A DNA stretch of 64,000 nt from an uncultured Porphyromonadaceae bacterium (GTDB lineage Bacteria; Bacteroidota; Bacteroidia; Bacteroidales; Muribaculaceae), in assembly GCA_947174235.1 (NCBI GenBank), contig CAMWID010000001.1, positions 1 through 64,000 on the forward strand, read 5' to 3'. Positions 1 through 64,000 of the stretch are shown one piece after another. Both the position numbers and the translations under genes were made by a program. Under the pieces are notes generated by a model that saw nothing but the letters and a program-made list of their open reading frames with translations, did not search any database and was not told the origin of the DNA. Numbering within the stretch: position 1 is the stretch's first letter; every line of letters starts with the position of its first letter.

Positions 1-54
1 TTAGCACGCCACCCTCTCACGGTGGAGACTCGGGTTCGAGTCCCGGATCGGCTA
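1..54 (+). tRNA. tRNA-Glu (CTC anticodon), 3' part only
   Basis: The window opens inside a tRNA. The anticodon arm CCACC-CTCTCAC-GGTGG gives a seven-base loop with T33 and anticodon CTC, which reads GAG (Glu). It is followed by a four-base variable loop, a T arm TCGGG-TTCGAGT-CCCGG, and the 3' acceptor strand ATCGGCT with discriminator A. CCA is not encoded. The 5' acceptor strand and most of the D arm lie outside the window. Confidence 0.9.
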
Positions 55-59
55 CGCTT

Positions 60-98
60 TATAAAAGGATCGCAGTGATGCGATCCTTTTATAGTTTT
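60..98 (+). terminator. Intrinsic terminator of the tRNA-Glu transcript
   Basis: A perfect 15-bp stem (TATAAAAGGATCGCA and its complement) closes a GTGA loop six bases after the tRNA end and is followed by GTTTTAT. Its position directly behind the tRNA fits transcription termination. Confidence 0.85.
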
Positions 99-124
99 AT
101 CATCATGACCCTGAATGTTAAATT

Positions 125-132
125 TACCTTTG
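125..132 (+). promoter_or_regulatory. -7 box for the small membrane protein gene
   Basis: TACCTTTG matches the Bacteroidota -7 consensus TAnnTTTG. I see no good -33 TTG at the usual spacing, so the call rests on one element. It would give a leader of roughly 110 bases before the ATG at 247. Confidence 0.4.
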
Positions 133-246
133 TATTAAACCGATAACACAAAAACGTTGTTCTACATTCAGATAGAGGACACACTCCGCAGGAGACAACT
201 CTCTATGATATTGTTAAAAAATCATTACTATTTATTTCTTCGCCTT

Positions 247-438
247 ATGAAAACCTTATCCATCATTTCCTATATAATAGGCTCGATCCTTTTGATAATA
301 TCGTGTTTCACCACAAGTGTGGCTACAACCTGGTGGTTAGGCGGCATAGCCGTTTTATTCCTCATCGCAGGATGCGTGTTCCAGTTCAATTCAAACAGCG
401 ACAGTCAGGTCTACCACCACAGACATCCCGACAGATAA
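247..438 (+). CDS. Small two-helix membrane protein, function unknown
   Basis: The product is 63 residues, with two hydrophobic stretches at about residues 4-22 and 29-47 and a polar C-terminal tail rich in Ser, Asn and His. It would be an inner-membrane hairpin. The ORF track extends the frame upstream to a TTG at 157, but that adds an unconvincing basic segment. The ATG at 247 gives a protein that begins just before the first helix, so I prefer it. A -7 box lies upstream at 125-132. I do not recognise a family. It stands alone between the tRNA terminator and the convergent nucleotidyltransferase gene. It could be a spurious ORF, but the clean double-helix pattern argues that it is real. Confidence 0.5.
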   Translation: MKTLSIISYIIGSILLIISCFTTSVATTWWLGGIAVLFLIAGCVFQFNSNSDSQVYHHRHPDR

Positions 439-465
439 TAAAAGTGAGCCTTCATATCAAGGTAT

Positions 466-1194
466 TCACACAAATTCATCTGCCCGCGACAAAGTCGCGG
501 GCTTGCCTATGTCAAGCACCCGCAGACCTTCCTGCAAGTACCCTCCAACGTTACACTCAAGATTTTTTGACAACAGGAAATCTATAATCGAAAATTTTCT
601 GTCTTTTTCGATCCTCTCCATCTCCGCGACAGCTCTTTTCCCGACAACATGAATCCCACTGAATGAATATTCTCTGTATGACTCCAACGCTACAAATCCT
701 TCCGGCAGATAGCGACACTCCGACAGATGATGCCACCCTTTCAACCGCATCTCTTCATCGAATATAAGTTTACGGCTTGAATCCCGGTCACTCACAAGAA
801 GAGTGGAGTCGTTATCCCTACTCTCATGATAAGACATAAGCCCTTGCAAATCTGCATTGCTCAGAATGTCCACATTATGTACTAAAGCCGGGCTCTCCTC
901 AAGTCTGAGGAGTTCCGCCGCATTAAGTATCGCGCCGCCGGTGTCAAGCAGACATCCGGTCTCATCGCTGACCGCTATCTTGACGCCGAGATCACGCTGA
1001 TCCAGAAAATCAATAATCTGGTTCGCAAAATGATGGACATTGACTACAATATAGTCAAATCCACGCTCCCGCAAGTTTACTATAACCCTTTCCAACATCG
1101 GGACACCTCCCACCGGGACCAAAGCCTTGGGATGCGACAATGTCCATGGCTTCAGGCGCGTACCGAGTCCTGCAGCCAATACCATAGCCTTCAT
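466..1194 (-). CDS. MurU-like sugar-1-phosphate nucleotidyltransferase
   Basis: This is a 242-residue NTP_transferase that forms an NDP-sugar from NTP and a sugar 1-phosphate. The N-terminal nucleotide-binding signature AAGLGTRLKPWT is at residues 7-18, the phosphate-contacting PKALVPVGG at 22-30, and a likely metal-binding Asp in HNVDI near residue 109. There is no C-terminal hexapeptide acyltransferase repeat, so it is not GlmU. It overlaps the upstream kinase gene by 4 bp (ATGA), so the two are translationally coupled. In the AmgK-MurU pathway known from pseudomonads the kinase makes MurNAc-1-phosphate and MurU converts it to UDP-MurNAc, bypassing de novo synthesis. The pairing here makes that role likely, but substrate choice (mannose or glucose 1-phosphate) cannot be read from sequence alone. 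Confidence 0.8.
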   Translation of the reverse strand: MKAMVLAAGLGTRLKPWTLSHPKALVPVGGVPMLERVIVNLRERGFDYIVVNVHHFANQIIDFLDQRDLGVKIAVSDETGCLLDTGGAILNAAELLRLEESPALVHNVDILSNADLQGLMSYHESRDNDSTLLVSDRDSSRKLIFDEEMRLKGWHHLSECRYLPEGFVALESYREYSFSGIHVVGKRAVAEMERIEKDRKFSIIDFLLSKNLECNVGGYLQEGLRVLDIGKPATLSRADEFV

Positions 1195-2609
1195 AACACC
1201 TCTGTTGTATTTTCATTTAACATCCTTACTATACCTTGCTCCCTGTGCTCTAAACGCACCGCCGCGCATGGAAACATAATGGCTATCTCACGCGCGAACG
1301 ATTCCGCACAATATACAGAGCGATGCCTTCCTCCGGTACAGCCGAATCCTACCTGAAGATTACTAAATCCTCTTTTTATATAACGGTCAACTGTCGGCGA
1401 GACGATTCTTAAGGCATTCTTCACAAATTCCTGAACCTCGCCTCTTTCCTCAAGAAATCTTTTTACCGGAGCGTCAAGACCTGTTAGATCCTTGTACTCC
1501 ACATAACGACCGGGATTATGCATCCCTCTGCAGTCAAACATAAAGCCACCTCCGTTGCCGGTAAGATCTTCAGGATAACCTTTTTTGTAAGAAAAACTGA
1601 ATACCTCCACAACCATAGAGCCGCCACGCCTTATTTTTGCAAACCGGCTTTGCAACAGACCCTCAGCCATTTTCTTCAGCACCGGATAGGGATCCACCTC
1701 TCCGGCAATGACAAGCTGACCAAGATTTTCCAATGCCAACGGTATGCTCTCTATGAAATGGGCACGTCTCTCTATAAGCCCGCGGAATCCATAGGCGCCA
1801 AGCACCTGCAATGTTCTGAAAAGCGCAAGGACTCCACAATCCTCCAGGATCTTATCCCCATCCACACCTCGCGCGTTGGACAGAGCCTCCGCATATTTGC
1901 CCAACAGGACACGGCGCTCCTCCTCAGTGAAACCCGCTTTTGCCTGCCATAGAAACGACACAGCATCATACAACAAAGGACCTTTCCTTCCGCCCTGAAA
2001 ATCGATGAAACGCACATCCCCATTTTTGACAACTACATTACGGCTCTGGAAATCCCGGTACATGAACCCCATCAGATCTGGAGATATTGAACAAAGCCTG
2101 CGGCTAAGCTTCTCGAAATCGTCCTCAAGACCGTCTTCATCATACACAATGCCGCAAGGTTTCACGAAATCATATTTGAAATAATTAAGATCCCACATCA
2201 CCTGTCTTGCCGAGAAGCTTCCATTCATCACGAAAGGCTTCCACAGAGTTTCATCTAAGGTCTGCATCTTGACAAGCTGACACAGACTCTCTTCCGCAAG
2301 CCGCATTTTGTCTTCATCCTGCAACAAGGGAAGGAGCGCCAGGTCTCCAAGGTCTTCCTGGAGATAAGCTTTTGAATTATCAGCCTCTGCATATATGGCG
2401 GGCACCGGCAATCCCTCGCGTGAAAACGCCTTAGCCAGACCTATAAACGCCCGGTTCTCCACCACGTTCTCGCCCCAGGTCCCGATAACAACGGGAAGAC
2501 CTTGGCCGCCCAAGCGGAAATACTTTCTGTCGGATCCGGCAGAAGGAAGACCTACAATACTCGGGACCGTCCCGAAGGTTTCACGATACAACGCCTTCAA
2601 TTCATCCAT
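1191..2609 (-). CDS. AmgK-like sugar kinase fused to a RapZ C-terminal-like domain
   Basis: The product is about 472 residues from the chosen start. The N-terminal two thirds is an aminoglycoside/choline-type phosphotransferase: a kinase core with GFMYRDFQSRNVV as catalytic loop (H replaced by Y before RD) and VRFIDFQGGRKGP as the metal-binding DFQ motif. The C-terminal third matches the RapZ C-terminal domain, including DCRGMHNPG and the phosphate-binding-like GCTGGRHRSVY. The N-terminal P-loop ATPase of RapZ is absent. The frame is open to an ATG at 2726, but a minus-strand promoter (-7 at 2713-2706) lies inside that extension. The ATG at 2609 (MDELKALYRETFG) begins where the kinase family begins. 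With the MurU-like partner it probably phosphorylates MurNAc or GlcNAc at the anomeric position. The RapZ part may bind an amino-sugar phosphate. Confidence 0.85.
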   Translation of the reverse strand: MDELKALYRETFGTVPSIVGLPSAGSDRKYFRLGGQGLPVVIGTWGENVVENRAFIGLAKAFSREGLPVPAIYAEADNSKAYLQEDLGDLALLPLLQDEDKMRLAEESLCQLVKMQTLDETLWKPFVMNGSFSARQVMWDLNYFKYDFVKPCGIVYDEDGLEDDFEKLSRRLCSISPDLMGFMYRDFQSRNVVVKNGDVRFIDFQGGRKGPLLYDAVSFLWQAKAGFTEEERRVLLGKYAEALSNARGVDGDKILEDCGVLALFRTLQVLGAYGFRGLIERRAHFIESIPLALENLGQLVIAGEVDPYPVLKKMAEGLLQSRFAKIRRGGSMVVEVFSFSYKKGYPEDLTGNGGGFMFDCRGMHNPGRYVEYKDLTGLDAPVKRFLEERGEVQEFVKNALRIVSPTVDRYIKRGFSNLQVGFGCTGGRHRSVYCAESFAREIAIMFPCAAVRLEHREQGIVRMLNENTTEVL

Positions 2610-2705
2610 GGCGCACACATGACTCACACCCTTACCGTCTCCCCGACCTGCGGCATTCATTTCTCGCAGCTTCATATAAAAGAATTTAAGTTCAGTTTCA
2701 CAATA

Positions 2706-2735
2706 CAAATTTAAGCATTTTTTCATTGATACAAA
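2706..2735 (-). promoter_or_regulatory. Promoter of the AmgK/MurU-like operon
   Basis: On the minus strand TTTG (2735-2732) and TAAATTTG (2713-2706) are separated by 18 bases, close to the Bacteroidota -33/-7 layout. It stands back to back with the pgk promoter. A start near 2700 excludes the longest ORF-track start at 2726. Confidence 0.65.
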
Positions 2736-2738
2736 TAA

Positions 2739-2772
2739 TTTTTTGCAATTCCGACAAAATTCATTATCTTTG
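2739..2772 (+). promoter_or_regulatory. Promoter of pgk
   Basis: TTTTTTG (2739-2745) and TATCTTTG (2765-2772) are separated by exactly 19 bases, a full match to the Bacteroidota sigma-70-type promoter. It predicts a leader of about 75 bases to the ATG at 2855. Confidence 0.85.
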
Positions 2773-2854
2773 CAACAACATTAGACAATATAAAATCTAC
2801 AGGACAAAGATAATTGTTATAACACTAAGTCAAAACAAAACATATATTACCTAA

Positions 2855-4108
2855 ATGGCAAAAATTGATGATTACAATTTCGCCGGCAAGAAGGCGATTG
2901 TCAGAGTGGACTTCAACGTGCCCCTCGATGAAAACGGAAAAGTGACAGACGACACAAGAATCCGCGGCGCGCTGCCTACTTTGAAAAAAATTCTTGCTGA
3001 CGGCGGCAGCCTCATCCTCATGTCACACATGGGCAAACCCAAAGGAAAAGTCAATCCGAAGTTCAGCCTTTCGCAGATTCGCGAAGATGTTGCAAAGGCT
3101 CTCGGCACCGACGTAAAGTTTGCTCCGGATTGCGCAAATGCCGAGGATGCAGTCGCCGAGCTGAAGCCGGGAGAAGTCCTTCTGCTTGAGAACCTGCGTT
3201 TCTATCCTGAAGAGGAAGGGAAACCCGTAGGTATTGACAAAGAAGACCCCGCATATGACGCTGCCAAGAAAGAGATGAAAGAAAGGCAGAAAGATTTTGC
3301 CAAGAAACTCGCGAGCTACGCCGACGTTTACGTGAACGATGCTTTCGGCACAGCTCACCGCAAACACGCATCTACAGCTGTCATAGCCGACTACTTCAAG
3401 CCGGAAGACAAAATGCTCGGCTATCTCATGGAAAAGGAAGTTCAGGCAGTCGACAACATTCTCAAAGACATCAAGCGCCCCTTCACAGCCATAATGGGCG
3501 GATCAAAAGTGTCTACCAAGATCGGCATTATCGAAAACCTTATGGACAAGGTTGACAACCTTATCCTTTGCGGCGGCATGACCTATACATTCGCAAAGGC
3601 TCAGGGTGGAAAGATCGGCGACTCGATCGTAGAGAACGACAAACTTGATCTCGCTCTCGACATCATCAAGAAAGCCAAGGAGAAAGGCGTAAACCTCATT
3701 CTCGGTACTGACTGCGTTGCCGGAGATGCCTTCAGCAACGATTGCAACACCATGGTCTGCCCCGCAAACGACATTCCCGACGGATGGGAAGGTCTCGACG
3801 CAGGTCCTGAGACACGCAAGACTTTCGCGGATGCGATCCGTCCTTCAAAGACTATTCTTTGGAACGGTCCCGCCGGAGTGTTCGAGTTTGACAAGTTCAC
3901 AGCAGGCTCCCGTGCAATAGCCGACGCCATAGTCGAGGCAACACAGAACGGAGCTTTCTCCCTCGTAGGCGGAGGTGACTCAGTGGCTTGTGTCAACAAA
4001 TTCGGTCTCGCCGACAGCGTTTCATACGTATCCACAGGCGGCGGCGCTCTCCTTGAGGCTATCGAAGGGAAAGTACTTCCCGGCGTAGCCGCTGTCAAAG
4101 AGGCATAA
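2855..4108 (+). CDS. pgk: Phosphoglycerate kinase
   Basis: The product is 417 residues, the normal length for the family. It transfers the phosphoryl group of 1,3-bisphosphoglycerate to ADP in glycolysis, in the cytosol. The signature [10 protein letters not shown] is near residue 18, SHMGKPKGK near 57, the substrate-binding RFYPEEEG near 115, [13 protein letters not shown] in the middle, and the nucleotide-binding glycine-rich GGGDSVA near residue 370. The gene is monocistronic: it has its own promoter upstream and a 15-bp-stem terminator 22 bases after the stop. Confidence 0.98.
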
Positions 4109-4130
4109 TTATAGCCTTTGGAATAATTAT

Positions 4131-4177
4131 TTAAAATGGCGGTCGCAAATATAAATCTTTTTCGACCGCCATTTTAA
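4131..4177 (+). terminator. Terminator after pgk
   Basis: A perfect 15-bp inverted repeat (TTAAAATGGCGGTCG) with a 17-base loop. The outer A/T pairs supply the U-rich exit (ATTTTAA). The rest of the 334-base gap up to exbB holds only the exbB promoter and leader. Confidence 0.75.
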
Positions 4178-4274
4178 ACTAATTATCAAAGAATTACACA
4201 TATAACACCAACTAATTTCACATAAATTATGGAATTGGTTACTTTGTAAAAACATTTTTTTCAAAAAGAAAATA

Positions 4275-4304
4275 TTGTTTTTTTCAAATTTAATTGTAAT
4301 TTTG
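4275..4304 (+). promoter_or_regulatory. Promoter of the exbB-exbD-exbD-tonB operon
   Basis: TTG at 4275-4277 and TAATTTTG at 4297-4304 are 19 bases apart. The resulting leader is about 130 bases, long for this genome, and contains a weak wobble-rich hairpin around 4360-4378. I cannot assign a known leader element to it. Confidence 0.8.
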
Positions 4305-4442
4305 CATTGTCATAGGTTCTAAAGGTAGAAAACTCGCCTAAGGCATGAAAAACCCAACGGTGCTGAAAAGTGCCGAAAGATCCATAAAGACAACAAGAAA
4401 CATCATAATTCACAAACAAAACATCAAACACAATTTAACATT

Positions 4443-5288
4443 ATGGAATCTCAGAATTCTAAGGCTCCTTCTTCAGTGGCAGCCAAAGTGAAAAAGGAAG
4501 AGAAAATCAGTAACGTTCGCGGCATTCGCAACGCTTTCTTTGTAATCATCGCTTGCGCCGTTGCAGCGGTATGTATCTTCCTCTTCGCCATGGGCGCTCC
4601 CGGCAACTTCGAGGGTAATGATCCCGCAGGTCACCCGCTCAACCTCGCCGGTACAGTTTACAAAGGTGGCTTCATCGTGCCTATCCTTATGACTCTTCTT
4701 CTCACCGTTATCGTTCTTTCTATCGAACGTTGGATCGCTATCAGCTCAGCTTCAGGCAAAGGCAACACAACCAAATTCGTTGCAGACATCAAGGCTGACC
4801 TTGCTAAGAACAACATCGACGCAGCTATGGAACGTTGCCGCAAGCAGAAAGGATCTGTAGCTTCAGTTGTTTACAACACACTCGTTAAGTACAAAGAGAT
4901 GGACGCCAACACAGTGCTCAGCAAAGAGCAGAAGCTCACTACCCTCCGCAACGAGGTTGAAGAGGCTACAGCTCTTGAAATGCCGGCGCTTTCTCAGAAC
5001 CTTCCAATCGTGGCTACCCTCACAACTCTCGGTACTCTCGTTGGTCTTCTCGGAACCGTTATGGGTATGATCAAATCATTCCAGGCTCTTGCTTCTTCTG
5101 GTTCTCCTGACTCTACCGAGCTTTCTACCGGTATCTCTGAGGCACTTGTGAACACCGCATTCGGTATCGCAACCGGTGCATTCGCGGTTATCTCATACAA
5201 CTTCTTCACAAACAAGATCGACAACCTCACCTACGCTATCGACGAAATCGGTTTCTCAATCGTAGCTACTTTCGCAGCAACTCACTAA
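4443..5288 (+). CDS. exbB: ExbB/TolQ-type proton channel subunit
   Basis: The product is 281 residues, of the MotA/TolQ/ExbB family. It forms the proton channel pentamer that drives TonB from the inner membrane. Membrane segments are visible at about residues 28-51, 76-93 and in the C-terminal pair (TLGTLVGLLGTVMGM and the later ALVNTAFGIATGAFAVI). The long cytoplasmic loop between helices one and two carries the charged segment expected of ExbB. It starts the operon and is followed 60 bases later by two exbD genes and tonB. TolQ or a gliding-motor-like GldL is the alternative, but the tonB neighbour favours ExbB. Confidence 0.93.
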   Translation: MESQNSKAPSSVAAKVKKEEKISNVRGIRNAFFVIIACAVAAVCIFLFAMGAPGNFEGNDPAGHPLNLAGTVYKGGFIVPILMTLLLTVIVLSIERWIAISSASGKGNTTKFVADIKADLAKNNIDAAMERCRKQKGSVASVVYNTLVKYKEMDANTVLSKEQKLTTLRNEVEEATALEMPALSQNLPIVATLTTLGTLVGLLGTVMGMIKSFQALASSGSPDSTELSTGISEALVNTAFGIATGAFAVISYNFFTNKIDNLTYAIDEIGFSIVATFAATH

Positions 5289-5348
5289 TCTGAGAATTGC
5301 GGATAACGAGAATCTCTATTTACCAAACCGAATAAGTTTATAGCTAAT

Positions 5349-6071
5349 ATGGGAAGAGTAAAAATAGCAAGAAAGAGCACATTCATCGACATGACGGCGA
5401 TGAGTGACGTGACGGTGCTGCTTCTTACCTTCTTCATGTTGACTTCGACCTTCCTCCAGAAAGAGCCCACCACAGTTATCACTCCTCCATCAGTTTCAAC
5501 TGAAAAGGTACAGGAGACTAACTTCGTGCAAGTGCTCGTAAGCCCGGAAGGGAAGGTTTGGCTTACAATGAACAACGACACATCTTCTTCTTGGTCTAAC
5601 GAAAAGATGAGAATGGCGTTGCTTGACAAAGTAAGCGAAATCTACAACGAATCACATAAGAACAAAGTCAACTTCAACGTTGCACAGAAGCAGGCCTTCG
5701 CCAAATTAGGTTCATTTGGTGTGCCTCTACAGCAGATGGGTGAGTTCCTTGACCTTGCCGATCAGCAGGAAGGACAGACCAAAATGGACAAATGGTTGAG
5801 CGGTGAGGATGAAAATCCCAACCATATCACAGGTATTCCGGTAAGCTGGAATTCCGATGAGAACACCCTCAACGAATTTCAAATGTGGATGAAAGCATTG
5901 CGCCAGACAGAAAACGACAATCTGGCACAGGCTATCAAAGACGGTACAGGTGTCGCCATCAAGGCAGATGTCAACACTTCGTTCGACATCATCCACATGG
6001 TGATGGATAACCTCCAGACTATCCACATGAATAAGTTTACGTTTTTGACCGCACTTAAAGCAGGAGAATAA
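5349..6071 (+). CDS. exbD: ExbD/TolR-type subunit, first copy
   Basis: The product is 240 residues with one N-terminal membrane helix (about residues 17-35), FIDMTAMSDVTVLLLTFFML. This segment carries the conserved Asp that takes part in proton transfer. The remainder is periplasmic and longer than in enterobacterial ExbD (about 140 residues), with a charged insert in the middle, which is common for Bacteroidota. It ends four bases before the second exbD, so the two are likely cotranslated and may form hetero-oligomers in the ExbB channel. Confidence 0.92.
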   Translation: MGRVKIARKSTFIDMTAMSDVTVLLLTFFMLTSTFLQKEPTTVITPPSVSTEKVQETNFVQVLVSPEGKVWLTMNNDTSSSWSNEKMRMALLDKVSEIYNESHKNKVNFNVAQKQAFAKLGSFGVPLQQMGEFLDLADQQEGQTKMDKWLSGEDENPNHITGIPVSWNSDENTLNEFQMWMKALRQTENDNLAQAIKDGTGVAIKADVNTSFDIIHMVMDNLQTIHMNKFTFLTALKAGE

Positions 6072-6075
6072 GACC

Positions 6076-6864
6076 ATGGCAGAAGTTCAACAAAATTCGG
6101 GTGGCGACGGTAAGAAAGGCGCCCAGAAAAAGATGCAGATCCGCGTGGATTTCACGCCGATGGTCGACATGAACATGTTGCTCATTACATTCTTCATGCT
6201 CTGTACGACAATGATCAAATCGCAGACTCTCACCATCGCACTTCCTTCTAATGAAAAAGTCGAGAATCAGGAAAACATGTCGCAGGCTTCGGCAGACGAC
6301 GCTGTCACCATCATTATCGACGCAAAAAGAAAGAAAGGCTCTCTTGACGTTGACTCTGTCAACGGACATGTGGTGAACGAGGTATATTATTATTTCGGCA
6401 AGCCCGGTGGCGATGCCGGCATTTTCGGACCTGGCGGAACTGTGCTTTCTGAAAACAACAACATTCAGAAATCCGAGTTCCTGTCTGACGAGATCAATGC
6501 AGCCGGCGACCATAACGCCCGCGGTATCCGCCAGATCATCCAGCAGCGAAACAAAGACGTGCTTGAGGAAATCACCAAGATCAAGAAGAAATATGCAGAG
6601 GGCGGTTTCGGAAGCCTTGAGACCAAAGCTGACCGCGAAGCGGCTCAAGCGGCATACGATCAGGCGGCTTCTGAAATACGTAAGAATGAAAACCTGAAAA
6701 AACCGGTTGTCATCATCAAGTCAACCCCTCAGGCATCTTTCGGTAGTCTTGTTGAAATTCTTGATGAGATGCAGATCAACTCTATCTCGAAATATCAGAT
6801 TGACAACATGACACGTGCCGACTCTGTGATGATCATCGATTACCAGAACCGTAACCACGAGTGA
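6076..6864 (+). CDS. exbD: ExbD/TolR-type subunit, second copy
   Basis: The product is 262 residues. A single N-terminal helix at about residues 29-47 (FTPMVDMNMLLITFFML) again bears the essential membrane Asp. The periplasmic part contains a lysine- and alanine-rich, probably coiled-coil stretch near residues 155-205, absent from short ExbD proteins. It follows the first exbD by 4 bases and precedes tonB by 35. The two copies are clearly different in sequence, so this is an old paralogous pair, as seen in many Bacteroidota TonB loci. Confidence 0.92.
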   Translation: MAEVQQNSGGDGKKGAQKKMQIRVDFTPMVDMNMLLITFFMLCTTMIKSQTLTIALPSNEKVENQENMSQASADDAVTIIIDAKRKKGSLDVDSVNGHVVNEVYYYFGKPGGDAGIFGPGGTVLSENNNIQKSEFLSDEINAAGDHNARGIRQIIQQRNKDVLEEITKIKKKYAEGGFGSLETKADREAAQAAYDQAASEIRKNENLKKPVVIIKSTPQASFGSLVEILDEMQINSISKYQIDNMTRADSVMIIDYQNRNHE

Positions 6865-6899
6865 TATAAGATTTATTAACCCTTAAAGCAAAGAAAGAA

Positions 6900-7769
6900 A
6901 TGGCTAAAAGAAATGTAGATCTTACATCGAAAGAATGGCGTGATCTGGTATTCGCCGATAAAAATAAAGAATTTGGTGCATACCAGCTCCGTAAGCAGAG
7001 TGACAAACGTCACAATATGGCGGTGATTTTCACTCTTATCGGACTCGTAGTTGTGTTCTTCCTTATTCTCGCTTACTCAAAGTATTCTGATTATAAGGCA
7101 GAACAGGATGCGATAGCTCTTCAGGAACAGCGCGAAAAAATGGCTGCTGCTGAGCTTCTTCAGCAGGAAGACGAGCCGGAACCGGAGCCGGAACCGGAAG
7201 AGCAGAAGTTTGAACAGCCTGAAATTGAGGTTCCTGAAGAGGTGCTCGCTACAGTTCAGGTGACTCAGATCGCTATCGTGGACGCTGACAAAGTGAAAAA
7301 CGAAGTGATGGACATGGAAGAACAGAAGGAAGACAATACCGCACGTGGCGTTGTCAACCAGGAAGGTTCTGACGACGCTGATAAATTCAAAGCCGTGCAG
7401 GAACAGGTGGTTGTTAAAGAACCGGAACCTGAGAAGCCGGTTGAGGAAGAAATCTTCGTGGCTGTGGAACAGCAGGCTGAATTCCCCGGTGGTCTTCCCG
7501 CCTTGATGAAATGGCTCAACAGCCAGATCCGCTACCCCGAGGCAGCACAGCAGAACGACATTCAGGGTCGTGTGATCGTCAAGTTCGTGGTTGAGAAAGA
7601 CGGTTCTATCGGTGCCGCAACTATCCTCAAGGGTGTTGACAAGGATCTTGACCGCGAGGCTCTCCGAGTGGTGAAGAAGATGCCGAAGTGGCAGCCTGGT
7701 AAAAACAACGGTGTTGCCGTGCGTTCTTACTTCAACCTCCCTGTCACCTTCAAACTTCAGAATAATTGA
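6900..7769 (+). CDS. tonB: TonB energy transducer
   Basis: The product is 289 residues. A cytoplasmic N-terminus is followed by one membrane helix (about residues 40-60). A Glu/Pro-rich spacer with EPEPEPEPEE then spans the periplasm, and a C-terminal TonB domain (about residues 195-289) contains the typical IRYPEAA and GRVIVKFVVEKDG. It couples the ExbBD proton flow to TonB-dependent receptors in the outer membrane. One such receptor-like gene lies at the right end of this window. It is the last gene of the operon and is closed by a terminator at 7811. Confidence 0.95.
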   Translation: MAKRNVDLTSKEWRDLVFADKNKEFGAYQLRKQSDKRHNMAVIFTLIGLVVVFFLILAYSKYSDYKAEQDAIALQEQREKMAAAELLQQEDEPEPEPEPEEQKFEQPEIEVPEEVLATVQVTQIAIVDADKVKNEVMDMEEQKEDNTARGVVNQEGSDDADKFKAVQEQVVVKEPEPEKPVEEEIFVAVEQQAEFPGGLPALMKWLNSQIRYPEAAQQNDIQGRVIVKFVVEKDGSIGAATILKGVDKDLDREALRVVKKMPKWQPGKNNGVAVRSYFNLPVTFKLQNN

Positions 7770-7810
7770 TAAAGACTTCGCGTCTTCACGATGAAGGATA
7801 TTGAAAAAGG

Positions 7811-7847
7811 AAAGGAAGAAGCTTTCGGGCTCCTTCCTTTTCTTTTT
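7811..7847 (+). terminator. Terminator after tonB
   Basis: A 12-base stem AAAGGAAGAAGC with one mismatch, a TTTCGG loop, and a following TCTTTTT tract, 40 bases after the tonB stop. Confidence 0.85.
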
Positions 7848-7978
7848 AATAGCACCGGATAAATTACATCCGGACCACGTCAGCATATTCAGCAAACACT
7901 CTTCCGCCGCAAACGCAATTGTCAGAACTACGGAACTCGAAACTCAAGAACTGTTTGCTGTCTTTCAAATGATATTTC

Positions 7979-8010
7979 TTTTGAAAACGAACATCCTTTC
8001 TCTATTTTTG
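7979..8010 (+). promoter_or_regulatory. Promoter of the small membrane protein-PstS operon
   Basis: TTTTG ending at 7983 and TATTTTTG at 8003-8010, spacer 19 bases. It shows that the PstS-like pair is transcribed separately from tonB. Confidence 0.85.
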
Positions 8011-8046
8011 TTAAAAGAGTAGAAAAAACATCTAAAACATCGAGTT

Positions 8047-8253
8047 ATGAGCACAAACAACAATTATGACAATATGCCCAAAGGTGGGCGTCTTGTCTTC
8101 GGGATATTCATGGTGATAGTCTATGTTGCCGTAGGACTATTATTCATATTCGACGTATTTAACATCGACAATACAGCGATCAGCTCCACTGTCGGCGGAA
8201 TCCTTTGCGCTTATGGGGTATGGAGAGGATACAGACTATATAAAGGGCTATGA
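8047..8253 (+). CDS. Small conserved-looking membrane protein
   Basis: The product is 68 residues with two hydrophobic segments at about residues 14-35 and 43-62 and a glycine-rich turn between them. No catalytic motif is visible. The stop codon overlaps the ATG of the next gene (ATGA), so it is probably cotranslated with the PstS-like lipoprotein and may be its membrane partner. I do not know a named family. Confidence 0.75.
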   Translation: MSTNNNYDNMPKGGRLVFGIFMVIVYVAVGLLFIFDVFNIDNTAISSTVGGILCAYGVWRGYRLYKGL

Positions 8254-9323
8254 CCTCTCTCTCTCACATCTGTACTAATAAATATATTGACAGAACGACA
8301 TCACACTCTATGCATCTTTTGAATATAACCAGGACCGCTGCCGCCGCATTGCTGACAGCAGCGGTCATTTCGACAGTCGGGTGTACCCCCGTCAAACGCG
8401 GAGAGTATGCCTCCGGTAGCGCCACTATATTCTGCGACGACGGATTCAAGAACATTCTTGAAGAAGAAATCGAGGTTTTTGAGTATTCATACCCTGAAGC
8501 TTCCATAATTCCATTCTATGTTAGCGAAGGAGAAGCTCTCGATTCCTTACTCGCCGACTGTACCCAGGCAATAATTTCCACTCGTGAGCTGACAAAAGAC
8601 CAGATAGAATACATGAAGGCAAAACACAAACGAGTTGTTCGCCAGAATTGTATCGCGGTTGACGCTGTCGCTTTGATAACAAACAAAAACAATCCTGTAT
8701 CGGCATTGTCCATGAGCGAAATCAGTGACATTTTTAACGGAAAGATCACAAAATGGAATCAACTCGCCGGAAATGACACCACAGCCATAAAGCTTGTGTT
8801 TGACAATGCAGAGTCATCGACCGTAGCTTATATGCGCGACACGTTCCTTCCTGAGGGAGAAAAGATCACGGATCATACCAATTCCTTCGCTCAAAAAAAC
8901 AATGCACAGGTTTTCGACATAGTGAAAACAGATCCGGACGCTTTAGGCATCATCAGCGTAAGCTGGCTTGGCGATGACCTTGGCGTTGCAAAAAAAATCC
9001 CTATGGACAAAAGGATGGAAGATTACAAAAACGAATCCGACACAGTCGCCACCAATCTGACATCTGAAGTCAACATTCTAAAGGTAAGCAACCCTACAGA
9101 CAAAAACGACTTCAGTCCGGTTGCCTACAAACCTTACCAGGCATATATCTATTCAGGAGATTATCCTCTTGTAAGGAAAGTATACATGGTATCCACAGCA
9201 AGCAATTCGACTGTGCTGCACAGTTTCTATGTGTTTATGACAGGATTTGTCGGACAAAAAATCATAACAAAAACCGGCATACTCCCCTACCACATGAATC
9301 CACGAGTAGTAGAAGTCAAATAA
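8250..9323 (+). CDS. PstS-like substrate-binding lipoprotein
   Basis: The product is 357 residues from the ATGA overlap. An alternative ATG at 8310 would place the hydrophobic signal (AAAALLTAAVISTVGC) at the extreme N-terminus, and that may be the true start. The Cys after TVG suggests a lipoprotein. The rest has the phosphate-binding PstS-like fold (PBP_like_2), with SALSMSEISDIFNGKITKWNQL, the hallmark hinge region, and a later AYMRDTFLPEG region. No pstC, pstA, pstB or phoU is nearby. It may therefore be an orphan binding or sensing protein at the envelope rather than part of a high-affinity phosphate ABC importer. Confidence 0.85.
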   Translation: MTSLSHICTNKYIDRTTSHSMHLLNITRTAAAALLTAAVISTVGCTPVKRGEYASGSATIFCDDGFKNILEEEIEVFEYSYPEASIIPFYVSEGEALDSLLADCTQAIISTRELTKDQIEYMKAKHKRVVRQNCIAVDAVALITNKNNPVSALSMSEISDIFNGKITKWNQLAGNDTTAIKLVFDNAESSTVAYMRDTFLPEGEKITDHTNSFAQKNNAQVFDIVKTDPDALGIISVSWLGDDLGVAKKIPMDKRMEDYKNESDTVATNLTSEVNILKVSNPTDKNDFSPVAYKPYQAYIYSGDYPLVRKVYMVSTASNSTVLHSFYVFMTGFVGQKIITKTGILPYHMNPRVVEVK

Positions 9324-9368
9324 TAATTTGGGTAGCTATTACATATTTTATAACACCTCTTAGACCAA

Positions 9369-9412
9369 CAGAAAATCCTCCACAAGGTTAAAACCATGTG
9401 GAGGATTCTGTT
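9369..9412 (+). terminator. Terminator after the PstS-like gene
   Basis: A long stem AATCCTCCACA-A-GGTT pairs with its complement around a short AA loop (one mismatch). The outer CAG/CTG pairs extend it, and GTTAAAAAA follows. It is strong in the stem but poor in U residues. Confidence 0.6.
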
Positions 9413-9503
9413 AAAAAACATTTATGACGCATGGAAATTTGTATTTTTAAAGAAATATCATGACAATAATTCGTTATATGTAGAAAAAACACGAATTTTT
9501 TAT

Positions 9504-9511
9504 TAATTTTG
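9504..9511 (+). promoter_or_regulatory. -7 box of the TPR protein gene
   Basis: TAATTTTG matches the consensus. It overlaps the GTG that the ORF track uses as a start (9511), which shows that this GTG cannot be the translation start. Confidence 0.6.
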
Positions 9512-9558
9512 TGCGTTATTTTTCCAAGATTCAGCAACAAATAATAAAATTCTCATAC

Positions 9559-11193
9559 ATGAAATTTAAATTTATTTTCGCGTCCGCGCTTATCGCGGCG
9601 GCCGCAATCCCCGCAGTGGCTCAGACACATGTTGAAGGAGAGGAATACTACAAGGCTGACCAGATCGCCAACGCCAAAGAGCTTCTCAACAGAAACATGA
9701 ACAATGCCGGCACTGACAAAGCTGTCTCAAATTACTATCTCGGTCTTATCGCCCTTGAAGAAGGCAATAAGGCGGAAGCCCAGAAATTTTTCAATGACGG
9801 TGTGGCAGCAAATCCGGAATATGCATATAATTATGTAGGTCTCGGCAGTCTGGATCTTCTTAAAGGAGACAAATCTGCTGCGGAAAAACAATTTAAAGAA
9901 GCGGAAAGCAAAGAGAAAAAAAGCGCTTCTTTAAATATAGCGATCGCAAGGGCATATTATAACGCTGACCCCGTGGCTTATTCCAAAGAAATTGAAAAAA
10001 GAATAGAGAAAGCGCGTAAGACAAACATGCAGGAAGCCGACATATATCTCTTTGAAGGCGACCGTAAAAAAGATGTAAAAGATTATGGCGGCGCTGCAGG
10101 ACAATATGAGATGGCAGCAAACTACGATCCCAACGCGACAGAGGCATACGTGAAATATGCAAACCTGTTCACCCAGGTCAATCCCCAGTATGCTATCGAC
10201 ATGCTCAACAAGCTTCTCAGCGTAAACCCGACATCCGCGCTCGCTCAAAGAGAGATTGCCAACGCATATTACAACGCAGGCCAGTTTAACGAGGCTGCGA
10301 AGCAATATGGTGACTATGTAAAGAATCCCAACCATTTCAAACAGGATGAGGACAGGTACGCGTTCCTTTTGTTCTACGGTGGAGACTATCAGAAAGGCTA
10401 CGATTATTCCACAGCGCTTCTTCAGGCTAATCCTTCCAACTTCACTGCCAAGCGTTATCAGTTTATGAACGCGGCACAGATCAAGGAGATGCAGGATCAG
10501 CTCCTTCCTATGGCGGAATCTCTCGTCGCAACCCACAAAGCCGACCCCTCCAATAAGTTCGCGCCCATCGATTATATCCTGATCGCCCAGGAATATAACA
10601 CGGCAAAGCGTCCGCAGGAAGCTCAGGCTCTCCTTCAGGAAGCAATTCAAGAGATGCCGGACAACCGTGAGTTCTACAAGCAGCTCGCCATGACTTATGT
10701 AGAGGAGAACAACCTTTCCAAAGCTACCGAGGCATACGAAGGCTACTTGAAAAATTCAGAGAAACCAGGATACAATGACTTTATTCAGCAGGCAACTTTC
10801 GCATTTTACGCAGGCGTAGAGAATAAAGCCAATGACCCCGCAGCAGCTGAAAAATATTATGCTATCTCTCAGGATTATGCGAACAAAGCAGCTGAAATCC
10901 TCCCTGACAACTACAAACCCAAAAAGTTTGAAGGAGACATCGCAATGCAGAAAGCCACCGAAGAAACTGTAGCGTCGGTAGCTGTGCCATACTACACTGA
11001 AGCTATCCGCCTTCTTGAGGCAAGTCAGGATCCTTCCCGCTACGCATCAGATGCCAAACTCATGTACAACTACATGGGCAACTACTATCTTGACCAGAAA
11101 GATATCGAAAAAGCGAAGGAATACTTCAACAAGTATCTTGAACTTGACCCCAACAACGAACAGTACAGAAAATTTGTGGAAGGTCTGAAATAA
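9559..11193 (+). CDS. Secreted tetratricopeptide-repeat protein
   Basis: The product is 544 residues from ATG 9559, which follows the promoter box and gives a proper Sec signal peptide (basic KFKF, hydrophobic core, cleavage after AVA-Q near residue 22). The mature protein is a chain of TPR units, with repeats readable from about residue 25 to the end. The last one (YNYMGNYYLDQKDIEKAKEYFNKYLELDPNN) is nearly canonical. TPR proteins are scaffolds, and this one would act in the periplasm. It has its own promoter and a perfect-palindrome terminator, so it is monocistronic. The partner is unknown. Confidence 0.88.
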   Translation: MKFKFIFASALIAAAAIPAVAQTHVEGEEYYKADQIANAKELLNRNMNNAGTDKAVSNYYLGLIALEEGNKAEAQKFFNDGVAANPEYAYNYVGLGSLDLLKGDKSAAEKQFKEAESKEKKSASLNIAIARAYYNADPVAYSKEIEKRIEKARKTNMQEADIYLFEGDRKKDVKDYGGAAGQYEMAANYDPNATEAYVKYANLFTQVNPQYAIDMLNKLLSVNPTSALAQREIANAYYNAGQFNEAAKQYGDYVKNPNHFKQDEDRYAFLLFYGGDYQKGYDYSTALLQANPSNFTAKRYQFMNAAQIKEMQDQLLPMAESLVATHKADPSNKFAPIDYILIAQEYNTAKRPQEAQALLQEAIQEMPDNREFYKQLAMTYVEENNLSKATEAYEGYLKNSEKPGYNDFIQQATFAFYAGVENKANDPAAAEKYYAISQDYANKAAEILPDNYKPKKFEGDIAMQKATEETVASVAVPYYTEAIRLLEASQDPSRYASDAKLMYNYMGNYYLDQKDIEKAKEYFNKYLELDPNNEQYRKFVEGLK

Positions 11194-11230
11194 ATTCACT
11201 TTACACACATATAAGTCTGTAAATTTGACA

Positions 11231-11271
11231 AAAAACTTCCAAATGCCTTAAGGCATTTGGAAGTTTTTTTT
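11231..11271 (+). terminator. Terminator after the TPR gene, abutting the nqr promoter
   Basis: A 38-bp perfect palindrome centred between 11249 and 11250 (CTTCCAAATGCCTT and its complement, extended by A5/T5) ends in a run of T. The same T run supplies the -33 element of the nqr promoter. Confidence 0.88.
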
Positions 11272-11300
11272 GCATACATTCACGATTATTAGTAAATTTG
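11266..11300 (+). promoter_or_regulatory. Promoter of the nqr operon
   Basis: A T-rich TTG at 11270-11272 and TAAATTTG at 11293-11300, spacer 20 bases. The -33 element is the end of the upstream terminator T tract. Confidence 0.8.
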
Positions 11301-11332
11301 CAAGACATTTGAAATAATCATGAGCCATGTCT

Positions 11333-11357
11333 GTCCCCACCTCTGAAAGGTAGGGAC
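11333..11357 (+). promoter_or_regulatory. Leader hairpin upstream of nqrA
   Basis: GTCCC-C-ACCT and AGGT-A-GGGAC form a nine-pair stem with one internal mismatch and a five-base loop, 26 bases before the nqrA ATG. No U tract follows, so it is not a terminator. It could influence mRNA stability or translation. Confidence 0.4.
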
Positions 11358-11383
11358 GACATTGCCCTATTTTAATTTTATAT

Positions 11384-12712
11384 ATGGCTGAAATCATACG
11401 TATTAAGAAGGGTCTCGACATCCCCTTGTCGGGCAAGCCTTCCTCAGAGGTTACGGCTGACAACAAAACAACACTTTTCGCTATCTGTCCTGATGATTTC
11501 CCGGGACATATCTGGAAATCAGTGGTAAAACCCGGAGACTCCGTTGTGGCAGGACAACCACTGCTCAAAGACAAGGCGACCGGGAGAATCGTGCTTGCAT
11601 CGCCTGTAAGTGGAAAAGTGGAAGAAGTCAGACGTGGAGAACGCCGTCACATTGAATTCATCAGTGTGTCTAAAGATTCTGACAAAGCCCCCGAGAAAAG
11701 AGCGCTTCCAAGAGACAGGGAGCAAATCAGAAACATTATCCTTGAGTCAGGTCTATGGGCGATGATACGCCAGCGCCCATATGACATCATCCCTGATCCG
11801 GACAATGTTCCCCGCGACATTTTCGTCACTGCTTTCGACTCGGCTCCGCTTGCCGGAGATATTCTTGACGAATCTGTCTTACGCTGGATGGAGATAGGGT
11901 TTAAAAACCTTATAATGCTCACAAGCGGAGGCATATATCTCGGCGTGAAAGCGGGAACTGATATAAAATCCAAGTATTCGAAAGTTTATGAATTTGACGG
12001 GCCTCATCCCGCAGGCAATGTCGGCACTCAGATAGCTGCCATAAAACCGGTCAACAAAGGTGAGACGGTATGGACACTTGACGCCGCTACCGTTGCAAAA
12101 ATAGGAAGACTGTGTGAAGAAGGGGTATATGATTTCTCCACACGTGTGGCAATCACCGGACCGGAAGTGAAGAATCCGAGAATTGTCAGCACGCATATGG
12201 GAGCGTCTATCGACACATTGCTTGACGGAGAATTGAAAACAGAAAACGACATACGTATCATCTCCGGCAACGTGCTTACAGGCATTAAGGTAAAAAAAGA
12301 TGGATTTCTCCGTTTCCCCTATCGGCAGATCACAGTCATCGACGAAGGCGCGAATGCTGACGAATTCATGGGATGGGCATCCCTCAGTCCCAAAAAATAC
12401 AGTGTCAAGCGTTCATTCCCCGCTTTCTTGCGCGGACTTTCAAAACCGTTTGATTTTGACGCACGCATCAAGGGCGGTCACCGGGCGATGATTCTGAGTG
12501 GAGAATATGACAAGGTGTTTCCCTTCGACATATACCCTGAATACCTTCTTAAAGCCATAATGGCAGGCGATATCGACAGAATGGAAAAACTTGGCATATA
12601 TGAAGTCGCTCCGGAAGATTTCGCATTGCCCGAGTTTGTAGACACATCAAAAATCGAGCTCCAGAAAATTGTCAGAGAAGGACTCGACAATCTGCGTAAG
12701 GAACTATCCTGA
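11384..12712 (+). CDS. nqrA: Na+-translocating NADH:quinone reductase subunit A
   Basis: The product is 442 residues, the usual length. NqrA is the peripheral cytoplasmic subunit of the six-subunit sodium-pumping complex that oxidises NADH and reduces quinone. The N-terminus (IRIKKGLDIPLSG) and the biotinyl/lipoyl-like early region (VKPGDSVVAGQPLL) are typical. No membrane helix is predicted. It begins the nqrABCDEF operon. All six genes run in the same direction with gaps under 60 bases, so the complex is complete and made from one transcript. Confidence 0.97.
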   Translation: MAEIIRIKKGLDIPLSGKPSSEVTADNKTTLFAICPDDFPGHIWKSVVKPGDSVVAGQPLLKDKATGRIVLASPVSGKVEEVRRGERRHIEFISVSKDSDKAPEKRALPRDREQIRNIILESGLWAMIRQRPYDIIPDPDNVPRDIFVTAFDSAPLAGDILDESVLRWMEIGFKNLIMLTSGGIYLGVKAGTDIKSKYSKVYEFDGPHPAGNVGTQIAAIKPVNKGETVWTLDAATVAKIGRLCEEGVYDFSTRVAITGPEVKNPRIVSTHMGASIDTLLDGELKTENDIRIISGNVLTGIKVKKDGFLRFPYRQITVIDEGANADEFMGWASLSPKKYSVKRSFPAFLRGLSKPFDFDARIKGGHRAMILSGEYDKVFPFDIYPEYLLKAIMAGDIDRMEKLGIYEVAPEDFALPEFVDTSKIELQKIVREGLDNLRKELS

Positions 12713-12756
12713 CGGAAATATCCTCTTGAGTTCAATACCATTATATTTCTAACTTA

Positions 12757-13947
12757 ATGATGAAAGGTTTAAAGAAAAAAATCGATAGTGTGAAGCCTCA
12801 ATTCGAGAAAGGGGGAAAGTTTTCCAAACTTCACTCCGTCTTCGATGGTTTCTATACTTTCCTTTTCACTCCCAATGAGACATCCGGCTCCGGCGTGCAC
12901 ATCCACGACAGCAATGACTCCAAGCGCACCATGATAATGGTGGTAATTGCCCTTCTCCCATGCTGCCTGTTCGGAATGTGGAATGTAGGATTACAGCATG
13001 CCTTGGCTACCGGAGATGCCGACCACAGCTTGTTCCATCTCTTCTTTTATGGCTTCTGGACTGTGCTCCCACAGATTCTGACAGCGTATATAGTCGGGCT
13101 TGGCATAGAATTTATCGTTGCCCAGATACGCGGGCATGAAATTCAGGAAGGCTTCCTTGTTTCCGGAATACTTATTCCCATGATATGCCCCGTCTCCACT
13201 CCATGCTGGATGCTCGCGGTGGCAGTGGCATTTGCCGTGATATTCGCGAAGGAAGTGTTTGGCGGAACCGGCTATAACTTCCTCAACGTGGCTCTCGTCA
13301 CCCGTGCGTTCCTGTTCTTCGCATATCCGTCGAAAATGAGTGGTGACCATGTGTTTGTATCTCTTGGCGACACTGCGGCTGTCGACGGATTCTCCGGCGC
13401 GACTCCCCTCGGACAGCTTGCCGCATCATCGGGTCCCGCCGAAGTATTGGGTGTCACAGGCGATCCTCTCTCCTATGCCGACATGTTTTTCGGATTATAC
13501 CCGGGATCCTGGGGAGAGACTTCGACATTCTGCATTCTAATAGGACTCGTGATTTTACTCGCCACTGGTATCGCATCGTGGAGAATTATCATTCCAGCAG
13601 CCGCCGGAGGATTCTTTATGTCGCTTCTCGCCCACAGCCTCGCCAGCCCTATCTATCCGGTGACATTCCTTTCCCCGCTCGAACAGCTTTCGCTCGGAGG
13701 ATTTGCATTCGCGATAGTATTCATGGCTACTGACCCTGTGACTGCATGCCGCACAAATACCGGCAAATACATCTATGGGTTCCTCATTGGTGCGATCGCT
13801 ATAATTATCCGCTGCTACAACACAGGATACCCAGAAGGTGCGATGCTTGCAGTCCTACTCATGAACTGCTTCGCCCCGCTTATTGACTATTGCGTGGTGA
13901 ACGCCAATATCAACCGCCGTCTGAAACGGGTTGTAATAAAGAACTAA
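12757..13947 (+). CDS. nqrB: Na+-translocating NADH:quinone reductase subunit B
   Basis: The product is 396 residues, a polytopic inner-membrane subunit. The motif SGATPL near residues 213-218 contains Thr216, the residue to which FMN is covalently attached through phosphate by ApbE in this family. Multiple hydrophobic helices follow from about residue 58. The N-terminal MKG may be read from either of two adjacent ATG codons. It is required, with NqrD and NqrE, for the sodium path. Confidence 0.97.
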   Translation: MMKGLKKKIDSVKPQFEKGGKFSKLHSVFDGFYTFLFTPNETSGSGVHIHDSNDSKRTMIMVVIALLPCCLFGMWNVGLQHALATGDADHSLFHLFFYGFWTVLPQILTAYIVGLGIEFIVAQIRGHEIQEGFLVSGILIPMICPVSTPCWMLAVAVAFAVIFAKEVFGGTGYNFLNVALVTRAFLFFAYPSKMSGDHVFVSLGDTAAVDGFSGATPLGQLAASSGPAEVLGVTGDPLSYADMFFGLYPGSWGETSTFCILIGLVILLATGIASWRIIIPAAAGGFFMSLLAHSLASPIYPVTFLSPLEQLSLGGFAFAIVFMATDPVTACRTNTGKYIYGFLIGAIAIIIRCYNTGYPEGAMLAVLLMNCFAPLIDYCVVNANINRRLKRVVIKN

Positions 13948-13963
13948 TAATCCTCCTGCAATT

Positions 13964-14764
13964 ATGAATCGACAAAGCAATACATATACCATCATCTATT
14001 CCACTGTGCTTGTGATCGTAGTGGGAGTGGTTCTTTCTCTGGTCTATCAGGCTTTACGCCCACAGCAGCTGGATAATATAGCCAACGATACCAAACGCCA
14101 GATACTCGCGTCCGCAAGGATCGTGCCACAGTCCGGACAGACAATAGCCGATCTTTATTCATCTCATATCAAAGACTCGTATATTGTCAACAGCGAGGGT
14201 GAAAAGATTGATTCTGACACTGATCCTTTTGATGTCAACGTGTCTCTACAGATAAAGAAACCAGCAGACGAAAGGCTGCTTCCCGTATTTGAATGCGACA
14301 CCGACAACGGGCTGAAATATATTGTGCCTGTATATGGCGCGGGACTTTGGGGACCGATATGGGGGTACCTTGCTTTCGACAGCAACGGCGACACCATTTA
14401 TGGAGCTTATTTCGCTCATCAGGGAGAGACTCCCGGTCTCGGCGCGGAAATCGAGAAACCGGCGTTCAGCGACCAGTTCGAAGGCAAAGACATTTTCTCG
14501 CCGTCAGGTGAATTTATGTCGGTTGCCGTTGTAAAGACAGGAAAAGAACCTGCCGGACAAGCCTGGGTGCATGCCGTAAGCGGCGGCACAATCACCAGCC
14601 AGGGTGTACAGGCTATGTTGTATAACTCTTTGGAGCCTTATTCCGCATTTTTCTTGAAATTGAAAGGTGACGCTAAAAAAGATATAGCCGACGCCTCAGA
14701 TTCAAAACCGAATGAAAATGCAAAGGCAACTAATGAAGTGGAACTTAATGAAATTGAACCGTAA
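13964..14764 (+). CDS. nqrC: Na+-translocating NADH:quinone reductase subunit C
   Basis: The product is 266 residues, with one N-terminal membrane helix (about residues 9-29) and a periplasmic FMN-binding domain. The flavinylation motif reads SGGTITSQG near residues 206-214, with Thr209 the expected FMN acceptor. Most proteobacterial NqrC have SGAT there, so Gly replaces Ala. A hydrophilic tail after residue 235 is rich in Asp, Lys and Glu. It lies between nqrB and nqrD in the operon. Confidence 0.96.
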   Translation: MNRQSNTYTIIYSTVLVIVVGVVLSLVYQALRPQQLDNIANDTKRQILASARIVPQSGQTIADLYSSHIKDSYIVNSEGEKIDSDTDPFDVNVSLQIKKPADERLLPVFECDTDNGLKYIVPVYGAGLWGPIWGYLAFDSNGDTIYGAYFAHQGETPGLGAEIEKPAFSDQFEGKDIFSPSGEFMSVAVVKTGKEPAGQAWVHAVSGGTITSQGVQAMLYNSLEPYSAFFLKLKGDAKKDIADASDSKPNENAKATNEVELNEIEP

Positions 14765-14776
14765 GATTCCCAGATT

Positions 14777-15397
14777 ATGAACGTAAACAAATCTTTACTT
14801 CCTCTCGTAAACCCTCTTTCCAAAGATAATCCGGTCATCGTCCAGGTGCTGGGAATCTGTTCAGCGCTTGCGGTGACAGCCAAACTTGAGCCCGCGCTGG
14901 TGATGACAATCTCGGTGACAGCCGTGCTCGCGCTGGCAAACGTGATCATTTCGCTTCTGCGTAACACTATCCCGACATCTATCCGCATCATTGTCCAGCT
15001 TGTGGTAGTGGCGGCTCTGGTTGTGATAGTGGACCAGGTGCTCAAGGCATGGAACTATGAGGTCAGCAAAGCCCTGTCGGTATTTATCGGACTTATAATC
15101 ACCAACTGTATTATCATGGGACGTCTTGAGGCTTTCGCCATGAGCAACAGACCATGGGCTTCATTCCTTGATGGCATCGGCAATGGTCTCGGCTACGGAA
15201 TAATCCTTGTGATAGTGGCATTTTTCCGTGAACTACTCGGAAGCGGAACTCTTTTCGGGTGTCAGGTGATTCCTCAATGGTGTTATGAACACGGCTACCA
15301 GAACAACGGCATGATGATCCTCCCCCCGATGGCGCTTATCACTGTGGCATGCATAATATGGGTTCACCGCTCACGCAACAAGGATCTTCAGGAATAA
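14777..15397 (+). CDS. nqrD: Na+-translocating NADH:quinone reductase subunit D
   Basis: The product is 206 residues and nearly all hydrophobic, with six membrane helices expected. It belongs to the NqrD/RnfE family. Conserved signatures include PLSKDNPVIVQVLGICSALA at the N-terminus and FFRELLGSGTLFG in the later part. NqrD and NqrE are inverted-topology homologues that hold an iron-sulfur centre between them within the membrane. Confidence 0.96.
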   Translation: MNVNKSLLPLVNPLSKDNPVIVQVLGICSALAVTAKLEPALVMTISVTAVLALANVIISLLRNTIPTSIRIIVQLVVVAALVVIVDQVLKAWNYEVSKALSVFIGLIITNCIIMGRLEAFAMSNRPWASFLDGIGNGLGYGIILVIVAFFRELLGSGTLFGCQVIPQWCYEHGYQNNGMMILPPMALITVACIIWVHRSRNKDLQE

Positions 15398-15435
15398 CTC
15401 CACATCAATCGACACAATATTACGCTTATTGAGTT

Positions 15436-16050
15436 ATGGAAAATCTAAATTTGTTTATCCGGTCGATCTTTGTCGACAATATGATATTCGCCTACTTCCT
15501 CGGCATGTGCTCCTTCCTTGCAGTGTCGAAGAATGTCAAGACTGCGTTCGGTCTCGGTGTGGCAGTCAGCTTCGTGCTTATCATAGCACTTCCGGTCACA
15601 TGGTGCATCAACCAATATATACTTGTTCCCGGGGCTCTTTCATGGCTTGGTGAGGAATATGCATCAACCGACCTCAGCTTTCTGGGTCTAATTATGTTTA
15701 TCTCCGTCATCGCGGCTCTTGTCCAGATTCTGGAAATGGCGATAGAGAAATATTCTCCCGCACTGTATTCGTCGCTGGGTATATTCCTTCCTCTTATAGC
15801 TGTAAACTGCGCCATACTCGGAGCCGTGCTCTTCATGCAGCAGAAAGAGTTTGCCAATGCATGGACTGCGACAGTTTACGGCGCAGGCTCCGGAATAGGC
15901 TGGCTTCTCGCGATAACCTGCCTCGCGGCTATCCGCGAACGCCTCGCCTACAGTCAGATCCCCGCTCCTCTCCGTGGAATCGGAATAACATTCATTATCA
16001 CAGGTCTCATGGGAATCGCTTTCATGAGTTTTCTCGGAATCAAACTTTAA
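15436..16050 (+). CDS. nqrE: Na+-translocating NADH:quinone reductase subunit E
   Basis: The product is 204 residues and polytopic, of the NqrE/RnfA family. The N-terminal [20 protein letters not shown] and the half-helix Cys in GMCSFLAVS are typical, as is [11 protein letters not shown] in the second half. Those Cys residues match the positions that coordinate the membrane iron centre with NqrD. The overlapping ORF listed at 15429 is a frame shadow. Confidence 0.96.
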
Positions 16051-16107
16051 CACCGCCTGATTGCTCCGGAATGTTCCGGGAATTAGGTAACAAACAAATA
16101 TTTCAAC

Positions 16108-17400
16108 ATGTCATTACTTAATATGATCCACTGGAATTCAGTAATCGCGGCGGCGTTGATCTTCTTTGTCATCGTCCTCGTTCTGGTCGTGATCCTTCTT
16201 GCGGCCAAACGTTTCCTCGTGGCTTCGGGAGAGGTGACTATCAACATCAACGATGGCAAAAAGACAGTCACTGCGGCAAGCGGAAAATCTCTGCTCGCCA
16301 CTCTCGCCGACGGTGGAGTTCACCTTTCATCCGCCTGTGGCGGCAAGGGAAGCTGTGGACAGTGCAAAGTGCAGGTGACCGAGGGCGGCGGCGACATGCT
16401 TCCGACCGAGGCGGTACACTTCACCCGCAAACAAATGAAAGACCATTGGCGTCTTGGATGTCAGGTGAAAGTCAAAAACGATATGGACATCCATCTCGAT
16501 GAGGCGGCTCTTGACGTAAAGGAATGGGAATGCGAAGTAATCTCCAACAAGAATGTCGCCACATTCATCAAGGAGTTTATCGTTCAGCTTCCAAAAGGGG
16601 AACACATGAATTTTATCCCCGGATCTTATGCGCAGATACGTATCCCGAAATATGATATGACATACGACGGAGATATCGACAAGGATCTCATCACCGAGGA
16701 ATATCTCCCCGCATGGGAAAAATTCGGACTCTTCTCTCTCAAGGCGAAAAACACTGAAGAGACTGTCAGGGCATACTCCATGGCTAACTATCCCGAGGAA
16801 GGCGACCGCATTATGCTCACCGTCCGCATCGCGACACCTCCGTTCAAACCGAAACCGCAGGTCGGATTTCAGGACGTGCCCTGCGGCATAGCGTCGTCAT
16901 ATATATTCTCGCTCAAACCCGGCGACAAAGTGATGATGAGCGGTCCTTACGGGGACTTCCATCCGATAGTCGATTCCAAAGCGGAAATGATCTGGGTGGG
17001 CGGCGGAGCCGGTATGGCACCCCTACGCGCTCAGATAATGTGGATGACCAAGACTCTTCATACCACCGACCGCAAGATGCACTATTTCTATGGTGCAAGA
17101 GCGCTCAATGAAGTGTTCTACCTTCAGGATTTCCTACAGCTTGAGAAAGATTTCCCCAACTTCAAGTTCCACCTCGCGCTTGACCGCCCCGATCCGGCAG
17201 CCGACGCCGCCGGAGTGGCATACACGGCGGGCTTCGTACATCAGGTCATGTATGAGACATATCTCAAAGATCATGAGGCTCCGGAAGATATCGAATACTA
17301 CATGTGCGGTCCCGGTCCTATGAGCAATGCCGTAAACAACATGCTCTACAACCTTGGTGTCGAGCCGGAATCAATACATTATGACAACTTCGGAGGATAA
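16108..17400 (+). CDS. nqrF: Na+-translocating NADH:quinone reductase subunit F
   Basis: The product is 430 residues and is the electron entry subunit. It has an N-terminal membrane anchor (about residues 11-32), then a 2Fe-2S ferredoxin domain with CGGKGSCGQC (Cys77, Cys83, Cys86) and a fourth Cys in LGCQV near 118. The FAD motif RAYSMANYP and the NAD-binding GGGAGMAPLRAQ follow. The C-terminal YHYDNFGG-type ending (IHYDNFGG) is typical. It closes the nqr operon. A 9-bp inverted repeat after the stop may end the transcript or regulate glyA. Confidence 0.97.
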   Translation: MSLLNMIHWNSVIAAALIFFVIVLVLVVILLAAKRFLVASGEVTININDGKKTVTAASGKSLLATLADGGVHLSSACGGKGSCGQCKVQVTEGGGDMLPTEAVHFTRKQMKDHWRLGCQVKVKNDMDIHLDEAALDVKEWECEVISNKNVATFIKEFIVQLPKGEHMNFIPGSYAQIRIPKYDMTYDGDIDKDLITEEYLPAWEKFGLFSLKAKNTEETVRAYSMANYPEEGDRIMLTVRIATPPFKPKPQVGFQDVPCGIASSYIFSLKPGDKVMMSGPYGDFHPIVDSKAEMIWVGGGAGMAPLRAQIMWMTKTLHTTDRKMHYFYGARALNEVFYLQDFLQLEKDFPNFKFHLALDRPDPAADAAGVAYTAGFVHQVMYETYLKDHEAPEDIEYYMCGPGPMSNAVNNMLYNLGVEPESIHYDNFGG

Positions 17401-17433
17401 TCCTCATACTACTGTCGGTTGTTGAACCTTAAT

Positions 17434-17486
17434 GGGTGGAAATCTCAAAATAAATTTGCAGGTTTCCACCCATATCATTACCTTTG
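17434..17486 (+). promoter_or_regulatory. glyA promoter with a 9-bp inverted repeat around its -33 box
   Basis: TTTG at 17455-17458 and TACCTTTG at 17479-17486, spacer 20, form a good promoter. GGGTGGAAA (17434-17442) and its exact complement TTTCCACCC (17463-17471) flank the -33 element. The right arm lies in the spacer, so the dyad could be an operator. Without a T tract it is a poor terminator for nqrF. Confidence 0.6.
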
Positions 17487-17560
17487 CAACATCAAGCATG
17501 CGGTCAGTCAGCCTCATGCCACATCAATAAATCTATTCATCAGAAAACACGCTTATCATC

Positions 17561-18841
17561 ATGCAGAGAGACAACGTTATCTTCGACATTATCGACCGCG
17601 AGCATCTTCGCCAGCGCCGTGGAATCGAGCTCATAGCCAGTGAAAACTTCGTAAGCGACGAAGTGATGCGCGCGATGGGATCTTGTCTGACCAACAAATA
17701 TGCGGAAGGATATCCCGCTCATCGTTACTATGGCGGATGCCAGGTAGTGGACGAGGCAGAAAATATAGCTATCGAAAGAGCCAAGAAGCTTTTCGGCGCC
17801 GAATGGGCAAACGTGCAGCCACACAGCGGCGCACAGGCAAACATGGCGGTATTCATGGCATGCCTCCAGCCGGGCGACACTTTCATGGGCATGGATCTCA
17901 GCCATGGCGGACATCTCAGCCACGGAAGCCCGGTCAACTTCTCCGGACTCCACTTCCGACCGATCAGCTATACAGTATGCGCTGACACCGGAAGAGTGAA
18001 TTATGAAGAGATGGAGGAGAAAGCCCGTGCGGAACGCCCCAAACTCATTATCGCGGGAGGAAGCGCCTACAGCCGTGAATGGGATTACGCACGTATGCGC
18101 AGGCTCGCCGATGAAATCGGTGCCATCTTGATGGTAGATATGGCGCATCCTGCCGGCCTTATTGCAGCGGGACTCCTCGACAACCCTGTAAAACATGCGC
18201 ATGTAGTGACCACGACTACCCACAAGACCCTCCGCGGTCCGCGTGGCGGTCTTATCCTGATGGGCAAGGACTTTGACAATCCGTGGGGTAAAAAGACTCC
18301 AAAAGGGGAAATCAAAAAAATGTCTGCCCTCCTTGATTCAGCCGTATTCCCCGGAGTACAGGGAGGTCCTCTCGAACATGTGATCGCAGCCAAAGCCGTC
18401 GCGTTCGGAGAAGCCTTGCAGCCGGAATGGAAAGAATATGCCATGCAAGTAAAGAAAAACGCGGACGCTCTTGCCAACGCTCTTATCAAACGAGGATACA
18501 AGATAATCTCCGACGGTACTGACAACCACTGCATGCTTGTGGATCTTCGTCCCAAATTCCCTGAAATGAGCGGAAAGAAAGCGGAAAGAGTGCTCGTGGA
18601 GGCTGATATCACAGCCAACAAGAATATGGTGCCATATGACACCCGCTCACCTTTCCTGACTTCCGGACTCCGCTTCGGTACGGCTGCCATTACTACAAGA
18701 GGAGCCAAGGAAGAACTCATGGAGACAATCGCTGATCTCATTGACCGCGTCCTCACAAACGCTGACGATGTCACAGTGATCGCCGACGTTCGTCGCGAGG
18801 TCAATGAAATGATGAACGACTATCCCATGTTCGCGTGGTAA
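17561..18841 (+). CDS. glyA: Serine hydroxymethyltransferase
   Basis: The product is 426 residues. This PLP enzyme interconverts serine and glycine and loads one-carbon units on tetrahydrofolate in the cytosol. The lysine that binds PLP sits in [16 protein letters not shown] near residue 221. The N-terminal [14 protein letters not shown] and [16 protein letters not shown] are signatures of the family. It has its own promoter and an intrinsic terminator 21 bases after the stop. The Cys in the [10 protein letters not shown] segment is ordinary for the bacterial enzyme. Confidence 0.98.
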
Positions 18842-18862
18842 TCAATGTATGAACCACTACTT

Positions 18863-18900
18863 GAGGAACGATGCCTGACGCATCGTTCCTCTTTTTTCTT
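18863..18900 (+). terminator. Terminator after glyA, abutting the bioD promoter
   Basis: A 12-bp perfect stem GAGGAACGATGC, loop CTGAC, then TTTTTTCTT. The last bases of the tract and the next G form the TTG -33 element of bioD. Confidence 0.92.
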
Positions 18901-18929
18901 GCAAATATCGCATCCTCTTGCTATCTTTG
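18899..18929 (+). promoter_or_regulatory. Promoter of bioD
   Basis: TTG 18899-18901 and TATCTTTG 18922-18929, spacer 20 bases. The leader to ATG 18961 would be about 26 bases. Confidence 0.8.
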
Positions 18930-18960
18930 CACATGCTCTCCGATTTATATAACATATCAA

Positions 18961-19620
18961 ATGAAACTATCCGAAATAAAATTCCCCTCCTCAATTTTCA
19001 TAACAGGGATCGGTACTGATGTCGGCAAAAGTTTTGCAACAGGCTGGCTTGCCCGTGAAATGAACGCTGCCGGGGTGAACTGCATTACCCAGAAAATGAT
19101 CCAGACCGGCAATTCCGGCAAGAGCGAAGACATAGACCGCCACCGCAAGATCATGGGGACAGGCTATTTCAAAGCCGACACCGACGGGACAACAGCTCCC
19201 GTGATTTTCTCGTACCCGGCATCACCTCACCTTGCCGCCGAAATTGACGGTAAAAATATAGACCTCGACAAGATATCTTGTGCTACAAAAAAACTTGAGC
19301 AGGAATTTGGACATGTATTGATTGAAGGCGCCGGAGGTCTGATGGTGCCTATATGTGGTGAATTTCTCACCGCTGACTATATCGTCAGGGAAAAGCTCCC
19401 TGTCGCAGTGACTGTCACAGGACAGCTTGGATCCATCAACCACGCACTGCTGACATTCAACGCGCTCAAGACCTATGGGATAGAACTGTTCGCTGTAATA
19501 TATAACCCTTTCTTTGACAAAGACCATACAATCTGCTCGGACACCAGAAAATATCTCCGTGACTGGCTTTCCTCTCATTTCCCCGACGCATATTGGTGGG
19601 AGATGCCCACAATTGAATGA
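18961..19620 (+). CDS. bioD: Dethiobiotin synthetase
   Basis: The product is 219 residues from ATG 18961. The longer ORF-track start at 18871 lies inside the glyA terminator and upstream of the promoter, so it is excluded. The enzyme closes the ureido ring of dethiobiotin from DAPA, CO2 and ATP. The P-loop reads FITGIGTDVGKSFATG near residue 13, and VLIEGAGGLMVPI is the second phosphate/metal signature. It is separated by about 8 kb from bioA, bioF and bioG/bioC, and the next gene is unrelated. Confidence 0.95.
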   Translation: MKLSEIKFPSSIFITGIGTDVGKSFATGWLAREMNAAGVNCITQKMIQTGNSGKSEDIDRHRKIMGTGYFKADTDGTTAPVIFSYPASPHLAAEIDGKNIDLDKISCATKKLEQEFGHVLIEGAGGLMVPICGEFLTADYIVREKLPVAVTVTGQLGSINHALLTFNALKTYGIELFAVIYNPFFDKDHTICSDTRKYLRDWLSSHFPDAYWWEMPTIE

Positions 19621-19630
19621 CAAAAGAGAA

Positions 19631-20437
19631 ATGACCATGACCAGGATTAATAATTTTTTTTCACGGGTTCTTGAGATTCTACGTATTTCCCCATCAAGAA
19701 AAAGCATTGCCGGAGACTCTTCAGTTTCCCGCACAAGTCCGGATAATGAAAGTTGCGAGACAATCCTCCAAGACAAAGCCTCCTGTCCTAACAGGAACTG
19801 CGAGACAAAGGTGACTATCTCAAAACAACAGCTTGCCGAACTTCCGGCAGCGCAATTCAAGGGGGAAATAAAAGTAATCGATAAAGCCGACGACATATCG
19901 GAAGCTGTGGCGGAGTTATACAAATCCGATATAATCGGATTTGACACAGAGACAAGACCTACTTTCAAAAAAGGTCAGTCAAACAACGTATCTCTGCTCC
20001 AATTGTCCACACGGAAAAAATGCTTCCTTTTCAGACTAAACCGTATCGGACTTGATTCAAAACTGATAGAATTGCTTCAGGATCCTTCACAGCTCAAAAT
20101 CGGACTTTCCATCCACGACGATTTCCACAATCTTAACAAACTGTCACATCTGGAACCCAAAGGATTTATAGACCTTCAGAGTTATGTCAAACAATACCGT
20201 ATTGCCGACAACAGTCTCACAAAGATCTATGCCATAATTTTCGGCAAAAGGATTTCCAAAGGACAACGGCTCACCAACTGGGAGGCGGACACCCTGACCC
20301 CACCGCAGAAAAGCTACGCGGCGCTTGACGCCTTGGCATGTGTGGACATATACGATTTCATTTCATCCGGGAAATTCAACCCCGATGACTCACCATACCT
20401 TGTCGAGATTCTACCCGAACCGGAAGCCAACGATTAA
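19631..20437 (+). CDS. RNase D-like 3'-5' exonuclease domain protein
   Basis: The product is 268 residues from ATG 19631, ten bases after bioD. The track start at 19514 would overlap bioD by over 100 bases. The DnaQ-fold exonuclease domain fills about residues 85-255, with motif I IIGFDTETRP, motif II around LSIHDDFHNL and motif III SYAALDALACVDIYD. These supply the four acidic metal ligands. There is no HRDC domain, so it is shorter than true RNase D and resembles the single-domain Bacteroidota form. Substrate (tRNA or other RNA 3' ends, or DNA) is not decided by the sequence. Confidence 0.88.
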   Translation: MTMTRINNFFSRVLEILRISPSRKSIAGDSSVSRTSPDNESCETILQDKASCPNRNCETKVTISKQQLAELPAAQFKGEIKVIDKADDISEAVAELYKSDIIGFDTETRPTFKKGQSNNVSLLQLSTRKKCFLFRLNRIGLDSKLIELLQDPSQLKIGLSIHDDFHNLNKLSHLEPKGFIDLQSYVKQYRIADNSLTKIYAIIFGKRISKGQRLTNWEADTLTPPQKSYAALDALACVDIYDFISSGKFNPDDSPYLVEILPEPEAND

Positions 20438-20447
20438 AGTTCACTTT

Positions 20448-20645
20448 ATGAAAAGAGATATCCTTGTGCCGGTGTTGCTCTCGGCATATGCCCTGTTTAT
20501 GACTTTTTATTTCGGCATTGATCTTCTGAAGTCGGGACATACCCTACGTTTCTTCCTTACCCTTTTTGCCGAAATAATCCTGATTGTTCTGTCATATTTC
20601 GCCTTACGCAAAAGAGACAGGTTGCGGAATAACCGTAAAAATTGA
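20448..20645 (+). CDS. Small two-helix membrane protein
   Basis: The product is 65 residues from ATG 20448, with helices at about residues 5-24 and 32-53 followed by a very basic tail (RKRDRLRNNRKN). The start directly follows the exonuclease stop by ten bases, so the two are probably one operon. The ORF-track start at 20325 overlaps the exonuclease. The family is unknown to me. The positive-inside tail predicts both ends in the cytoplasm. Confidence 0.65.
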   Translation: MKRDILVPVLLSAYALFMTFYFGIDLLKSGHTLRFFLTLFAEIILIVLSYFALRKRDRLRNNRKN

Positions 20646-20670
20646 AAAAACTCAGGCTTAGCCCCCTTTC

Positions 20671-20726
20671 CCAAAATAAAGCGGATTGAGTAAGTATCGA
20701 TACTTACTCAATCCGCTTTATTTTGG
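20671..20726 (+). terminator. 56-bp perfect palindrome, probable bidirectional terminator
   Basis: The sequence from CCAAAATAAAGCGG to its complement is perfectly self-complementary over 28+28 bases, centred on TATCGATA. Read either way, a GC-rich stem is followed by TTTATTTTGG. It stands between the rightward exonuclease operon and the leftward small RNA/lpxH transcripts, where a bidirectional terminator would be expected. Confidence 0.75.
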
Positions 20727-20760
20727 ATATTTTCCATAATTCACATTTTTATAATGTGAT

Positions 20761-20855
20761 AAAAAAAATAAAGGGTGATAACCTCCACGGTCGCACCCTT
20801 TGATAAGTTTCTACAGGTAAAAAATCTTAAGGTAAAAAAGATTGTTTTTAGGTTC
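20761..20855 (-). ncRNA. Candidate small RNA with its own promoter and terminator
   Basis: On the minus strand TTG (20890-20888) and TAACTTTG (20867-20860) are 20 bases apart. They point to a start near 20855. About 55 bases downstream, AAAGGGTG (20800-20793) pairs with CACCCTTT (20776-20769) around an inner ACC/GGT pair, and A then T7 follows, a canonical terminator. No ORF of useful length fits. The promoter box is also enclosed by a 13-bp perfect inverted repeat (20831-20843 and 20890-20902). The unit lies downstream of lpxH, which ends at 20932, and has no known Rfam name that I can assign. Confidence 0.6.
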
Positions 20856-20931
20856 GGTGCAAAGTTATCACTTTATTGCGGACTGACCAAATCTTTTTTA
20901 CCAAAATGTAAGAAACATGTTGTAGAACATA

Positions 20932-21675
20932 TTAACAGCCCCTCCATTTTAACAAATTTAAGCCGTTTTCATCCAAAACCGCATAACTAAATGTCCTGAT
21001 CCACTCACCGAGAACAATCATCTCACACCCGTCGGCTATCTCTTCACGACTCAATACGTGGACATGACCAAACATATAGAAATCCACTTCGCGGTGTGTC
21101 TTGTGATACTCTTCAACAAATGCGCGCAACCCTGCCACGACTCTCTCGTCGGGCACTCCCCTCTCCTCTCCGCTTTTGCGGCTGTGACGGCTCCATCCAT
21201 ATGCAAACGGAACCGTCCACCTCGGGTGTATCGCGCTGAACGCTTTCTGACATATCTTGTTTCTGAATATGCTCCTGATAAAACGAAATCCCGAAGGAAG
21301 GCTTCCGACTCCGTCGCCATGAGCCATGAATATACGCTTGTTGTGGACCACCTCTGTCAGCGAGCCGTCGACCACGCGTATTCCAAGCTCATTGGGAATA
21401 TAATCGAAAATCCAGATATCATGGTTCCCTATGAGCCATGTTATCTTTATTCCGGAGTCTGACAATTCGGCGAGCTTTCCGAAAAAACGTACGAACCCAC
21501 GAGGCACGACATAACGGTATTCATACCAGTAATCGAGCACATCCCCTAAAAGATAGATAGCTTCCGCATCCCCCTTTATGTGATCAAGGAATGCCACCAC
21601 CCTCTTCTCCGCTTCCCTGGAATCCGGGAAATAAGGGGCGCCAAGATGAAGATCGCTTAAAAAATATGTCCTCAT
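20932..21675 (-). CDS. lpxH: UDP-2,3-diacylglucosamine diphosphatase
   Basis: The product is 247 residues, a calcineurin-like phosphoesterase that cleaves UDP-2,3-diacylglucosamine to lipid X in lipid A synthesis at the inner membrane face. The metal ligands are visible: FLSDLHLGAP near residues 5-14, LGDVLDYW near 43-50, GNHD near 81-84, AHGDGVG near 118, and FGHVHVLS close to the C-terminus. It is 11 bases downstream of the DUF59 gene and probably shares its transcript. Confidence 0.92.
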   Translation of the reverse strand: MRTYFLSDLHLGAPYFPDSREAEKRVVAFLDHIKGDAEAIYLLGDVLDYWYEYRYVVPRGFVRFFGKLAELSDSGIKITWLIGNHDIWIFDYIPNELGIRVVDGSLTEVVHNKRIFMAHGDGVGSLPSGFRFIRSIFRNKICQKAFSAIHPRWTVPFAYGWSRHSRKSGEERGVPDERVVAGLRAFVEEYHKTHREVDFYMFGHVHVLSREEIADGCEMIVLGEWIRTFSYAVLDENGLNLLKWRGC

Positions 21676-21686
21676 TATTCAGGATA

Positions 21687-22145
21687 TCACATAAACCCGA
21701 GTTCAAGCTTAGCTTCCTCGCTCATCATATCCTGAGTCCATACCGGCTCGAACACAAGCCTGAGATCCACTTTAGCAGGACCCTCGACACTCATTAGTTT
21801 TTGCCGGACATCTTCCATTATGAAATCGGCGGCGGGACATCCCGGAGCCGTGAGCGTCATCTCCACGTGAAGCGTTTTATCTTCGGGGTTATAGTCTATT
21901 TTATATATGAGACCGAGATCATAGACATTGACAGGTATTTCAGGATCATATACCGTTCGGAGAAGCTCTATCGCCCGTTCTGTCACCCTCATCACCTCTT
22001 CGGCGTCACTCTCGGCTTTCTCCACTGACAACGGAGTGCTGTCTGAAGCCGTGACTGATCCGGTTGCGCCGTTGTCTTTCACAGCAGGATCATTTTGTCC
22101 GGATACGGGGTTTTCTTCCTCTATTGATCGATTGTTAGCGTCCAT
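21687..22145 (-). CDS. DUF59/MIP18-family iron-sulfur assembly protein (SufT-like)
   Basis: The MIP18 domain occupies the C-terminal 100 residues: RTVYDPEIPVNVYDLGLIY, then MTLTAPGCPAADFIMEDV with the conserved Cys, and FEPVWTQDMMSEEAKLELG at the end. Members assist maturation of Fe-S proteins. The frame continues upstream to a TTG at 22232, but a -7 box TAACTTTG (22213-22206) lies inside it. Starts at 22187 or 22145 are therefore more likely, and I chose 22145 (MDANN). The N-terminal extension is low-complexity, acidic and Ser/Asn rich, and absent from short family members. It precedes lpxH. Confidence 0.85.
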   Translation of the reverse strand: MDANNRSIEEENPVSGQNDPAVKDNGATGSVTASDSTPLSVEKAESDAEEVMRVTERAIELLRTVYDPEIPVNVYDLGLIYKIDYNPEDKTLHVEMTLTAPGCPAADFIMEDVRQKLMSVEGPAKVDLRLVFEPVWTQDMMSEEAKLELGFM

Positions 22146-22205
22146 TTTATTAAGATTTACGTTATTCAGAAGGTCATCTACAGGCATACCTTCTGTTTCC
22201 ATGTG

Positions 22206-22284
22206 CAAAGTTAAATAAAAACATAGTCTCAAATCCCCTTGACGGCAACATTTTTCATCTATTTAAAAGTTTTTATTAACTTTG
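22206..22284. promoter_or_regulatory. Divergent -7 boxes between the DUF59 and outer-membrane barrel genes
   Basis: TAACTTTG occurs on the minus strand (22213-22206) for the DUF59-lpxH operon and on the plus strand (22277-22284) for the barrel genes. The -33 elements are weak on both sides: TTTG at a short spacing of 16 for the minus strand, and TTTTTC for the plus strand. Confidence 0.55.
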
Positions 22285-22372
22285 CAGCTGATTGGCTTGC
22301 CGTTTCCACTCCACAGAAGAGTCTTATGACGGCTTTCCAGATCTATAAATCAATTTAATCATAACAAATCGT

Positions 22373-22981
22373 ATGAAATCTTACAAGAAAGTTCTTATCG
22401 TGTTCCTGCTTGCCGTGTTCGGCATGGGTGCCGCACAGGCACAATTCCGCTTTGGTGTGAAAGCCGGTCTCAACCTCAACAGCCTCCATCTGTCGAATCT
22501 CCAAAAAAACTTCAATGATGACAACCAGTGCGGCTATACCCTCGGCGTAATGACCGAGTTCCAGGTTCCCCTTATCGGACTCTGTTTCGATCTCTCCGCT
22601 ATGTACACCCGCATGGGATCCGAACTGGAAGGCACGGAAGACGGCAAGGAGCCTGCATACAACAAAAACTTCCTTGAGATACCCCTGAATCTGAAATACA
22701 AATTCGGACTTCCGGTTGTAGGATCGATCATTTCTCCCTATCTCTTTACCGGTCCGTCTTTCGCATTCAAGCTTGATAAAAATTCAGTTGACGCATTGAA
22801 GACAAAGACTTGTCAGGTGGCATGGAACATCGGTCTCGGCGTGGAACTCATCAAGCATCTCCAGATTTCCGGAGCATATGGCTTCGGTATCAACAACATC
22901 GCCGACCACTGGGGTGTCGAGACAACTGACGTGAAGGTCAAAAACAACTACTGGACAGTGACAGCGGCGTGGCTGTTCTGA
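22373..22981 (+). CDS. Outer-membrane beta-barrel protein, PorT-like, copy 1
   Basis: The product is 202 residues with a Sec signal peptide (cleavage after AQA, near residue 23). The first strand FRFGVKAGLNLN and the alternating hydrophobic pattern to a C-terminal aromatic residue (TAAWLF) indicate an eight-stranded barrel of the OMP_b-brl_2 type. It is followed by a paralogue 33 bases later with the same plan, so this is a tandem duplication that has diverged strongly. Such proteins are abundant in Bacteroidota, and the substrate or partner is not known. Confidence 0.85.
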   Translation: MKSYKKVLIVFLLAVFGMGAAQAQFRFGVKAGLNLNSLHLSNLQKNFNDDNQCGYTLGVMTEFQVPLIGLCFDLSAMYTRMGSELEGTEDGKEPAYNKNFLEIPLNLKYKFGLPVVGSIISPYLFTGPSFAFKLDKNSVDALKTKTCQVAWNIGLGVELIKHLQISGAYGFGINNIADHWGVETTDVKVKNNYWTVTAAWLF

Positions 22982-23014
22982 CACCAAATTCATACGCAAC
23001 ATAACTGATTCAAA

Positions 23015-23626
23015 ATGTTTAAGAAATTTATCATTCTGGCAGCGGTGATCGTCTCCGCGATTTCAGCATCGGCTGAATTTCGCTGGGGTCCTACAGCTGG
23101 CGTGAATTTCTCTACCTTCCACTGGAAACAAGATCTCGCTAAGACGTCAATGCTGTGTGGCGGACAAGCGGGTGTGATGGGAGAGATCATGATTCCGGGC
23201 ATCGGCTTCGGTATCGACCTCGGTCTGAAATATAATCTCCATGGGGCACACGTAAATTTTGGAGACCATAAGATCTGGGCTTCTGACGGGATTAAAAATC
23301 AGGACGTATGGCTCCACACACTTGAAATACCGCTGAATCTGCGCTTCAAATGGACGAGGATGAACGGTTTTGAGCGCGTGCTCGCCCCGTTTGTCTTCGG
23401 AGGTCCTGTTTTCAATTTCACTGTAGCCACCAACGAGGCTCCCGCCATCAATCATCCGGCGGGTTATGTCGCGATGCAGTGCGGTGCCGGTGTCGAGCTT
23501 TTCGAACATTGGCAAGTCTCGGGCGGATACTCGTGGGGAATCAGTTATCAGGTGCGTACAATTAAGCTTGACAACTATTCCGCGCAATACCGCGGCGGTT
23601 TTATCAACGTGGCTTATCTATTCTGA
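23015..23626 (+). CDS. Outer-membrane beta-barrel protein, PorT-like, copy 2
   Basis: The product is 203 residues. The signal peptide ends after ASA near residue 20, and the first strand is FRWGPTAGVNFS. It shares with copy 1 the central LEIPLNLRFK (LEIPLNLKYK in copy 1), a GAGVEL/HWQVSGGY segment, and an aromatic C-terminus (NVAYLF). The priA gene follows after only eight bases, so the three genes may be one transcript. Confidence 0.85.
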   Translation: MFKKFIILAAVIVSAISASAEFRWGPTAGVNFSTFHWKQDLAKTSMLCGGQAGVMGEIMIPGIGFGIDLGLKYNLHGAHVNFGDHKIWASDGIKNQDVWLHTLEIPLNLRFKWTRMNGFERVLAPFVFGGPVFNFTVATNEAPAINHPAGYVAMQCGAGVELFEHWQVSGGYSWGISYQVRTIKLDNYSAQYRGGFINVAYLF

Positions 23627-23634
23627 TCAATCCC

Positions 23635-26106
23635 TTGTTTGCCGAAGTCATACTCCCCCTTCCCCTTTATTCCACCTTCACATACGCCATTCCTGACGAA
23701 ATGGCTGCGGAGGTTCAGGTAGGGTCGCGTGTGCTCGTACAGTTCGGCAAAAAGAAATATTACACTGCCATAGTGGAGTGTCTTCACTCTAACAAACCTA
23801 AAGGTTATGACGTGAAACCTCTGATGGCGGTACTTGATTCTTCTCCTGTAGTCCGCTATCCCCAGCTGAAACTCTGGCATTGGATAGCGGACTATTATCT
23901 TTGTGCCCCGGGTGATGTCTTCAAAGCTGCCGTACCAACCGGTCTGAAACCGGAAAGCGAGACTTTCCTTTCCCTGAATCCCGACTATGAACCGGATGAA
24001 GCCAGTCCGTTTAAGATGTCGGAACGTCAGGCTGTGATTATCCAGCATCTCCAGGATAAGAAAAGGATGAAAATCTCCGAAATCGAAGGTGAAACAGGAT
24101 ATAAGAACGTCGCGTCTCTCGTCAACCGACTTATGGAGGCAGGCATTGTGGAGATCGACGAGAAGGTGGTGGAACGGTACCGTGCCAAAAAGACCACATA
24201 CGTGCGTCTTGCATTTGAACGTGGCGACTCCGACAGGCTCCATGAATGTTTCGGACTTGTCACAAGATCCCGTCAACAGGAAAAAGCATTGATCGCCTAT
24301 CTTGACCTTTCCGGATGGATGTCGCCTACCGGAGATTTGAAAAATGTGGAGCGAGACAAACTGCTTGAAGTTTCCGGTGTCTCCCCTGCTGTCTTGCGGG
24401 CACTCGTCGACAAGGGGATAATGCAGGTTATAAAAAAAAGCGTAAACAGATTCGGAGCTAACGCCAACGACAAACCTATTGAATTATCTCCACTCTCTGA
24501 ATCCCAATCAAAAGCGCTCAGCGAAATAACTGAAGGGTTCAAAAGCTCTCAGGTGCAGCTCCTTCATGGTGTCACCGGATCGGGGAAGACAGAAGTTTAC
24601 ACACACCTGATAACCAAGACTCTTGACCAAGGGAATCAGGTATTATTTCTTGTTCCGGAAATTTCTCTGACCACTCAATTGTCTGACCGTCTCAGGAAAG
24701 TGTTCGGCAAGCGGTTGCTCGTATACCATTCGAAGTTCTCCGATTCCGAACGGGTGGATATATGGAGAAGACTTCTGACTACAAACGAACCGCTCGTAGT
24801 GTTGGGGGTGCGATCGTCAATATTCCTGCCGTTTGCCCGTCTTGGTCTGATAATAGTGGATGAAGAGCATGAGGCGTCTTTCAAACAATATGATCCTGCA
24901 CCACGATATAATGCCCGCGACGCTGCTTTGGTGCTTGCCGGAATGCATGGGGCTAAGTCTTTGTTAGGGTCTGCGACACCGTCTGTAGAAACATACTTCA
25001 AGGCTACAAACGGTAAATACGGACTTGTGACATTATCAGAGCGTTTCGATGGTGCCACCCTGCCGGATGTGGAGATTGTCGACATGAAAGAGATGAGAAA
25101 GAAAAAGGAGGTCAAGGGCATCATCTCATCCCCGCTGCGTAAGAGGATTCTCAACACTCTTGCCGACAAAAAGCAGGTGATAATGTTCCAGAACCGTCGT
25201 GGATTCGCACCTGTGGTGGTATGCGACCAATGTGGCTGGACCCCGAAATGTCAGAATTGCGACGTCTCATTGGTTTATCATAAAAATCTTGCCCTCCTCC
25301 GCTGCCATTATTGTGGTTTTACCAGAACACTACCACAATTGTGCCCGGCATGCGGTCAGAACGGTATACGTATTTTCGGATATGGCACCGAGCGTATCGC
25401 CGAAGAGCTACATGAAGAATTTCAAGGATACAGAGTCGCCCGCATGGATCTCGACACTACCCGCAATAAAGATGCTTATCAGGAGATAATTGAAGAATTT
25501 GCACGACATGAGACGGATATACTTGTAGGCACACAGATGGTGTCGAAAGGGCTCGATTTCGGAGATGTGAGAACGGTAGGTGTACTTAATGCCGACACAT
25601 TGCTCAACTTCCCCGATTTCAGAAGCAACGAACGTGCATACAACATGCTCGAACAGGTTGCCGGACGTGCCGGACGCCGCAAAGAAAAAGGATCCGTAGT
25701 GATCCAGACTGTCAATCCGGACCATGAAGTCCTTAAATATGTAAAGGCACACGACTACGATTCATACTATAAGGCAGAGATCAAAGACCGTGCGAAATTC
25801 GCCTATCCTCCCTTCACAAAAGTGATCAACACCTATCTGAAAAACAAAGATGCCGTGGCTTGCGACCATGCAGCCGTGACACTGGCAAAGGCAATGCGTC
25901 AGGTGTTCGGAGAAAGAGTGTTGGGACCTGAAAAACCATTTGTTTCCCGTGTGGCAACATGGTATCTCCAATCCATAATGCTGAAAGTAGAGGCGGGAGC
26001 CTCAATGAAAAAAGTGAAAGATCTTCTCCGTCAGATCACCGCCTCCATAGCCGCAGACCCGGCAATACGCACCTCCCAGATCTACTACGACGTCGATCCC
26101 GTATAA
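23635..26106 (+). CDS. priA: Primosomal replication restart helicase
   Basis: The product is 823 residues. PriA loads the replisome at stalled forks. The N-terminal 3'BD domain begins FAEVILPLPLYSTFTYAIP. The helicase core has HGVTGSGKTEVY (about residues 310-321) and DEEHEASFKQ (about 408), and a double zinc-binding segment of eight Cys lies at about residues 531-575 (CDQCGWTPKCQNC and later pairs). The only start compatible with the conserved N-terminus is a TTG at 23635. The first in-frame ATG would remove about 22 residues of the domain. A TTG start may keep expression low. Confidence 0.95.
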   Translation: MFAEVILPLPLYSTFTYAIPDEMAAEVQVGSRVLVQFGKKKYYTAIVECLHSNKPKGYDVKPLMAVLDSSPVVRYPQLKLWHWIADYYLCAPGDVFKAAVPTGLKPESETFLSLNPDYEPDEASPFKMSERQAVIIQHLQDKKRMKISEIEGETGYKNVASLVNRLMEAGIVEIDEKVVERYRAKKTTYVRLAFERGDSDRLHECFGLVTRSRQQEKALIAYLDLSGWMSPTGDLKNVERDKLLEVSGVSPAVLRALVDKGIMQVIKKSVNRFGANANDKPIELSPLSESQSKALSEITEGFKSSQVQLLHGVTGSGKTEVYTHLITKTLDQGNQVLFLVPEISLTTQLSDRLRKVFGKRLLVYHSKFSDSERVDIWRRLLTTNEPLVVLGVRSSIFLPFARLGLIIVDEEHEASFKQYDPAPRYNARDAALVLAGMHGAKSLLGSATPSVETYFKATNGKYGLVTLSERFDGATLPDVEIVDMKEMRKKKEVKGIISSPLRKRILNTLADKKQVIMFQNRRGFAPVVVCDQCGWTPKCQNCDVSLVYHKNLALLRCHYCGFTRTLPQLCPACGQNGIRIFGYGTERIAEELHEEFQGYRVARMDLDTTRNKDAYQEIIEEFARHETDILVGTQMVSKGLDFGDVRTVGVLNADTLLNFPDFRSNERAYNMLEQVAGRAGRRKEKGSVVIQTVNPDHEVLKYVKAHDYDSYYKAEIKDRAKFAYPPFTKVINTYLKNKDAVACDHAAVTLAKAMRQVFGERVLGPEKPFVSRVATWYLQSIMLKVEAGASMKKVKDLLRQITASIAADPAIRTSQIYYDVDPV

Positions 26107-26150
26107 ATTCAATCGTTAGTCAACTGGTTCTTTTGCTCCATATTTCATTG

Positions 26151-26228
26151 AGTCCTTGTGTCCTTATGTTCTTATGTTCAATATCCCATTTTATCCCTTA
26201 ACCTTTTGTCCTTTTGTCCTTATGTTCC
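26151..26228 (+). repeat. Pyrimidine-rich imperfect short repeats
   Basis: The spacer after priA contains several near copies of GTCCTTNTGT and TTATGTTC over about 78 bases, without an ORF. It looks like slippage-prone low-complexity DNA. I see no promoter or terminator motif there. Confidence 0.45.
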
Positions 26229-26297
26229 AAAGCTCACACCAAAATTTTCATTAATGTTTTACGTTTATTCCATAGATATCCTAAAACTCTTCTACAA

Positions 26298-27494
26298 ATG
26301 TACGAAATAATCCACGATTTTCTCTCCTCATTCCTTTCTGAAAACATTGCGCAAATGGCGTTTGCACCCGTCACATTAGCAACAATTGCCATTCTTGCTT
26401 ATCTTGCCTATCTCTTTTGCCACAGCGTGGTGGCGATGATTGTAAGAATCATCACCAGGCGTACCGTCAGCACCTGGGACGACGATCTGTTCAACGACCG
26501 TCTCATGAAAGCGTTCTCCCAACTTGCACCGGCAATTCTGGTGGCTTATCTTCTGCCCGATGCCTTCAATGAAGAAGGGAAAGTATATACCTGGCTCACC
26601 AAGCTGACAGAATTTTACATAGTCTGGGCTTTCGTGCATCTTGCCAACAGATTCCTGCAGAACCTGTACGATGCTTTCGACAAAAGAAAAAAATACAAAA
26701 TACACACTCTAAGGGGCGTGTTCCAGATTCTCAAACTTCTTTTCATCTGTGTGGGAGTCATCATCGGCATAAGTATCCTCTTCGACAAGAGTCCGATTGC
26801 CATTCTGACCGCGTTCGGAGCATCCGCCGCCGTCCTCATGCTGGTATTCAAGGACACGATTCTCGGACTTGTGGCAGGTGTACAGCTCACCGCCAACGAC
26901 ATGCTCAAGAAAGGGGATTGGATTGTAGTATCCAAATCAGGTGCGAACGGAGAAGTGATCGACGTATCGCTCACAACGGTAAAAATCCGAAACTGGGACA
27001 ACTCCGTTACAACCGTACCCCCATATACCCTTGTCAGTGAATCGTTCCAGAATTTCAAACCCATGCAGCAATCCGGAGGCAGACGCGTGATGCGCTCTGT
27101 CTTCATCGATATAAACTCCATAAGATTCTGCACTCCGCGCCAACTCTCTGAACTGAAGGACAAAGGATGGCTTACAGAAGAAGACACCGACAAAGCGGGG
27201 CACACCGTAAACATCGGACTTCTCCGACGGTATCTTGAACGCTATCTTGCCTCTCATCCGGATGTCGAGACAAGAATGACCCATATGGTCAGACAATTGC
27301 AGCCGACTCCCCAGGGCATACCGCTTGAACTTTATTTCTTCACCAACACCACCGAGTGGGTGGCATACGAACATATCCAGTCAGACATTTTCAACCATGT
27401 CTACGCTGTGGTACAGGAATTCGGGCTGTCGATATATCAGGCTCCTTCAGGCTCCGATGTATCATCCCTCTCCCCTCGTTCCCTGACATCATAA
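26298..27494 (+). CDS. MscS-family mechanosensitive channel
   Basis: The product is 398 residues from ATG 26298. The track start at 26214 lies in the repeat-like spacer and adds no conserved sequence. Membrane segments occur at about residues 20-45, 75-95 and 140-160. The pore-lining MscS helix reads LTAFGASAAVLMLVFKDTILGLVAG near residues 170-195, followed by the beta domain (NDMLKKGDWIVV and TVKIRNWDNSVTTVPPY). The long C-terminal region and the WDN-TVPPY motif point to the YbdG-like branch. It would release solutes on osmotic downshock. Confidence 0.9.
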   Translation: MYEIIHDFLSSFLSENIAQMAFAPVTLATIAILAYLAYLFCHSVVAMIVRIITRRTVSTWDDDLFNDRLMKAFSQLAPAILVAYLLPDAFNEEGKVYTWLTKLTEFYIVWAFVHLANRFLQNLYDAFDKRKKYKIHTLRGVFQILKLLFICVGVIIGISILFDKSPIAILTAFGASAAVLMLVFKDTILGLVAGVQLTANDMLKKGDWIVVSKSGANGEVIDVSLTTVKIRNWDNSVTTVPPYTLVSESFQNFKPMQQSGGRRVMRSVFIDINSIRFCTPRQLSELKDKGWLTEEDTDKAGHTVNIGLLRRYLERYLASHPDVETRMTHMVRQLQPTPQGIPLELYFFTNTTEWVAYEHIQSDIFNHVYAVVQEFGLSIYQAPSGSDVSSLSPRSLTS

Positions 27495-27523
27495 AAATGT
27501 TGATGCGGTTGTGAAAAACAGGG

Positions 27524-27554
27524 TTGCATATCTGAGGCATATTTTGTAATTTCG
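27524..27554 (+). promoter_or_regulatory. Probable promoter of the bioA-bioF-bioG/C operon
   Basis: TTG at 27524-27526 and TAATTTCG at 27547-27554 (one mismatch to TAnnTTTG), spacer 20. No BirA-type dyad is recognisable near it. Confidence 0.5.
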
Positions 27555-27709
27555 CGCATCAAAGCCGAACTCATCAAGTCTGCGGTACATACATTAATAC
27601 CCGGATGCACATGAGCCGGTATCTGACAACAGATATCAACCTTTGTAGAACACAGTCCATACATGGAGAACACAGATCATACCATCTGTTCCACAACATG
27701 GGCATTGAC

Positions 27710-29017
27710 ATGACCGACATGCATAATACCGGAATTGACACTATACATGACGAATTCGACAGGTGCCATTTATGGCATCCGTACACATCGACACACAATC
27801 CGTTGCCAACTTATGTTGTAGACCACGCCGACGGAGCAGAGATAGTCCTTGCCGACGGCACTCGCCTGATCGACGGGATGTCATCATGGTGGTGCGTGAT
27901 ACATGGATACAACCATCCGGTATTAAACAAGGCAATCACCGATCAGATCGCAAAAATGAGTCATGTGATGTTCGGAGGTTTCACCCACCGCCCGGCGATA
28001 GAACTCGGTAAACTTCTGCTTTCCATCCTTCCTCCCTCCATGAACCACATATTTTATGCTGATTCAGGCAGTGTGGCTACCGAAGTGGCTATGAAGATGG
28101 CGGTGCAGGCACAAAACAATCACAAACGTACCAATTTCGCCACAATTCGTTCCGGATACCATGGTGATACCTGGAATGCGATGTCGGTATGCGATCCGGT
28201 GACCGGCATGCATGGCGCATTCGGTCCGGCTCTCCCGATAAGATTCTTTGCTGAAGCTCCCACATGCCGTTTCGATGATGAATGGGATCCGAAATCATTC
28301 GAACCGATGCAAAAAATCCTTGATGATCACTCAGATGAAATCGCTGCGGTAATCCTCGAACCTGTAGTACAAGGTGCCGGTGGAATGAGATTCTATCATC
28401 CCCGTTACCTTCGAGAACTCCGCCGGGCATGCGATGAAAAGGGAGTGCTTCTTATCTTCGATGAAATCGCAACAGGATTCGGACGCACCGGTAAACTGTT
28501 CGCGTGGGAACACGCCGGCGTAGAACCGGACATAATGCTTTTGGGTAAAGCCATCACCGGCGGCTATATGACATTCTCCGCCATAGCCGCTTCCGCAAAA
28601 GTGGCGGACATGATCTCTTCCGGAGAAGCGGGAGTAATGATGCACGGTCCGACATTCATGGGGAATCCTCTCGCATGTTCTGTGGCATTGGCTGCAATAA
28701 GACTCCTTCTTAATTCTCCATGGCAGGAGAGGATAAAACGTATTGAATCCATTATGAAAGAGCGGCTTGCCCCGGCGCAAAAACTACCGAACGTCAGGGA
28801 TGTGCGCGTGTTGGGCGGAATTGGCGTTATAGAGGTTGATCAATACGTAGATTGCGGAGAGTTTCAGAAAAGATGCGTGAAAGAGGGAGTCTGGATCCGA
28901 CCTTTTGGCCACAACTGCTATATCATGCCGCCATATATGGCGGTCAGCGACGAACAGGTTGAAAAATTGTGCGACGCACTGATAAAGTTAGTAAAAGAAA
29001 TGCCATGCCGGGAATAA
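27710..29017 (+). CDS. bioA: Adenosylmethionine-8-amino-7-oxononanoate transaminase
   Basis: BioA converts KAPA to DAPA with SAM as amino donor. From ATG 27710 the product is 435 residues, close to the family norm, and the conserved [13 protein letters not shown] follows at once. The frame is open to an ATG at 27605, which would add 35 unconserved residues. Visible motifs include [13 protein letters not shown], the PLP-phosphate-binding [14 protein letters not shown] and the PLP lysine in [12 protein letters not shown]. Its stop lies 13 bases inside bioF, so the two genes are coupled. Confidence 0.94.
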
Positions 29018-30132
29018 GTGATATATTGTCATCTCTTGAAAGAGAACACCGTCTCCGACATATACCCCTGATCACTGAGACAGAAATTCTTGACCTTTCA
29101 TCCAACGATTACCTGTCGTTAGGCTCACGATGTGAAGAATTCCGGGAGGAATTTCTCGACCGGTTTTCCGATGCCCCATTCTCTTCTTCCGCATCACGTC
29201 TCCTTTCCTTAAAACAGAAATATCATAATGCGTTTGAGGAATATCTTGAGTCGCTATATGGCAAACCGGCTCTTCATTTCAATTCCGGCTACCACGCCAA
29301 TGTGGGATGTATAGGGGCGTTGACCATACCGTCCACACTCTTTGTATGCGACAAACTTATCCATGCCTCTATAGTTGACGGACTGCGCATTGCCGGAAGC
29401 ACATTCAAACGTTTCCCTCACAACGATACGGCGAAACTGCAAAAAATTGTAGAAAAGGAATCCTCACGTTTCGAGAACATAGTGATCGTAGTGGAGTCGA
29501 TCTACAGCATGGATGGCGACATAGCCCCTCTTCGTGAGTTGGTATCGTTAAAAAAACTATACCCCAATATCATTCTCTATGTTGACGAGGCTCACGCTTT
29601 CGGAGTCTGCGGTCCCAGGGGACTTGGCATATCCGAACAACTTGGACTGATCGATGACATAGACATCATCATAGGCACATTAGGAAAGGCAGCCGCTTCC
29701 GCCGGAGCTTTTGCCGTTTGCTCTTCAGAAATAAAATCTCTCCTTATCAATTGCGCGCGTCCGTTTATATTCTCGACAGCCCTACCTCCGGCAAACGTGG
29801 CATGGAGTATGCTGATGATAGAGAAAATCGTCGGTATGCAGGACGCACGCATACGCCTTGCAGATCTTTCGAAAGAATTTTCAGACAGACTTGAAGCGAT
29901 ATCCGGCAAACCGACCGGATCATCAACCCAGATAATCCCCTATCTTACAGGAAATGCGGAAAACGCGCTTGCAATAGCAGCCAAAATGCGGGAAAACGGG
30001 ATCATCGCCCTGCCGATCCGTCGCCCGACAGTGCCTCCGGGAGGCGAAAGAATCCGGTTTTCTTTAGGCGCCGACATGAATATTGAGCAGTTGCTACCTG
30101 TATTTGAAATCTTGAATGGTATGAATCTATGA
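29005..30132 (+). CDS. bioF: 8-amino-7-oxononanoate synthase
   Basis: The product is 375 residues from ATG 29005, overlapping bioA by 13 bases. The track start at 28969 is a GTG deeper in bioA. BioF condenses pimeloyl-ACP with alanine to make KAPA, using PLP. Family features are [10 protein letters not shown] at the N-terminus, [37 protein letters not shown] and the PLP lysine in [13 protein letters not shown] near residue 225. The alpha-oxoamine synthase fold is complete. Confidence 0.94.
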
Positions 30133-31484
30133 AGATCGAATGGCTAAATAAATCCGGTTCTGTACGGTTGATACTAATTTTCGCAGGATGGTCGACCGAC
30201 GGCTTGTTTTATTCCCACATCAGACTTGAGGGATGGGACGTGGCTGTAGTTTCCGGTTATTCCGACCTGTCATTCCCCTCAGGAATACTTGACGGCTATA
30301 ACACGATAGCTGTCTTTGCCTGGTCTATGGGTGTATATGCAGCATCCCGGGTGCTGAAACCCGGTCAGGTGGCTATCGCCGTCGCCGTAAACGGTACTGA
30401 ATTCCCGGTTCATGATAATTTCGGAATACCTTGCGACATATTTGAAGGCACTGCCATGTCTCTTTCCGACCGTAATCTGACAAAGTTCAGAAAAAGAGTT
30501 GCAGGCAGGACATACGAATCTATTAAAGATCTTTTTGATTCCTCCCGTGCAGATATTGACCGGCTTAAGAATGAATTGAATTTCATTGTCAGCCAAAAAC
30601 CGACATACACGCAAGGCTCTTTCCGCTGGCATAGAATATATGCGTCGGATGAAGACCGTATATTTCCATACGAGTCACAGATAGGCGCCTGGCTGGAAAA
30701 TCCTTTCCATCCCGAAATCGTCACCCTTCACTCTCCCCATTATGTGGATCTTTTTCCTATAATCAAAGGGATTCTTCCTTCAGGGAAAAAGATTGGCGAA
30801 CGGTTTCGCAAAGCCATCCCTACATATGATGCGCAGGCTTCCGCACAAAAGACTATAGCAAAAAGGCTTACAGAACTTTCGCCGGAATCAGGGCTCGACA
30901 ATATCGTTGAGATCGGACCTGGGACCGGACTGTTTACGAGAATGATCTCAAGAAAATGCAAGCCGAAAAAAATGATATGCGTAGATCTTTACGAACTTGA
31001 TCCTTTCAAAGTCGCTCCTTGTGAGGAATACCATATCGGCGATGCCGAAGCGTGGATTGAAAACGCCGCCTTAGATCAACCTGCATCTTTGGATGCCATT
31101 GTATCCGCTTCCGCAATACAATGGTTTGCCGATCCACACAGATTCATTAAGAACGCGGCACGCCTTTTAAAGCCCGGCGGCATCCTTCTATGCTCCACAT
31201 TTCTTCCGGGCAATCTTTCAGAACTCAAAGAGATATCCCCTTACGGTCTGCTTTATCGCAAACGCGAAGAGATTGAAGAGATGCTTAAAGAATTTTTTAC
31301 CGATGTCAATTTATCTGACGAATCTCTTCCCTTATCTTTCAGTTCGTCAAGAGAGACATTGCTTCACCTCAGCCACACCGGAGTCGGAGGAAGCTCTTCC
31401 TCCGGTATTCCTCTACATGAGCTTCTGAAGATTTTGCCTCCACGCCTCACTTACCGTCCGCTTTTTATAAAAGCAACCTTATGA
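30129..31484 (+). CDS. BioG-BioC fusion: pimeloyl-ACP methyl ester esterase plus malonyl-ACP O-methyltransferase
   Basis: The product is 451 residues. Residues 1 to about 210 match DUF452/BioG, an alpha/beta hydrolase with the nucleophile in FAWSMGVYAA (Ser66). Residues about 220-451 are a class I SAM methyltransferase of BioC type, with the SAM-binding VEIGPGTGLFTR near 260 and the later LKPGGILLCSTF. The two halves catalyse the opening and closing steps of pimelate synthesis: methylation of malonyl-ACP, then removal of the methyl from pimeloyl-ACP. Having both on one chain is a known arrangement in Bacteroidota. The gene overlaps bioF by 4 bp (ATGA). Confidence 0.92.
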   Translation: MKIEWLNKSGSVRLILIFAGWSTDGLFYSHIRLEGWDVAVVSGYSDLSFPSGILDGYNTIAVFAWSMGVYAASRVLKPGQVAIAVAVNGTEFPVHDNFGIPCDIFEGTAMSLSDRNLTKFRKRVAGRTYESIKDLFDSSRADIDRLKNELNFIVSQKPTYTQGSFRWHRIYASDEDRIFPYESQIGAWLENPFHPEIVTLHSPHYVDLFPIIKGILPSGKKIGERFRKAIPTYDAQASAQKTIAKRLTELSPESGLDNIVEIGPGTGLFTRMISRKCKPKKMICVDLYELDPFKVAPCEEYHIGDAEAWIENAALDQPASLDAIVSASAIQWFADPHRFIKNAARLLKPGGILLCSTFLPGNLSELKEISPYGLLYRKREEIEEMLKEFFTDVNLSDESLPLSFSSSRETLLHLSHTGVGGSSSSGIPLHELLKILPPRLTYRPLFIKATL

Positions 31485-31525
31485 ACATCTATATCAACTA
31501 AACATAATACCTTTTTTCAAAACCC

Positions 31526-32863
31526 ATGATTACCACACTTCTAATCATCTTCATTGTAGGCTATATCCTGATAGCCTCCGAACACCTTCTCGGTGTCAAC
31601 AAAGCCACCTTCGCGCTCATTATGTGCGCGCTCCTCTGGGCGGTATACTCCCTTTGCGGTCATGATCCCAACATCTCAACCGATATGGTGGAGGCTTTGG
31701 GCGATACCTGCGAGATCGTCGTATTCCTAATTGGAGCGATGACGATCGTGGAGCTTATAGACCGCTACGGCGGATTCAAGATCATGATCGACAAGATCCA
31801 TGCGTCAAACAAACGCAATCTTATGTGGATTCTCGCATTCGTGGCGTTCTTCCTGTCGGCGGTACTTGACAATATGACCACCACCATCATCATGGTCATG
31901 ATGCTGCGCCGTATGCTCAGCGACCAGAAAGAACGTTGGACATTTGCTTGCATCATCGTACTTGCCGCCAACGCAGGGGGCGCATGGTCTCCTATCGGCG
32001 ACATCACGACCATAATGCTCTGGATGAAGAATTATGTCTCTTCCGTTGACCTTATCGTCAACCTGCTGATCCCGTCGCTTGTCTCTGTGATCGTGCCCGT
32101 CTTTATCGCGAGCAGGATGATTCCCGCAGCCCCTATGGAACCGCGCAACCATCAGGACACCCGAATCGGTTATGATCTGTCAAAAGAACATCCCTCGATC
32201 TCAAGACTCGTGCTGTGGTGCGGCGTGGCGGGACTTCTTTTCGTACCCGTTTTCAAAGCTACCACTCACCTCGCCCCATATATGGGCATTCTTTTCTCTC
32301 TCGGCGTCCTGTGGCTCATGACAGAAATACTCGTCCACCATTACCGCCTGGACGGTAAAATCGAGGGGCGTATATCCCAGGTGATGCGCAACATCGACAT
32401 GTCTACAATCCTTTTCTTCTTAGGTATACTTATGGCGGTGTCTGCCCTCAGTCAGGCGGGAATCCTTGGAGAACTCGCGTCATGGCTCAACGAGACATTC
32501 CACAATGTATACGCCATAAACGGAATCATCGGCATACTATCTTCGATCGTTGACAACGTGCCTCTTGTGGCGGCATGTATGGAAATGTATCCTGTCGCCA
32601 ACGATGCACTTATAGCCGCGTCCGCCGACCCCGCTTACACGGCTTTATTCGTAGAGGACGGTCTTTTCTGGCATTTGCTCACTTTCTGCGCCGGAGTTGG
32701 AGGAAGCATGCTGATAATAGGCTCCGCAGCCGGTGTCGTCGCCATGGGTATCGAGAAAATACCTTTCATGTGGTATTTGAAAAGAATCACATGGCTTGCC
32801 TTCATCGGTTATATCTCGGGCATGGCTGTGATTTGGCTTGAGGCAAGCATCCTGAACATATAA
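31526..32863 (+). CDS. nhaD: NhaD-type Na+/H+ antiporter
   Basis: The product is 445 residues with about 12 membrane helices. Ion-transporter superfamily signatures are AVLDNMTTTIIMVMML and GGAWSPIGDITTIMLW, with an Asn/Asp pair that fits the NhaD cation path, and a second SSIVDNVPLVAACM in the C-terminal half. In the inner membrane it exports Na+ against H+. Together with the Nqr complex it would set the sodium gradient. It is closed by a bidirectional terminator shared with the aquaporin gene. Confidence 0.9.
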   Translation: MITTLLIIFIVGYILIASEHLLGVNKATFALIMCALLWAVYSLCGHDPNISTDMVEALGDTCEIVVFLIGAMTIVELIDRYGGFKIMIDKIHASNKRNLMWILAFVAFFLSAVLDNMTTTIIMVMMLRRMLSDQKERWTFACIIVLAANAGGAWSPIGDITTIMLWMKNYVSSVDLIVNLLIPSLVSVIVPVFIASRMIPAAPMEPRNHQDTRIGYDLSKEHPSISRLVLWCGVAGLLFVPVFKATTHLAPYMGILFSLGVLWLMTEILVHHYRLDGKIEGRISQVMRNIDMSTILFFLGILMAVSALSQAGILGELASWLNETFHNVYAINGIIGILSSIVDNVPLVAACMEMYPVANDALIAASADPAYTALFVEDGLFWHLLTFCAGVGGSMLIIGSAAGVVAMGIEKIPFMWYLKRITWLAFIGYISGMAVIWLEASILNI

Positions 32864-32868
32864 TGATC

Positions 32869-32940
32869 AAAACGATAAAATGGAAGAGTCGGTATGTCCG
32901 GTGTTCGCCAGACATACCGACTCTTTTATTTTATCGTTTT
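32869..32940. terminator. Bidirectional terminator between nhaD and the aquaporin gene
   Basis: AAAACGATAAAA with AAGAGTCGGTATGTC pairs with its complement across a 12-base loop. The outer arms give U-rich exits in both directions. It separates two convergent genes. Confidence 0.85.
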
Positions 32941-32957
32941 GACTGTATTTTTACCAA

Positions 32958-33662
32958 TCAGATTTCTGCCTCGGCTTTATTGCGGGATGAAACCATGAGC
33001 CAGAAGGCTACGGCAAGAGCGGCTCCGACAAGCGGACCCACCACCATTATCCAGAAATCAGGCCATGCATTCGGTGAAAACAACGCGGGACCAAAGCTTC
33101 GGGCAGGATTCACTGAACAGTTGTCTACCGGAATACCCACGATATTGACAAGACCGAGACCGATGCCTATGGCAAGTCCGGCAAACTTGCCGAATCCTTT
33201 CTTTGCATCTGTTGCGCCAATCACAATAAAAACAAAAAACATGGTAAGCAAAATCTCCGTAAACAACGCCATGCCCTGACTCACTCCGGGCTGACAGACA
33301 TTTGTAGCAAGATAATTGCCTGATGATGCTGTTATACCGCCATAACTGAATGCCTCTCCACCCATCTCGAAAAGCCAGAAAAGGAAGGCGGCGCCTACTG
33401 CCGCCCCGAGAAGCTGAGCTATGACATACATGATAAATTCCTTGAAACTCATCCTGCCGGCGATCAACATCGCGAAAGACACCGCAGGATTCACATGACA
33501 TCCCGAAATATTGCCTATACAGTAGCACAGGCATATCAGAACAAGGCCGAAACAGAGGCCTATGCCCAATCCTCCGATAGAAGGACCCGCGAGGACGGCA
33601 CTGCCGCAGGCGAGGAGCACCAGAAACATAGTTCCGAAAAACTCAGCATAAAATTTTTTCAT
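32958..33662 (-). CDS. Aquaporin (MIP family, AqpZ-like)
   Basis: The product is 234 residues from ATG 33662. The longer track start adds an unconserved 25 residues before the first helix. Six membrane segments with two NPA boxes are present, HVNPAVSFAM in the first half and SVNPARSFGPA in the second, as expected for a water channel. AqpZ and GlpF cannot be separated firmly by eye. No glycerol kinase or regulator is nearby, which leans to water transport in the inner membrane. Confidence 0.9.
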   Translation of the reverse strand: MKKFYAEFFGTMFLVLLACGSAVLAGPSIGGLGIGLCFGLVLICLCYCIGNISGCHVNPAVSFAMLIAGRMSFKEFIMYVIAQLLGAAVGAAFLFWLFEMGGEAFSYGGITASSGNYLATNVCQPGVSQGMALFTEILLTMFFVFIVIGATDAKKGFGKFAGLAIGIGLGLVNIVGIPVDNCSVNPARSFGPALFSPNAWPDFWIMVVGPLVGAALAVAFWLMVSSRNKAEAEI

Positions 33663-33854
33663 AAGTGTAAATTTATTAATTTGTCTATAGGGTTGCATGA
33701 TACTACGAAGTACCGCCACTCCCTTAAAAAACAACATAATCCGTTTTTAGGTTTCAATAATCATACATTTTGCTTCAATAAAATGGCGAAAGCAACATCA
33801 AGCTGCCGCTATAATCAGTGGCAGCAAATCCGGATGCAACATTGACAAAAACGG

Positions 33855-33893
33855 ACACAAAAAAAGAGGAACGCTTTCATGACGTTCCTCTTT
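33855..33893 (-). terminator. Terminator after nifJ
   Basis: Read leftward, AAAGAGGAACG forms a perfect 11-bp stem around a 9-base loop and is followed by a run of seven T. It lies 29 bases after the nifJ stop. Confidence 0.9.
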
Positions 33894-33921
33894 CTTTTGG
33901 TGTATAGTCAATACTTATGTA

Positions 33922-36900
33922 TTACTTGCGCAGATCTTCCTCTGTTTTGCTCAACTCGGGATCCTGACCCCAGTTCTGCTGAGAAAGACGTTTGTAGTTG
34001 TTGTAACGCCAGCGGGCGTTGTCCTGAGCCGCCTGGAAAAGCTCTCCTGCCGCCTCCGGCTGCATCTTGAAGAGCGATGCGAAACGAACCTCACCCTTGA
34101 GGAAATCCTGGAATTTGCTCCAGTCCGGCTCCTTGCTGTCAAGAGAGAACGGATTCTGACCCTCAGCCTCAAGTGCGGGATTGTAGCGCCACAGATGCCA
34201 GTAGCCACATTCAACAGCCTTTCTCTCTTCTTCCTGTGCCCTGCCCATACCGGACTTAAGACCGTGGTTGATACAAGGTGAGTAAGCGATGATCAGAGAA
34301 GGTCCGTCGTAAGCTTCCGCCTCACGGATAGCTTTGAGCGTCTGGGCATTGTCAGCACCCATTGCAACCTGTGCCACATATACATAGCCATAGGTTGTTG
34401 CGATAAGTCCAAGATCTTTCTTGCGGATACGTTTGCCTGCGGCAGCAAATTTGGCGATAGCCGCGATAGGAGTAGATTTGGATGACTGACCGCCAGTGTT
34501 TGAATACACCTCGGTGTCAAGTACGAGGATATTTACATTCTTCCCGGAAGCGATCACATGGTCAAGACCACCGAAACCGATATCATAGCTTGCGCCGTCA
34601 CCGCCGATGATCCAGTGGCTTCTCTTCGGGAGATAGTGGGCGAGCTCGACAATCTGACGTGACATCTCACATCCTGCCTCCGCACCTTTCTCAGCCTCGG
34701 CAAGGAAAGCGGCACCTTTCTCACGTGAAAGAGCTGCATCCTCACGCACTTCAAGCCATGCGGCTGCCGCTGCCTTGAAGCTTTCAGGAGCATCTGAAGC
34801 GGCGATCTTCGCACATGTATCTTCAAGACGCGCGCGCATCTTTTCATATGCGATGTTCATGCCGAGACCGAACTCACAGAAGTCCTCGAACAATGAGTTT
34901 GCCCATGCAGGTCCGTTGCCATTCTCGTCAGTGCAATACGGAGTGGAAGGTACAGAACCTGAATAGATTGAAGAACAGCCGGTAGCGTTAGCCACGATCT
35001 CGTGATTTCCATAAAGCTGTGTGATGAGTTTCACATATGGAGTTTCGCCACAACCGGAGCATGCACCGGAGAACTCAAAGAGAGGAGTGGAGAACTGACT
35101 GTTCTTCACATTCGCTTTGATATCCACAAGCTTGCTCTTGGATGATACGTTCTTCACGCAGTAATCCCAATTTGCCTGCTCTGAAAGCTGACCCTCTTCA
35201 TGAACCATGGCGAGAGCCTTGTTGCCCTTCTTGCCGGGACATACATCGACACAGTTGCCGCAACCAAGACAGTCAAGGACGTCAACCTGCTGTACGAAAC
35301 GCATGCCGGGGAACATCTTGCCGATAGCCGGGATAGAATGTTCTTCTCCGAACGGAGCCGCCTGCATCTCAGCCTCATCAAGTACGAACGGACGTATCGC
35401 TGCGTGAGGACATACGAATGAACACTTGTTACACTGTATACAGTTCTCCGGATTCCACTCCGGAACGAATGCCGCAACACCACGTTTTTCGTAACGCGCT
35501 GTCTCCTGAGGCCATGTTCCGTCTGCATTGTTCTTGAAAGTGGAAACGGGGAGAAGGTCTCCGTCCTGTGCATTGATCGGGAGAACGACATTAGTCACAA
35601 ACTCCGGCGCATCTATCTTGGCTGTCTCCTCGTCAGGAAGGTTAGCCCATGACGGATCCACATCAAGTTTCTTGTACTCTCCGCCACGGTCAACCGCAGC
35701 ATAGTTCATGTTGACGATGTTCTCACCCTTCTTGCCATAAGACTTGACGATGAACTTCTTCATCTGCTCGATGGCGAGATCAACGGGAATAACCTCCGTG
35801 ATACGGAAGAAGGCGCTCTGGAGAATGGTGTTGGTACGGTTGCCGAGACCGATCTCCTGTGCGATCTTTGACGCGTTGATGTAATATACGGTGATATTGT
35901 TGGTGGCAAAAAGTTTCTTTACCTTATTGGGAAGGTTTTTCGCAAGCTCCTCACCCTCCCAGATAGTGTTGAGAAGGAATGTTCCGTTGGGCTGAAGTCC
36001 GCGTGTCACATCATACATGTGAAGGTATGCCTGAACGTGGCATGCCACGAAATTAGGTGTGGTCACAAGATATGTGGAACGTATCGGCTCGTCACCGAAA
36101 CGGAGATGCGAGCAAGTGAAACCGCCTGATTTCTTGGAGTCATAAGAGAAGTATGCCTGGCAGTATTTATCGGTATTGTCACCGATAATCTTTACTGAAT
36201 TCTTGTTGGCGCCTACAGTACCGTCAGCACCAAGACCGAAGAATTTTGCCTGGAACATACCTTTGCCGCCGACACTGATCTCCGGCAGGATCGGGAGAGA
36301 AAGGAATGTCAGATCGTCTTCTATGCCGACTGTGAAACCATGTTTCGGCTGAGGAAGAGAAAGATTCTCGTATACTGAAAGGATCTGCGAGGGAGTTGTG
36401 TCTTTCGAGCTCAGACCATAACGGCCGCCAACTATCACAGGTGCGTTTTCTTTCCCTGCGAAGCATTCCACTACATCAAGATACAGTGGCTCTCCGTTAG
36501 CTCCGGGTTCTTTTGTACGGTCAAGCACAGCGATACGCTTTGCTGTAGCCGGAACTGCGGCAAGGAAATGCTTTGCTGAGAACGGGCGATAGAGATGCAC
36601 TGTCACAAGTCCGACTTTCTCCCCTTTTGCACGGAGAGGGTCGATTGTCTCGCGGATACACTCCGAAACACTGCCCATAGCTATGATCACACGCTCAGCC
36701 TCGGGATCTCCGTAATAATCGAAAAGTCCATAGTTTCTGCCGGTGATCTTGGAAACTTCCTTCATGTAGTTCTCCACAATCTCGGGAACCGCGTCATAAT
36801 ATGCGTTGCATGCCTCACGATGCTGGAAGAATACATCGGGGTTCTCAGCCATACCGCGAGCCACCGGTTTGTCGGGATTGAGGGCGCGCTTACGGAAATC

Positions 36901-37509
36901 GGCAAGCGCCTCACGGTCGATAAGAGGAGCGAGATCATCCTGATCTATAGCCTCTATCTTCTGAATCTCATGAGAAGTACGGAAACCGTCAAAGAAATTT
37001 ACAAACGGGATGCGGCTCTTGATTGTAGAGAGATGAGCCACGGCTGCAAGATCCATTACCTCCTGCACGGAGCTTTCTGCAAGCATGGCGAAACCTGTCT
37101 GACGGCACGCCATCACGTCCTGGTGATCACCAAAGATGCTGAGCGCGTGTGAAGCGAGCGTACGGGCTGAAACATGGAAGACACAGGGAAGGAGCTCACC
37201 GGCGATCTTATACATGTTGGGAATCATCAGCAACAGACCCTGTGATGCCGTATAGGTAGTGGTGAGTGCGCCTGCCTGAAGTGAACCGTGAACGGCACCT
37301 GCAGCGCCCGCCTCGCTCTGCATCTCCTGCACGAGCACTGTCTCTCCAAAAATATTTTTCCTGCCTGCTGCCGACCAGTCATCGACATATTCTGCCATCG
37401 TTGACGACGGTGTGATCGGGTAGATAGCCGCAACTTCAGTAAACATGTAACTGATATGTGCAGCAGCCTGATTACCGTCGCAAGTCAGGAATTGCTTTGC
37501 TTTGCTCAT
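33922..37509 (-). CDS. nifJ: Pyruvate:ferredoxin (flavodoxin) oxidoreductase
   Basis: The product is 1195 residues and carries all domains in one chain: an N-terminal TPP-linked pyrimidine-binding domain, the gamma domain, a 2[4Fe-4S] ferredoxin region with CIQCNKCSFVCP and CLGCGNCVDVCPG (about residues 700-770), and the C-terminal TPP domain with GDGASYDIGFGG and a CSGCGETPY Fe-S ligand site. It oxidises pyruvate to acetyl-CoA and reduces ferredoxin in the cytosol, a central anaerobic step. It has a consensus promoter and a terminator of its own. Confidence 0.97.
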   Translation of the reverse strand: MSKAKQFLTCDGNQAAAHISYMFTEVAAIYPITPSSTMAEYVDDWSAAGRKNIFGETVLVQEMQSEAGAAGAVHGSLQAGALTTTYTASQGLLLMIPNMYKIAGELLPCVFHVSARTLASHALSIFGDHQDVMACRQTGFAMLAESSVQEVMDLAAVAHLSTIKSRIPFVNFFDGFRTSHEIQKIEAIDQDDLAPLIDREALADFRKRALNPDKPVARGMAENPDVFFQHREACNAYYDAVPEIVENYMKEVSKITGRNYGLFDYYGDPEAERVIIAMGSVSECIRETIDPLRAKGEKVGLVTVHLYRPFSAKHFLAAVPATAKRIAVLDRTKEPGANGEPLYLDVVECFAGKENAPVIVGGRYGLSSKDTTPSQILSVYENLSLPQPKHGFTVGIEDDLTFLSLPILPEISVGGKGMFQAKFFGLGADGTVGANKNSVKIIGDNTDKYCQAYFSYDSKKSGGFTCSHLRFGDEPIRSTYLVTTPNFVACHVQAYLHMYDVTRGLQPNGTFLLNTIWEGEELAKNLPNKVKKLFATNNITVYYINASKIAQEIGLGNRTNTILQSAFFRITEVIPVDLAIEQMKKFIVKSYGKKGENIVNMNYAAVDRGGEYKKLDVDPSWANLPDEETAKIDAPEFVTNVVLPINAQDGDLLPVSTFKNNADGTWPQETARYEKRGVAAFVPEWNPENCIQCNKCSFVCPHAAIRPFVLDEAEMQAAPFGEEHSIPAIGKMFPGMRFVQQVDVLDCLGCGNCVDVCPGKKGNKALAMVHEEGQLSEQANWDYCVKNVSSKSKLVDIKANVKNSQFSTPLFEFSGACSGCGETPYVKLITQLYGNHEIVANATGCSSIYSGSVPSTPYCTDENGNGPAWANSLFEDFCEFGLGMNIAYEKMRARLEDTCAKIAASDAPESFKAAAAAWLEVREDAALSREKGAAFLAEAEKGAEAGCEMSRQIVELAHYLPKRSHWIIGGDGASYDIGFGGLDHVIASGKNVNILVLDTEVYSNTGGQSSKSTPIAAIAKFAAAGKRIRKKDLGLIATTYGYVYVAQVAMGADNAQTLKAIREAEAYDGPSLIIAYSPCINHGLKSGMGRAQEEERKAVECGYWHLWRYNPALEAEGQNPFSLDSKEPDWSKFQDFLKGEVRFASLFKMQPEAAGELFQAAQDNARWRYNNYKRLSQQNWGQDPELSKTEEDLRK

Positions 37510-37598
37510 AGTTATAAACAGTTATTTAATGTTGAGATATTTTTGTCTAAATAATATAATGATGCTTAAAAATCGCGCTTTACAATCTTTAATACCTT

Positions 37599-37674
37599 GA
37601 ACGCTTGCTTTAAAATCTCTTTCAAGCATTCGTTACGGATTGCAAAGATAACGATTCTACGGCATTTTTTCAAA
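37599..37674 (-). promoter_or_regulatory. nifJ promoter and 5' leader hairpin
   Basis: TTTG (37674-37671) and TATCTTTG (37650-37643) are 20 bases apart on the minus strand. The predicted transcript starts near 37637 and almost at once forms a 9-pair hairpin (37631-37623 with 37607-37599, one G-U). About 90 bases of unstructured leader follow before the ATG. Confidence 0.65.
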
Positions 37675-37777
37675 TTTTAGTCTGATGTATTTAAAACATC
37701 ATACACTTTGCAACAATAAAACCCACCCATTCACCATTCATCACTTGAAATTAATAGCAATTTGACACCAATGGCTA

Positions 37778-39118
37778 TTATTCCAGAAGACTGATACGGC
37801 GCTTTTCCCTCTTCAGTTTTTTACCGGATACCGTCGCGAGCAAACCATTAACCGCATTTGCTCTGACAGCCACAATAGAATAATGGTCAAATACATTTAT
37901 CTTGCCTATGTCGCACGAGCCGAGACCACCTTCTTTGATTAAAAAACCTAAAATATCACCACGTGACACCTTTTCCCGTTTTCCTGCCGATATATAAAGA
38001 GAGACGTAATCTGATCTGAGGTTTGATCCGGTCGATCCGGATAGAGGCAAAGCATCGTCAAAAGACACAAATTCCCGCACTTCCTCTCCGGGACCTACCA
38101 ACACATAGACATCTCCCTCTTTATCCACTCGGGCGGTTCTGCCGTTCCTATGAGTATACGCCTCGCCGGTAAGAGGCTGATGATAATGTATGACTGAAGC
38201 CACTTTCTCTATATCAAGGCCGCGGGCGGCAAGATCAGTAGCCACAAGCACCGGACGGCTCCCGTTGTTGAAAAGGGCAAGGGCGGTTTCACGCTCGCGC
38301 TGGTCAAGCGCGCCATGATACAATACTGCGGAAACTTTCTTATTTTTCAGAAATTCAACTACCCTCTCTGCACTTTCCCGATGATTTACAAAGATTATAC
38401 TTTTCTGAAGACCCGTCCCGGCGTTGATTGTATGAAGAAGATTCAGAAGTGAGTCAAGTTTGTCTTTACCGTCTGAATCAACTCTATGCACTGTCATTCT
38501 GGAATGTAATTCGCGATTTTTGTCAAGAAAGTCCATTGTGACAGGAGATGTCAGATTCAGAAAATCCGGAAGCGTGTCGCAAGGGGTAGCGGATGTAAGG
38601 AGATAGCGGCTTACGTTTTTCATTCTTTTCACGATCTTCCCCATCTCTTCATCAAATCCTAATTCAAGGGATTTGTCAAACTCATCAAGCACAAGGATTC
38701 TCACAGGGAGGAGATCAATGTTTCTCCTTACAGCATGATCCAGAAGTCTGCCGGGGGTAGAGACCACGATATCAGGCACGACCTTGAGGCTGTTGACTTC
38801 ATCCTCCACATTATGACCGCCGTAAAGAGCTACAACCCTGAACTCGTGTGCCACTTCTTTCATAACTCCGGCGATCTGCACCACAAGTTCTCGCGACGGC
38901 GCTATGACCAAACACTGCACCCTTCCTGTCGAAGGTTTCAGCATCTTCATTACCGGCAATGTGAACGCGAGCGTCTTGCCGCTTCCCGTGGGCGACAACA
39001 AGATGATGTCGTGAGGTTCCGACGCCGACGCCATCATTTTCTTTTGCATTTCATTGAGTTCCTCTATGCCGAGCCTGTCTTTTACCGCAGGCAAAAATTC
39101 TTTTTCTCTCATCTCCAA
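37778..39118 (-). CDS. DbpA-like DEAD-box RNA helicase
   Basis: The product is 446 residues. The helicase core has the Q-motif region near residue 15-30, LSPTGSGKT as motif I, VLDEFDKS as motif II (DEFD in place of DEAD), TSATP as motif III and HRNGRTAR as motif VI. A C-terminal domain (about residues 370-446, with SRGDILGFLIKEGGLG and INVFDHYSIVAV) is the DbpA RNA-binding domain, known in E. coli to bind hairpin 92 of 23S rRNA. A role in 50S ribosome assembly is inferred. Confidence 0.9.
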   Translation of the reverse strand: MEMREKEFLPAVKDRLGIEELNEMQKKMMASASEPHDIILLSPTGSGKTLAFTLPVMKMLKPSTGRVQCLVIAPSRELVVQIAGVMKEVAHEFRVVALYGGHNVEDEVNSLKVVPDIVVSTPGRLLDHAVRRNIDLLPVRILVLDEFDKSLELGFDEEMGKIVKRMKNVSRYLLTSATPCDTLPDFLNLTSPVTMDFLDKNRELHSRMTVHRVDSDGKDKLDSLLNLLHTINAGTGLQKSIIFVNHRESAERVVEFLKNKKVSAVLYHGALDQRERETALALFNNGSRPVLVATDLAARGLDIEKVASVIHYHQPLTGEAYTHRNGRTARVDKEGDVYVLVGPGEEVREFVSFDDALPLSGSTGSNLRSDYVSLYISAGKREKVSRGDILGFLIKEGGLGSCDIGKINVFDHYSIVAVRANAVNGLLATVSGKKLKREKRRISLLE

Positions 39119-39292
39119 TATTTATTCTCCGGACATGTTCGATATTCCGGATTGACACGGTGTCATAAGCGGCTGCAAGAAATCCATGATTCAAGTGCTA
39201 ATCCACAACCGGATGTCACGACACCTAAAAATATAACAATCAAGACCTCAACCTCATTACAGATTTGACATTACTTAAGAATCTTTATCGTA

Positions 39293-41455
39293 TTATGAAA
39301 TCTGCGACCAGTCTACTGTCTTGGAAAATCTCAACCTCAGCTCACCCGCAAGCACCGGAACGGTCTCGCGCCGAACAATTATCGGTGCCGGATCTCCCGG
39401 ACCGGGAAGAGTGGCGCTGCAACCCGGCGCCAACAAGGAAGGCGTACCCCTGAGAACTGCAAGCGCCGCCTCCCGCGCCCTCGTAAGGATCTGTCCGTCT
39501 TTTGTAAGATCGGCTACCTTAAGGTTGAATGCAATACCGCTCTGCTGCGTCCCTTCCATATCGCCGGGTCCCCGGATCTTCATGTCTGCTTCCGAAATAA
39601 GAAACCCGTCGGTGGTCTCTGTCATTATAGACAACCGCTTTTTCGTATCCGCGCCTGACTTGACCTTGCCCATCAGCACACAATAGCTCTGGTCTGCGCC
39701 TCTGCCCACTCTTCCTCTCAGCTGGTGAAGCTGCGACAACCCGAAACGTTCCGCGTTCTCAATGATCATGACTGAAGCGTTAGGCACATTGACACCGACC
39801 TCTATCACTGTGGTCGCCACCATTATCCTCGCCTCCCCCTTGACAAAAAGATTCATCTGATAGTCTTTCGCCTCCGGTTTCATCTTCCCGTGGACAAAGC
39901 ACACCCGATAGCCGTGGAACGTGTCGCATGTGCGACGATACCCCTCCTCCAGACTCTTTAATTCCAACTTTTCATTTTCCGAAATCAACGGATATACAAT
40001 ATAAATCTGCCTCCCTTCCCTGAGCTGGCTATAGATCAGACGGTCTACCTCCAGCCGGTTCGAATCGTAACGGAGAAGCGTCGTGATCGGTTTTCTGCCG
40101 GGAGGAAGTTCGTCTATGACAGAGACATCAAGATCTCCGTAAACCGTCATAGCCAATGTTCGCGGAATCGGCGTGGCGGTCATTACCAGAACATGCGGCA
40201 CCCTTTCATCCTTATGCCACAGTTTCCCCCGCTGTGCGACTCCGAATCTGTGCTGCTCGTCAATTACCGTAAGTCCCAACAGATTGAACCGTACGTTGTC
40301 TTCTATCAAGGCATGAGTACCTACTATTATATCAATATCTCCGGATTGCAGTCCTTCATGAATCTCCCGTCTGGCTGCCGCCCGGGTGCTGCCGGTCAGA
40401 AGAGCCACCCTTACACCTATCGGTTCAGCCCATTGCTTTATCGAAGCATAGTGCTGCTGCGCCAATATTTCAGTAGGCGCCATCATCGCTGCCTGACATC
40501 CGTTGTCTACCGCCATGAGCATCGACATGAACGCCACCATCGTCTTTCCCGACCCTACATCTCCCTGAAGCAGACGGTTCATCTGTCTCCCCGTCTTCAT
40601 GTCAGCCCTTATTTCCTTAAGCACCCTTTTCTGAGCGCCTGTAAGCTGGAACGGGAGCACGTTGTAATAAAATCCGTTGAACTTCTCCCCTATCTTGGAA
40701 AACACATATCCCGGATTCTTAGAACCGCGCTCCATCGAATAACGCAAGATATGCGCCTCCACATAAAAAAGCTCTTCAAACTTCATCCTCTCGGTGGCTT
40801 TTTGCAGTTTCTGCGCGTTATCCGGAAAATGCATCTGGCGCAACGCCTCTTTAAGAGGCATGAGGTTATAACGCGCCACAACCTCCTCAGGCAATATTTC
40901 CGGCAATGTGGAGAATCCTTTGTGGGATATGACATTTGCGACAAGGGTCTGAAGCAGTCTTGTGGAATATCCTTTCTTTCGCATGGTCTCGGTCAGGGAA
41001 TATACACCCCGGAAACCTGTGGGCGGCTTTGCCGGATCATACTCCTCTACTTCCGGATGGGCTATGGAGTAGGCGTTGCGGAAAAAATTTGGTTTACCGA
41101 AGATCACATATTCCACTCCGGGCTTATAGGCGGTGGAAAATGTTTTGATTCTGGAAAACCATACAGTCTCCATCATCCTCCTTCCGTCTGTAAATATTCC
41201 TATCAGTCTCTGTCTCGCCCCTTCCCCCTCGACCGTGAAACTGACGAACCTCCCTTTGATCTGCAACGCGGGCAGATCGCTTCCCTGCAGTTCCCCTATG
41301 GAATAAAAACGGCTACGGTCTATATGGCGGTAGGGGAAATAATACAGGAGGTCCCGGAACGTGGCTATACCCAGTTCCGATGCAAGAACCTTGGAACGGG
41401 ATTCCCCCACCCCTTTCAGAAATTTTATATCCGTGTCAAGAAACTGCGTCATCAC
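39293..41455 (-). CDS. recG: ATP-dependent DNA helicase RecG
   Basis: The product is 720 residues. The N-terminal wedge/OB domain begins near KFLKGVGESRSKVL and covers about residues 1-250. The helicase core carries GDVGSGKT (about residue 300), DEQHRFGV, MTATPIPRTLA and RGRVGRGADQSYC. RecG remodels stalled replication forks and recombination intermediates. The long rightward ORF at 40193-41479 on the opposite strand is a shadow of this gene. The ispD stop lies 42 bases upstream of its start, so ispD-recG are likely cotranscribed. Confidence 0.96.
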   Translation of the reverse strand: MMTQFLDTDIKFLKGVGESRSKVLASELGIATFRDLLYYFPYRHIDRSRFYSIGELQGSDLPALQIKGRFVSFTVEGEGARQRLIGIFTDGRRMMETVWFSRIKTFSTAYKPGVEYVIFGKPNFFRNAYSIAHPEVEEYDPAKPPTGFRGVYSLTETMRKKGYSTRLLQTLVANVISHKGFSTLPEILPEEVVARYNLMPLKEALRQMHFPDNAQKLQKATERMKFEELFYVEAHILRYSMERGSKNPGYVFSKIGEKFNGFYYNVLPFQLTGAQKRVLKEIRADMKTGRQMNRLLQGDVGSGKTMVAFMSMLMAVDNGCQAAMMAPTEILAQQHYASIKQWAEPIGVRVALLTGSTRAAARREIHEGLQSGDIDIIVGTHALIEDNVRFNLLGLTVIDEQHRFGVAQRGKLWHKDERVPHVLVMTATPIPRTLAMTVYGDLDVSVIDELPPGRKPITTLLRYDSNRLEVDRLIYSQLREGRQIYIVYPLISENEKLELKSLEEGYRRTCDTFHGYRVCFVHGKMKPEAKDYQMNLFVKGEARIMVATTVIEVGVNVPNASVMIIENAERFGLSQLHQLRGRVGRGADQSYCVLMGKVKSGADTKKRLSIMTETTDGFLISEADMKIRGPGDMEGTQQSGIAFNLKVADLTKDGQILTRAREAALAVLRGTPSLLAPGCSATLPGPGDPAPIIVRRETVPVLAGELRLRFSKTVDWSQIS

Positions 41456-41497
41456 ATATACCTAAAGATTCTGGTGTAATTTCACGCCGAAAACATA

Positions 41498-42193
41498 TCA
41501 ACCTCTTGAGGAAAGCCTCAACGAAGCTATCTCGAGATCTCCGGGATTGGTGACCTTCATATTTTCGGGACTGCCCTCGAATATAGCCGTGGTCCATCCG
41601 GCGGCTTCGGTGGCAGAGGCATCATCTGTAAATATCTTGCCGGGCATACTCCCATATGCCCCTTTCAGCACCGAAGATCTGAAAACCTGTGGTGTCTGTA
41701 CAGCCAGATATTCCGCCCGGTCGACAGCAACACTGCCCGCTTCCGTAATCTTTCTCAAAGAGTCAGTCACCGGTATAGCCGGCACCGCCGCCCCGAACTT
41801 CTCTCCTGCCTCCCATCCCCGTCGGATCAGGTCAAGCGGGACAAGCGGACGCGCCGCGTCATGCACCGCGATGAGAGCGTCATCAGGATCGTCTATCTCC
41901 GCGATCCCATTCACTACAGATTCCGTCCGTGAACCGCCTCCCCCGACAACCTTATGCGGTATGCGCGACTCTTCCGGGAGCGACAAATGAAGATCGTTCC
42001 ATTCTTTTATATAATCCGGATGCACCACGAGTATTATCTCTGTTGCCGGATCTGAATCTTTAAACGCTTTCATCGACCACCAGATCACAGGCATGCCGTT
42101 AAGATTCCGGAACTGCTTTGGCAGACCTCTCCCGAGACGTGAACCGGTGCCACCGGCGACTATGACTGCATATTTCTTTTTATCAGCACCCAT
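41498..42193 (-). CDS. ispD: 2-C-methyl-D-erythritol 4-phosphate cytidylyltransferase
   Basis: The product is 231 residues from ATG 42193. The track start at 42244 lies within the fabG terminator hairpin and adds 17 unconserved residues. IspD makes CDP-ME in the MEP isoprenoid pathway. Signatures are VIVAGGTGSRLGRGLPKQF at the N-terminus, and VHDAARPLVPLDLI and QTPQVFRSSVL further on. No ispF is adjacent. It is followed directly by recG. Confidence 0.95.
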   Translation of the reverse strand: MGADKKKYAVIVAGGTGSRLGRGLPKQFRNLNGMPVIWWSMKAFKDSDPATEIILVVHPDYIKEWNDLHLSLPEESRIPHKVVGGGGSRTESVVNGIAEIDDPDDALIAVHDAARPLVPLDLIRRGWEAGEKFGAAVPAIPVTDSLRKITEAGSVAVDRAEYLAVQTPQVFRSSVLKGAYGSMPGKIFTDDASATEAAGWTTAIFEGSPENMKVTNPGDLEIASLRLSSRG

Positions 42194-42216
42194 CTTTGCA
42201 TCTGTTTGAAATCTGA

Positions 42217-42259
42217 ATAAAAAGCATAAGGCACCGTCAATCATGACCGGCGCCTTATG
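42217..42259 (-). terminator. Terminator after fabG
   Basis: Read leftward, CATAAGGC (42259-42252) pairs with GCCTTATG (42232-42225) plus partial inner pairing, and TTTTT follows. It isolates the fabG cluster from ispD-recG. Confidence 0.75.
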
Positions 42260-42278
42260 TCTGGTATCATATGTGTCA

Positions 42279-43025
42279 TCACATGTTCATGCCACCGTCT
42301 ACCTGGATCACCTGACCGGAGACATAGCTTGAAAGATCAGAGGCAAGGAAAGTTGCCACGTCAGCGATATCTTCAGGTTTACCGCCACGGCGCAGAGGAA
42401 TCTTCTTGCACCATTCTTCACGCACGCTGTCGGGAAGGGCGGCTGTCATTGCGGTTTCGATAAAACCGGGGGCTATAGCGTTCGCACGTATGCCGCGAGA
42501 GCCGACTTCCTGCGCTATACTCTTTGCAAGAGCGATAAGACCCGCCTTGGAGGCTGCGTAATTCGCCTGCCCGGCGTTTCCATGGACACCTACGACAGAT
42601 GCCATATTGATGATCGAGCCGGAACGCTGACGCATCATTATGGGGAGCACGGCATGGATAAAGTTGAATGCCGATTTAAGGTTCACTGCTATCACGGCAT
42701 CCCACTGAGCCTCAGTCATACGCATCATGAGACCGTCTTTGGTTATACCTGCGTTATTGACAAGTACATCGATACTGCCGAAATCCTCCTTCACCTGGTT
42801 GACCACCTTTTCAGTCTCGGCATAGTCTGCCGCATTTGAGGCATATGCCTTGCATTCCACGCCAAAAGCCTTGATCTCCTCTTCAGTTTTCTTTCCGTTC
42901 TCATCGATCACAAGGTCTGTAAAAGCGATGTTGGCGCCTTCCTGCGCGAATTTGATAGCGATAGCCTTACCTATGCCGCGGGCGGCTCCGGTGATAAGGG
43001 CGGTTTTTCCTTCAAGCAATTTCAT
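42279..43025 (-). CDS. fabG: 3-oxoacyl-ACP reductase
   Basis: The product is 248 residues, a short-chain dehydrogenase. It has the NAD(P)-binding TGAARGIGKAIA near residues 12-23, NNAGITKDG near 90, the catalytic Ser in INMASVVG and Tyr/Lys in YAASKAG, and a C-terminal VDGGMNM. It reduces beta-ketoacyl-ACP in fatty acid synthesis. It follows a FabH-like synthase, with a TetR regulator further upstream, all leftward. This suggests a dedicated acyl-chain module rather than the main fab cluster. Confidence 0.92.
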   Translation of the reverse strand: MKLLEGKTALITGAARGIGKAIAIKFAQEGANIAFTDLVIDENGKKTEEEIKAFGVECKAYASNAADYAETEKVVNQVKEDFGSIDVLVNNAGITKDGLMMRMTEAQWDAVIAVNLKSAFNFIHAVLPIMMRQRSGSIINMASVVGVHGNAGQANYAASKAGLIALAKSIAQEVGSRGIRANAIAPGFIETAMTAALPDSVREEWCKKIPLRRGGKPEDIADVATFLASDLSSYVSGQVIQVDGGMNM

Positions 43026-43163
43026 TATTATTGTGTTTTAATTTTTAAACAGTCATATTGTCAACGAAACTGATTCCGCTGATTTTGCCCGACTGCTTAT
43101 TAGTTCATGTTTTTGAGGAGAGTTATTACGACAAGCGGTGCCGGTCACACAGCGTGTATTCTC

Positions 43164-44108
43164 TCAGAATTTCACTATGAAACAGCCGCATGAATATCCT
43201 CCTCCGAAAACCATCAGCGCGGCTTTGTCACCTTTCTTGAATTTATCAAGATTCTGAGTGAGCACAAGGGCGGCGGAAGCCGAGCCGGTATTGCCGAGGG
43301 TTTCTATGTTGTTTAGGAAATCGTCTATCGGTTTGTCAAGCTGATGTGCCACCTGCGCCACAATACGCCTGTTTGCCTGATGACATATCAGTTTGCTGAG
43401 ATCCTCTATCTTAAGTCCTGTGTGACTGAGAGAATTTTTCAATGCGTATATCATATACTTGCAGGCATGCACAAACACGTCCCTGCCGTCGGGCATCATG
43501 ATGCCTTCTTCTTTTGGACGCAGCTTGACACCCTCCGGACCCTTCCCGACGTTGCCAAGGCCTTCAGTAAAGATATCAAGGATCTCAATATCCGTGTCTG
43601 CCTCTTTTTCCTTGCTGACGAAAAAAGCGACGGCGGCGTCTCCCCAAAGATGTCCCGCCTTCGGATCATGTTCGTTGCTGTAATAAGTGTTGTGCTCAGG
43701 GCATATGAGAAGGGCTCGTTTCGCTTTCCCTGCGGCGAAATAACCCTCTATCACCTCAAGACCGTTTATGAAAGACGAGCACGCGGCAGACACATAGACC
43801 GCCTTGGCACCGGAAATGTCATAATGCTGTTGCGCGATATGAGCCGGGGTAGCCACCGTATCATATATCGAGTAGCAGGCAGCCACAATGAGATCCACAT
43901 CCTTTATGTCGTAAGGCAGATTCTTCAAGGCATCCTCTATTGCCGCGAGAGCCATTGAATCGGATCCCTCCCCCGGAGCTGCCTTAGACCGGCTCGTGAT
44001 GCCTGTTCGCTGTAGAATCCATCCCGGCTCAAGACCGTTGAGATTCTCGAAATAATCGTTTGTTATTCTTTCTGAGGGCACATAGTTGCCCATGGAATTT
44101 ATATACAT
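43164..44108 (-). CDS. FabH-like 3-oxoacyl-ACP synthase III
   Basis: The product is 314 residues of the thiolase fold. The catalytic triad is visible: Cys in VSAACSSF (near residue 112), His in ICHQANRRI (near 241) and Asn in ETLGNTGSAS (near 271). FabH starts fatty acid chains from acyl-CoA and malonyl-ACP. The sequence departs from housekeeping FabH in places (YINSMGNYVPSERITND, AACYSIYDTVATP), so a special primer or a related condensing role is possible. The 138-base gap to fabG has no clear promoter. Confidence 0.88.
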   Translation of the reverse strand: MYINSMGNYVPSERITNDYFENLNGLEPGWILQRTGITSRSKAAPGEGSDSMALAAIEDALKNLPYDIKDVDLIVAACYSIYDTVATPAHIAQQHYDISGAKAVYVSAACSSFINGLEVIEGYFAAGKAKRALLICPEHNTYYSNEHDPKAGHLWGDAAVAFFVSKEKEADTDIEILDIFTEGLGNVGKGPEGVKLRPKEEGIMMPDGRDVFVHACKYMIYALKNSLSHTGLKIEDLSKLICHQANRRIVAQVAHQLDKPIDDFLNNIETLGNTGSASAALVLTQNLDKFKKGDKAALMVFGGGYSCGCFIVKF

Positions 44109-44194
44109 ATGTTGAATTTTTCTTTTTAGAAGTCTGGGTTATTTTTTTATTGTCGCATCAGCAGGAAAGTATCAGCCGCAATGTCCGGCGCAAC

Positions 44195-44779
44195 CTACCT
44201 CCGCCGTATTCCGTTCAGGATAAGATCCGCCACATAACGTTTAAGCAAGACCTTGTCGATACCTTCATCGGAAAGGTTGTCACGGATATACGGCACGTCA
44301 AGACCGTGGATCGCCTGGGTTATGATCACCGACATATGGTTGAGGTTGGGAATATCAAACACTCCCTGCTCCACCCCTTCCTGAAGGATGTCGCGCAACA
44401 TGGCGGTCTCTTTGCGCGTGATGATCTTTCTCGCCCTGTCTACCTTCCTGACATCCCTGAAAAATCCGGCACGCAATGACCCGTTGCGCGAGACAATCTC
44501 CTTCATTGTCTCGAAACGGCACTCCACATATTCCATCAGCTTCTCCTCGGGAGACGATTGCCTCGCCACTATGTGGCGCAGACGGCTGAGCAACTGATCT
44601 GTCTCACTCTCTATGACGGCATTGAAAATGTCGCGCTTGCTCTTGAAATAGGTATAGATGGTGCGCCTCCCCTTGTCGGAAGCGGAGGCTATATCATTCA
44701 TAGTGGTGTTTTCAACCCCCTTGCGGGCAAACAGCTGACGTGCCACCTCTATAAACTTGTCTCTGGTTTTCATCACCAT
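44195..44779 (-). CDS. TetR/AcrR-family transcriptional regulator
   Basis: The product is 194 residues. The N-terminal helix-turn-helix is typical: FIEVARQLFARKGVENTTMNDIASASDKGRRTIYTYFKSKRDIFNAV (quoted here only as the region of residues 8-53). The ligand-binding C-terminal half is all helical and unassigned. It lies 86 bases upstream of the FabH-like gene and reads in the same direction, so it probably controls the fabH-like/fabG pair and itself, perhaps in response to an acyl ligand. FadR/FabR-type regulators are TetR proteins, but the ligand here is unknown. Confidence 0.88.
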   Translation of the reverse strand: MVMKTRDKFIEVARQLFARKGVENTTMNDIASASDKGRRTIYTYFKSKRDIFNAVIESETDQLLSRLRHIVARQSSPEEKLMEYVECRFETMKEIVSRNGSLRAGFFRDVRKVDRARKIITRKETAMLRDILQEGVEQGVFDIPNLNHMSVIITQAIHGLDVPYIRDNLSDEGIDKVLLKRYVADLILNGIRRR

Positions 44780-44871
44780 ATTTTCGGGAGTTTAAGAGTT
44801 AGACATGCTCCATTATATCTAAAAACGGCAGTACGGACAAATGCCGATTGCACACTTTTTAAATTATTGAG

Positions 44872-44900
44872 CAAATTTACTATTTTTTTTTGACTTCAAA
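44872..44900 (-). promoter_or_regulatory. Promoter of the tetR-fabH-like-fabG cluster
   Basis: TTTG (44900-44897) and TAAATTTG (44879-44872) on the minus strand, spacer 17, slightly short. Apart from this and the tRNA promoter, the 44780-45084 stretch shows no gene. Confidence 0.55.
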
Positions 44901-45037
44901 GCCATTTTCAGCAACATTTTTCTTTTATGCAATTCATTGGCATAAAAGATCCCATACAGAAAGCACCCCCTAAACTCATATCCTACTGCCACTTATCTTC
45001 TGTTTTATATTTTTTAACATATTTATATGGCTAAAAA

Positions 45038-45069
45038 TTTTGTCAGTTTCAAAAATAGACGTAACTTTG
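45038..45069 (+). promoter_or_regulatory. Promoter of the initiator tRNA
   Basis: TTTTG ending at 45042 and TAACTTTG at 45062-45069, spacer 19 bases, a full consensus match 15 bases before the tRNA. Confidence 0.88.
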
Positions 45070-45084
45070 CACTCGAAATCACAC

Positions 45085-45159
<75 letters not shown>

Positions 45160-45161
45160 AC

Positions 45162-45196
45162 AAAGCCGGTTCCTTTGGAATCGGCTTTTTCTTTTT
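45162..45196 (+). terminator. Terminator of the initiator tRNA transcript
   Basis: AAAGCCGGTTCC pairs with GGAATCGGCTTT (one G-U) around a TTT loop and is followed by TTCTTTTT. Confidence 0.92.
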
Positions 45197-45258
45197 AACG
45201 ACTTCTTTCCGATTCATAAAGAGGAAAATGGAGCCCATAATTATCTAATCTACAAGCA

Positions 45259-45918
45259 ATGACACCGGTCTACGAAGATAACCATATAATTATTGTCAAT
45301 AAAGTTCCCGGAGAAATCGTGCAGGGTGACAAAACCGGCGATACTCCCCTCTCGGAAATTATCAAGGCTTATTTAAAAGAAAAATATGCCAAACCAGGAA
45401 ATGTTTTCTGCGGTGTGGTCCATCGTATAGACCGACCTGTCGGCGGACTCGTTATCTTTGCCAAGACCTCAAAGGCTCTCACGCGTCTGAATGATATGCT
45501 CCGGAAAGGGGACATTCACAAGACTTATTGGGCGCTCGTGGAAGGCAAACCTGACAAGAACGAAGACACGCTGAAGAATTATCTTGTCAGCGACGGCAGA
45601 ATGAACAAGACTTTCATTGCCAAGGAGGGAACGCCTGACGCGAAAGAATCTATCTTGAAATATACCACAATTGCGGAAGGTGACCGCTACACCCTGCTCG
45701 AAATAAATCTTCTCACCGGCAGAAAGCATCAGATCCGCGCCCAGCTTTCAGGAATCGGACATCCCATAAAAGGTGACCTCAAATACGGGGCACGGAGAAG
45801 CAACCCCGACGGAGGAATCTCCCTCCTTGCCCGCAAGATCGAGTTCACCCATCCCGTTTCAAAACTACCGATCTCCGTTGAAGCCCCACTCCCGGACGAA
45901 TTCAAAAAATTCCTCTAA
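45259..45918 (+). CDS. RluA-family rRNA/tRNA pseudouridine synthase
   Basis: The product is 219 residues, a single catalytic domain without the S4 RNA-binding domain. The active-site motif VVHRIDRPVGGLVIFAKT near residues 53-70 contains the catalytic Asp. HKTYWALVEG and LLTGRKHQIRAQL follow in the usual order. It isomerises uridine in structured RNA. Which position is modified cannot be read from the sequence, so no symbol is given. It stands next to the initiator tRNA and ends before a 64-bp palindrome. Confidence 0.92.
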   Translation: MTPVYEDNHIIIVNKVPGEIVQGDKTGDTPLSEIIKAYLKEKYAKPGNVFCGVVHRIDRPVGGLVIFAKTSKALTRLNDMLRKGDIHKTYWALVEGKPDKNEDTLKNYLVSDGRMNKTFIAKEGTPDAKESILKYTTIAEGDRYTLLEINLLTGRKHQIRAQLSGIGHPIKGDLKYGARRSNPDGGISLLARKIEFTHPVSKLPISVEAPLPDEFKKFL

Positions 45919-45931
45919 ATTCTTTAAACTA

Positions 45932-45995
45932 GCAAGTCCACATAAGACAGGCGGGAATGCGATATCGCATTCCCGCCTGTCTTATGTGGACTTGC
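45932..45995. repeat. 64-bp perfect palindrome between convergent genes
   Basis: GCAAGTCCACATAAGACAGG and the rest of the left arm (32 bases) are exactly complementary to the right 32 bases, centred on GATATC, with no spacer. It lies 13 bases after the RluA-type gene stop and 25 bases before the MFS stop. Its position suggests a bidirectional terminator, but no U tract follows on either side. Confidence 0.8.
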
Positions 45996-46020
45996 CCCGT
46001 ATATAGGCAAGAACCCGGAT

Positions 46021-47349
46021 TTATACGAGTTCTTCCTCCATTACGTCTTCGAGGGAAACTGGAATGTCTTTGTTTACATTCTTAGAGCCGATGAGCGCAT
46101 AGTAGAAGATGTAGACGAGCATGGCGAATACCAGCCAGTAGCTTGCCACATAACCTACTGAACGACCGATCCAGTCCTGAATGAAAGGCATGACGCCACC
46201 GCCTACAACCATTGTCATGAAAAGACCGGATGCCTTGGGAGTGTATTTACCCAGACCTTCTGTAGCAAGGTTGAAGATACCGCCCCACATCACTGATGTG
46301 CAGAGACCGCAAAGGAAGAGGAAGAGGGTCTTCATAGGCACCTCACCACTGGTGATGTTGAGGGCGTCGATACCCGGAGATTTGAATGTGATGTCTTCCG
46401 GAAGAAGGATGGCGATGAGCACGAGCACGATGGCTACGCCCGACGCGGTAAGGAGCTGCGCACGAGTTGAAACCTTGCCGCTGATCGCAGAACTTACCGA
46501 ACGCCCGATAAGCATCATAAGCCAATAGAGTGCGGCAAGAGAACCTGCCACAGCCGCAGCGCCTTCAAAGCTTTCACGGCTGATCCATGCGTTCATTTCG
46601 CCTGGGATACCGATCTCGATACCGACATAGAAGAAGATCGCGATGATTCCAAGTGTGCAATGGCGGAATGAAAGCGGACTGTGCTCATATTTAACCTTAC
46701 TCAGGTTAGCCTGGGGTTCCTGGATCTTAACGAAAGAGATAATGATGAATGCAAGCACGAAAATCACGATACCGGTGATCACGAGAGGTGCAACGGAAGC
46801 CATTGTAGTCTCCTTTGTGAGAGTGCCTACAAGCACACCCACAAACATCGGGGTCAATGTACCGGAAAGAGAGTTGAGCGCACCGCCTGTCTGGATAAGC
46901 TGGTTACCTTTGTTACCGCCGCCGCCAAGAAGGTTAAGCATCGGGTTAACCACAGTGTTGAGCATACATACACAGACACCGCAGACCAGGGCACCGAGAA
47001 GGTAGATGAAAAGATTGAGAGTGGTAGGATTCTCACCACCGATAACGATAACGTTGTCGCCGACAACGCTTGAAAGGAGCTGGATGCCAAGACCGATAGC
47101 ACCGACAGCGAGAGCTATAAGTGCGGTTTTCTTATATCCATAGCGGATAAGCATGTTGCCCGCCGGAATACCCATGAAGAGGTAAGCCGTAAAGTTCATA
47201 AGGTTACCTGCCATACCTGCCCATTCGTATCTGAAGCCCCAGATATTGCCGAAGGGAGCAGCCATGTTGGTCACGAAAGAGATCATCGCGAAGATGAAGA
47301 ACATCGTAACAATCGCGACAACTGGTCGCTTTTGGGTTGATTGTGTCAT
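46021..47349 (-). CDS. Sugar MFS transporter (FucP/GluP-like)
   Basis: The product is 442 residues with 12 predicted membrane helices. Features of the fucose-galactose-glucose:H+ symporter branch are visible: the N-terminal FVTNMAAPFGN (family FVTWLNGILIP-like position), LLGALVCGVCVCMLNTVVNPMLNLLG, and LIQTGGALNSLSGTLTPMFVG. It would import a monosaccharide across the inner membrane. No sugar kinase or regulator is adjacent, so the substrate is open. Confidence 0.85.
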   Translation of the reverse strand: MTQSTQKRPVVAIVTMFFIFAMISFVTNMAAPFGNIWGFRYEWAGMAGNLMNFTAYLFMGIPAGNMLIRYGYKKTALIALAVGAIGLGIQLLSSVVGDNVIVIGGENPTTLNLFIYLLGALVCGVCVCMLNTVVNPMLNLLGGGGNKGNQLIQTGGALNSLSGTLTPMFVGVLVGTLTKETTMASVAPLVITGIVIFVLAFIIISFVKIQEPQANLSKVKYEHSPLSFRHCTLGIIAIFFYVGIEIGIPGEMNAWISRESFEGAAAVAGSLAALYWLMMLIGRSVSSAISGKVSTRAQLLTASGVAIVLVLIAILLPEDITFKSPGIDALNITSGEVPMKTLFLFLCGLCTSVMWGGIFNLATEGLGKYTPKASGLFMTMVVGGGVMPFIQDWIGRSVGYVASYWLVFAMLVYIFYYALIGSKNVNKDIPVSLEDVMEEELV

Positions 47350-47445
47350 TTTAGCTGATTTTAAAGTTATTATTGTCGTTTTAATTGATTCGCTTTGACT
47401 GCGTTAAGGACTGTGTGAAAGACACGTCAGTAGTAATTTCTTATT

Positions 47446-48123
47446 TCAATACTCCCTTTCTCCAAATATTCTCGTGCCGATCCTCACTATGTTCGCACCC
47501 TCTTCCACCGCTATCTTCCAATCTCCGCTCATGCCCATCGAAAGAATATCGAATCCGCGGAGTCCGAGAGAAGTGTCGTCTGCTATCCGACGGTATATGG
47601 AGGCTATGCTGCGGAAATCTTCCCTGACACGGTCAATATCGTCTGTATTCGACGCCATGCCCATGATTCCACATATGTGGGTATTGGTCAGGTTCTCGAA
47701 TTTCCTGTCAGAAAAATATTGCTGAAGTTCTTCAGGGTAAAAACCGAACTTGGTCTCCTCTTTCGCCACATGCACCTGCATCAATACCCGTGTCACCACT
47801 CCAGCCTTTGCAGATTCTCTGTCGATCAGATCAAGCAGTTTCTGGGAGTCGACACTTTCAATAAGTGAAGTTTTCCCTATTATCTGCTTTACCTTGTTTG
47901 TCTGAAGATGCCCTATGAAATGCCATCTTATGTCTGAAGGGAGCGACTTTTCCTTCTCAAGAAATTCCTGCACCCTGCTTTCTCCGAAACACCGCTGCCC
48001 GGCATCGTACGCCTCGGATATTATTGAAGCCGGATGAAATTTAGAAACAGCCACAAGCTCTACCCCGGCAGGAATTTCCGCAAGCACCTCCCTGAGATTG
48101 CCGGCAACATCTATATCCGTCAT
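47446..48123 (-). CDS. YggS-family PLP-binding protein
   Basis: The product is 225 residues of the alanine racemase N-terminal-like TIM barrel. The PLP lysine lies in LVAVSKFHPA near residue 28, and FGESRVQEF and WHFIGHLQTNKVKQI are the family hallmarks. The C-terminal LSMGMSGDWKIAVEEGANIVRIGTRIFG binds the PLP phosphate. It buffers PLP and affects amino-acid balance. Its start overlaps the DUF4494 stop by 4 bp (ATGA), so the two are coupled. Confidence 0.93.
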   Translation of the reverse strand: MTDIDVAGNLREVLAEIPAGVELVAVSKFHPASIISEAYDAGQRCFGESRVQEFLEKEKSLPSDIRWHFIGHLQTNKVKQIIGKTSLIESVDSQKLLDLIDRESAKAGVVTRVLMQVHVAKEETKFGFYPEELQQYFSDRKFENLTNTHICGIMGMASNTDDIDRVREDFRSIASIYRRIADDTSLGLRGFDILSMGMSGDWKIAVEEGANIVRIGTRIFGEREY

Positions 48124-48575
48124 GCCTGTGAAGATGATTTTTCTGAAGACAGATCAAGCGGATAGACATCCATCAGGGGAGTCTCCACAATGGAAGCTAT
48201 ATCATAATCCGCCATTGTTCCTTTCATCCCTTCTTTAAAGCGGGACAATGCACCCTCGAGATCGGAAGCCTGGGTGAGTATGAAAGAGGCAGACTTTTTT
48301 TCAACACCGGATTTCTCATCCAATGTGATAAAATTAACCTTGACCATATAATATCTATCGGCACTGTCATCGAAAAAGATCTCTGATACTTTTGTCTTTT
48401 TCACTGCCGAAATTGAAAATTCCCCGGAGATGAACGGAGTCATTTCTTCTATTATGCGAGCCTCCGCCTCAGTGAATGTCAGGGCATCCACAAGATAAGG
48501 CTCGTTCACTTTCTTCACGGTTCCGTTTTCCATCATCTTGTCATAACGGACCTTGCATTCAAACCATAGTGCCAT
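48120..48575 (-). CDS. DUF4494 protein
   Basis: The product is 151 residues from ATG 48575 (MALWFECKVRYD). The frame is open to 48656, but the added residues do not look conserved. The sequence is a soluble mixed alpha/beta protein with no signal peptide and no catalytic motif that I recognise. It matches the Bacteroidota DUF4494 family and is commonly placed before yggS, as here, with a 4-bp overlap. Function unknown. Confidence 0.85.
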   Translation of the reverse strand: MALWFECKVRYDKMMENGTVKKVNEPYLVDALTFTEAEARIIEEMTPFISGEFSISAVKKTKVSEIFFDDSADRYYMVKVNFITLDEKSGVEKKSASFILTQASDLEGALSRFKEGMKGTMADYDIASIVETPLMDVYPLDLSSEKSSSQA

Positions 48576-48719
48576 GGTATAAGTTATTATTGTTTGATTT
48601 GGAGTTATTTTATGAAGGATCATAAAGGATCCGGAAGGTGAAGTGAGCGGAATCATGCCCGTGACGGCAAGCTTTGCCGATGTGCAACAGTACTGCCTCC
48701 GTTTTCTTCAAACCGAACG

Positions 48720-48727
48720 CAAAGATA
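48720..48727 (-). promoter_or_regulatory. -7 box of the DUF4494-yggS operon
   Basis: TATCTTTG on the minus strand. A TTG lies 22 bases upstream, slightly long. The predicted leader of about 140 bases contains the short perfect dyad CGGCAA-GCT-TTGCCG (48665-48679). Confidence 0.5.
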
Positions 48728-48806
48728 ATCATTTTTCTCAAACCGTGAACAACAAAACCGACATTTGCCAATTTCTTTTTGAATTTTCCATTTTTTTCAT
48801 AACCGA

Positions 48807-48840
48807 TTTTTGACTCTCATTGTTATAATATCTATATTTG
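48807..48840 (+). promoter_or_regulatory. Promoter of the DUF4492-cydAB operon
   Basis: TTTTTG ending at 48812 and TATATTTG at 48833-48840, spacer 20. The ATG of the first gene is 28 bases further. No FNR/ArcA-like dyad is evident nearby. Confidence 0.8.
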
Positions 48841-48868
48841 CAAACGATTCCTACATATCTGACAAATC

Positions 48869-49123
48869 ATGTCTGCTTCAATTTCTTCATATGCACGGAA
48901 AATCTGGTTGCTTTACTACGACGGATTCCGGGAAATGACCATAGGAAAGACATTATGGGTCATAATTCTCGTGAAGCTGTTCATTTTCTTTATAGTAATC
49001 AAATTCCTGTTTTTTCCTGACATCCTTTCCAGAGATTACGACAATGACAATGAGCGCGCCGATCATGTGCGACACGAATTGATCGACAATCCCAGAAGAT
49101 TTCATTCCCCTGAAAAACAATAA
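48869..49123 (+). CDS. DUF4492 small membrane protein of the cyd operon
   Basis: The product is 84 residues. A basic N-terminus (YARKIWLLYYDGFREMTIGKTLW) leads into one strong helix (about residues 29-49), and the C-terminal tail is charged. It belongs to DUF4492, whose members in Bacteroidota sit just upstream of cydA, as here (20 bases). It may be a small accessory subunit or assembly factor of cytochrome bd, analogous in position to CydX, though not similar in sequence. This role is inference. Confidence 0.82.
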   Translation: MSASISSYARKIWLLYYDGFREMTIGKTLWVIILVKLFIFFIVIKFLFFPDILSRDYDNDNERADHVRHELIDNPRRFHSPEKQ

Positions 49124-49143
49124 ACCATAAAATACCAACCCAC

Positions 49144-50712
49144 ATGGATGATCTAATGACAGTAGTCGACTGGTCAAGATGGCAATTCGCACTCACCGCC
49201 ATCTACCATTGGCTTTTCGTACCTCTCACCCTCGGGCTTTCCCTGATAGTAGCCGTCATGGAAAGTCTCTATCTGAAAACCAAATCAGGGAAATGGCTCG
49301 CCGCCACAAAATTCTGGATGACTCTTTTCGGCATTAATTTTGCCATAGGTGTGGCTACCGGATTGATTCTTGAATTCGAGTTCGGCACAAACTGGAGCAA
49401 TTATTCCTGGTTCGTAGGCGATATATTCGGAGCCCCGCTCGCTATCGAAGGACTCGTGGCATTTTTTATGGAAGCCACATTCGTGGCTGTGATGTTCTTC
49501 GGATGGGGAAAAGTCAGCCCACGCTTCCACCTCGCATCCACCTGGCTCACCTGGCTCGGGGCTTCCATATCCGCATTGTGGATACTTGTGGCAAACGCCT
49601 GGATGCAATATCCCGTCGGCATGCAGTTCGACCCCGCACAGATGAGAAACGTAATGGACAACTTCTGGGCACTCTTCTCAGGAATCGCCGTCAACAAATA
49701 TATGCACGCGGTATTTTCGGGATGGGCGCTGTCAGGTGTGTTCGTAATTGGAGTGAGCTGCTGGCTACTTATGAAGAAACGCAACCAGCCTTTTGCCTTG
49801 CGGTCTATCAAGGTCGGAGGCTGGATAGGTCTCGTCGGTCTCCTTCTCACGATGTGGACCGGTGACGGCTCCGCAGTGGAAGTCACTAAACACCAGCCCA
49901 TGAAACTGGCAGCCATGGAAGGTCTCTATCATGGATCCACTTCTCAGAGCATCGTAGCCGCAGGCATTGTCAACCCCCACAAGACATGGGACAATGACGA
50001 AGACGAATATCTTTTTGACATAGCAATCCCCTACGGACTGTCTATTCTTGCCAAACATGATCCCTCTGCTTTTGTGCCGGGTATCGCCGATATCGTAAAC
50101 GGCGTGGACATAAATGAAAACGGGGATACGGTCAACACTGTGAGCTATCAGGAACGCATACGCCTCGGTAAACTTTCACACGAGGCTCTCAGAGCATACG
50201 ACATAGCCAGGGCAAGCCATGATGAAGACGCCATGGCGAAAGCCGCCGATGACCTGAAAGCTTATTATCCATACTTCGGATACGGATATTTTGACTCTGT
50301 CGATGAGGCTATCCCACCCGTGGCGGTAACATTTTATGCTTTCCGCGTGATGGTGATACTCGGAAGCTATTTTCTCCTGTTTTTCATTGTGGCACTTTTC
50401 GCAGCATACCGGAAGGATTGGCTGCAACGCCACAAATGGCTGCAATGGATCGCCATTGTTTCCGTTCCGTTCATGTGGCTCTGCTCCGAAGCAGGATGGA
50501 TGGTGGCGGAAGTGGGACGACAGCCGTGGACGGTACAGGATCTTCTCCCGACTAAAGCGGCGATCTCGGAAATATCTTCGGCTTCGGTAATAACCACTTT
50601 CTGGATGTTTGCCGTGATTTTCACCGTGCTTCTCGTAGCGGAAGTGAGCATCATGCTCAAGCAGATCAACAAGAATTCTCAAAAAAATTTAGAAATCGAT
50701 AACGCACATTAA
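49144..50712 (+). CDS. cydA: Cytochrome bd oxidase subunit I
   Basis: The product is 522 residues. It oxidises quinol and reduces O2 in the inner membrane. Visible features are AIYHWLFVPLTLGL (heme-ligand His near residue 22), the quinol-binding Q-loop entry KHQPMKLAAMEGLY near residue 250, and GRQPWTVQDLLPT late in the protein. An acidic, Asp/Ala-rich stretch near residues 350-380 lies in the Q-loop. In an otherwise anaerobic gene set this oxidase probably scavenges trace oxygen. It is followed by cydB after 3 bases. Confidence 0.97.
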   Translation: MDDLMTVVDWSRWQFALTAIYHWLFVPLTLGLSLIVAVMESLYLKTKSGKWLAATKFWMTLFGINFAIGVATGLILEFEFGTNWSNYSWFVGDIFGAPLAIEGLVAFFMEATFVAVMFFGWGKVSPRFHLASTWLTWLGASISALWILVANAWMQYPVGMQFDPAQMRNVMDNFWALFSGIAVNKYMHAVFSGWALSGVFVIGVSCWLLMKKRNQPFALRSIKVGGWIGLVGLLLTMWTGDGSAVEVTKHQPMKLAAMEGLYHGSTSQSIVAAGIVNPHKTWDNDEDEYLFDIAIPYGLSILAKHDPSAFVPGIADIVNGVDINENGDTVNTVSYQERIRLGKLSHEALRAYDIARASHDEDAMAKAADDLKAYYPYFGYGYFDSVDEAIPPVAVTFYAFRVMVILGSYFLLFFIVALFAAYRKDWLQRHKWLQWIAIVSVPFMWLCSEAGWMVAEVGRQPWTVQDLLPTKAAISEISSASVITTFWMFAVIFTVLLVAEVSIMLKQINKNSQKNLEIDNAH

Positions 50713-50715
50713 GTC

Positions 50716-51867
50716 ATGACTCTCGAATATCTTCAAAATTATTGGTGGCTGCTCATATCCGTGCTCGGAGGCATCCTCGTGTTTCTGCTTTTTGTGCAGG
50801 GTGGACAGTCAATGCTTCTCGGCGCCGCCACTAAAGAACGGCGTGATCTTATAGTCAACTCCATGGGAAGGAAATGGGAACTCACATTCACCACTCTCGT
50901 GACCTTCGGAGGCGCATTTTTCGCATCTTTCCCCTTGTTTTATTCCACAAGCTTCGGAGGCGCTTACTGGCTCTGGATCCTTATTCTCTTCAGCTTCATT
51001 GTCCAGGCTGTAAGCTATGAATACCGCAACAAGGCAGGCAATGTATACGGCACACGGACATACGACATATTCCTGTTTATCAACGGATGTGTGGGATGCA
51101 TTCTTTTAGGAGTTGCCGTATCCATGTTTTTCTTTGGAGCGCAATTCACCGTAAGCCGCGGGAATCTTCTTGACCCGGGCAGTCCGGTGATTTCACAATG
51201 GGCTTCTACCCATGGCTTCGAGGCTATATTCAACTGGAAGAATCTCGTTCTTGGAGTTGCAGTCCTGTTTCTTGCAAGAATGCAAGCCGCTCTTTATATG
51301 ATGAACAACATCACCGATGACCCTGATTTTTACAACATTCTTAAAAACAAGGCTCTGGTCAACGGCGGCATATTCGTTGTCTTCTTCCTGTGGTTTCTCG
51401 CCATGCTCTGCACCGCCACAGGATATACCGTCACTACCAATGCAGACTACACTGTAGACGTCTCCGAGACTGCATATAAGTATTTCAATAACTTCATTGA
51501 AATATGGTGGGCAGGAGCGGCGCTCCTCATTGGAGTCGTGCTTGTGCTTTTCGGTCTTATCAAATCATGCTTCTGCACCCATTGGACAAAAGGGATCTGG
51601 TTTACCGGAACCGGGACTTTTCTTGCAGTGATTTCTCTTTTCTGGGTTGCCGGATATAATGATACTGCATTCTATCCTTCGCTGCTTGATCCGGGTTCTT
51701 CCCTCTCCATACGCAATGCTTCTTCCTCTGAATTCACATTGACAGCGATGAGTTACGTTTCCATTGTCGTTCCTTTTGTATTGGCTTATATCGCTTATGT
51801 ATGGAATTCCATGGATAAGAAAAAACTCACTCCTGAGGAACTTCAAAACACAAGCCACAAATATTAG
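50716..51867 (+). CDS. cydB: Cytochrome bd oxidase subunit II
   Basis: The product is 383 residues with eight to nine membrane helices. It begins MTLEYLQNYWWLLISVLGGILVFLLFVQGG and contains GRKWELTFTTLVTFGGAFFASFPLFYS, the usual pattern. It forms the heterodimer with CydA. Its stop codon TAG is interrupted by a transposon-like element. The target TTA is duplicated and the first G of the element restores TAG, so the protein is unchanged. The native 3' flank and any terminator have been displaced by 424 bases. Confidence 0.96.
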   Translation: MTLEYLQNYWWLLISVLGGILVFLLFVQGGQSMLLGAATKERRDLIVNSMGRKWELTFTTLVTFGGAFFASFPLFYSTSFGGAYWLWILILFSFIVQAVSYEYRNKAGNVYGTRTYDIFLFINGCVGCILLGVAVSMFFFGAQFTVSRGNLLDPGSPVISQWASTHGFEAIFNWKNLVLGVAVLFLARMQAALYMMNNITDDPDFYNILKNKALVNGGIFVVFFLWFLAMLCTATGYTVTTNADYTVDVSETAYKYFNNFIEIWWAGAALLIGVVLVLFGLIKSCFCTHWTKGIWFTGTGTFLAVISLFWVAGYNDTAFYPSLLDPGSSLSIRNASSSEFTLTAMSYVSIVVPFVLAYIAYVWNSMDKKKLTPEELQNTSHKY

Positions 51868-52287
51868 ACCCCATCTCACAAAAAATATTAACGCAGGGGC
51901 GGTGTATTTTCAAGGAAATTCCGCAAGTTAAAGAGGGAGTGTAGCGGGCTACACGACCGATGAGACTTGGCGGAATTTACCGAAAAGACACCGGACGGAG
52001 GTAACTTTATTCCCACAGACTGGATTCAGTCATTTACGTACATGGCAAATTTCCCCGTTCGAGGAAACAGGGTGTCATTCATCGTATGTATACTATGCTC
52101 AGGCGAAGTATCGAAGCATGAAGAAGACACCACCTGCCAAAAACATCTGATTACCTTTGCCTCGCAGCTTCCGGTCATCTTTGGCCTTTTGGTTCAGTCG
52201 CATAGCCCGCTATGCTCCCTCACCTGCAAGACCAAATCTGACCGAAATCTGCGACCCCTGCGTTAACATTTTTTGTGAGATGGGGTC
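51867..52287. mobile_element. MITE-like non-autonomous element, 421 bp
   Basis: Terminal inverted repeats of 33 bases (GACCCCATCTCACAAAAAAT and 13 more) match with one mismatch. The element is flanked by direct TTA copies (51864-51866 and 52288-52290), consistent with a 3-bp target duplication. No transposase ORF is present. The 99-codon frame at 51967 begins with TTG and resembles no protein. Internally, two hairpins with related sequence occur in opposite orientation (GTGTAGC-GG-GCTACAC at 51939-51954, GCATAGC-CC-GCTATGC at 52200-52215). The left one is nested in a larger imperfect dyad (51901-51927 with 51966-51992). It fits a miniature element mobilised in trans. Confidence 0.8.
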
Positions 52288-52330
52288 TTAGCCTCCGACA
52301 AAACAGAGGGGGAATATCCGCGTTATAATA

Positions 52331-52359
52331 GTGTCGTCGCTCCGCAAGAGCGGCGACAC
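52331..52359 (+). terminator. Hairpin between the MITE-like element and the chromate transporter genes
   Basis: GTGTCGTCGCTC pairs with GAGCGGCGACAC (one G-U) around CGCAA. There is no T run after it, so it may be a weak terminator left from the cyd operon or a leader element of the next genes. Confidence 0.45.
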
Positions 52360-52406
52360 TTCCGTATCCTCCTCCCGTCCCCTTTCTTAATTTTTCACTA
52401 TAGAAA

Positions 52407-53006
52407 ATGTCTGAACTTAACAATCAAAATCCTTCCAGGGACTCTTATTGGAGCCTCTTTTCCACATTCTTCAAGATCGGTGCATTCACCTTTGGCGGAG
52501 GATGGGCGATGATCTCTATAATCGAGAGGGAGATCGTAGACAAGCACCATTGGATAGAACGGGATGATTTCCTTGACCTTCTTGCGATCGCTCAGTCACT
52601 TCCGGGGATTCTCGCCGTAAACATAGCCACAGCCGTGGGCGACAAGATCAAGGGCGGGAAAGGAAGCGTGGCTGCCGCCGTCGGTACAATATTGCCCTCC
52701 TTTCTCATAATCCTCTTCATCGCGATATTCCTGACTCCGGACATCATAAAAAACAACCGTGTCATATCATCCGTATTCATGGGGATACGCCCTGCGGTCG
52801 TGGCTCTCATAATTGCTCCGGTGATAACCTCTGCAAAAGCAGCAAAACTTCAATGGAAAACCGTATGGATACCGTTAGTAGTCGCGTTAATGATCTCCAT
52901 TGACCAAGGTTTCATCTCCAACCCCATATTATATATCGTTCTCGGCGCACTGGGAGGTTTTATTTTCTGGTGGCTTCCGCGCAGAAAAAATATTGAAAAG
53001 AAATGA
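52407..53006 (+). CDS. Chromate transporter family protein, N-terminal-type half
   Basis: The product is 199 residues, a short CHR protein with six predicted membrane helices. It shows the family hallmarks FKIGAFTFGGGWAMISIIE and AQSLPGILAVNIATAVG. Short CHR proteins act as pairs encoded by adjacent genes, as here. Family members export chromate, and the physiological anion in gut bacteria is not established. The stop overlaps the next ATG by 4 bp. Confidence 0.9.
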   Translation: MSELNNQNPSRDSYWSLFSTFFKIGAFTFGGGWAMISIIEREIVDKHHWIERDDFLDLLAIAQSLPGILAVNIATAVGDKIKGGKGSVAAAVGTILPSFLIILFIAIFLTPDIIKNNRVISSVFMGIRPAVVALIIAPVITSAKAAKLQWKTVWIPLVVALMISIDQGFISNPILYIVLGALGGFIFWWLPRRKNIEKK

Positions 53007-53611
53007 CTATATACTGGCAACTGATCTGGGCGTACATAAAGATCGGGATTTTCGGATTCGGCGGCGGTTACGCCATGCTGTCGCTCGTGGAGAAAGCGGT
53101 GGTCAGCCCCGGGTGGATCTCGGAGACAATGTTCACCGACATAGTGGCGATCTCTCAGATGACCCCCGGTCCCATAGGGATCAATTCGGCCACATACATC
53201 GGTTTTGTAGCCCCCGGAAGTGTCAACCCTGCCCTCTCCGGAATAGGATGGGCGCTTCTGGGATCATGTCTCGCCACTCTCGCGGTGGTGGTTCCCAGTT
53301 TCATACTGGTATTATATAGTTCTCATTTCATACGCCGCCATAGCGAAAGCGGGGTAATAAAAGCCATATTCTCCGGTCTGAGACCTGTCGTGGTGGGTTT
53401 GATCGCTTCGGCAGCGATCATGCTTATGAACACCGCCAACTTCAATCCCAACGGAATAAGCTGGCAACTATGGGTAAACATCGCCATTTGTGCGATAGCA
53501 TTTGTTCTTGTTTACTTTCCTATAAAACTCAAAGAAAAAACGATACAACTTCATCCTATTCTCATTATAGTGATGGCAGGGATCGCAGGATTCCTGATCT
53601 ACGGTCTCTAA
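53003..53611 (+). CDS. Chromate transporter family protein, C-terminal-type half
   Basis: The product is 202 residues, a homologue of the preceding gene with the same architecture: IKIGIFGFGGGYAMLSLVE near residue 10 and QMTPGPIGINSATYIG near residue 50. The two proteins are expected to form the heterodimer in the inner membrane. The folC gene follows after 33 bases without a visible promoter or terminator, so a shared transcript is possible. Confidence 0.9.
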   Translation: MTIYWQLIWAYIKIGIFGFGGGYAMLSLVEKAVVSPGWISETMFTDIVAISQMTPGPIGINSATYIGFVAPGSVNPALSGIGWALLGSCLATLAVVVPSFILVLYSSHFIRRHSESGVIKAIFSGLRPVVVGLIASAAIMLMNTANFNPNGISWQLWVNIAICAIAFVLVYFPIKLKEKTIQLHPILIIVMAGIAGFLIYGL

Positions 53612-53644
53612 AAACCGTATAATCACAAATACTAACCCCATAAT

Positions 53645-54949
53645 ATGAATGACGATAAGCAATATGAGGAAGCGCTGTCTTTCCTCTTCAGCCAATTGCC
53701 GATGTTTTCACGTGTCGGCGCTGCGGCATACAAGCCGGGACTTGACACAAGTCTGGCAATTGATAAATTTTTCAATCACCCCCACCGTAAATTCAAATCG
53801 GTTCATGTGGGAGGCACCAATGGGAAAGGGAGCACATCCCACATGCTCGCAGCAGTATTGCAGGCACAAGGTTACAAGACCGGACTCTACACCTCGCCGC
53901 ATCTCGTGGATTTCAGGGAAAGAATGAGAGTCAACGGTGAAATGATACCACGCCGGAAGGTGATTGATTTTGTAAACAAATGGAAAAACTGCGGATATGA
54001 CGGGCATCCCTCCTTCTTTGAACTGACCATGATGATGGCGTTCAACTGGTTTGCGGAAGAAAACGTGGACTATGCAATAATTGAGGTCGGAATGGGTGGA
54101 AGGCTCGACTCCACCAACATAATTACTCCGGAGGTGTGCGTCATTACAAATATTTCAAACGACCACACACAGTTTCTTGGCGACACTCTTCCGAAGATCG
54201 CGACTGAGAAAGCGGGAATCATCAAGAAAGGGATTCCTGTTGTCATCGGGGAAGCGGAGGGAGAGATAAGAAAAGTATTCGATGATAAAGCTACAGAAAC
54301 GGGAGCCCCGATTATTTTTGCAGAAGACAATACCCGGATCCATTCAATTTCCATGGCAAAAGAAAATGGTTGGGATTGCTGTTGCAGGGAAGGCAGCGTT
54401 GTAATTCCGTTGCCCGGCGACTACCAGAAAAAAAATATCAATACAGTTCTGAATGCAATTGATGCAATGCGTGGAGCCGGAATAGAAATATCTGATGAAA
54501 ATGTGTTGACCGGTCTTGCCCATGTGGATACGCTTACCGGTTTAAAAGGAAGATGGACGGTTCTCCGGAACGATCCTCTCGTAATCGCGGATACAGGTCA
54601 CAACATCGCAGGGATAACCTACAACATGGCTCAATTGCGGCGTATCTTGCAAGAACGAAAAGGAGGAAATCTGAGGATCGTCATAGGGTTCGTGGCAGAC
54701 AAGACCATCGACAAGATTCTTCGTCTGCTTCCGGAAGATGCCGAATATTATCTGACAAACGCGCAGATTCCGCGTGCGCTTCCGGTCGCGCAATTGAAAG
54801 AACGGTTTGATGCGGCAGGACTTCAGGGACAATGTTTCCCGGATGTGAAGACTGCTTATGACGCCGCGATGTCATGCGCTTCGCCGGAAGACATTGTATT
54901 TGTAGGAGGATCCACATTTATTGTGGCGGATCTCTTCGGATCATTGTAA
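53645..54949 (+). CDS. folC: Folylpolyglutamate synthase/dihydrofolate synthase
   Basis: The product is 434 residues, a Mur ligase-like fold. It adds glutamate to dihydropteroate or folates with ATP. The P-loop VGGTNGKGSTSHML lies near residues 56-69, YTSPHLVDFRERM near 83, IIEVGMGGRLDSTN near 145, and the C-terminal domain signature TGHNIAGI near 320. It is cytosolic. The downstream 539-base stretch (54950-55488) has no ORF but holds two small-RNA-like repeats and a hairpin. Confidence 0.95.
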   Translation: MNDDKQYEEALSFLFSQLPMFSRVGAAAYKPGLDTSLAIDKFFNHPHRKFKSVHVGGTNGKGSTSHMLAAVLQAQGYKTGLYTSPHLVDFRERMRVNGEMIPRRKVIDFVNKWKNCGYDGHPSFFELTMMMAFNWFAEENVDYAIIEVGMGGRLDSTNIITPEVCVITNISNDHTQFLGDTLPKIATEKAGIIKKGIPVVIGEAEGEIRKVFDDKATETGAPIIFAEDNTRIHSISMAKENGWDCCCREGSVVIPLPGDYQKKNINTVLNAIDAMRGAGIEISDENVLTGLAHVDTLTGLKGRWTVLRNDPLVIADTGHNIAGITYNMAQLRRILQERKGGNLRIVIGFVADKTIDKILRLLPEDAEYYLTNAQIPRALPVAQLKERFDAAGLQGQCFPDVKTAYDAAMSCASPEDIVFVGGSTFIVADLFGSL

Positions 54950-55061
54950 CGGCACGATCAATATCCTTCCAAGGCATGTATTTCGTTAACATTTTTAACT
55001 TAACAATCATAAATATTTAAAATAGATTAAAAACCGGACATCCGATTGAACCAAACGGCAT

Positions 55062-55166
55062 CTACGGTTGTCATATTATCAGAAAATCGTTTCATGATGT
55101 TAGGTTAGTTAAAAGTATTATGGAAATCGGGAAAAGGTCGATGTGAATCGGCCTTTTTCTTTTTTA
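55062..55166 (+). ncRNA. Small-RNA-like tandem repeat, copy 1
   Basis: About 105 bases that recur almost exactly 195 bases later. The conserved part runs from CTAC through ATCAGAAAATCGTTTCATGA and GTTAGGTTAGTTAAAAG, then ends in a hairpin AAGGTCGA-TGTGAA-TCGGCCTT and a T-rich tract. The G-U pair in the stem works only for the plus-strand RNA, and the T tract also follows on that strand, so the transcript would be rightward. A consensus promoter is not visible. The only ORFs inside are a few codons long. Confidence 0.55.
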
Positions 55167-55256
55167 TAATCCCGGCGACCAAACACGCGTCCTGCTTCTG
55201 CTTTCCCGGTCAACAAAAAATATCAGAAAAAATACATTCCACGTAAAACCTTTTTC

Positions 55257-55359
55257 CTACTGCGATGTTATAATATCAGAAAATCGTTTCATGATGTTAG
55301 GTTAGTTAAAAAGTATTATGGAAAAATGAAGGTCGATGTGAATCGGCCTTTATTTTTTT
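55257..55359 (+). ncRNA. Small-RNA-like tandem repeat, copy 2
   Basis: This second copy differs from copy 1 mainly by one extra A in the middle and by the linker before the terminator hairpin (GGAAAAATG against GGAAATCGGGA). The 5' part and the hairpin are the same, and the T tract is TATTTTTTT. Conservation of both blocks while the linker varies is what one expects of a functional RNA with a seed region and a terminator. Confidence 0.55.
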
Positions 55360-55412
55360 GACGGATTACAATAACCGGTATTATTATAAATCAACGGGTC
55401 TTATTACAAATC

Positions 55413-55447
55413 AACCGGGGATTTCCCCGTTTCAGGGAATCCCCGGT
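55413..55447. terminator. Hairpin between the repeats and rng
   Basis: AACCGGGGATTTCCC pairs with GGGAATCCCCGGTT with one bulged T and a short loop, 42 bases after the rng stop. On the plus strand TTTTAAAA follows. On the rng strand the exit is only GATTT. It probably serves as terminator for rng and for rightward transcripts. Confidence 0.55.
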
Positions 55448-55488
55448 TTTAAAATTCACGGTTGGATAAAACCATAGCCGTATAAGGG

Positions 55489-57117
55489 CTAATCCTTTTC
55501 TTCATTTACCCCGCTTTTCTGACGGGCATGTGTTTTCGACTGGTTGCTGTTGAAATCGCTTTCCTCCTTGACATCGATTTCTTTTTTCTGATCATCGAAC
55601 ACCTTATATTGCAGATAAGCGAGCGATTCGTCGGCGAGAATTTTGAATCCTCTTCCGTAGCGTCTGCGCCATTTGCCATAAAGTGAAAACATTCCTTTCT
55701 TGATGTAGGCATCAACGTAAGGATGGACATACATTGTAAATTTCTTGACCTTAAGGATATTCACCAGATAATCGAGCTTTTCTCCCAATTTGTCGGTAAA
55801 CAAGAGCGAAGGCTGTATCTCACCCTTTCCAAAGCAAGACGGACAGGTTTCGCTGGTGGTTATATCAAGTGCCGGGCGCACGCGCTGACGCGTGATCTGC
55901 ATGAGTCCGAACTTACTCAACGGGAGGATATTATGGCGCGCACGGTCATTTGCCATCACCTCTTTCATATGGTCGAAGAGAGCCTGACGGTGCTCCGGCT
56001 TGTTCATATCAATAAAATCTATGACAATGATTCCGCCCATGTCGCGCAGTCGCAACTGACGAGCAATCTCATCCGCCGCCTTCAGGTTAACATCCAATGC
56101 GTTGGATTCCTGATCCGGACTCGCCTTACTGCGGTTGCCGGAATTGACATCTATTACGTGGAGAGCCTCCGTATGCTCTATTATAATATAGGCGCCGCTT
56201 TTGAAAGAGACTGTCTTGCCGAATGAGCTCTTTACCTGCCGCGTGATATTGAAATTGTCAAAAATAGGGACATCCTTGTTGTAAAATTTTACAATGTCCT
56301 TATTATCGGGAGCGATGAGCGCCACGTAATTCTGAATCTGGGAGAAAGTCTCCTCCTCGTTGACATAAATGTTCTCAAAATTCGGACTGAAGATATCCCT
56401 GATGACACTTACCGCCCTTGAGTCTTCTTCATATATAAGCATAGGAGGCTGGCTCCTCTGCATCTTGGCTATCGATTCTTCCCAACATTTCACGAGAGTC
56501 TTCATCTCGTTGTTGAGTTCCGCCACTCGTTTGTTTTCAGCCGACGTGCGCACGATAACGCTGAACCCCTTGGGCTTAATGCTTCCGATGAGCTGACGCA
56601 GACGGATTTTCTCTTCCGTCGATTTGATTTTCTGGGAGATCGATATCTTGTCGCCGAAAGGCATCAGGACCATAAAACGCCCTGTGAAGGAAATCTCTGT
56701 CGTAAGGCGCGGACCTTTGGATGAGATTGGTTCTTTCGCGATCTGCACCAGAAGATGCTGTCCGGGCTGGAGCACATTCTGTATCGTACCCTGTTTGGGG
56801 ATGTCGGGCTCGAATTTGAACTTTGAGATATTGGGCACCTTTTTCTTGTCAGCCATCGCCTCCTGGAGGAACTTGGAGTATGAACTGAACTGCGGTCCCA
56901 GGTCAAGATAATGAAGAAAAGCATCTTTTTCATAGCCCACATCGAGAAAAGCCGCGTTGAGACCGGGCATGATCTTCTTCACCTTCGCAAGATAAAGGTC
57001 GCCCACGGCATACGCTATGTTGCGGCTTTCCTTTTGAAGGGACACAAGACGCGAGTCCTCAAGCAACGCGATCGAGATCTCTTTTTGTTGTACGTCTACT
57101 ACTAATTCGCTTTTCAT
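55489..57117 (-). CDS. rng: Ribonuclease G (Rne/Rng family)
   Basis: The product is 542 residues. The N-terminal S1 domain (VGDLYLAKVKKIMPGLNAAFLDVGYEKDAFLH) is at about residues 38-75. The DNase I-like catalytic domain has GGIIVIDFIDM with the metal-binding Asp near residue 355, and the zinc-link Cys pair reads CPSCFGKGEI. The scaffold domain of RNase E is absent, so it is the RNase G form. It processes rRNA 5' ends and degrades mRNA. A charged C-terminal tail of about 30 residues is unconserved. It is preceded by the COX24-like ribosomal gene. Confidence 0.95.
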   Translation of the reverse strand: MKSELVVDVQQKEISIALLEDSRLVSLQKESRNIAYAVGDLYLAKVKKIMPGLNAAFLDVGYEKDAFLHYLDLGPQFSSYSKFLQEAMADKKKVPNISKFKFEPDIPKQGTIQNVLQPGQHLLVQIAKEPISSKGPRLTTEISFTGRFMVLMPFGDKISISQKIKSTEEKIRLRQLIGSIKPKGFSVIVRTSAENKRVAELNNEMKTLVKCWEESIAKMQRSQPPMLIYEEDSRAVSVIRDIFSPNFENIYVNEEETFSQIQNYVALIAPDNKDIVKFYNKDVPIFDNFNITRQVKSSFGKTVSFKSGAYIIIEHTEALHVIDVNSGNRSKASPDQESNALDVNLKAADEIARQLRLRDMGGIIVIDFIDMNKPEHRQALFDHMKEVMANDRARHNILPLSKFGLMQITRQRVRPALDITTSETCPSCFGKGEIQPSLLFTDKLGEKLDYLVNILKVKKFTMYVHPYVDAYIKKGMFSLYGKWRRRYGRGFKILADESLAYLQYKVFDDQKKEIDVKEESDFNSNQSKTHARQKSGVNEEKD

Positions 57118-57174
57118 CTGTAAAAATCATATTCCTCCGCCGTGGCATGGACAACCGCGGACGGGGACGTAAAA

Positions 57175-57232
57175 AATAAAAAAAAGAACAAACTTATTAT
57201 GGGTGAAGGGATCTTCACCCATAGGTTTGTTC
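57175..57232 (-). terminator. Terminator after the COX24-like ribosomal gene
   Basis: Read leftward, GAACAAAC-CTATGGGTGAAG pairs with its complement around a short loop (small bulge) and is followed by eight T. It separates the small ribosomal gene from rng. Confidence 0.88.
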
Positions 57233-57285
57233 TAAGACTGCTGAATCGTCTGTCTTTGGGAAACAATACCTGAGACAACCAGGAA

Positions 57286-57375
57286 TTATTTCTTCTTATG
57301 ACGATTCTTTCTCAGTCTTTTCTTGCGTTTGTGGGTAGCCATCTTGTGGCCTTTTCTTTTCTTTCCGCTTGGCAT
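57286..57375 (-). CDS. AURKAIP1/COX24-domain small ribosomal protein
   Basis: The product is only 29 residues and too short for the ORF track. Read leftward from ATG 57375, it is MPSGKKRKGHKMATHKRKK and then RLRKNRHKKK. This extremely basic sequence matches the AURKAIP1/COX24 family found in Bacteroidota, related to the mitochondrial small-subunit protein mS38. It should sit in the 30S ribosome near helix 44. It lies 51 bases downstream of the HU gene and has its own terminator, so it is probably highly expressed with HU. Confidence 0.9.
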   Translation of the reverse strand: MPSGKKRKGHKMATHKRKKRLRKNRHKKK

Positions 57376-57426
57376 ATTGGTTTATATTTTAGTTAATAAA
57401 AAGTTTCTGATTTTGCCGGATTCCTA

Positions 57427-57699
57427 TCATTTCACCTCGTCAAGAAACACTTTCGAGGGTTTGAATGTGGGCACCTGATGCTCCGGAATCTTGATGGTCG
57501 TGTTCTTGGAGATATTGCGCGCTGTCTTCTCCTTCCTTGTCCTGACAACGAAACTGCCAAAGCCGCGGAGATATATGTTCTCACCGCTCGCCATAGTCTC
57601 TTTCACAACCTCCATAAATTTCTCTACTGTTTCAAGCACCGCGCCTTTCTCAAGACCGGTGGAACGAGAAATCTCACTTACTATCTCAGCTTTTGTCAT
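57427..57699 (-). CDS. HU/IHF-family DNA-binding protein
   Basis: The product is 90 residues. The HU fold is complete: an N-terminal helical dimerisation part (MTKAEIVSEISRSTGLEKGAV), then IYLRGFGSFVVRTRKEKTARN at the beta arm, with RNISKNTTIKIPEHQVPTFKPSK closing the arm. The Pro at the arm tip (IPEHQVPTFKPS) bends DNA. It acts in nucleoid organisation. IHF and HU cannot be separated reliably in this phylum, so no symbol is given. Confidence 0.92.
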   Translation of the reverse strand: MTKAEIVSEISRSTGLEKGAVLETVEKFMEVVKETMASGENIYLRGFGSFVVRTRKEKTARNISKNTTIKIPEHQVPTFKPSKVFLDEVK

Positions 57700-57892
57700 C
57701 TTTATAAAAAAGTATTGTTGTTTTGTCTTGTTTTGTCATCCGGAACGAACTTAATGCTACCGCCTTTAGCCCCGTTTCCGGTTTGGCAGTGCAAATATCG
57801 TAATTTTTTTTCATTCCATAAAAAGTTGCACTTAAAAATCCGGTTTTTTTACTTAATTTTGCCCCCGAAACCAATTCTTATCCCCTATCAGC

Positions 57893-58666
57893 ATGTATTT
57901 TCACTCATTCAACCGCCCGGAATGGATTTTCTTCGATCTTGACGACACTCTTTGGGATTTCGCGTCAAATTCTCTCAGAAGTCTGGAATATATTTTCAAC
58001 GAAACGCATATAATCCGGGAGAAATTTTCATCTTTCGAAGAGTTCATTGATGAATATCATATCCACAATTCAAGAATGTGGGAAGAGTTTGCAAAGGGGA
58101 ATGTCACATCCGGTTTTATAAAGACAGAGCGCTGGAGAGCCACCCTCTTCCCTGACTCCCCGCCACACAATCCACCGGCGGAATGTACTGAAATCAACGA
58201 TATGTATCTTTCAAAACTTGCCACATATCCATATACCGTGGAAGGAGCCATCCCGCTGCTTCGGAATCTCGCCAAATCCAAAATGATAGGAATCGTCTCA
58301 AACGGGTTTACTGACACTCAGTACCGGAAACTAAATAATTCCGGTCTGTGGAAATACATCACCCGGGTCATTGTAAGCGATGAAACCGGGATTCAGAAAC
58401 CAGACCCCAGGATATTCGATTATGCTGTCGCCGAAACCGGAGCAACCGGCATCCCTGTAATGGTCGGAGACAATCCGTACACCGACATCTTGGGAGCATT
58501 GCTCGCAGGATGGAAAGCCGTCTGGTTCAATCCGGCGGGGAAGGAATTTCCGTTTACGAATCAAGATCTGAAAGACAAGGGCATTGATCCTGAGCTATAT
58601 CTCGGCGCAGCCCGGGACATGCAGGAAGTCGGGGAATTAATCACCAAGAGTCACACCGTCAACTGA
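57893..58666 (+). CDS. YjjG-like HAD phosphatase (noncanonical pyrimidine nucleotidase)
   Basis: The product is 257 residues. HAD motif I is IFFDLDDTLWDF (near residue 13), motif II GIVSNGFTDTQY near 135, motif III Lys in GIQKPDPRIF near 168 and motif IV MVGDNPYTDILGA near 190. The cap is helical (C1). YjjG-type enzymes dephosphorylate 5'-dUMP and damaged pyrimidine nucleotides. The tail overlaps the convergent IMPACT gene by 30 bases. Confidence 0.88.
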   Translation: MYFHSFNRPEWIFFDLDDTLWDFASNSLRSLEYIFNETHIIREKFSSFEEFIDEYHIHNSRMWEEFAKGNVTSGFIKTERWRATLFPDSPPHNPPAECTEINDMYLSKLATYPYTVEGAIPLLRNLAKSKMIGIVSNGFTDTQYRKLNNSGLWKYITRVIVSDETGIQKPDPRIFDYAVAETGATGIPVMVGDNPYTDILGALLAGWKAVWFNPAGKEFPFTNQDLKDKGIDPELYLGAARDMQEVGELITKSHTVN

Positions 58667-59233
58667 CAACAACCGTCCGGTGATTTCCCCGGCGTGATCA
58701 CTACGGAACCTCAGGGTCATACTGCACGTGTTGTCAAAAGTCCTGTCTGTCACCTCTATTTCATTACCCTTTACAATACGCATCACTCCGTCGGCGGCAA
58801 CATAGGGAAACGTCACCTTGACAGTCTCCATCTGATGCATCTCCTTCCTCCCCGCCTCCTCAAGGCAAAGACGCGCCGCTTCCCTATAGGCGGCGATCAG
58901 CCCCGGAGTTCCCAACTTTATACCACCGAAATACCTGACGACAACAACAATGACATCTGTCAATTCCTTACTGTTGATCTGTCCAAGGATCGGTTTTCCG
59001 GCGGTGCCGGATGGTTCTCCGTTGTCATTCAGTTGCCACTCCTTTCTTTCGGGACCTATCATATATGCCCAGCACACGTGGCGCGAATCATGATATTCAT
59101 TCTGATACTCCTTCACAATCGCACGTGCCTCATCTGCATCTGTCACTTTCCTGGCAAATGCGATAAACCGGCTCATCTTCTCCCTGAACTGGGCTTCGGC
59201 TTCCCTTTCTATGGTATAATATAAATCACTCAT
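58637..59233 (-). CDS. IMPACT/YigZ-family protein
   Basis: The product is 198 residues from ATG 59233. The track start at 59245 is a TTG. The UPF0029 N-terminal domain is complete, with EYHDSRHVCWAYMIG, DNGEPSGTAGKPILGQI and VRYFGGIKLGTPGLIAAYREAA. A C-terminal DUF1949 domain follows (about residues 135-198). E. coli YigZ and eukaryotic IMPACT are relatives, and the bacterial role is not settled. It has a consensus promoter. Confidence 0.92.
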   Translation of the reverse strand: MSDLYYTIEREAEAQFREKMSRFIAFARKVTDADEARAIVKEYQNEYHDSRHVCWAYMIGPERKEWQLNDNGEPSGTAGKPILGQINSKELTDVIVVVVRYFGGIKLGTPGLIAAYREAARLCLEEAGRKEMHQMETVKVTFPYVAADGVMRIVKGNEIEVTDRTFDNTCSMTLRFRSDHAGEITGRLLSVDGVTLGD

Positions 59234-59258
59234 ATGGTCAAACAAAAAAGGAGGAGTG

Positions 59259-59289
59259 CAAATTTACTAATTTTGAATCATATTTCCAA
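59259..59289 (-). promoter_or_regulatory. Promoter of the IMPACT gene
   Basis: TTG (59289-59287) and TAAATTTG (59266-59259) on the minus strand, spacer 20. It is divergent from the blaI promoter. Confidence 0.8.
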
Positions 59290-59293
59290 TGCG

Positions 59294-59317
59294 TGTATTG
59301 CAACATGTATTGCAACA
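59294..59317 (+). repeat. Tandem 12-bp repeat TGTATTGCAACA x2
   Basis: Two exact head-to-tail copies lie between the divergent IMPACT and blaI promoters. Each contains the palindrome TTGCAA. It could be a binding site for a dimeric regulator, or chance duplication. Confidence 0.6.
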
Positions 59318-59326
59318 ACATATTTT

Positions 59327-59403
59327 AACTAAGATTGTAGTTGAATTTGTTTGCATATTCAGATTAATGTCGTAACTTTGCGGTGTCAACTAAACGAATA
59401 GTT
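59327..59403 (+). promoter_or_regulatory. blaI operon promoter with two BlaI/MecI-type operators
   Basis: The promoter TTTG (59350-59353) and TAACTTTG (59373-59380), spacer 19, is bracketed by two dyads of the same form. AACTA-N6-TAGTT occurs at 59327-59342 and at 59388-59403. The core ACTA-N6-TAGT is the half-site layout of staphylococcal mec operators. The centres are 61 bp apart, about six helical turns. The second dyad covers the expected transcription start, and the first lies just upstream of the -33 box. Confidence 0.75.
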
Positions 59404-59422
59404 CAATTAAAACAGACACTAT

Positions 59423-59800
59423 ATGGCTAAACGAAATCCGGACATACAGCTCACCCCTAAAGAAGAGGAGGTGATGCAGATTCTTTGGGACAACGGTCCC
59501 ATGTTTGTAAAAGAGATCGTGGCGTTGATGCCTGATCCCAAGCCGCATATAAATACTGTTTCCACATTTGTAAGACTTCTCGAGCAGAAAGGGGCTGTCA
59601 CGCACGAGGCTCACAAAATGTCATTCAAATACAAGGCTGTGATCCAACGTGACAAGGTGAGAAAGAAATCCCTCGGGGCTCTTCTTAAAAACTATTTCAA
59701 CAACAGCGGCAAAGGGCTCGTATCCGCGCTTGTGGAAGAAGAAAAGGTTTCGGTCGATGAACTGAAAGAACTTATAAATATCATAGAATCCAAAAAGTAG
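59423..59800 (+). CDS. BlaI/MecI-family transcriptional repressor
   Basis: The product is 125 residues. The winged-helix N-terminal domain reads LTPKEEEVMQILWDNGPMFVKEIV and NTVSTFVRLLEQKGAV (residues about 10-60), and the C-terminal dimerisation helix is charged. BlaI and MecI repress an operon until a membrane M56 peptidase leads to their cleavage. Here the peptidase gene follows after 3 bases, and matching dyads flank the promoter. The protein starts 20 bases after the second dyad. The likely targets are this operon itself and perhaps others. Confidence 0.92.
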   Translation: MAKRNPDIQLTPKEEEVMQILWDNGPMFVKEIVALMPDPKPHINTVSTFVRLLEQKGAVTHEAHKMSFKYKAVIQRDKVRKKSLGALLKNYFNNSGKGLVSALVEEEKVSVDELKELINIIESKK

Positions 59801-59803
59801 CAA

Positions 59804-61003
59804 ATGGGTGATTTCTCAATATATATAATCAAGATGGCTGTGATGCTCGCATTCCTCTTCTCAGTCTACAAACTGACTGTCGGAAGGCTGAAATGCCCGG
59901 CGTTGCAAAGAGTTTTATTGCTTGCCATTTATTCTGTGAGTGTCCTCATTCCTCTTATAAAGCCGGAATGGCTTCACAGTGCCTCTCAAGAGCAGATATG
60001 GAATCTTGACCTGACAGCATTTGCCACTGGTTCCAATGGAGATTCAGCCACATACTCAGATTCAGGCATCATAGCTGACATCGTTGTCGGAATAATGGCA
60101 GGGGGCTCAATTATTGCCGCCATAATATCGCTTGCCGGGCTTTTATGGATCGCAAAATGCAGACTTGCGGGGAAATCTCTGACAATCGGTCATATTCCGG
60201 TCACTGTAGTATCCACTCCGGCAATATCCCCCTTCAGCTTCGGCGGACGCATTTACATTTCAGAGACTGATTTTGAATTACAAAATGAAATGATAATCGC
60301 TCACGAATCAAGCCATATACGCCATAAACATTATATCGATCTCCTTATCGGGAGATGCGTGGCTATCACCCAATGGTGGAATCCGCTTGCCTGGCTTATG
60401 CTTCGGGAAATTCATAATGTACATGAATACCAGGCAGACAACGACGTGATTTCCCAGGGGTACGACATGCAGGAATATCAGTACCTGCTTCTTCGTAAAG
60501 TCGCGGGACCGCGGTTCCAACACATCACAGACAATTTTAACCACAGCAAGCTTAAAGCCCGTCTGCTGATGATCAATCGCAAAGATTCGATGTTCCCGGC
60601 AAGACTGCTGTCTTTCCTATGCATTCCCGCCGCGATCGCCGGGACAATGGCTGTCAGTTCTGACCTATTTGCAGATTTCACCAAACCTCTTGCAAAGGCA
60701 TTCGAGAAAGTTCCCGGACAAATCGGGATCCCTTCCAAAATCGAAGATACTTCTCCAAACGGGTCTGCCAATCAGATTTCTTCCCATCCTATTTTAGAAA
60801 TCAATCCGGAAGATTCAGACAATACACTCACAATGACAGACACACCTGATGGTTCGCCCGACGTATTGCTCAATGGCGTTCCATTCAGTTATAAGGATCT
60901 CGACAACATAGACCCTGCAAGAATCAAAGACATATCAGTAATTAAGGATTCCGACGAGCATCCCAACGGACTGATAGTTATAAATATGAAAGAAACGGAA
61001 TAA
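59804..61003 (+). CDS. M56-family membrane metallopeptidase (BlaR1/MecR1-like, no PBP domain)
   Basis: The product is 399 residues. Membrane helices occur at about residues 5-25, 34-53, 87-113 and 267-285. The zinc site HESSH (residues 167-171) sits in the cytoplasmic loop, followed by an LLIGRCVAITQWWNPLAWLM helix and the third-ligand-like HEYQAD near 207. The C-terminal domain is about 110 residues and periplasmic. It is not a penicillin-binding domain. Instead it ends in VLLNGVPFSYKDLDNIDP and an IKDISVIKD...NGLIVI segment that resembles the plug of TonB-dependent receptors. The signal sensed is unknown. Confidence 0.9.
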   Translation: MGDFSIYIIKMAVMLAFLFSVYKLTVGRLKCPALQRVLLLAIYSVSVLIPLIKPEWLHSASQEQIWNLDLTAFATGSNGDSATYSDSGIIADIVVGIMAGGSIIAAIISLAGLLWIAKCRLAGKSLTIGHIPVTVVSTPAISPFSFGGRIYISETDFELQNEMIIAHESSHIRHKHYIDLLIGRCVAITQWWNPLAWLMLREIHNVHEYQADNDVISQGYDMQEYQYLLLRKVAGPRFQHITDNFNHSKLKARLLMINRKDSMFPARLLSFLCIPAAIAGTMAVSSDLFADFTKPLAKAFEKVPGQIGIPSKIEDTSPNGSANQISSHPILEINPEDSDNTLTMTDTPDGSPDVLLNGVPFSYKDLDNIDPARIKDISVIKDSDEHPNGLIVINMKETE

Positions 61004-61043
61004 CCGGCACGCACAACACTATCTAACCCACAATACCCAAATT

Positions 61044-61949
61044 ATGAAAAATCTATTTTTGACAGCCGCCTTGGCGGTTGTCCCGGCGGTCTATGCCCAA
61101 GACACAACCCTGTATGAATGTGTATACCAATACGACGTGAACGGCACGACTGAAAAGGGCGACCTCTCCGACACGTTCAACTGCATACTCCTGATCGGAG
61201 AAGATAGTTCTAAATTTCTTGATTACACCGCTTTCCAGCTGGATTCAGTATCCGCGATCAAAGGGATAAGCGATGACGTTTTGAAAGAATATGAGGCACG
61301 CGACCAGAAGGCTGTACCCTACTTTGACCGCCGCTTGTTCAATTCCTTATCCGACAACAAGCTAACTACCATATCTGTAATGGCTCCATTCACATACAAA
61401 TATGAAGAGGAAACTCCCCTGATAGAATGGAAACTGTCAGACGAAACGCAGACTGTATGCGGATACGAATGCAGGAAAGCCGACGGTGAATATGGCGGAA
61501 GAAAATGGACTGCATGGTATGCCGAAGAGATACCTGTGCCGTTCGGACCCTGGAAGATGACCGGACTCCCCGGGTTGGTGATGCTTGCCACTGACAGTGA
61601 CGGCATACATCGTTTCATTGTTGTCTCTTTCCGGGAAGGAAACGGTAAAATCTCGCCCGACGACATTCCCAACGTAATTAAAACCGACCATAAGAAATTT
61701 GAGGCACAGAAAGCGGAATATGACAAAAATCCTATCAACTCAATCAACCCTTCCGACATAGAAAGCATATCAATCCTTAAGGGGGAGACCAACAATATCA
61801 TAGTCAACGGCACTCTGGTCAGGAATTTTGAAAAGGGATCTATCCCTCTTGAAGTTGTCGAGACAAAAAGCGATGTCAAAAAGAATGAGCACAACAATAA
61901 TTCCAAAGACAACATCACTGTTGTCAAAACCGGATCCTTAAAAAAATAA
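61044..61949 (+). CDS. GLPGLI-family secreted protein
   Basis: The product is 301 residues with a Sec signal peptide (cleavage after VYA near residue 18). The family motif is GLPGLV in WKMTGLPGLVMLATDSDG near residue 173, preceded by the CGYECRKA and AWYAEEIPVPFGPWK segments typical of the group. The C-terminal part contains INPSDIESISILKGETNNI, similar to the IDPARIKDISVIKD stretch at the end of the M56 protein and to receptor plug sequences. It is probably periplasmic or at the outer membrane. Function unknown. Confidence 0.85.
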   Translation: MKNLFLTAALAVVPAVYAQDTTLYECVYQYDVNGTTEKGDLSDTFNCILLIGEDSSKFLDYTAFQLDSVSAIKGISDDVLKEYEARDQKAVPYFDRRLFNSLSDNKLTTISVMAPFTYKYEEETPLIEWKLSDETQTVCGYECRKADGEYGGRKWTAWYAEEIPVPFGPWKMTGLPGLVMLATDSDGIHRFIVVSFREGNGKISPDDIPNVIKTDHKKFEAQKAEYDKNPINSINPSDIESISILKGETNNIIVNGTLVRNFEKGSIPLEVVETKSDVKKNEHNNNSKDNITVVKTGSLKK

Positions 61950-61956
61950 TACCGTC

Positions 61957-64000
61957 ATGCTTACCCGTTTTCTTTATTTCATTTTGATTTCTTTCTCCCC
62001 TCTTTTGGCAAAAGGGGATACAATTCTCTCCGGCTCTGTGACAAATGATATCGGGGAACCGCTCCGGACGGTGATGGTGAAGGCAATCACAGAAGACGGG
62101 AAATCATGGCACACTAAAACCGGCAAAGACGGGAACTTCTATCTGTCGATTCCTGAAGAGTCGACACCGGCTATTATAAGTTTCAACAAATTAGGATATG
62201 AGCCGGAAAGTATCAACCTCAATGATGTTTCCGGTCCGGTTCTTATAAAACTTCACCGCACCTCCACAGTCCTGAAGGAGGTGACGGTGAAAGCTCCATC
62301 CGTCAGACTCAGGGGAGACACTGTTGTATATAATCTTGCCGATTTCGCGGGGAAAGGTGATGTCTCGCTACAGGACGCCTTGAAGAAAGTGCCCGGGGTC
62401 GAGGTCGGAAACGACGGCGGGATAAAATATAACGGCAAGAACATCTCCAACTTCTATATTAACGGCATTGATCTTTTGGGAGGGAAATACAACATCGCCA
62501 CGACAAGCATCCCTCACTCATATGTGAGCGCGGTTGAGATTCTAAATAACCATCAGAATAAAAAAATTGACCGAAGTGTCTTCTCCGACAATGTCGCCAT
62601 GAACATCCGGCTGAAGTCTAAAGCCATGTTCAAGCCTATGGGTAAATATGATGTCAAAGCAGCCACGGGCGACAGACTGATGGGGGAAGCGACAGGAGCG
62701 GGAATGATGTTCGCTGAAAAATTCCAGACTATTCTGACATTAAAAGGGGGAAATATAAATGAATTCGCAGCTTACGACAATGTGGTTCATTACTCATATG
62801 AAAACGTGAACTCAGCAAATAATTATGCGGAAAACATTCTTGGAAACCTGTCAGCCTCCACCCCGCCATTGGGAAGAAACCGCTGGATAAGACCAATTGA
62901 CACCTCAGCCACATTCAATCTGATCAACAAAATCTCCGGAGACGCCACAATACGGACAGACATCGCATATGAGTTTACCCATACCGACTACGATTATTCC
63001 GAATCGGCATCATATTTCGGAGGAGACCACGATGTGGAGATCAATACATCACGCGCACCGTCGGCAAATACCCACAAACCCTCTTTCTCTATTGAGTACA
63101 GACTTGACAGCGACCGGCGCTACATACGCAACAATCTGAAAGGGGAAGCCTCTTTCTCAGCCTACGGATTGCCCGTAAACAGCGGAAACAACCTCATATC
63201 CCAGGCTCAGGACATGAAGTCGTTCAATATTTCTGAAGATCTCGGAATCAGTTGGAAAAAAGGAAAAATAAAATGGAATGCCGCATCGTTCGTACAGTTC
63301 CGGGCAAATCCGGAAGGAAGAATCGTCGTGGCGGGAGGTGAAAACCCCGAAGCTAAAATGACACAGACAGCCCGCACTTATTCACTGCGGCTTTCCCAAG
63401 ACGTTTCCGGGGCAATGGAATACAGGAGGTCGCGGATATACTTCCCGGCAAACATATCTTTCAGCCATGACCGTATCTACACCGTATTGTCTGATCGCGG
63501 ATATGGTGATGAAAATATCAACGCGAGAAATAATCTGACAGGCAATGAACTCAGGCTTTCGTTGTCTCCAAGCTACGAATATTCCTCACGTTACAACCGT
63601 CTGGTATTACGCGCCGGAATACCATTCAGCATAAACATTCATGACAGGAAGAACATCGGAACAATTTATTCCTCCGACAATAATACTTATCTTAACCTAT
63701 CCCCTTCCGTCTACATGAACTACGACGCCTCTTCCAAATCCACATTCGGCGCCTCCGCAGCATATAAGGATTCTCACGGCGACATTCTCGATTTGCTGAC
63801 ATCTCCGGTCATGACCGATTATATGTCGATGCAACTTAAATCAGGGATAATCTCCCACAACAGGCAATTTAATTCATCTTTGCGATACAGCTTCAAATCA
63901 CCTCTGTCAATGTGGAACTTCCGCATCACAGCAGACTACACAAAAGGATGGAACAATCTTATGCCGGGGCAATATGTGACATCAGGGCTGATAGCCGTAA
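61957..64000 (+). CDS. TonB-dependent receptor-like outer-membrane protein, 3' end outside window
   Basis: The frame is open from ATG 61957 to the window end (681 codons), so it is missing from the ORF track only because no stop is seen. A signal peptide (cleavage near residue 19) is followed by a carboxypeptidase-regulatory-like beta-sandwich (SGSVTNDIGEPLRTVMVKAI, about residues 25-100) and a plug-like region (DTVVYNLADFAGKGDVSLQDALKKVPGVEV). A long barrel-type alternating-strand region with many aromatic residues follows. It lacks the SusC signature. It lies 7 bases after the GLPGLI gene and probably is the effector of the operon. Confidence 0.85.
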   Translation, partial: MLTRFLYFILISFSPLLAKGDTILSGSVTNDIGEPLRTVMVKAITEDGKSWHTKTGKDGNFYLSIPEESTPAIISFNKLGYEPESINLNDVSGPVLIKLHRTSTVLKEVTVKAPSVRLRGDTVVYNLADFAGKGDVSLQDALKKVPGVEVGNDGGIKYNGKNISNFYINGIDLLGGKYNIATTSIPHSYVSAVEILNNHQNKKIDRSVFSDNVAMNIRLKSKAMFKPMGKYDVKAATGDRLMGEATGAGMMFAEKFQTILTLKGGNINEFAAYDNVVHYSYENVNSANNYAENILGNLSASTPPLGRNRWIRPIDTSATFNLINKISGDATIRTDIAYEFTHTDYDYSESASYFGGDHDVEINTSRAPSANTHKPSFSIEYRLDSDRRYIRNNLKGEASFSAYGLPVNSGNNLISQAQDMKSFNISEDLGISWKKGKIKWNAASFVQFRANPEGRIVVAGGENPEAKMTQTARTYSLRLSQDVSGAMEYRRSRIYFPANISFSHDRIYTVLSDRGYGDENINARNNLTGNELRLSLSPSYEYSSRYNRLVLRAGIPFSINIHDRKNIGTIYSSDNNTYLNLSPSVYMNYDASSKSTFGASAAYKDSHGDILDLLTSPVMTDYMSMQLKSGIISHNRQFNSSLRYSFKSPLSMWNFRITADYTKGWNNLMPGQYVTSGLIAV

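Follow-up and report, generated by a model that had tools for sequence, protein, structure and literature searches.

A conserved small RNA gene of Bacteroidales, related to BTnc060, is a candidate Cur-controlled sponge of FopS RNAs

The analysed window, 64,000 nucleotides from an uncultured Porphyromonadaceae bacterium of the Muribaculaceae, carries a small RNA (sRNA) gene on the minus strand at positions 20762–20857. Its promoter comprises a −33 box, TTTG (20891–20888), and a −7 box, TAACTTTG (20867–20860), separated by a spacer of 20 nt. Transcription is predicted to start near 20855 and to end in the T tract of a terminator, giving an RNA of ~92–95 nt. The terminator hairpin (20801–20770) has an 8-bp stem, AAAGGGTG/CACCCTTT, followed after one A by eight Ts (20768–20761). 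A conserved, largely unpaired region complementary to FopS sRNAs, here termed the anti-FopS region, spans 20803–20844 (sRNA positions ~16–57). The first-pass annotation had placed both promoter elements, the 8-bp stem and an RNA of about 95 nt as found here, and differs only in the T tract, where it counted seven residues. The neighbouring lpxH-like gene (20932–21675, minus strand) lies outside the sRNA unit; its product contains the Pfam Metallophos domain and scores below the cut-offs of the NCBIfam LpxH models. On the other side, a 28-bp perfect palindrome (20671–20726) lies between the sRNA and an exonuclease operon on the plus strand and is probably a bidirectional terminator; it has no loop, folds with z −15 as RNA and is unusually perfect for a terminator.

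A DNA search recovered clear homologs of the sRNA in most genomes of the same genus; secondary BLAST matches within the genus, to the promoter or the T-rich part, were short. The covariance model R1, which we built from 49 homologs, matched the window at 20762–20862 on the minus strand (63.4 bits, E 8.3e-8) and detected the sRNA in 21 of the 149 Bacteroidales genomes searched, always as a single copy. Outside the order, R1 gave only weak matches in 4 of 198 genomes (E 0.003–0.01), approximately the level expected by chance. A pattern scan of GTDB genomes placed the sRNA in Bacteroides, Phocaeicola, Prevotella, Segatella and Muribaculaceae. Typical Bacteroidales copies were also seen in two metagenome-assembled genomes of the NALB series labelled Roseburia and Clostridium (L047 and L050), which are probably mislabelled or mis-binned. 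The −33 box recurs in homologs, and the TTTG of the −7 box occupies the same position in those of all families examined; a generic sigma-70 scan missed the promoter, as expected for one of the Bacteroidota type. All 13 aligned pairs of the terminator stem show changes on both sides among the 49 homologs, with 90.1% of cells paired and a covariation score of 0.892, compared with 0.263 in shuffles. The locus is more than a chance arrangement, because conservation of the promoter, the RNA core and the terminator extends across the order. The proposal of the first-pass annotation, a short leftward transcript that has a promoter and a terminator of its own, is strongly supported. Judged by its computed anatomy and conservation, the locus is a real, stand-alone sRNA gene, presumably expressed in this organism. 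A coding peptide was considered and rejected: homologs share no conserved ATG, and the length of their T run varies by 1–3 nt.

The gene had been regarded as an orphan, but it has a described relative. Rfam model RF04184 (BTnc060, an sRNA of Bacteroides thetaiotaomicron) matches positions 20767–20977 on the minus strand with 28.0 bits, far below its gathering cut-off of 228.9 bits, a score reached by none of the 149 genomes of the order. The alignment nevertheless covers the same core, AACAAUCUUUUUUACCUUAA, and the homologous core, the −7 box and the terminator follow in the same order. When hits from an order-wide search with BTnc060 were read individually, the homologs formed one continuous set with −33 and −7 boxes, a AACCUAAAACAAUCUUUUUUACCUUAA..UACCU core and a terminator. 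BTnc060 thus resembles the sRNA in the CCUgAAAACAAUCUUUuUUACCUUAA core, the ACCU block, the aligned terminator, the overall architecture and the promoter type, and differs in that its model is 213 nt long and includes the conserved −7 box. Since the −7 box falls inside the model, the 5′ end of the latter probably lies upstream of the promoter. On these shared sequence features, the sRNA is a divergent homolog of BTnc060, for which the literature searched contained neither a function nor a link to FopS. The inclusion of the −7 box and a cut-off beyond the reach of all 149 genomes mean that RF04184 in its present form hides an order-wide family. Other weak Rfam matches in the region (rpsL_ricks, microRNAs and mmgR) were dismissed as due to chance or to the 28-bp palindrome.

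An unpaired 5′ seed enables FopS sRNAs (Rfam RF04319) to repress susC-type mRNAs (PMC11697453). The genome studied here contains ~6–8 FopS copies (about eight matches in a family search), and two of its SusC genes start within FopS-complementary sequence. The anti-FopS region and the FopS seed pair through collinear blocks, namely CAAUCUU/AAGAUUG, ACCUUAA/UUAAGGU, UACC/GGUA and the GAAACUU/GAGUUUUUC end, forming a predicted interrupted duplex of ~42 nt. Duplexes with the genome's own FopS copies reach −33.5 to −38 kcal/mol (−35.1 to −37.4 for genus-type copies), with z of −6.3 to −6.7 relative to dinucleotide shuffles of either RNA, and the sRNA is the best FopS partner among 10,658 segments from both strands of the 64-kb window. 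In 19 sRNA/FopS pairs from the order, each drawn from a single genome, z ranged from −3 to −6.8; 14 named Bacteroidaceae/Prevotella pairs were weaker but of the same sign (z −2.1 to −4.7). The sRNA of this genus pairs most strongly with FopS of its own genus (−33.5 vs −15.5 to −28.4). The complementarity to the seed is thus extended and beyond chance, as a sponge would require. Moreover, the UACC..GAAAAC block of the sRNA mimics UACCAUGAAAAAC, the target of FopS, with the AUG replaced. The FopS model itself does not match the sRNA on the same strand, its only match being one of 16 bits on the opposite strand, consistent with the sRNA being the complement of FopS.

The two RNAs also occur in the same genomes. 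FopS exceeds its cut-off in 27 of the 149 genomes of the order and the sRNA is found in 21, of which 20 carry FopS, including all 20 with a strong sRNA hit; the remaining one (G108) has a weak sRNA match in an incomplete genome. With G108 counted as unpaired, the hypergeometric probability of this overlap is 6e-18, a value that ignores phylogeny, for which the conservation counts are likewise uncorrected. Among named sRNA-bearing genomes, 15 of 16 possess FopS, with 3–10 copies each, and in Hallella the sRNA is present with FopS undetected. Presence of the partner in 20 of 20 strong cases and in 15 of 16 named genomes is what a sponge would call for. Seven FopS-positive genomes of the order lack the sRNA, and a repeated search of them yielded no convincing copy.

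Upstream of the promoter, a palindrome at 20917–20930, ATGTTCTACAACAT (ATGTTnTAnAACAT), is centred ~68 bp before the predicted start. It matches the published site of Cur (BT4338), wwwTATGTTnTAnAACATAwww (PMC6989115), at every specified core base. It is the only such match in the window, where 0.15 would be expected even with one mismatch allowed, and the whole genome (3.44 Mb) contains eight perfect Cur sites and none of a reversed control. The motif ATGTT-N4-AACAT, or a near match, precedes every homolog of the first set for which enough upstream sequence was available. With up to two mismatches, it accompanies 89 of 150 sRNA promoters, 87 of them at 48–49 or 64–65 bp from the end of the −7 box, from which all such distances are counted; only 2 of 682 random segments of the same loci reach the box score. 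The consensus therefore stands upstream of the promoter at a conserved position, as in a member of the Cur regulon. Cur control is not universal, many Prevotella-type homologs having kept the RNA without the box.

FopS promoters frequently carry a similar site: 23 of 42 distinct ones have a Cur-like box, against ~1 expected, and 20 of these 23 have it at 22–34 bp, overlapping the core promoter. Most of the Prevotella-type genomes inspected lack the box at sRNA and FopS promoters alike. A site over the FopS core promoter should block polymerase, while the upstream site of the sRNA could let an activator act; Cur is known both to activate and to repress (PMC6989115). Several Bacteroides-type FopS promoters have the box at ~56 bp, a position that need not repress, so that the opposite-sign model does not apply uniformly. 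The proposed circuit fits the published ~3-fold decrease of FopS on N-glycan relative to glucose (PMC11697453).

Several loci of this genome (G000) and its genus merit mention in their own right. FopS promoters at G000:C48:23777-24985, C8:11499 and C2:130565 (L199, L201 and L203), and those of L036 and L038, have Cur-type boxes at 33–34 bp, whereas the FopS study mentions just an unknown regulator. At position ~1500 of L192 (G000:C38:18896), a short terminated RNA, CACTGTTTTTAGGACATATAAGTTTAAG..., appears to be a FopS relative whose seed has changed; it is accompanied by a perfect Cur box, located 45 bp before the end of a −7 box. On the minus strand of C48 (L199), ~8 kb from a FopS cluster, an EF-G2-like gene with an open frame of 726 codons has a Cur-like box, GTGTTTTCTAACAT, upstream and recalls the Cur target fusA2.

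We consider the most probable interpretation, at roughly 0.72, to be that the sRNA is a Cur-controlled sponge, which would titrate the FopS RNAs that repress susC mRNAs for glycan uptake. In vivo, its unpaired 5′ half would form the ~42-nt interrupted duplex with the single-stranded 5′ seed of FopS, a seed that would otherwise pair around the start codon of susC-type mRNAs. Cur, a CRP-family regulator responding to carbon limitation, would act on transcription of the sRNA through the upstream palindrome, presumably as an activator. Once preferred sugars are gone, Cur would raise the sponge and lower FopS, and the mRNAs of polysaccharide utilization loci (PULs), such as susC, would be freed for translation. 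Given one sponge copy and ~6–8 FopS copies, titration would need either a strong promoter or catalytic turnover. We give about even odds to a broader picture, in which an antisense sponge, present once per genome and kept across the order, confronts an sRNA family of many copies, a box for one and the same carbon-starvation regulator occupies opposite-looking positions on the two sides, and both together constitute a feed-forward switch that would free susC mRNAs when preferred sugars run out.

A variant keeps the sponge and assigns the palindrome to another protein of the CRP/FNR family, or makes Cur a repressor of the sRNA. The genome yielded a single HTH_Crp_2 protein, at most a candidate ortholog of Cur, which is encoded outside the window (G000:C1:89052-89273), and the distance between box and promoter differs between genera (48 or 64 bp); both points leave room for such a variant. 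It nonetheless appears unlikely, considering the fit of the palindrome to the full Cur core and its location upstream of the −33 element.

Somewhat less probable still is that we are dealing with an ordinary trans-acting sRNA, the U-rich, ACCU-containing unpaired region of which binds mRNAs at their translation starts; a shared network would then account for the match to FopS, and it might even be FopS that sponges this RNA. Small RNAs built from an unpaired 5′ half and a terminator usually act on mRNAs, and pairing is symmetric, so that the sequence alone cannot tell which RNA controls which. However, collinear multi-block complementarity over ~42 nt is far above typical seed pairing, the conserved stretch resembles a FopS target in which the AUG has been replaced, and the demonstrated mRNA targets belong to FopS (PMC11697453).

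It is very improbable that the RNA is a product of the lpxH 3′ untranslated region, or that the locus is the lpxH terminator region with a weak internal promoter and no role of its own. In this genus the sRNA does follow lpxH closely and in the same orientation, and lpxH is its neighbour in the genus and the family. Elsewhere, however, the neighbours are glnS, cls, bioA, a glgB-like gene and others (names assigned by eye from translations, except for lpxH, the FeS-assembly protein and the exonuclease), and in two relatives (L017 and L018) the sRNA and lpxH are convergent. Conservation of the promoter, the Cur box and the RNA core does not depend on lpxH; the conservation of hairpin and promoter in relatives that the first-pass annotation named as a check holds, without the tie to lpxH that it assumed. 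The same annotation correctly described a 13-bp perfect inverted repeat (20831–20843/20890–20902) and read it as a regulatory element or an alternative structure with lpxH read-through RNA. In favour of that reading, the two arms match fully here, and the fold of the longer strand is better than that of its shuffles (z −2.8); it is nevertheless largely refuted by the promoter-side arm, which retains only 7–10 of 13 matches in 19 relatives. Of the two arms only the RNA-side one is conserved, since it falls within the FopS-complementary core. The repeat is therefore peculiar to this genome and its closest relatives, and the conserved control element appears to be the other palindrome further upstream, the Cur box.

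The proposed sponge can be set beside several known systems. FopS itself is likewise a short RNA with an unpaired 5′ half and a terminator, often has a Cur-type box and co-occurs with the sRNA; the sRNA, in contrast, is single-copy rather than multicopy, and its sequence is the complement of FopS, not a relative. SroC, RbsZ and PspH are sRNA sponges of Enterobacteriaceae, many of which derive from mRNA or tRNA precursors. As they do, the sRNA would sequester its partner by seed pairing; unlike them, it is encoded by a separate gene that an entire order has members retaining, faces a whole paralogous family and shares a transcription-factor box with it. MasB is a Cur-activated sRNA and is thus similar in belonging to the Cur regulon; it acts on the mRNA BT_1675 and is narrowly conserved (PMC10994844). 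The literature searched contained no sRNA sponge from Bacteroidota, and both the sRNA/FopS complementarity and the Cur box of the sRNA seem to be unreported.

FopS RNAs, described only recently, repress genes for glycan uptake (PUL genes) post-transcriptionally in gut Bacteroides, and a dedicated antagonist of FopS would explain how this repression is lifted. The sponge reading would also give the uncharacterised Rfam family BTnc060 a role and connect it with Cur, the master regulator of carbohydrate use.

Follow-up and report, generated by a model that had tools for sequence, protein, structure and literature searches.

A BlaI-M56 operon as a candidate unit for proteolytic derepression of an outer-membrane receptor cassette

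BlaI-M56 gene pairs are usually annotated as regulators of beta-lactam resistance. One such pair, near the end of the 64,000-nucleotide stretch of DNA analysed here (the window), is followed by genes for a GLPGLI protein and an outer-membrane receptor-like protein. This arrangement raises the question of what the pair controls in such a setting, and what signal it might respond to.

Gene order and predicted operators

The operon consists of blaI, the M56 protease gene, the GLPGLI gene and the receptor gene, in this order, with gaps of 3, 40 and 7 bp between the open reading frames (Table 1). The flanking genes are both encoded on the opposite strand, so that the operon comprises exactly these four genes, the last of which runs past the end of the window. 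An earlier note on this DNA had given the same order and the same tight gaps; its family assignments likewise agree with the matches obtained here to Penicillinase_R, Peptidase_M56, GLPGLI (TIGR01200) and, in the receptor, CarbopepD_reg_2 and Plug.

Table 1. Features of the operon and its promoter region (positions in the window)
Feature	Position	Strand	Basis
Operator O1 (predicted), AACTAAGATTGTAGTT, AACTA-N6-TAGTT	59327..59342		Exact palindrome
Presumed Bacteroides-type promoter: TTTG 59350-59353, TAACTTTG 59373-59380	59350..59380	+	Sequence read directly
Operator O2 (predicted), AACTAAACGAATAGTT	59388..59403		Starts 15 bp downstream of TAACTTTG start
blaI, BlaI/MecI/CopY-family repressor, 125 aa	59423..59800	+	Pfam Penicillinase_R 2e-28
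Membrane zinc protease of the M56 (BlaR1) type, 399 aa	59804..61003	+	Pfam Peptidase_M56 4.6e-10
Plug-like mini-domain, M56 C-terminus, residues 352-396	60857..60991	+	AlphaFold pLDDT 80-90; Pfam Plug E 0.0018
GLPGLI protein, 301 aa, predicted secreted half-barrel	61044..61949	+	TIGR01200 7.9e-46; Foldseek
Plug-like tail element of GLPGLI protein, about residues 229-259	61728..61820	+	Profile-profile match
Outer-membrane receptor-like protein, 870 aa	61957..64000, on to window-equivalent about 64569	+	CarbopepD_reg_2, plug

Upstream from blaI lie two elements that we take to form a promoter of the Bacteroides type. The predicted operators O1 and O2 flank this promoter, one on either side. Exact matches to AACTA-N6-TAGTT number two in the window, against 0.01 expected, and none was found elsewhere in the 3.44-Mb genome, which belongs to Bacteroidales and, to judge by what its closest relatives are called, probably to Muribaculaceae. 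The shorter motif ACTA-N6-TAGT is present within 200 bp upstream from 37 of 49 blaI genes of the family (0.015 expected per 200 bp). In related blaI promoters the operators stand at fixed offsets from the TAnnTTTG element, either 15 bp downstream or 16 bp upstream, and the 15-bp offset of O2 is one of the two commonest. The operator of the CopY family is the 16-mer RNYKACANNTGTMRNY, and promoters in that family most often carry two operators (PMC7253601). AACTA-N6-TAGTT agrees with the outer positions of this 16-mer, and the habit of two sites per promoter is also alike.

Two relatives provide natural tests of the association. At locus L129, where the order is receptor-GLPGLI-blaI-M56, operators are found upstream from the receptor gene. 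At L134, a GLPGLI-receptor pair with no adjacent blaI-M56, an operator upstream from the GLPGLI gene is the only exact site in that genome. The predicted operator thus marks the promoter even with the receptor gene first or with blaI-M56 not adjacent, and the two arrangements support its link to the GLPGLI and receptor genes. Taken with the sites in the window, they support the earlier proposal, in which BlaI-type control extends over all four genes. The earlier note had missed O1 and O2 themselves, which we rate as the best of the evidence.

The product of blaI is, judging from its sequence, a member of the BlaI family. The winged-helix match to PF03965 (Penicillinase_R) covers residues 10-122, essentially the full length, and alignments to MecI (1sd6) and BlaI (1sd4) span almost the whole protein, which also aligns with 1okr; palindromic predicted operators in the gene's own promoter are a further family trait. 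At the position aligned with the scissile pair of Staphylococcus aureus BlaI, Asn101-Phe102, the protein carries Ala-Leu.

A plug-like element shared by the M56 protease and the GLPGLI protein

The M56 protein has the hallmarks of a BlaR1/MecR1 protease: transmembrane helices, an HExxH motif (HESSH, residues 167-171) and a distal glutamate, E208. Across 13 relatives, residues H167, E168, H171 and E208 do not vary. The sequence alignment to BlaR1 covers the protease part, and the AlphaFold model matches the cryo-EM structure of BlaR1 (8exp; Foldseek E 4e-6). The C-terminal 114 residues consist of a linker and a 45-residue mini-domain, not a class D-like penicillin-binding domain. Neither this protein nor any other of the 86 M56 proteins sampled from Bacteroidales showed a transpeptidase/PBP sensor, which upholds the earlier description of an HESSH zinc site without such a sensor. 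The same note had raised the question of whether the C-terminal domain folds as a known sensor; modelling followed by Foldseek returned no such fold and, together with Pfam, NCBIfam and PDB sequence searches, ruled out a hidden PBP or other known sensor domain. Since the defining sensor domain was tested for and is absent, the protein is not a BlaR1/MecR1 beta-lactam sensor, though it is a member of the M56 family.

In the AlphaFold model, the last transmembrane helix is followed by a disordered linker (residues 304-345) and by the mini-domain, whose predicted beta-alpha-beta-beta fold makes it the sole folded periplasmic part of the protein. Relatives with the same operon have linkers of a few to about 150 residues and keep the mini-domain, again as the sole conserved periplasmic part. 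Against Pfam Plug (PF07715) the M56 tail scores 19.2 bits; as this is below the curated cut-off of 23.9, we call the element plug-like and not Plug. The M56 proteins of L012 and L009 exceed the cut-off, and other Bacteroidales M56 proteins that do so also match the SusC signature. A profile of the relatives' M56 tails, with that of the window excluded, was searched against 16,247 open reading frames and found SusC plugs along with the GLPGLI tails of the operon's own GLPGLI subclade. Compared profile to profile, M56 tails and GLPGLI tails matched with a probability of 96% over 31 columns. Both of the plug-like stretches to which the earlier note had drawn attention, in the M56 protein and in the GLPGLI protein, are therefore recovered by these searches.

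The receptor-like protein combines CarbopepD_reg_2 with a plug (Plug 24.9 bits, cut-off 23.9). It gave no Pfam barrel match; a barrel is presumed, and the length of the protein and its gene family are consistent with one. No signalling domain was recognised in it. Homology between the M56 element and this receptor's own plug is unproven by profile, the scores being weak (E 0.75 or worse; hhalign probability 6-24%).

Among the 86 Bacteroidales M56 proteins, TonB_C is present in 58, 14 score with Plug and none has a transpeptidase domain. Stand-alone M56-TonB_C pairs resemble the operon's pair in the protease, the neighbouring BlaI and the class of operator, but the operon's M56 has no TonB_C and is left with the plug-like element alone. 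In a sample of 92 M56 proteins, eight lack both. TonB_C is missing from 11 of 24 loci linked to GLPGLI-receptor genes and from 7 of 41 others (Fisher p 0.02), a comparison that is indicative only, because similarity, and in part linkage, decided which loci were sampled.

The GLPGLI protein contains the GLPGLI motif and scores 156.7 bits against TIGR01200 (cut-off 50). Its model (pLDDT 88.8) finds as best Foldseek match the PNGF-II N-domain, the N-terminal bowl domain of PNGase F-II (3e-10), with further matches to VioE, RseB (2e-4) and LolA (3e-3); it models as a half-barrel of the PNGF-II/LolA/RseB type. This fold group includes carriers or sensors of hydrophobic ligands. RseB, a periplasmic sensor in the RseA proteolysis cascade, is also a periplasmic protein beside a proteolytic switch; however, the PNGF-II N-domain is the better match, the likeness to RseB is one of fold only, and the operon has no RseA/DegS partners.

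The plug-like tail is common to the subclade of the operon's GLPGLI protein. The genome has five GLPGLI genes, each followed directly by a receptor-like gene. In the other four proteins the M56-tail profile detected no plug-like tail, and their gene pairs have neither an adjacent blaI-M56 nor an exact operator. At one subclade locus, L207, a kinase takes the place of BlaI-M56, and its periplasmic part is weakly plug-like (E 0.03-0.08), a match found after the fact and suggestive. The element was not found in ten other kinases beside GLPGLI cassettes, which rules it out as a general feature of histidine kinases.

Recurrence and linkage in relatives

The four-gene order occurs in ten loci across Bacteroidales: the window and L122, L123, L124, L128, L163, L205, L209, L213 and L215. 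A scan of public genomes accounts for L205, L209/L210 (Prevotella) and L213 and L215 (Barnesiella). In L205 the GLPGLI protein is 77% identical and the operators are 61 bp apart, as in the window. The GLPGLI tree places the window in a group with L134 and five further BlaI-M56-GLPGLI-receptor loci; seven members of the subclade have no adjacent BlaI-M56 (L134, L207, L208, L211, L212, L214 and L315). Within the flanks examined, which reach at most 6 kb, 14 of 80 GLPGLI loci have BlaI or M56 nearby; chance placement would give far fewer (about 1% by a rough estimate).

Among the 43 M56 proteins of the family that come closest to the operon's, just 4 have GLPGLI-receptor neighbours. The earlier note had named blaI-M56 unlinked to the two other genes in homologous loci as a finding that would speak against it. 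For the class as a whole this is what the survey shows, with no more than these 4 of 43 linked; the four-gene order nevertheless recurs in several genera. Nine linked rows lie scattered on the M56 tree, which does not include the window's row and on which, for many rows, "unlinked" refers to 1.5-kb flanks; this argues against a single origin of the receptor-linked M56 proteins. The GLPGLI tree, unlike the M56 tree, does group the four-gene loci. As far as these genomes go, the linkage is specific to one GLPGLI subclade and a few other assemblies.

Most BlaI-M56 pairs are unlinked to GLPGLI-receptor genes and most GLPGLI-receptor pairs have other regulators, many adjoining histidine kinase/response regulator or TPR-type genes. 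The circuit would therefore be one recurring assembly and not a universal rule. Cassettes with kinase or TPR-type neighbours share the effector pair; they differ in the regulator, and their GLPGLI protein as a rule has no plug-like tail. Because the link is not universal, with so few M56 proteins linked, these scattered on their tree, and other neighbours elsewhere, BlaI-M56 seems to be one among several interchangeable regulators for GLPGLI-receptor cassettes. A literature search, in which subscription journals were thinly covered, returned no paper on a BlaI-M56-GLPGLI-receptor operon.

Proposed circuit and competing readings

We favour, with moderate confidence, the reading that the operon regulates itself, as a self-contained unit in which proteolysis derepresses an outer-membrane receptor cassette and the signal is read via the M56 mini-domain. 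A BlaI dimer would bind O1 and O2 around the promoter and repress all four genes. The M56 protein, built like BlaR1, would have its zinc protease in the cytosol and its C-terminus in the periplasm; when activated, it would cut BlaI and so release the operon. Activation would be read in the periplasm by the plug-like mini-domain, and the signal would most likely arrive via the operon's GLPGLI protein, with its RseB/LolA-type half-barrel and related tail, and/or via the receptor. The operon, the operators, the folds, the shared element and the recurrence form the part of this explanation that the sequences support. By analogy with the known systems, BlaI almost certainly represses the operon, and relief of repression through cleavage by M56 is very likely; BlaR1 cleaves BlaI directly (PMC9834060). 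Signal reading by way of the plug-like element, together with GLPGLI or the receptor, is suggested by anatomy, and we give it an even chance. The signal put forward in the earlier note, the state of the receptor or a periplasmic peptide, is likewise hypothetical, and so is contact between the plug-like parts. Weighing against the reading as a whole are the Ala-Leu at the place of the S. aureus scissile pair, the many BlaI-M56 pairs away from GLPGLI-receptor genes, the seven subclade members with no such pair adjacent, the weak profile scores between the M56 element and the receptor's own plug, and the second BlaI of the genome, described below.

The foremost competing reading also has BlaI-M56 control the operon, but lets M56 sense another cue, such as envelope or peptidoglycan stress, via its transmembrane part or an extracellular loop; GLPGLI and receptor would be effectors only, and the plug-like element would serve stability or dimerisation. 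In its favour, the majority of BlaI-M56 pairs stand alone, M56 tails are variable, a few having neither TonB_C nor the plug-like part, and in Bacillus licheniformis a peptidoglycan fragment reportedly triggers resistance through a BlaI/BlaR1 kind of system (PMC3305447). Yet the modules that most M56 proteins do carry, TonB_C or the plug-like part, both belong to receptor systems, and in the four-gene operon nothing periplasmic in the M56 protein is conserved except the plug-like part, which recurs in the partner GLPGLI protein. On balance we consider this reading unlikely, though worth keeping in view. A second alternative, in which BlaI, like CopY, itself responds to a ligand or metal and M56 is dispensable, would suit the repressor's best NCBIfam match, which is to CopY, and the two operators per promoter, the commonest CopY pattern (PMC7253601). 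The CopY score, however, is far below the cut-off (50 bits against 122), the protein has no cysteine and hence no CXC metal site, and in relatives there is, as a rule, an adjoining M56 gene whose zinc ligands are conserved; we hold this alternative to be very unlikely. It is highly improbable that BlaI-M56 merely adjoins, with no functional tie, a constitutive or otherwise regulated cassette, as like cassettes elsewhere adjoin histidine kinase/response regulator pairs or TPR proteins, given the single operon, in which the gaps measure 3-40 bp and the one apparent promoter carries the operators, the ten loci with the same order and the operators that L134 keeps without an adjacent blaI.

Proteolytic derepression, the reading we prefer, places the operon close to the BlaI-BlaR1/MecI-MecR1 systems of staphylococci and B. 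licheniformis. Repressor family, protease fold, zinc site and adjacent genes are alike, as are the paired palindromic operators in the operon promoter. The operon's M56 differs in having the 45-residue plug-like element in place of the penicillin-binding sensor, the predicted target is a receptor cassette instead of a beta-lactamase, and AACTA-N6-TAGTT has no inner CA/TG of TACA/TGTA. In its proposed logic the operon is also akin to FecI-FecR-FecA signalling, where a receptor cassette reports through the periplasm to its own, proteolytically controlled regulator. Instead of an ECF sigma/anti-sigma pair, it has BlaI and M56, with the repressor proposed to be cut by the protease. By this analogy with receptor-linked cell-surface signalling (PMC7593790), the operon may work like such systems, of which it is not a member.

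An antibiotic sensor is absent from all 86 sampled Bacteroidales M56 proteins, most of which carry TonB or TonB-dependent receptor modules. The plug-like piece in the protease suggests an undescribed way for a signal at the outer membrane to reach a gene switch. If M56 reports receptor state, abundant gut bacteria would have an outer-membrane-to-gene route that had so far gone unrecognised. Tentatively, and with less than even confidence, the idea may be extended to M56 proteases with TonB_C or a plug-like element at large: these would read outer-membrane receptor state and signal to BlaI by proteolysis, as a repressor-based counterpart, in Bacteroidales, to sigma/anti-sigma cell-surface signalling, the plug-like element acting as a docking code shared by GLPGLI and the sensor (M56, perhaps the L207 kinase). 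The reading is directly testable, because the operator motif predicts a regulon in each genome. In the genome studied here, the second blaI-M56 pair has a one-mismatch copy of the operator about 150 bp upstream. Cross-talk is therefore possible, and the second BlaI could act on the operon too.

A second BlaI-M56 pair and a possible hemin lead

The window's own genome harbors a second BlaI-M56 pair at locus L005 (6797-8816), on contig C2. The M56 protein of this pair carries a TonB_C domain, and a copy of the AACTA-N6-TAGTT operator with one mismatch lies approximately 150 bp upstream from the pair, beside which no GLPGLI neighbor was found. A reported set of P. gingivalis genes with expression that varies according to hemin supply includes one BlaI gene, the next locus tag being that of an M56 gene (PMC10470040). 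This listing is a possible lead toward an inducer in relatives.

Variant neighborhoods in related genomes

In loci L175 (5143-8547) and L160, an outer-membrane barrel (OMP_b-brl_3) of another type than the window's receptor is found directly 3′ of BlaI-M56, without GLPGLI. At relatives' GLPGLI-receptor cassettes, BlaI-M56 is often replaced by a divergent histidine kinase/response regulator pair (L130, L133, L207 and similar loci). In a separate set (L102, L108 and L137), an ORF of 560-590 aa that contains TPR repeats lies ahead of the cassette.

Plug-like elements in other proteins

The periplasmic part of the L207 histidine kinase (4350-5993) contains a plug-like stretch, ISPADISSISVHKN, resembling the M56 and GLPGLI tails.

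Small secreted proteins with a plug-like element
Locus	Coordinates	Length	Position
L211	2333-2776	148 aa	immediately upstream of GLPGLI gene
L235	2657-3235	193 aa
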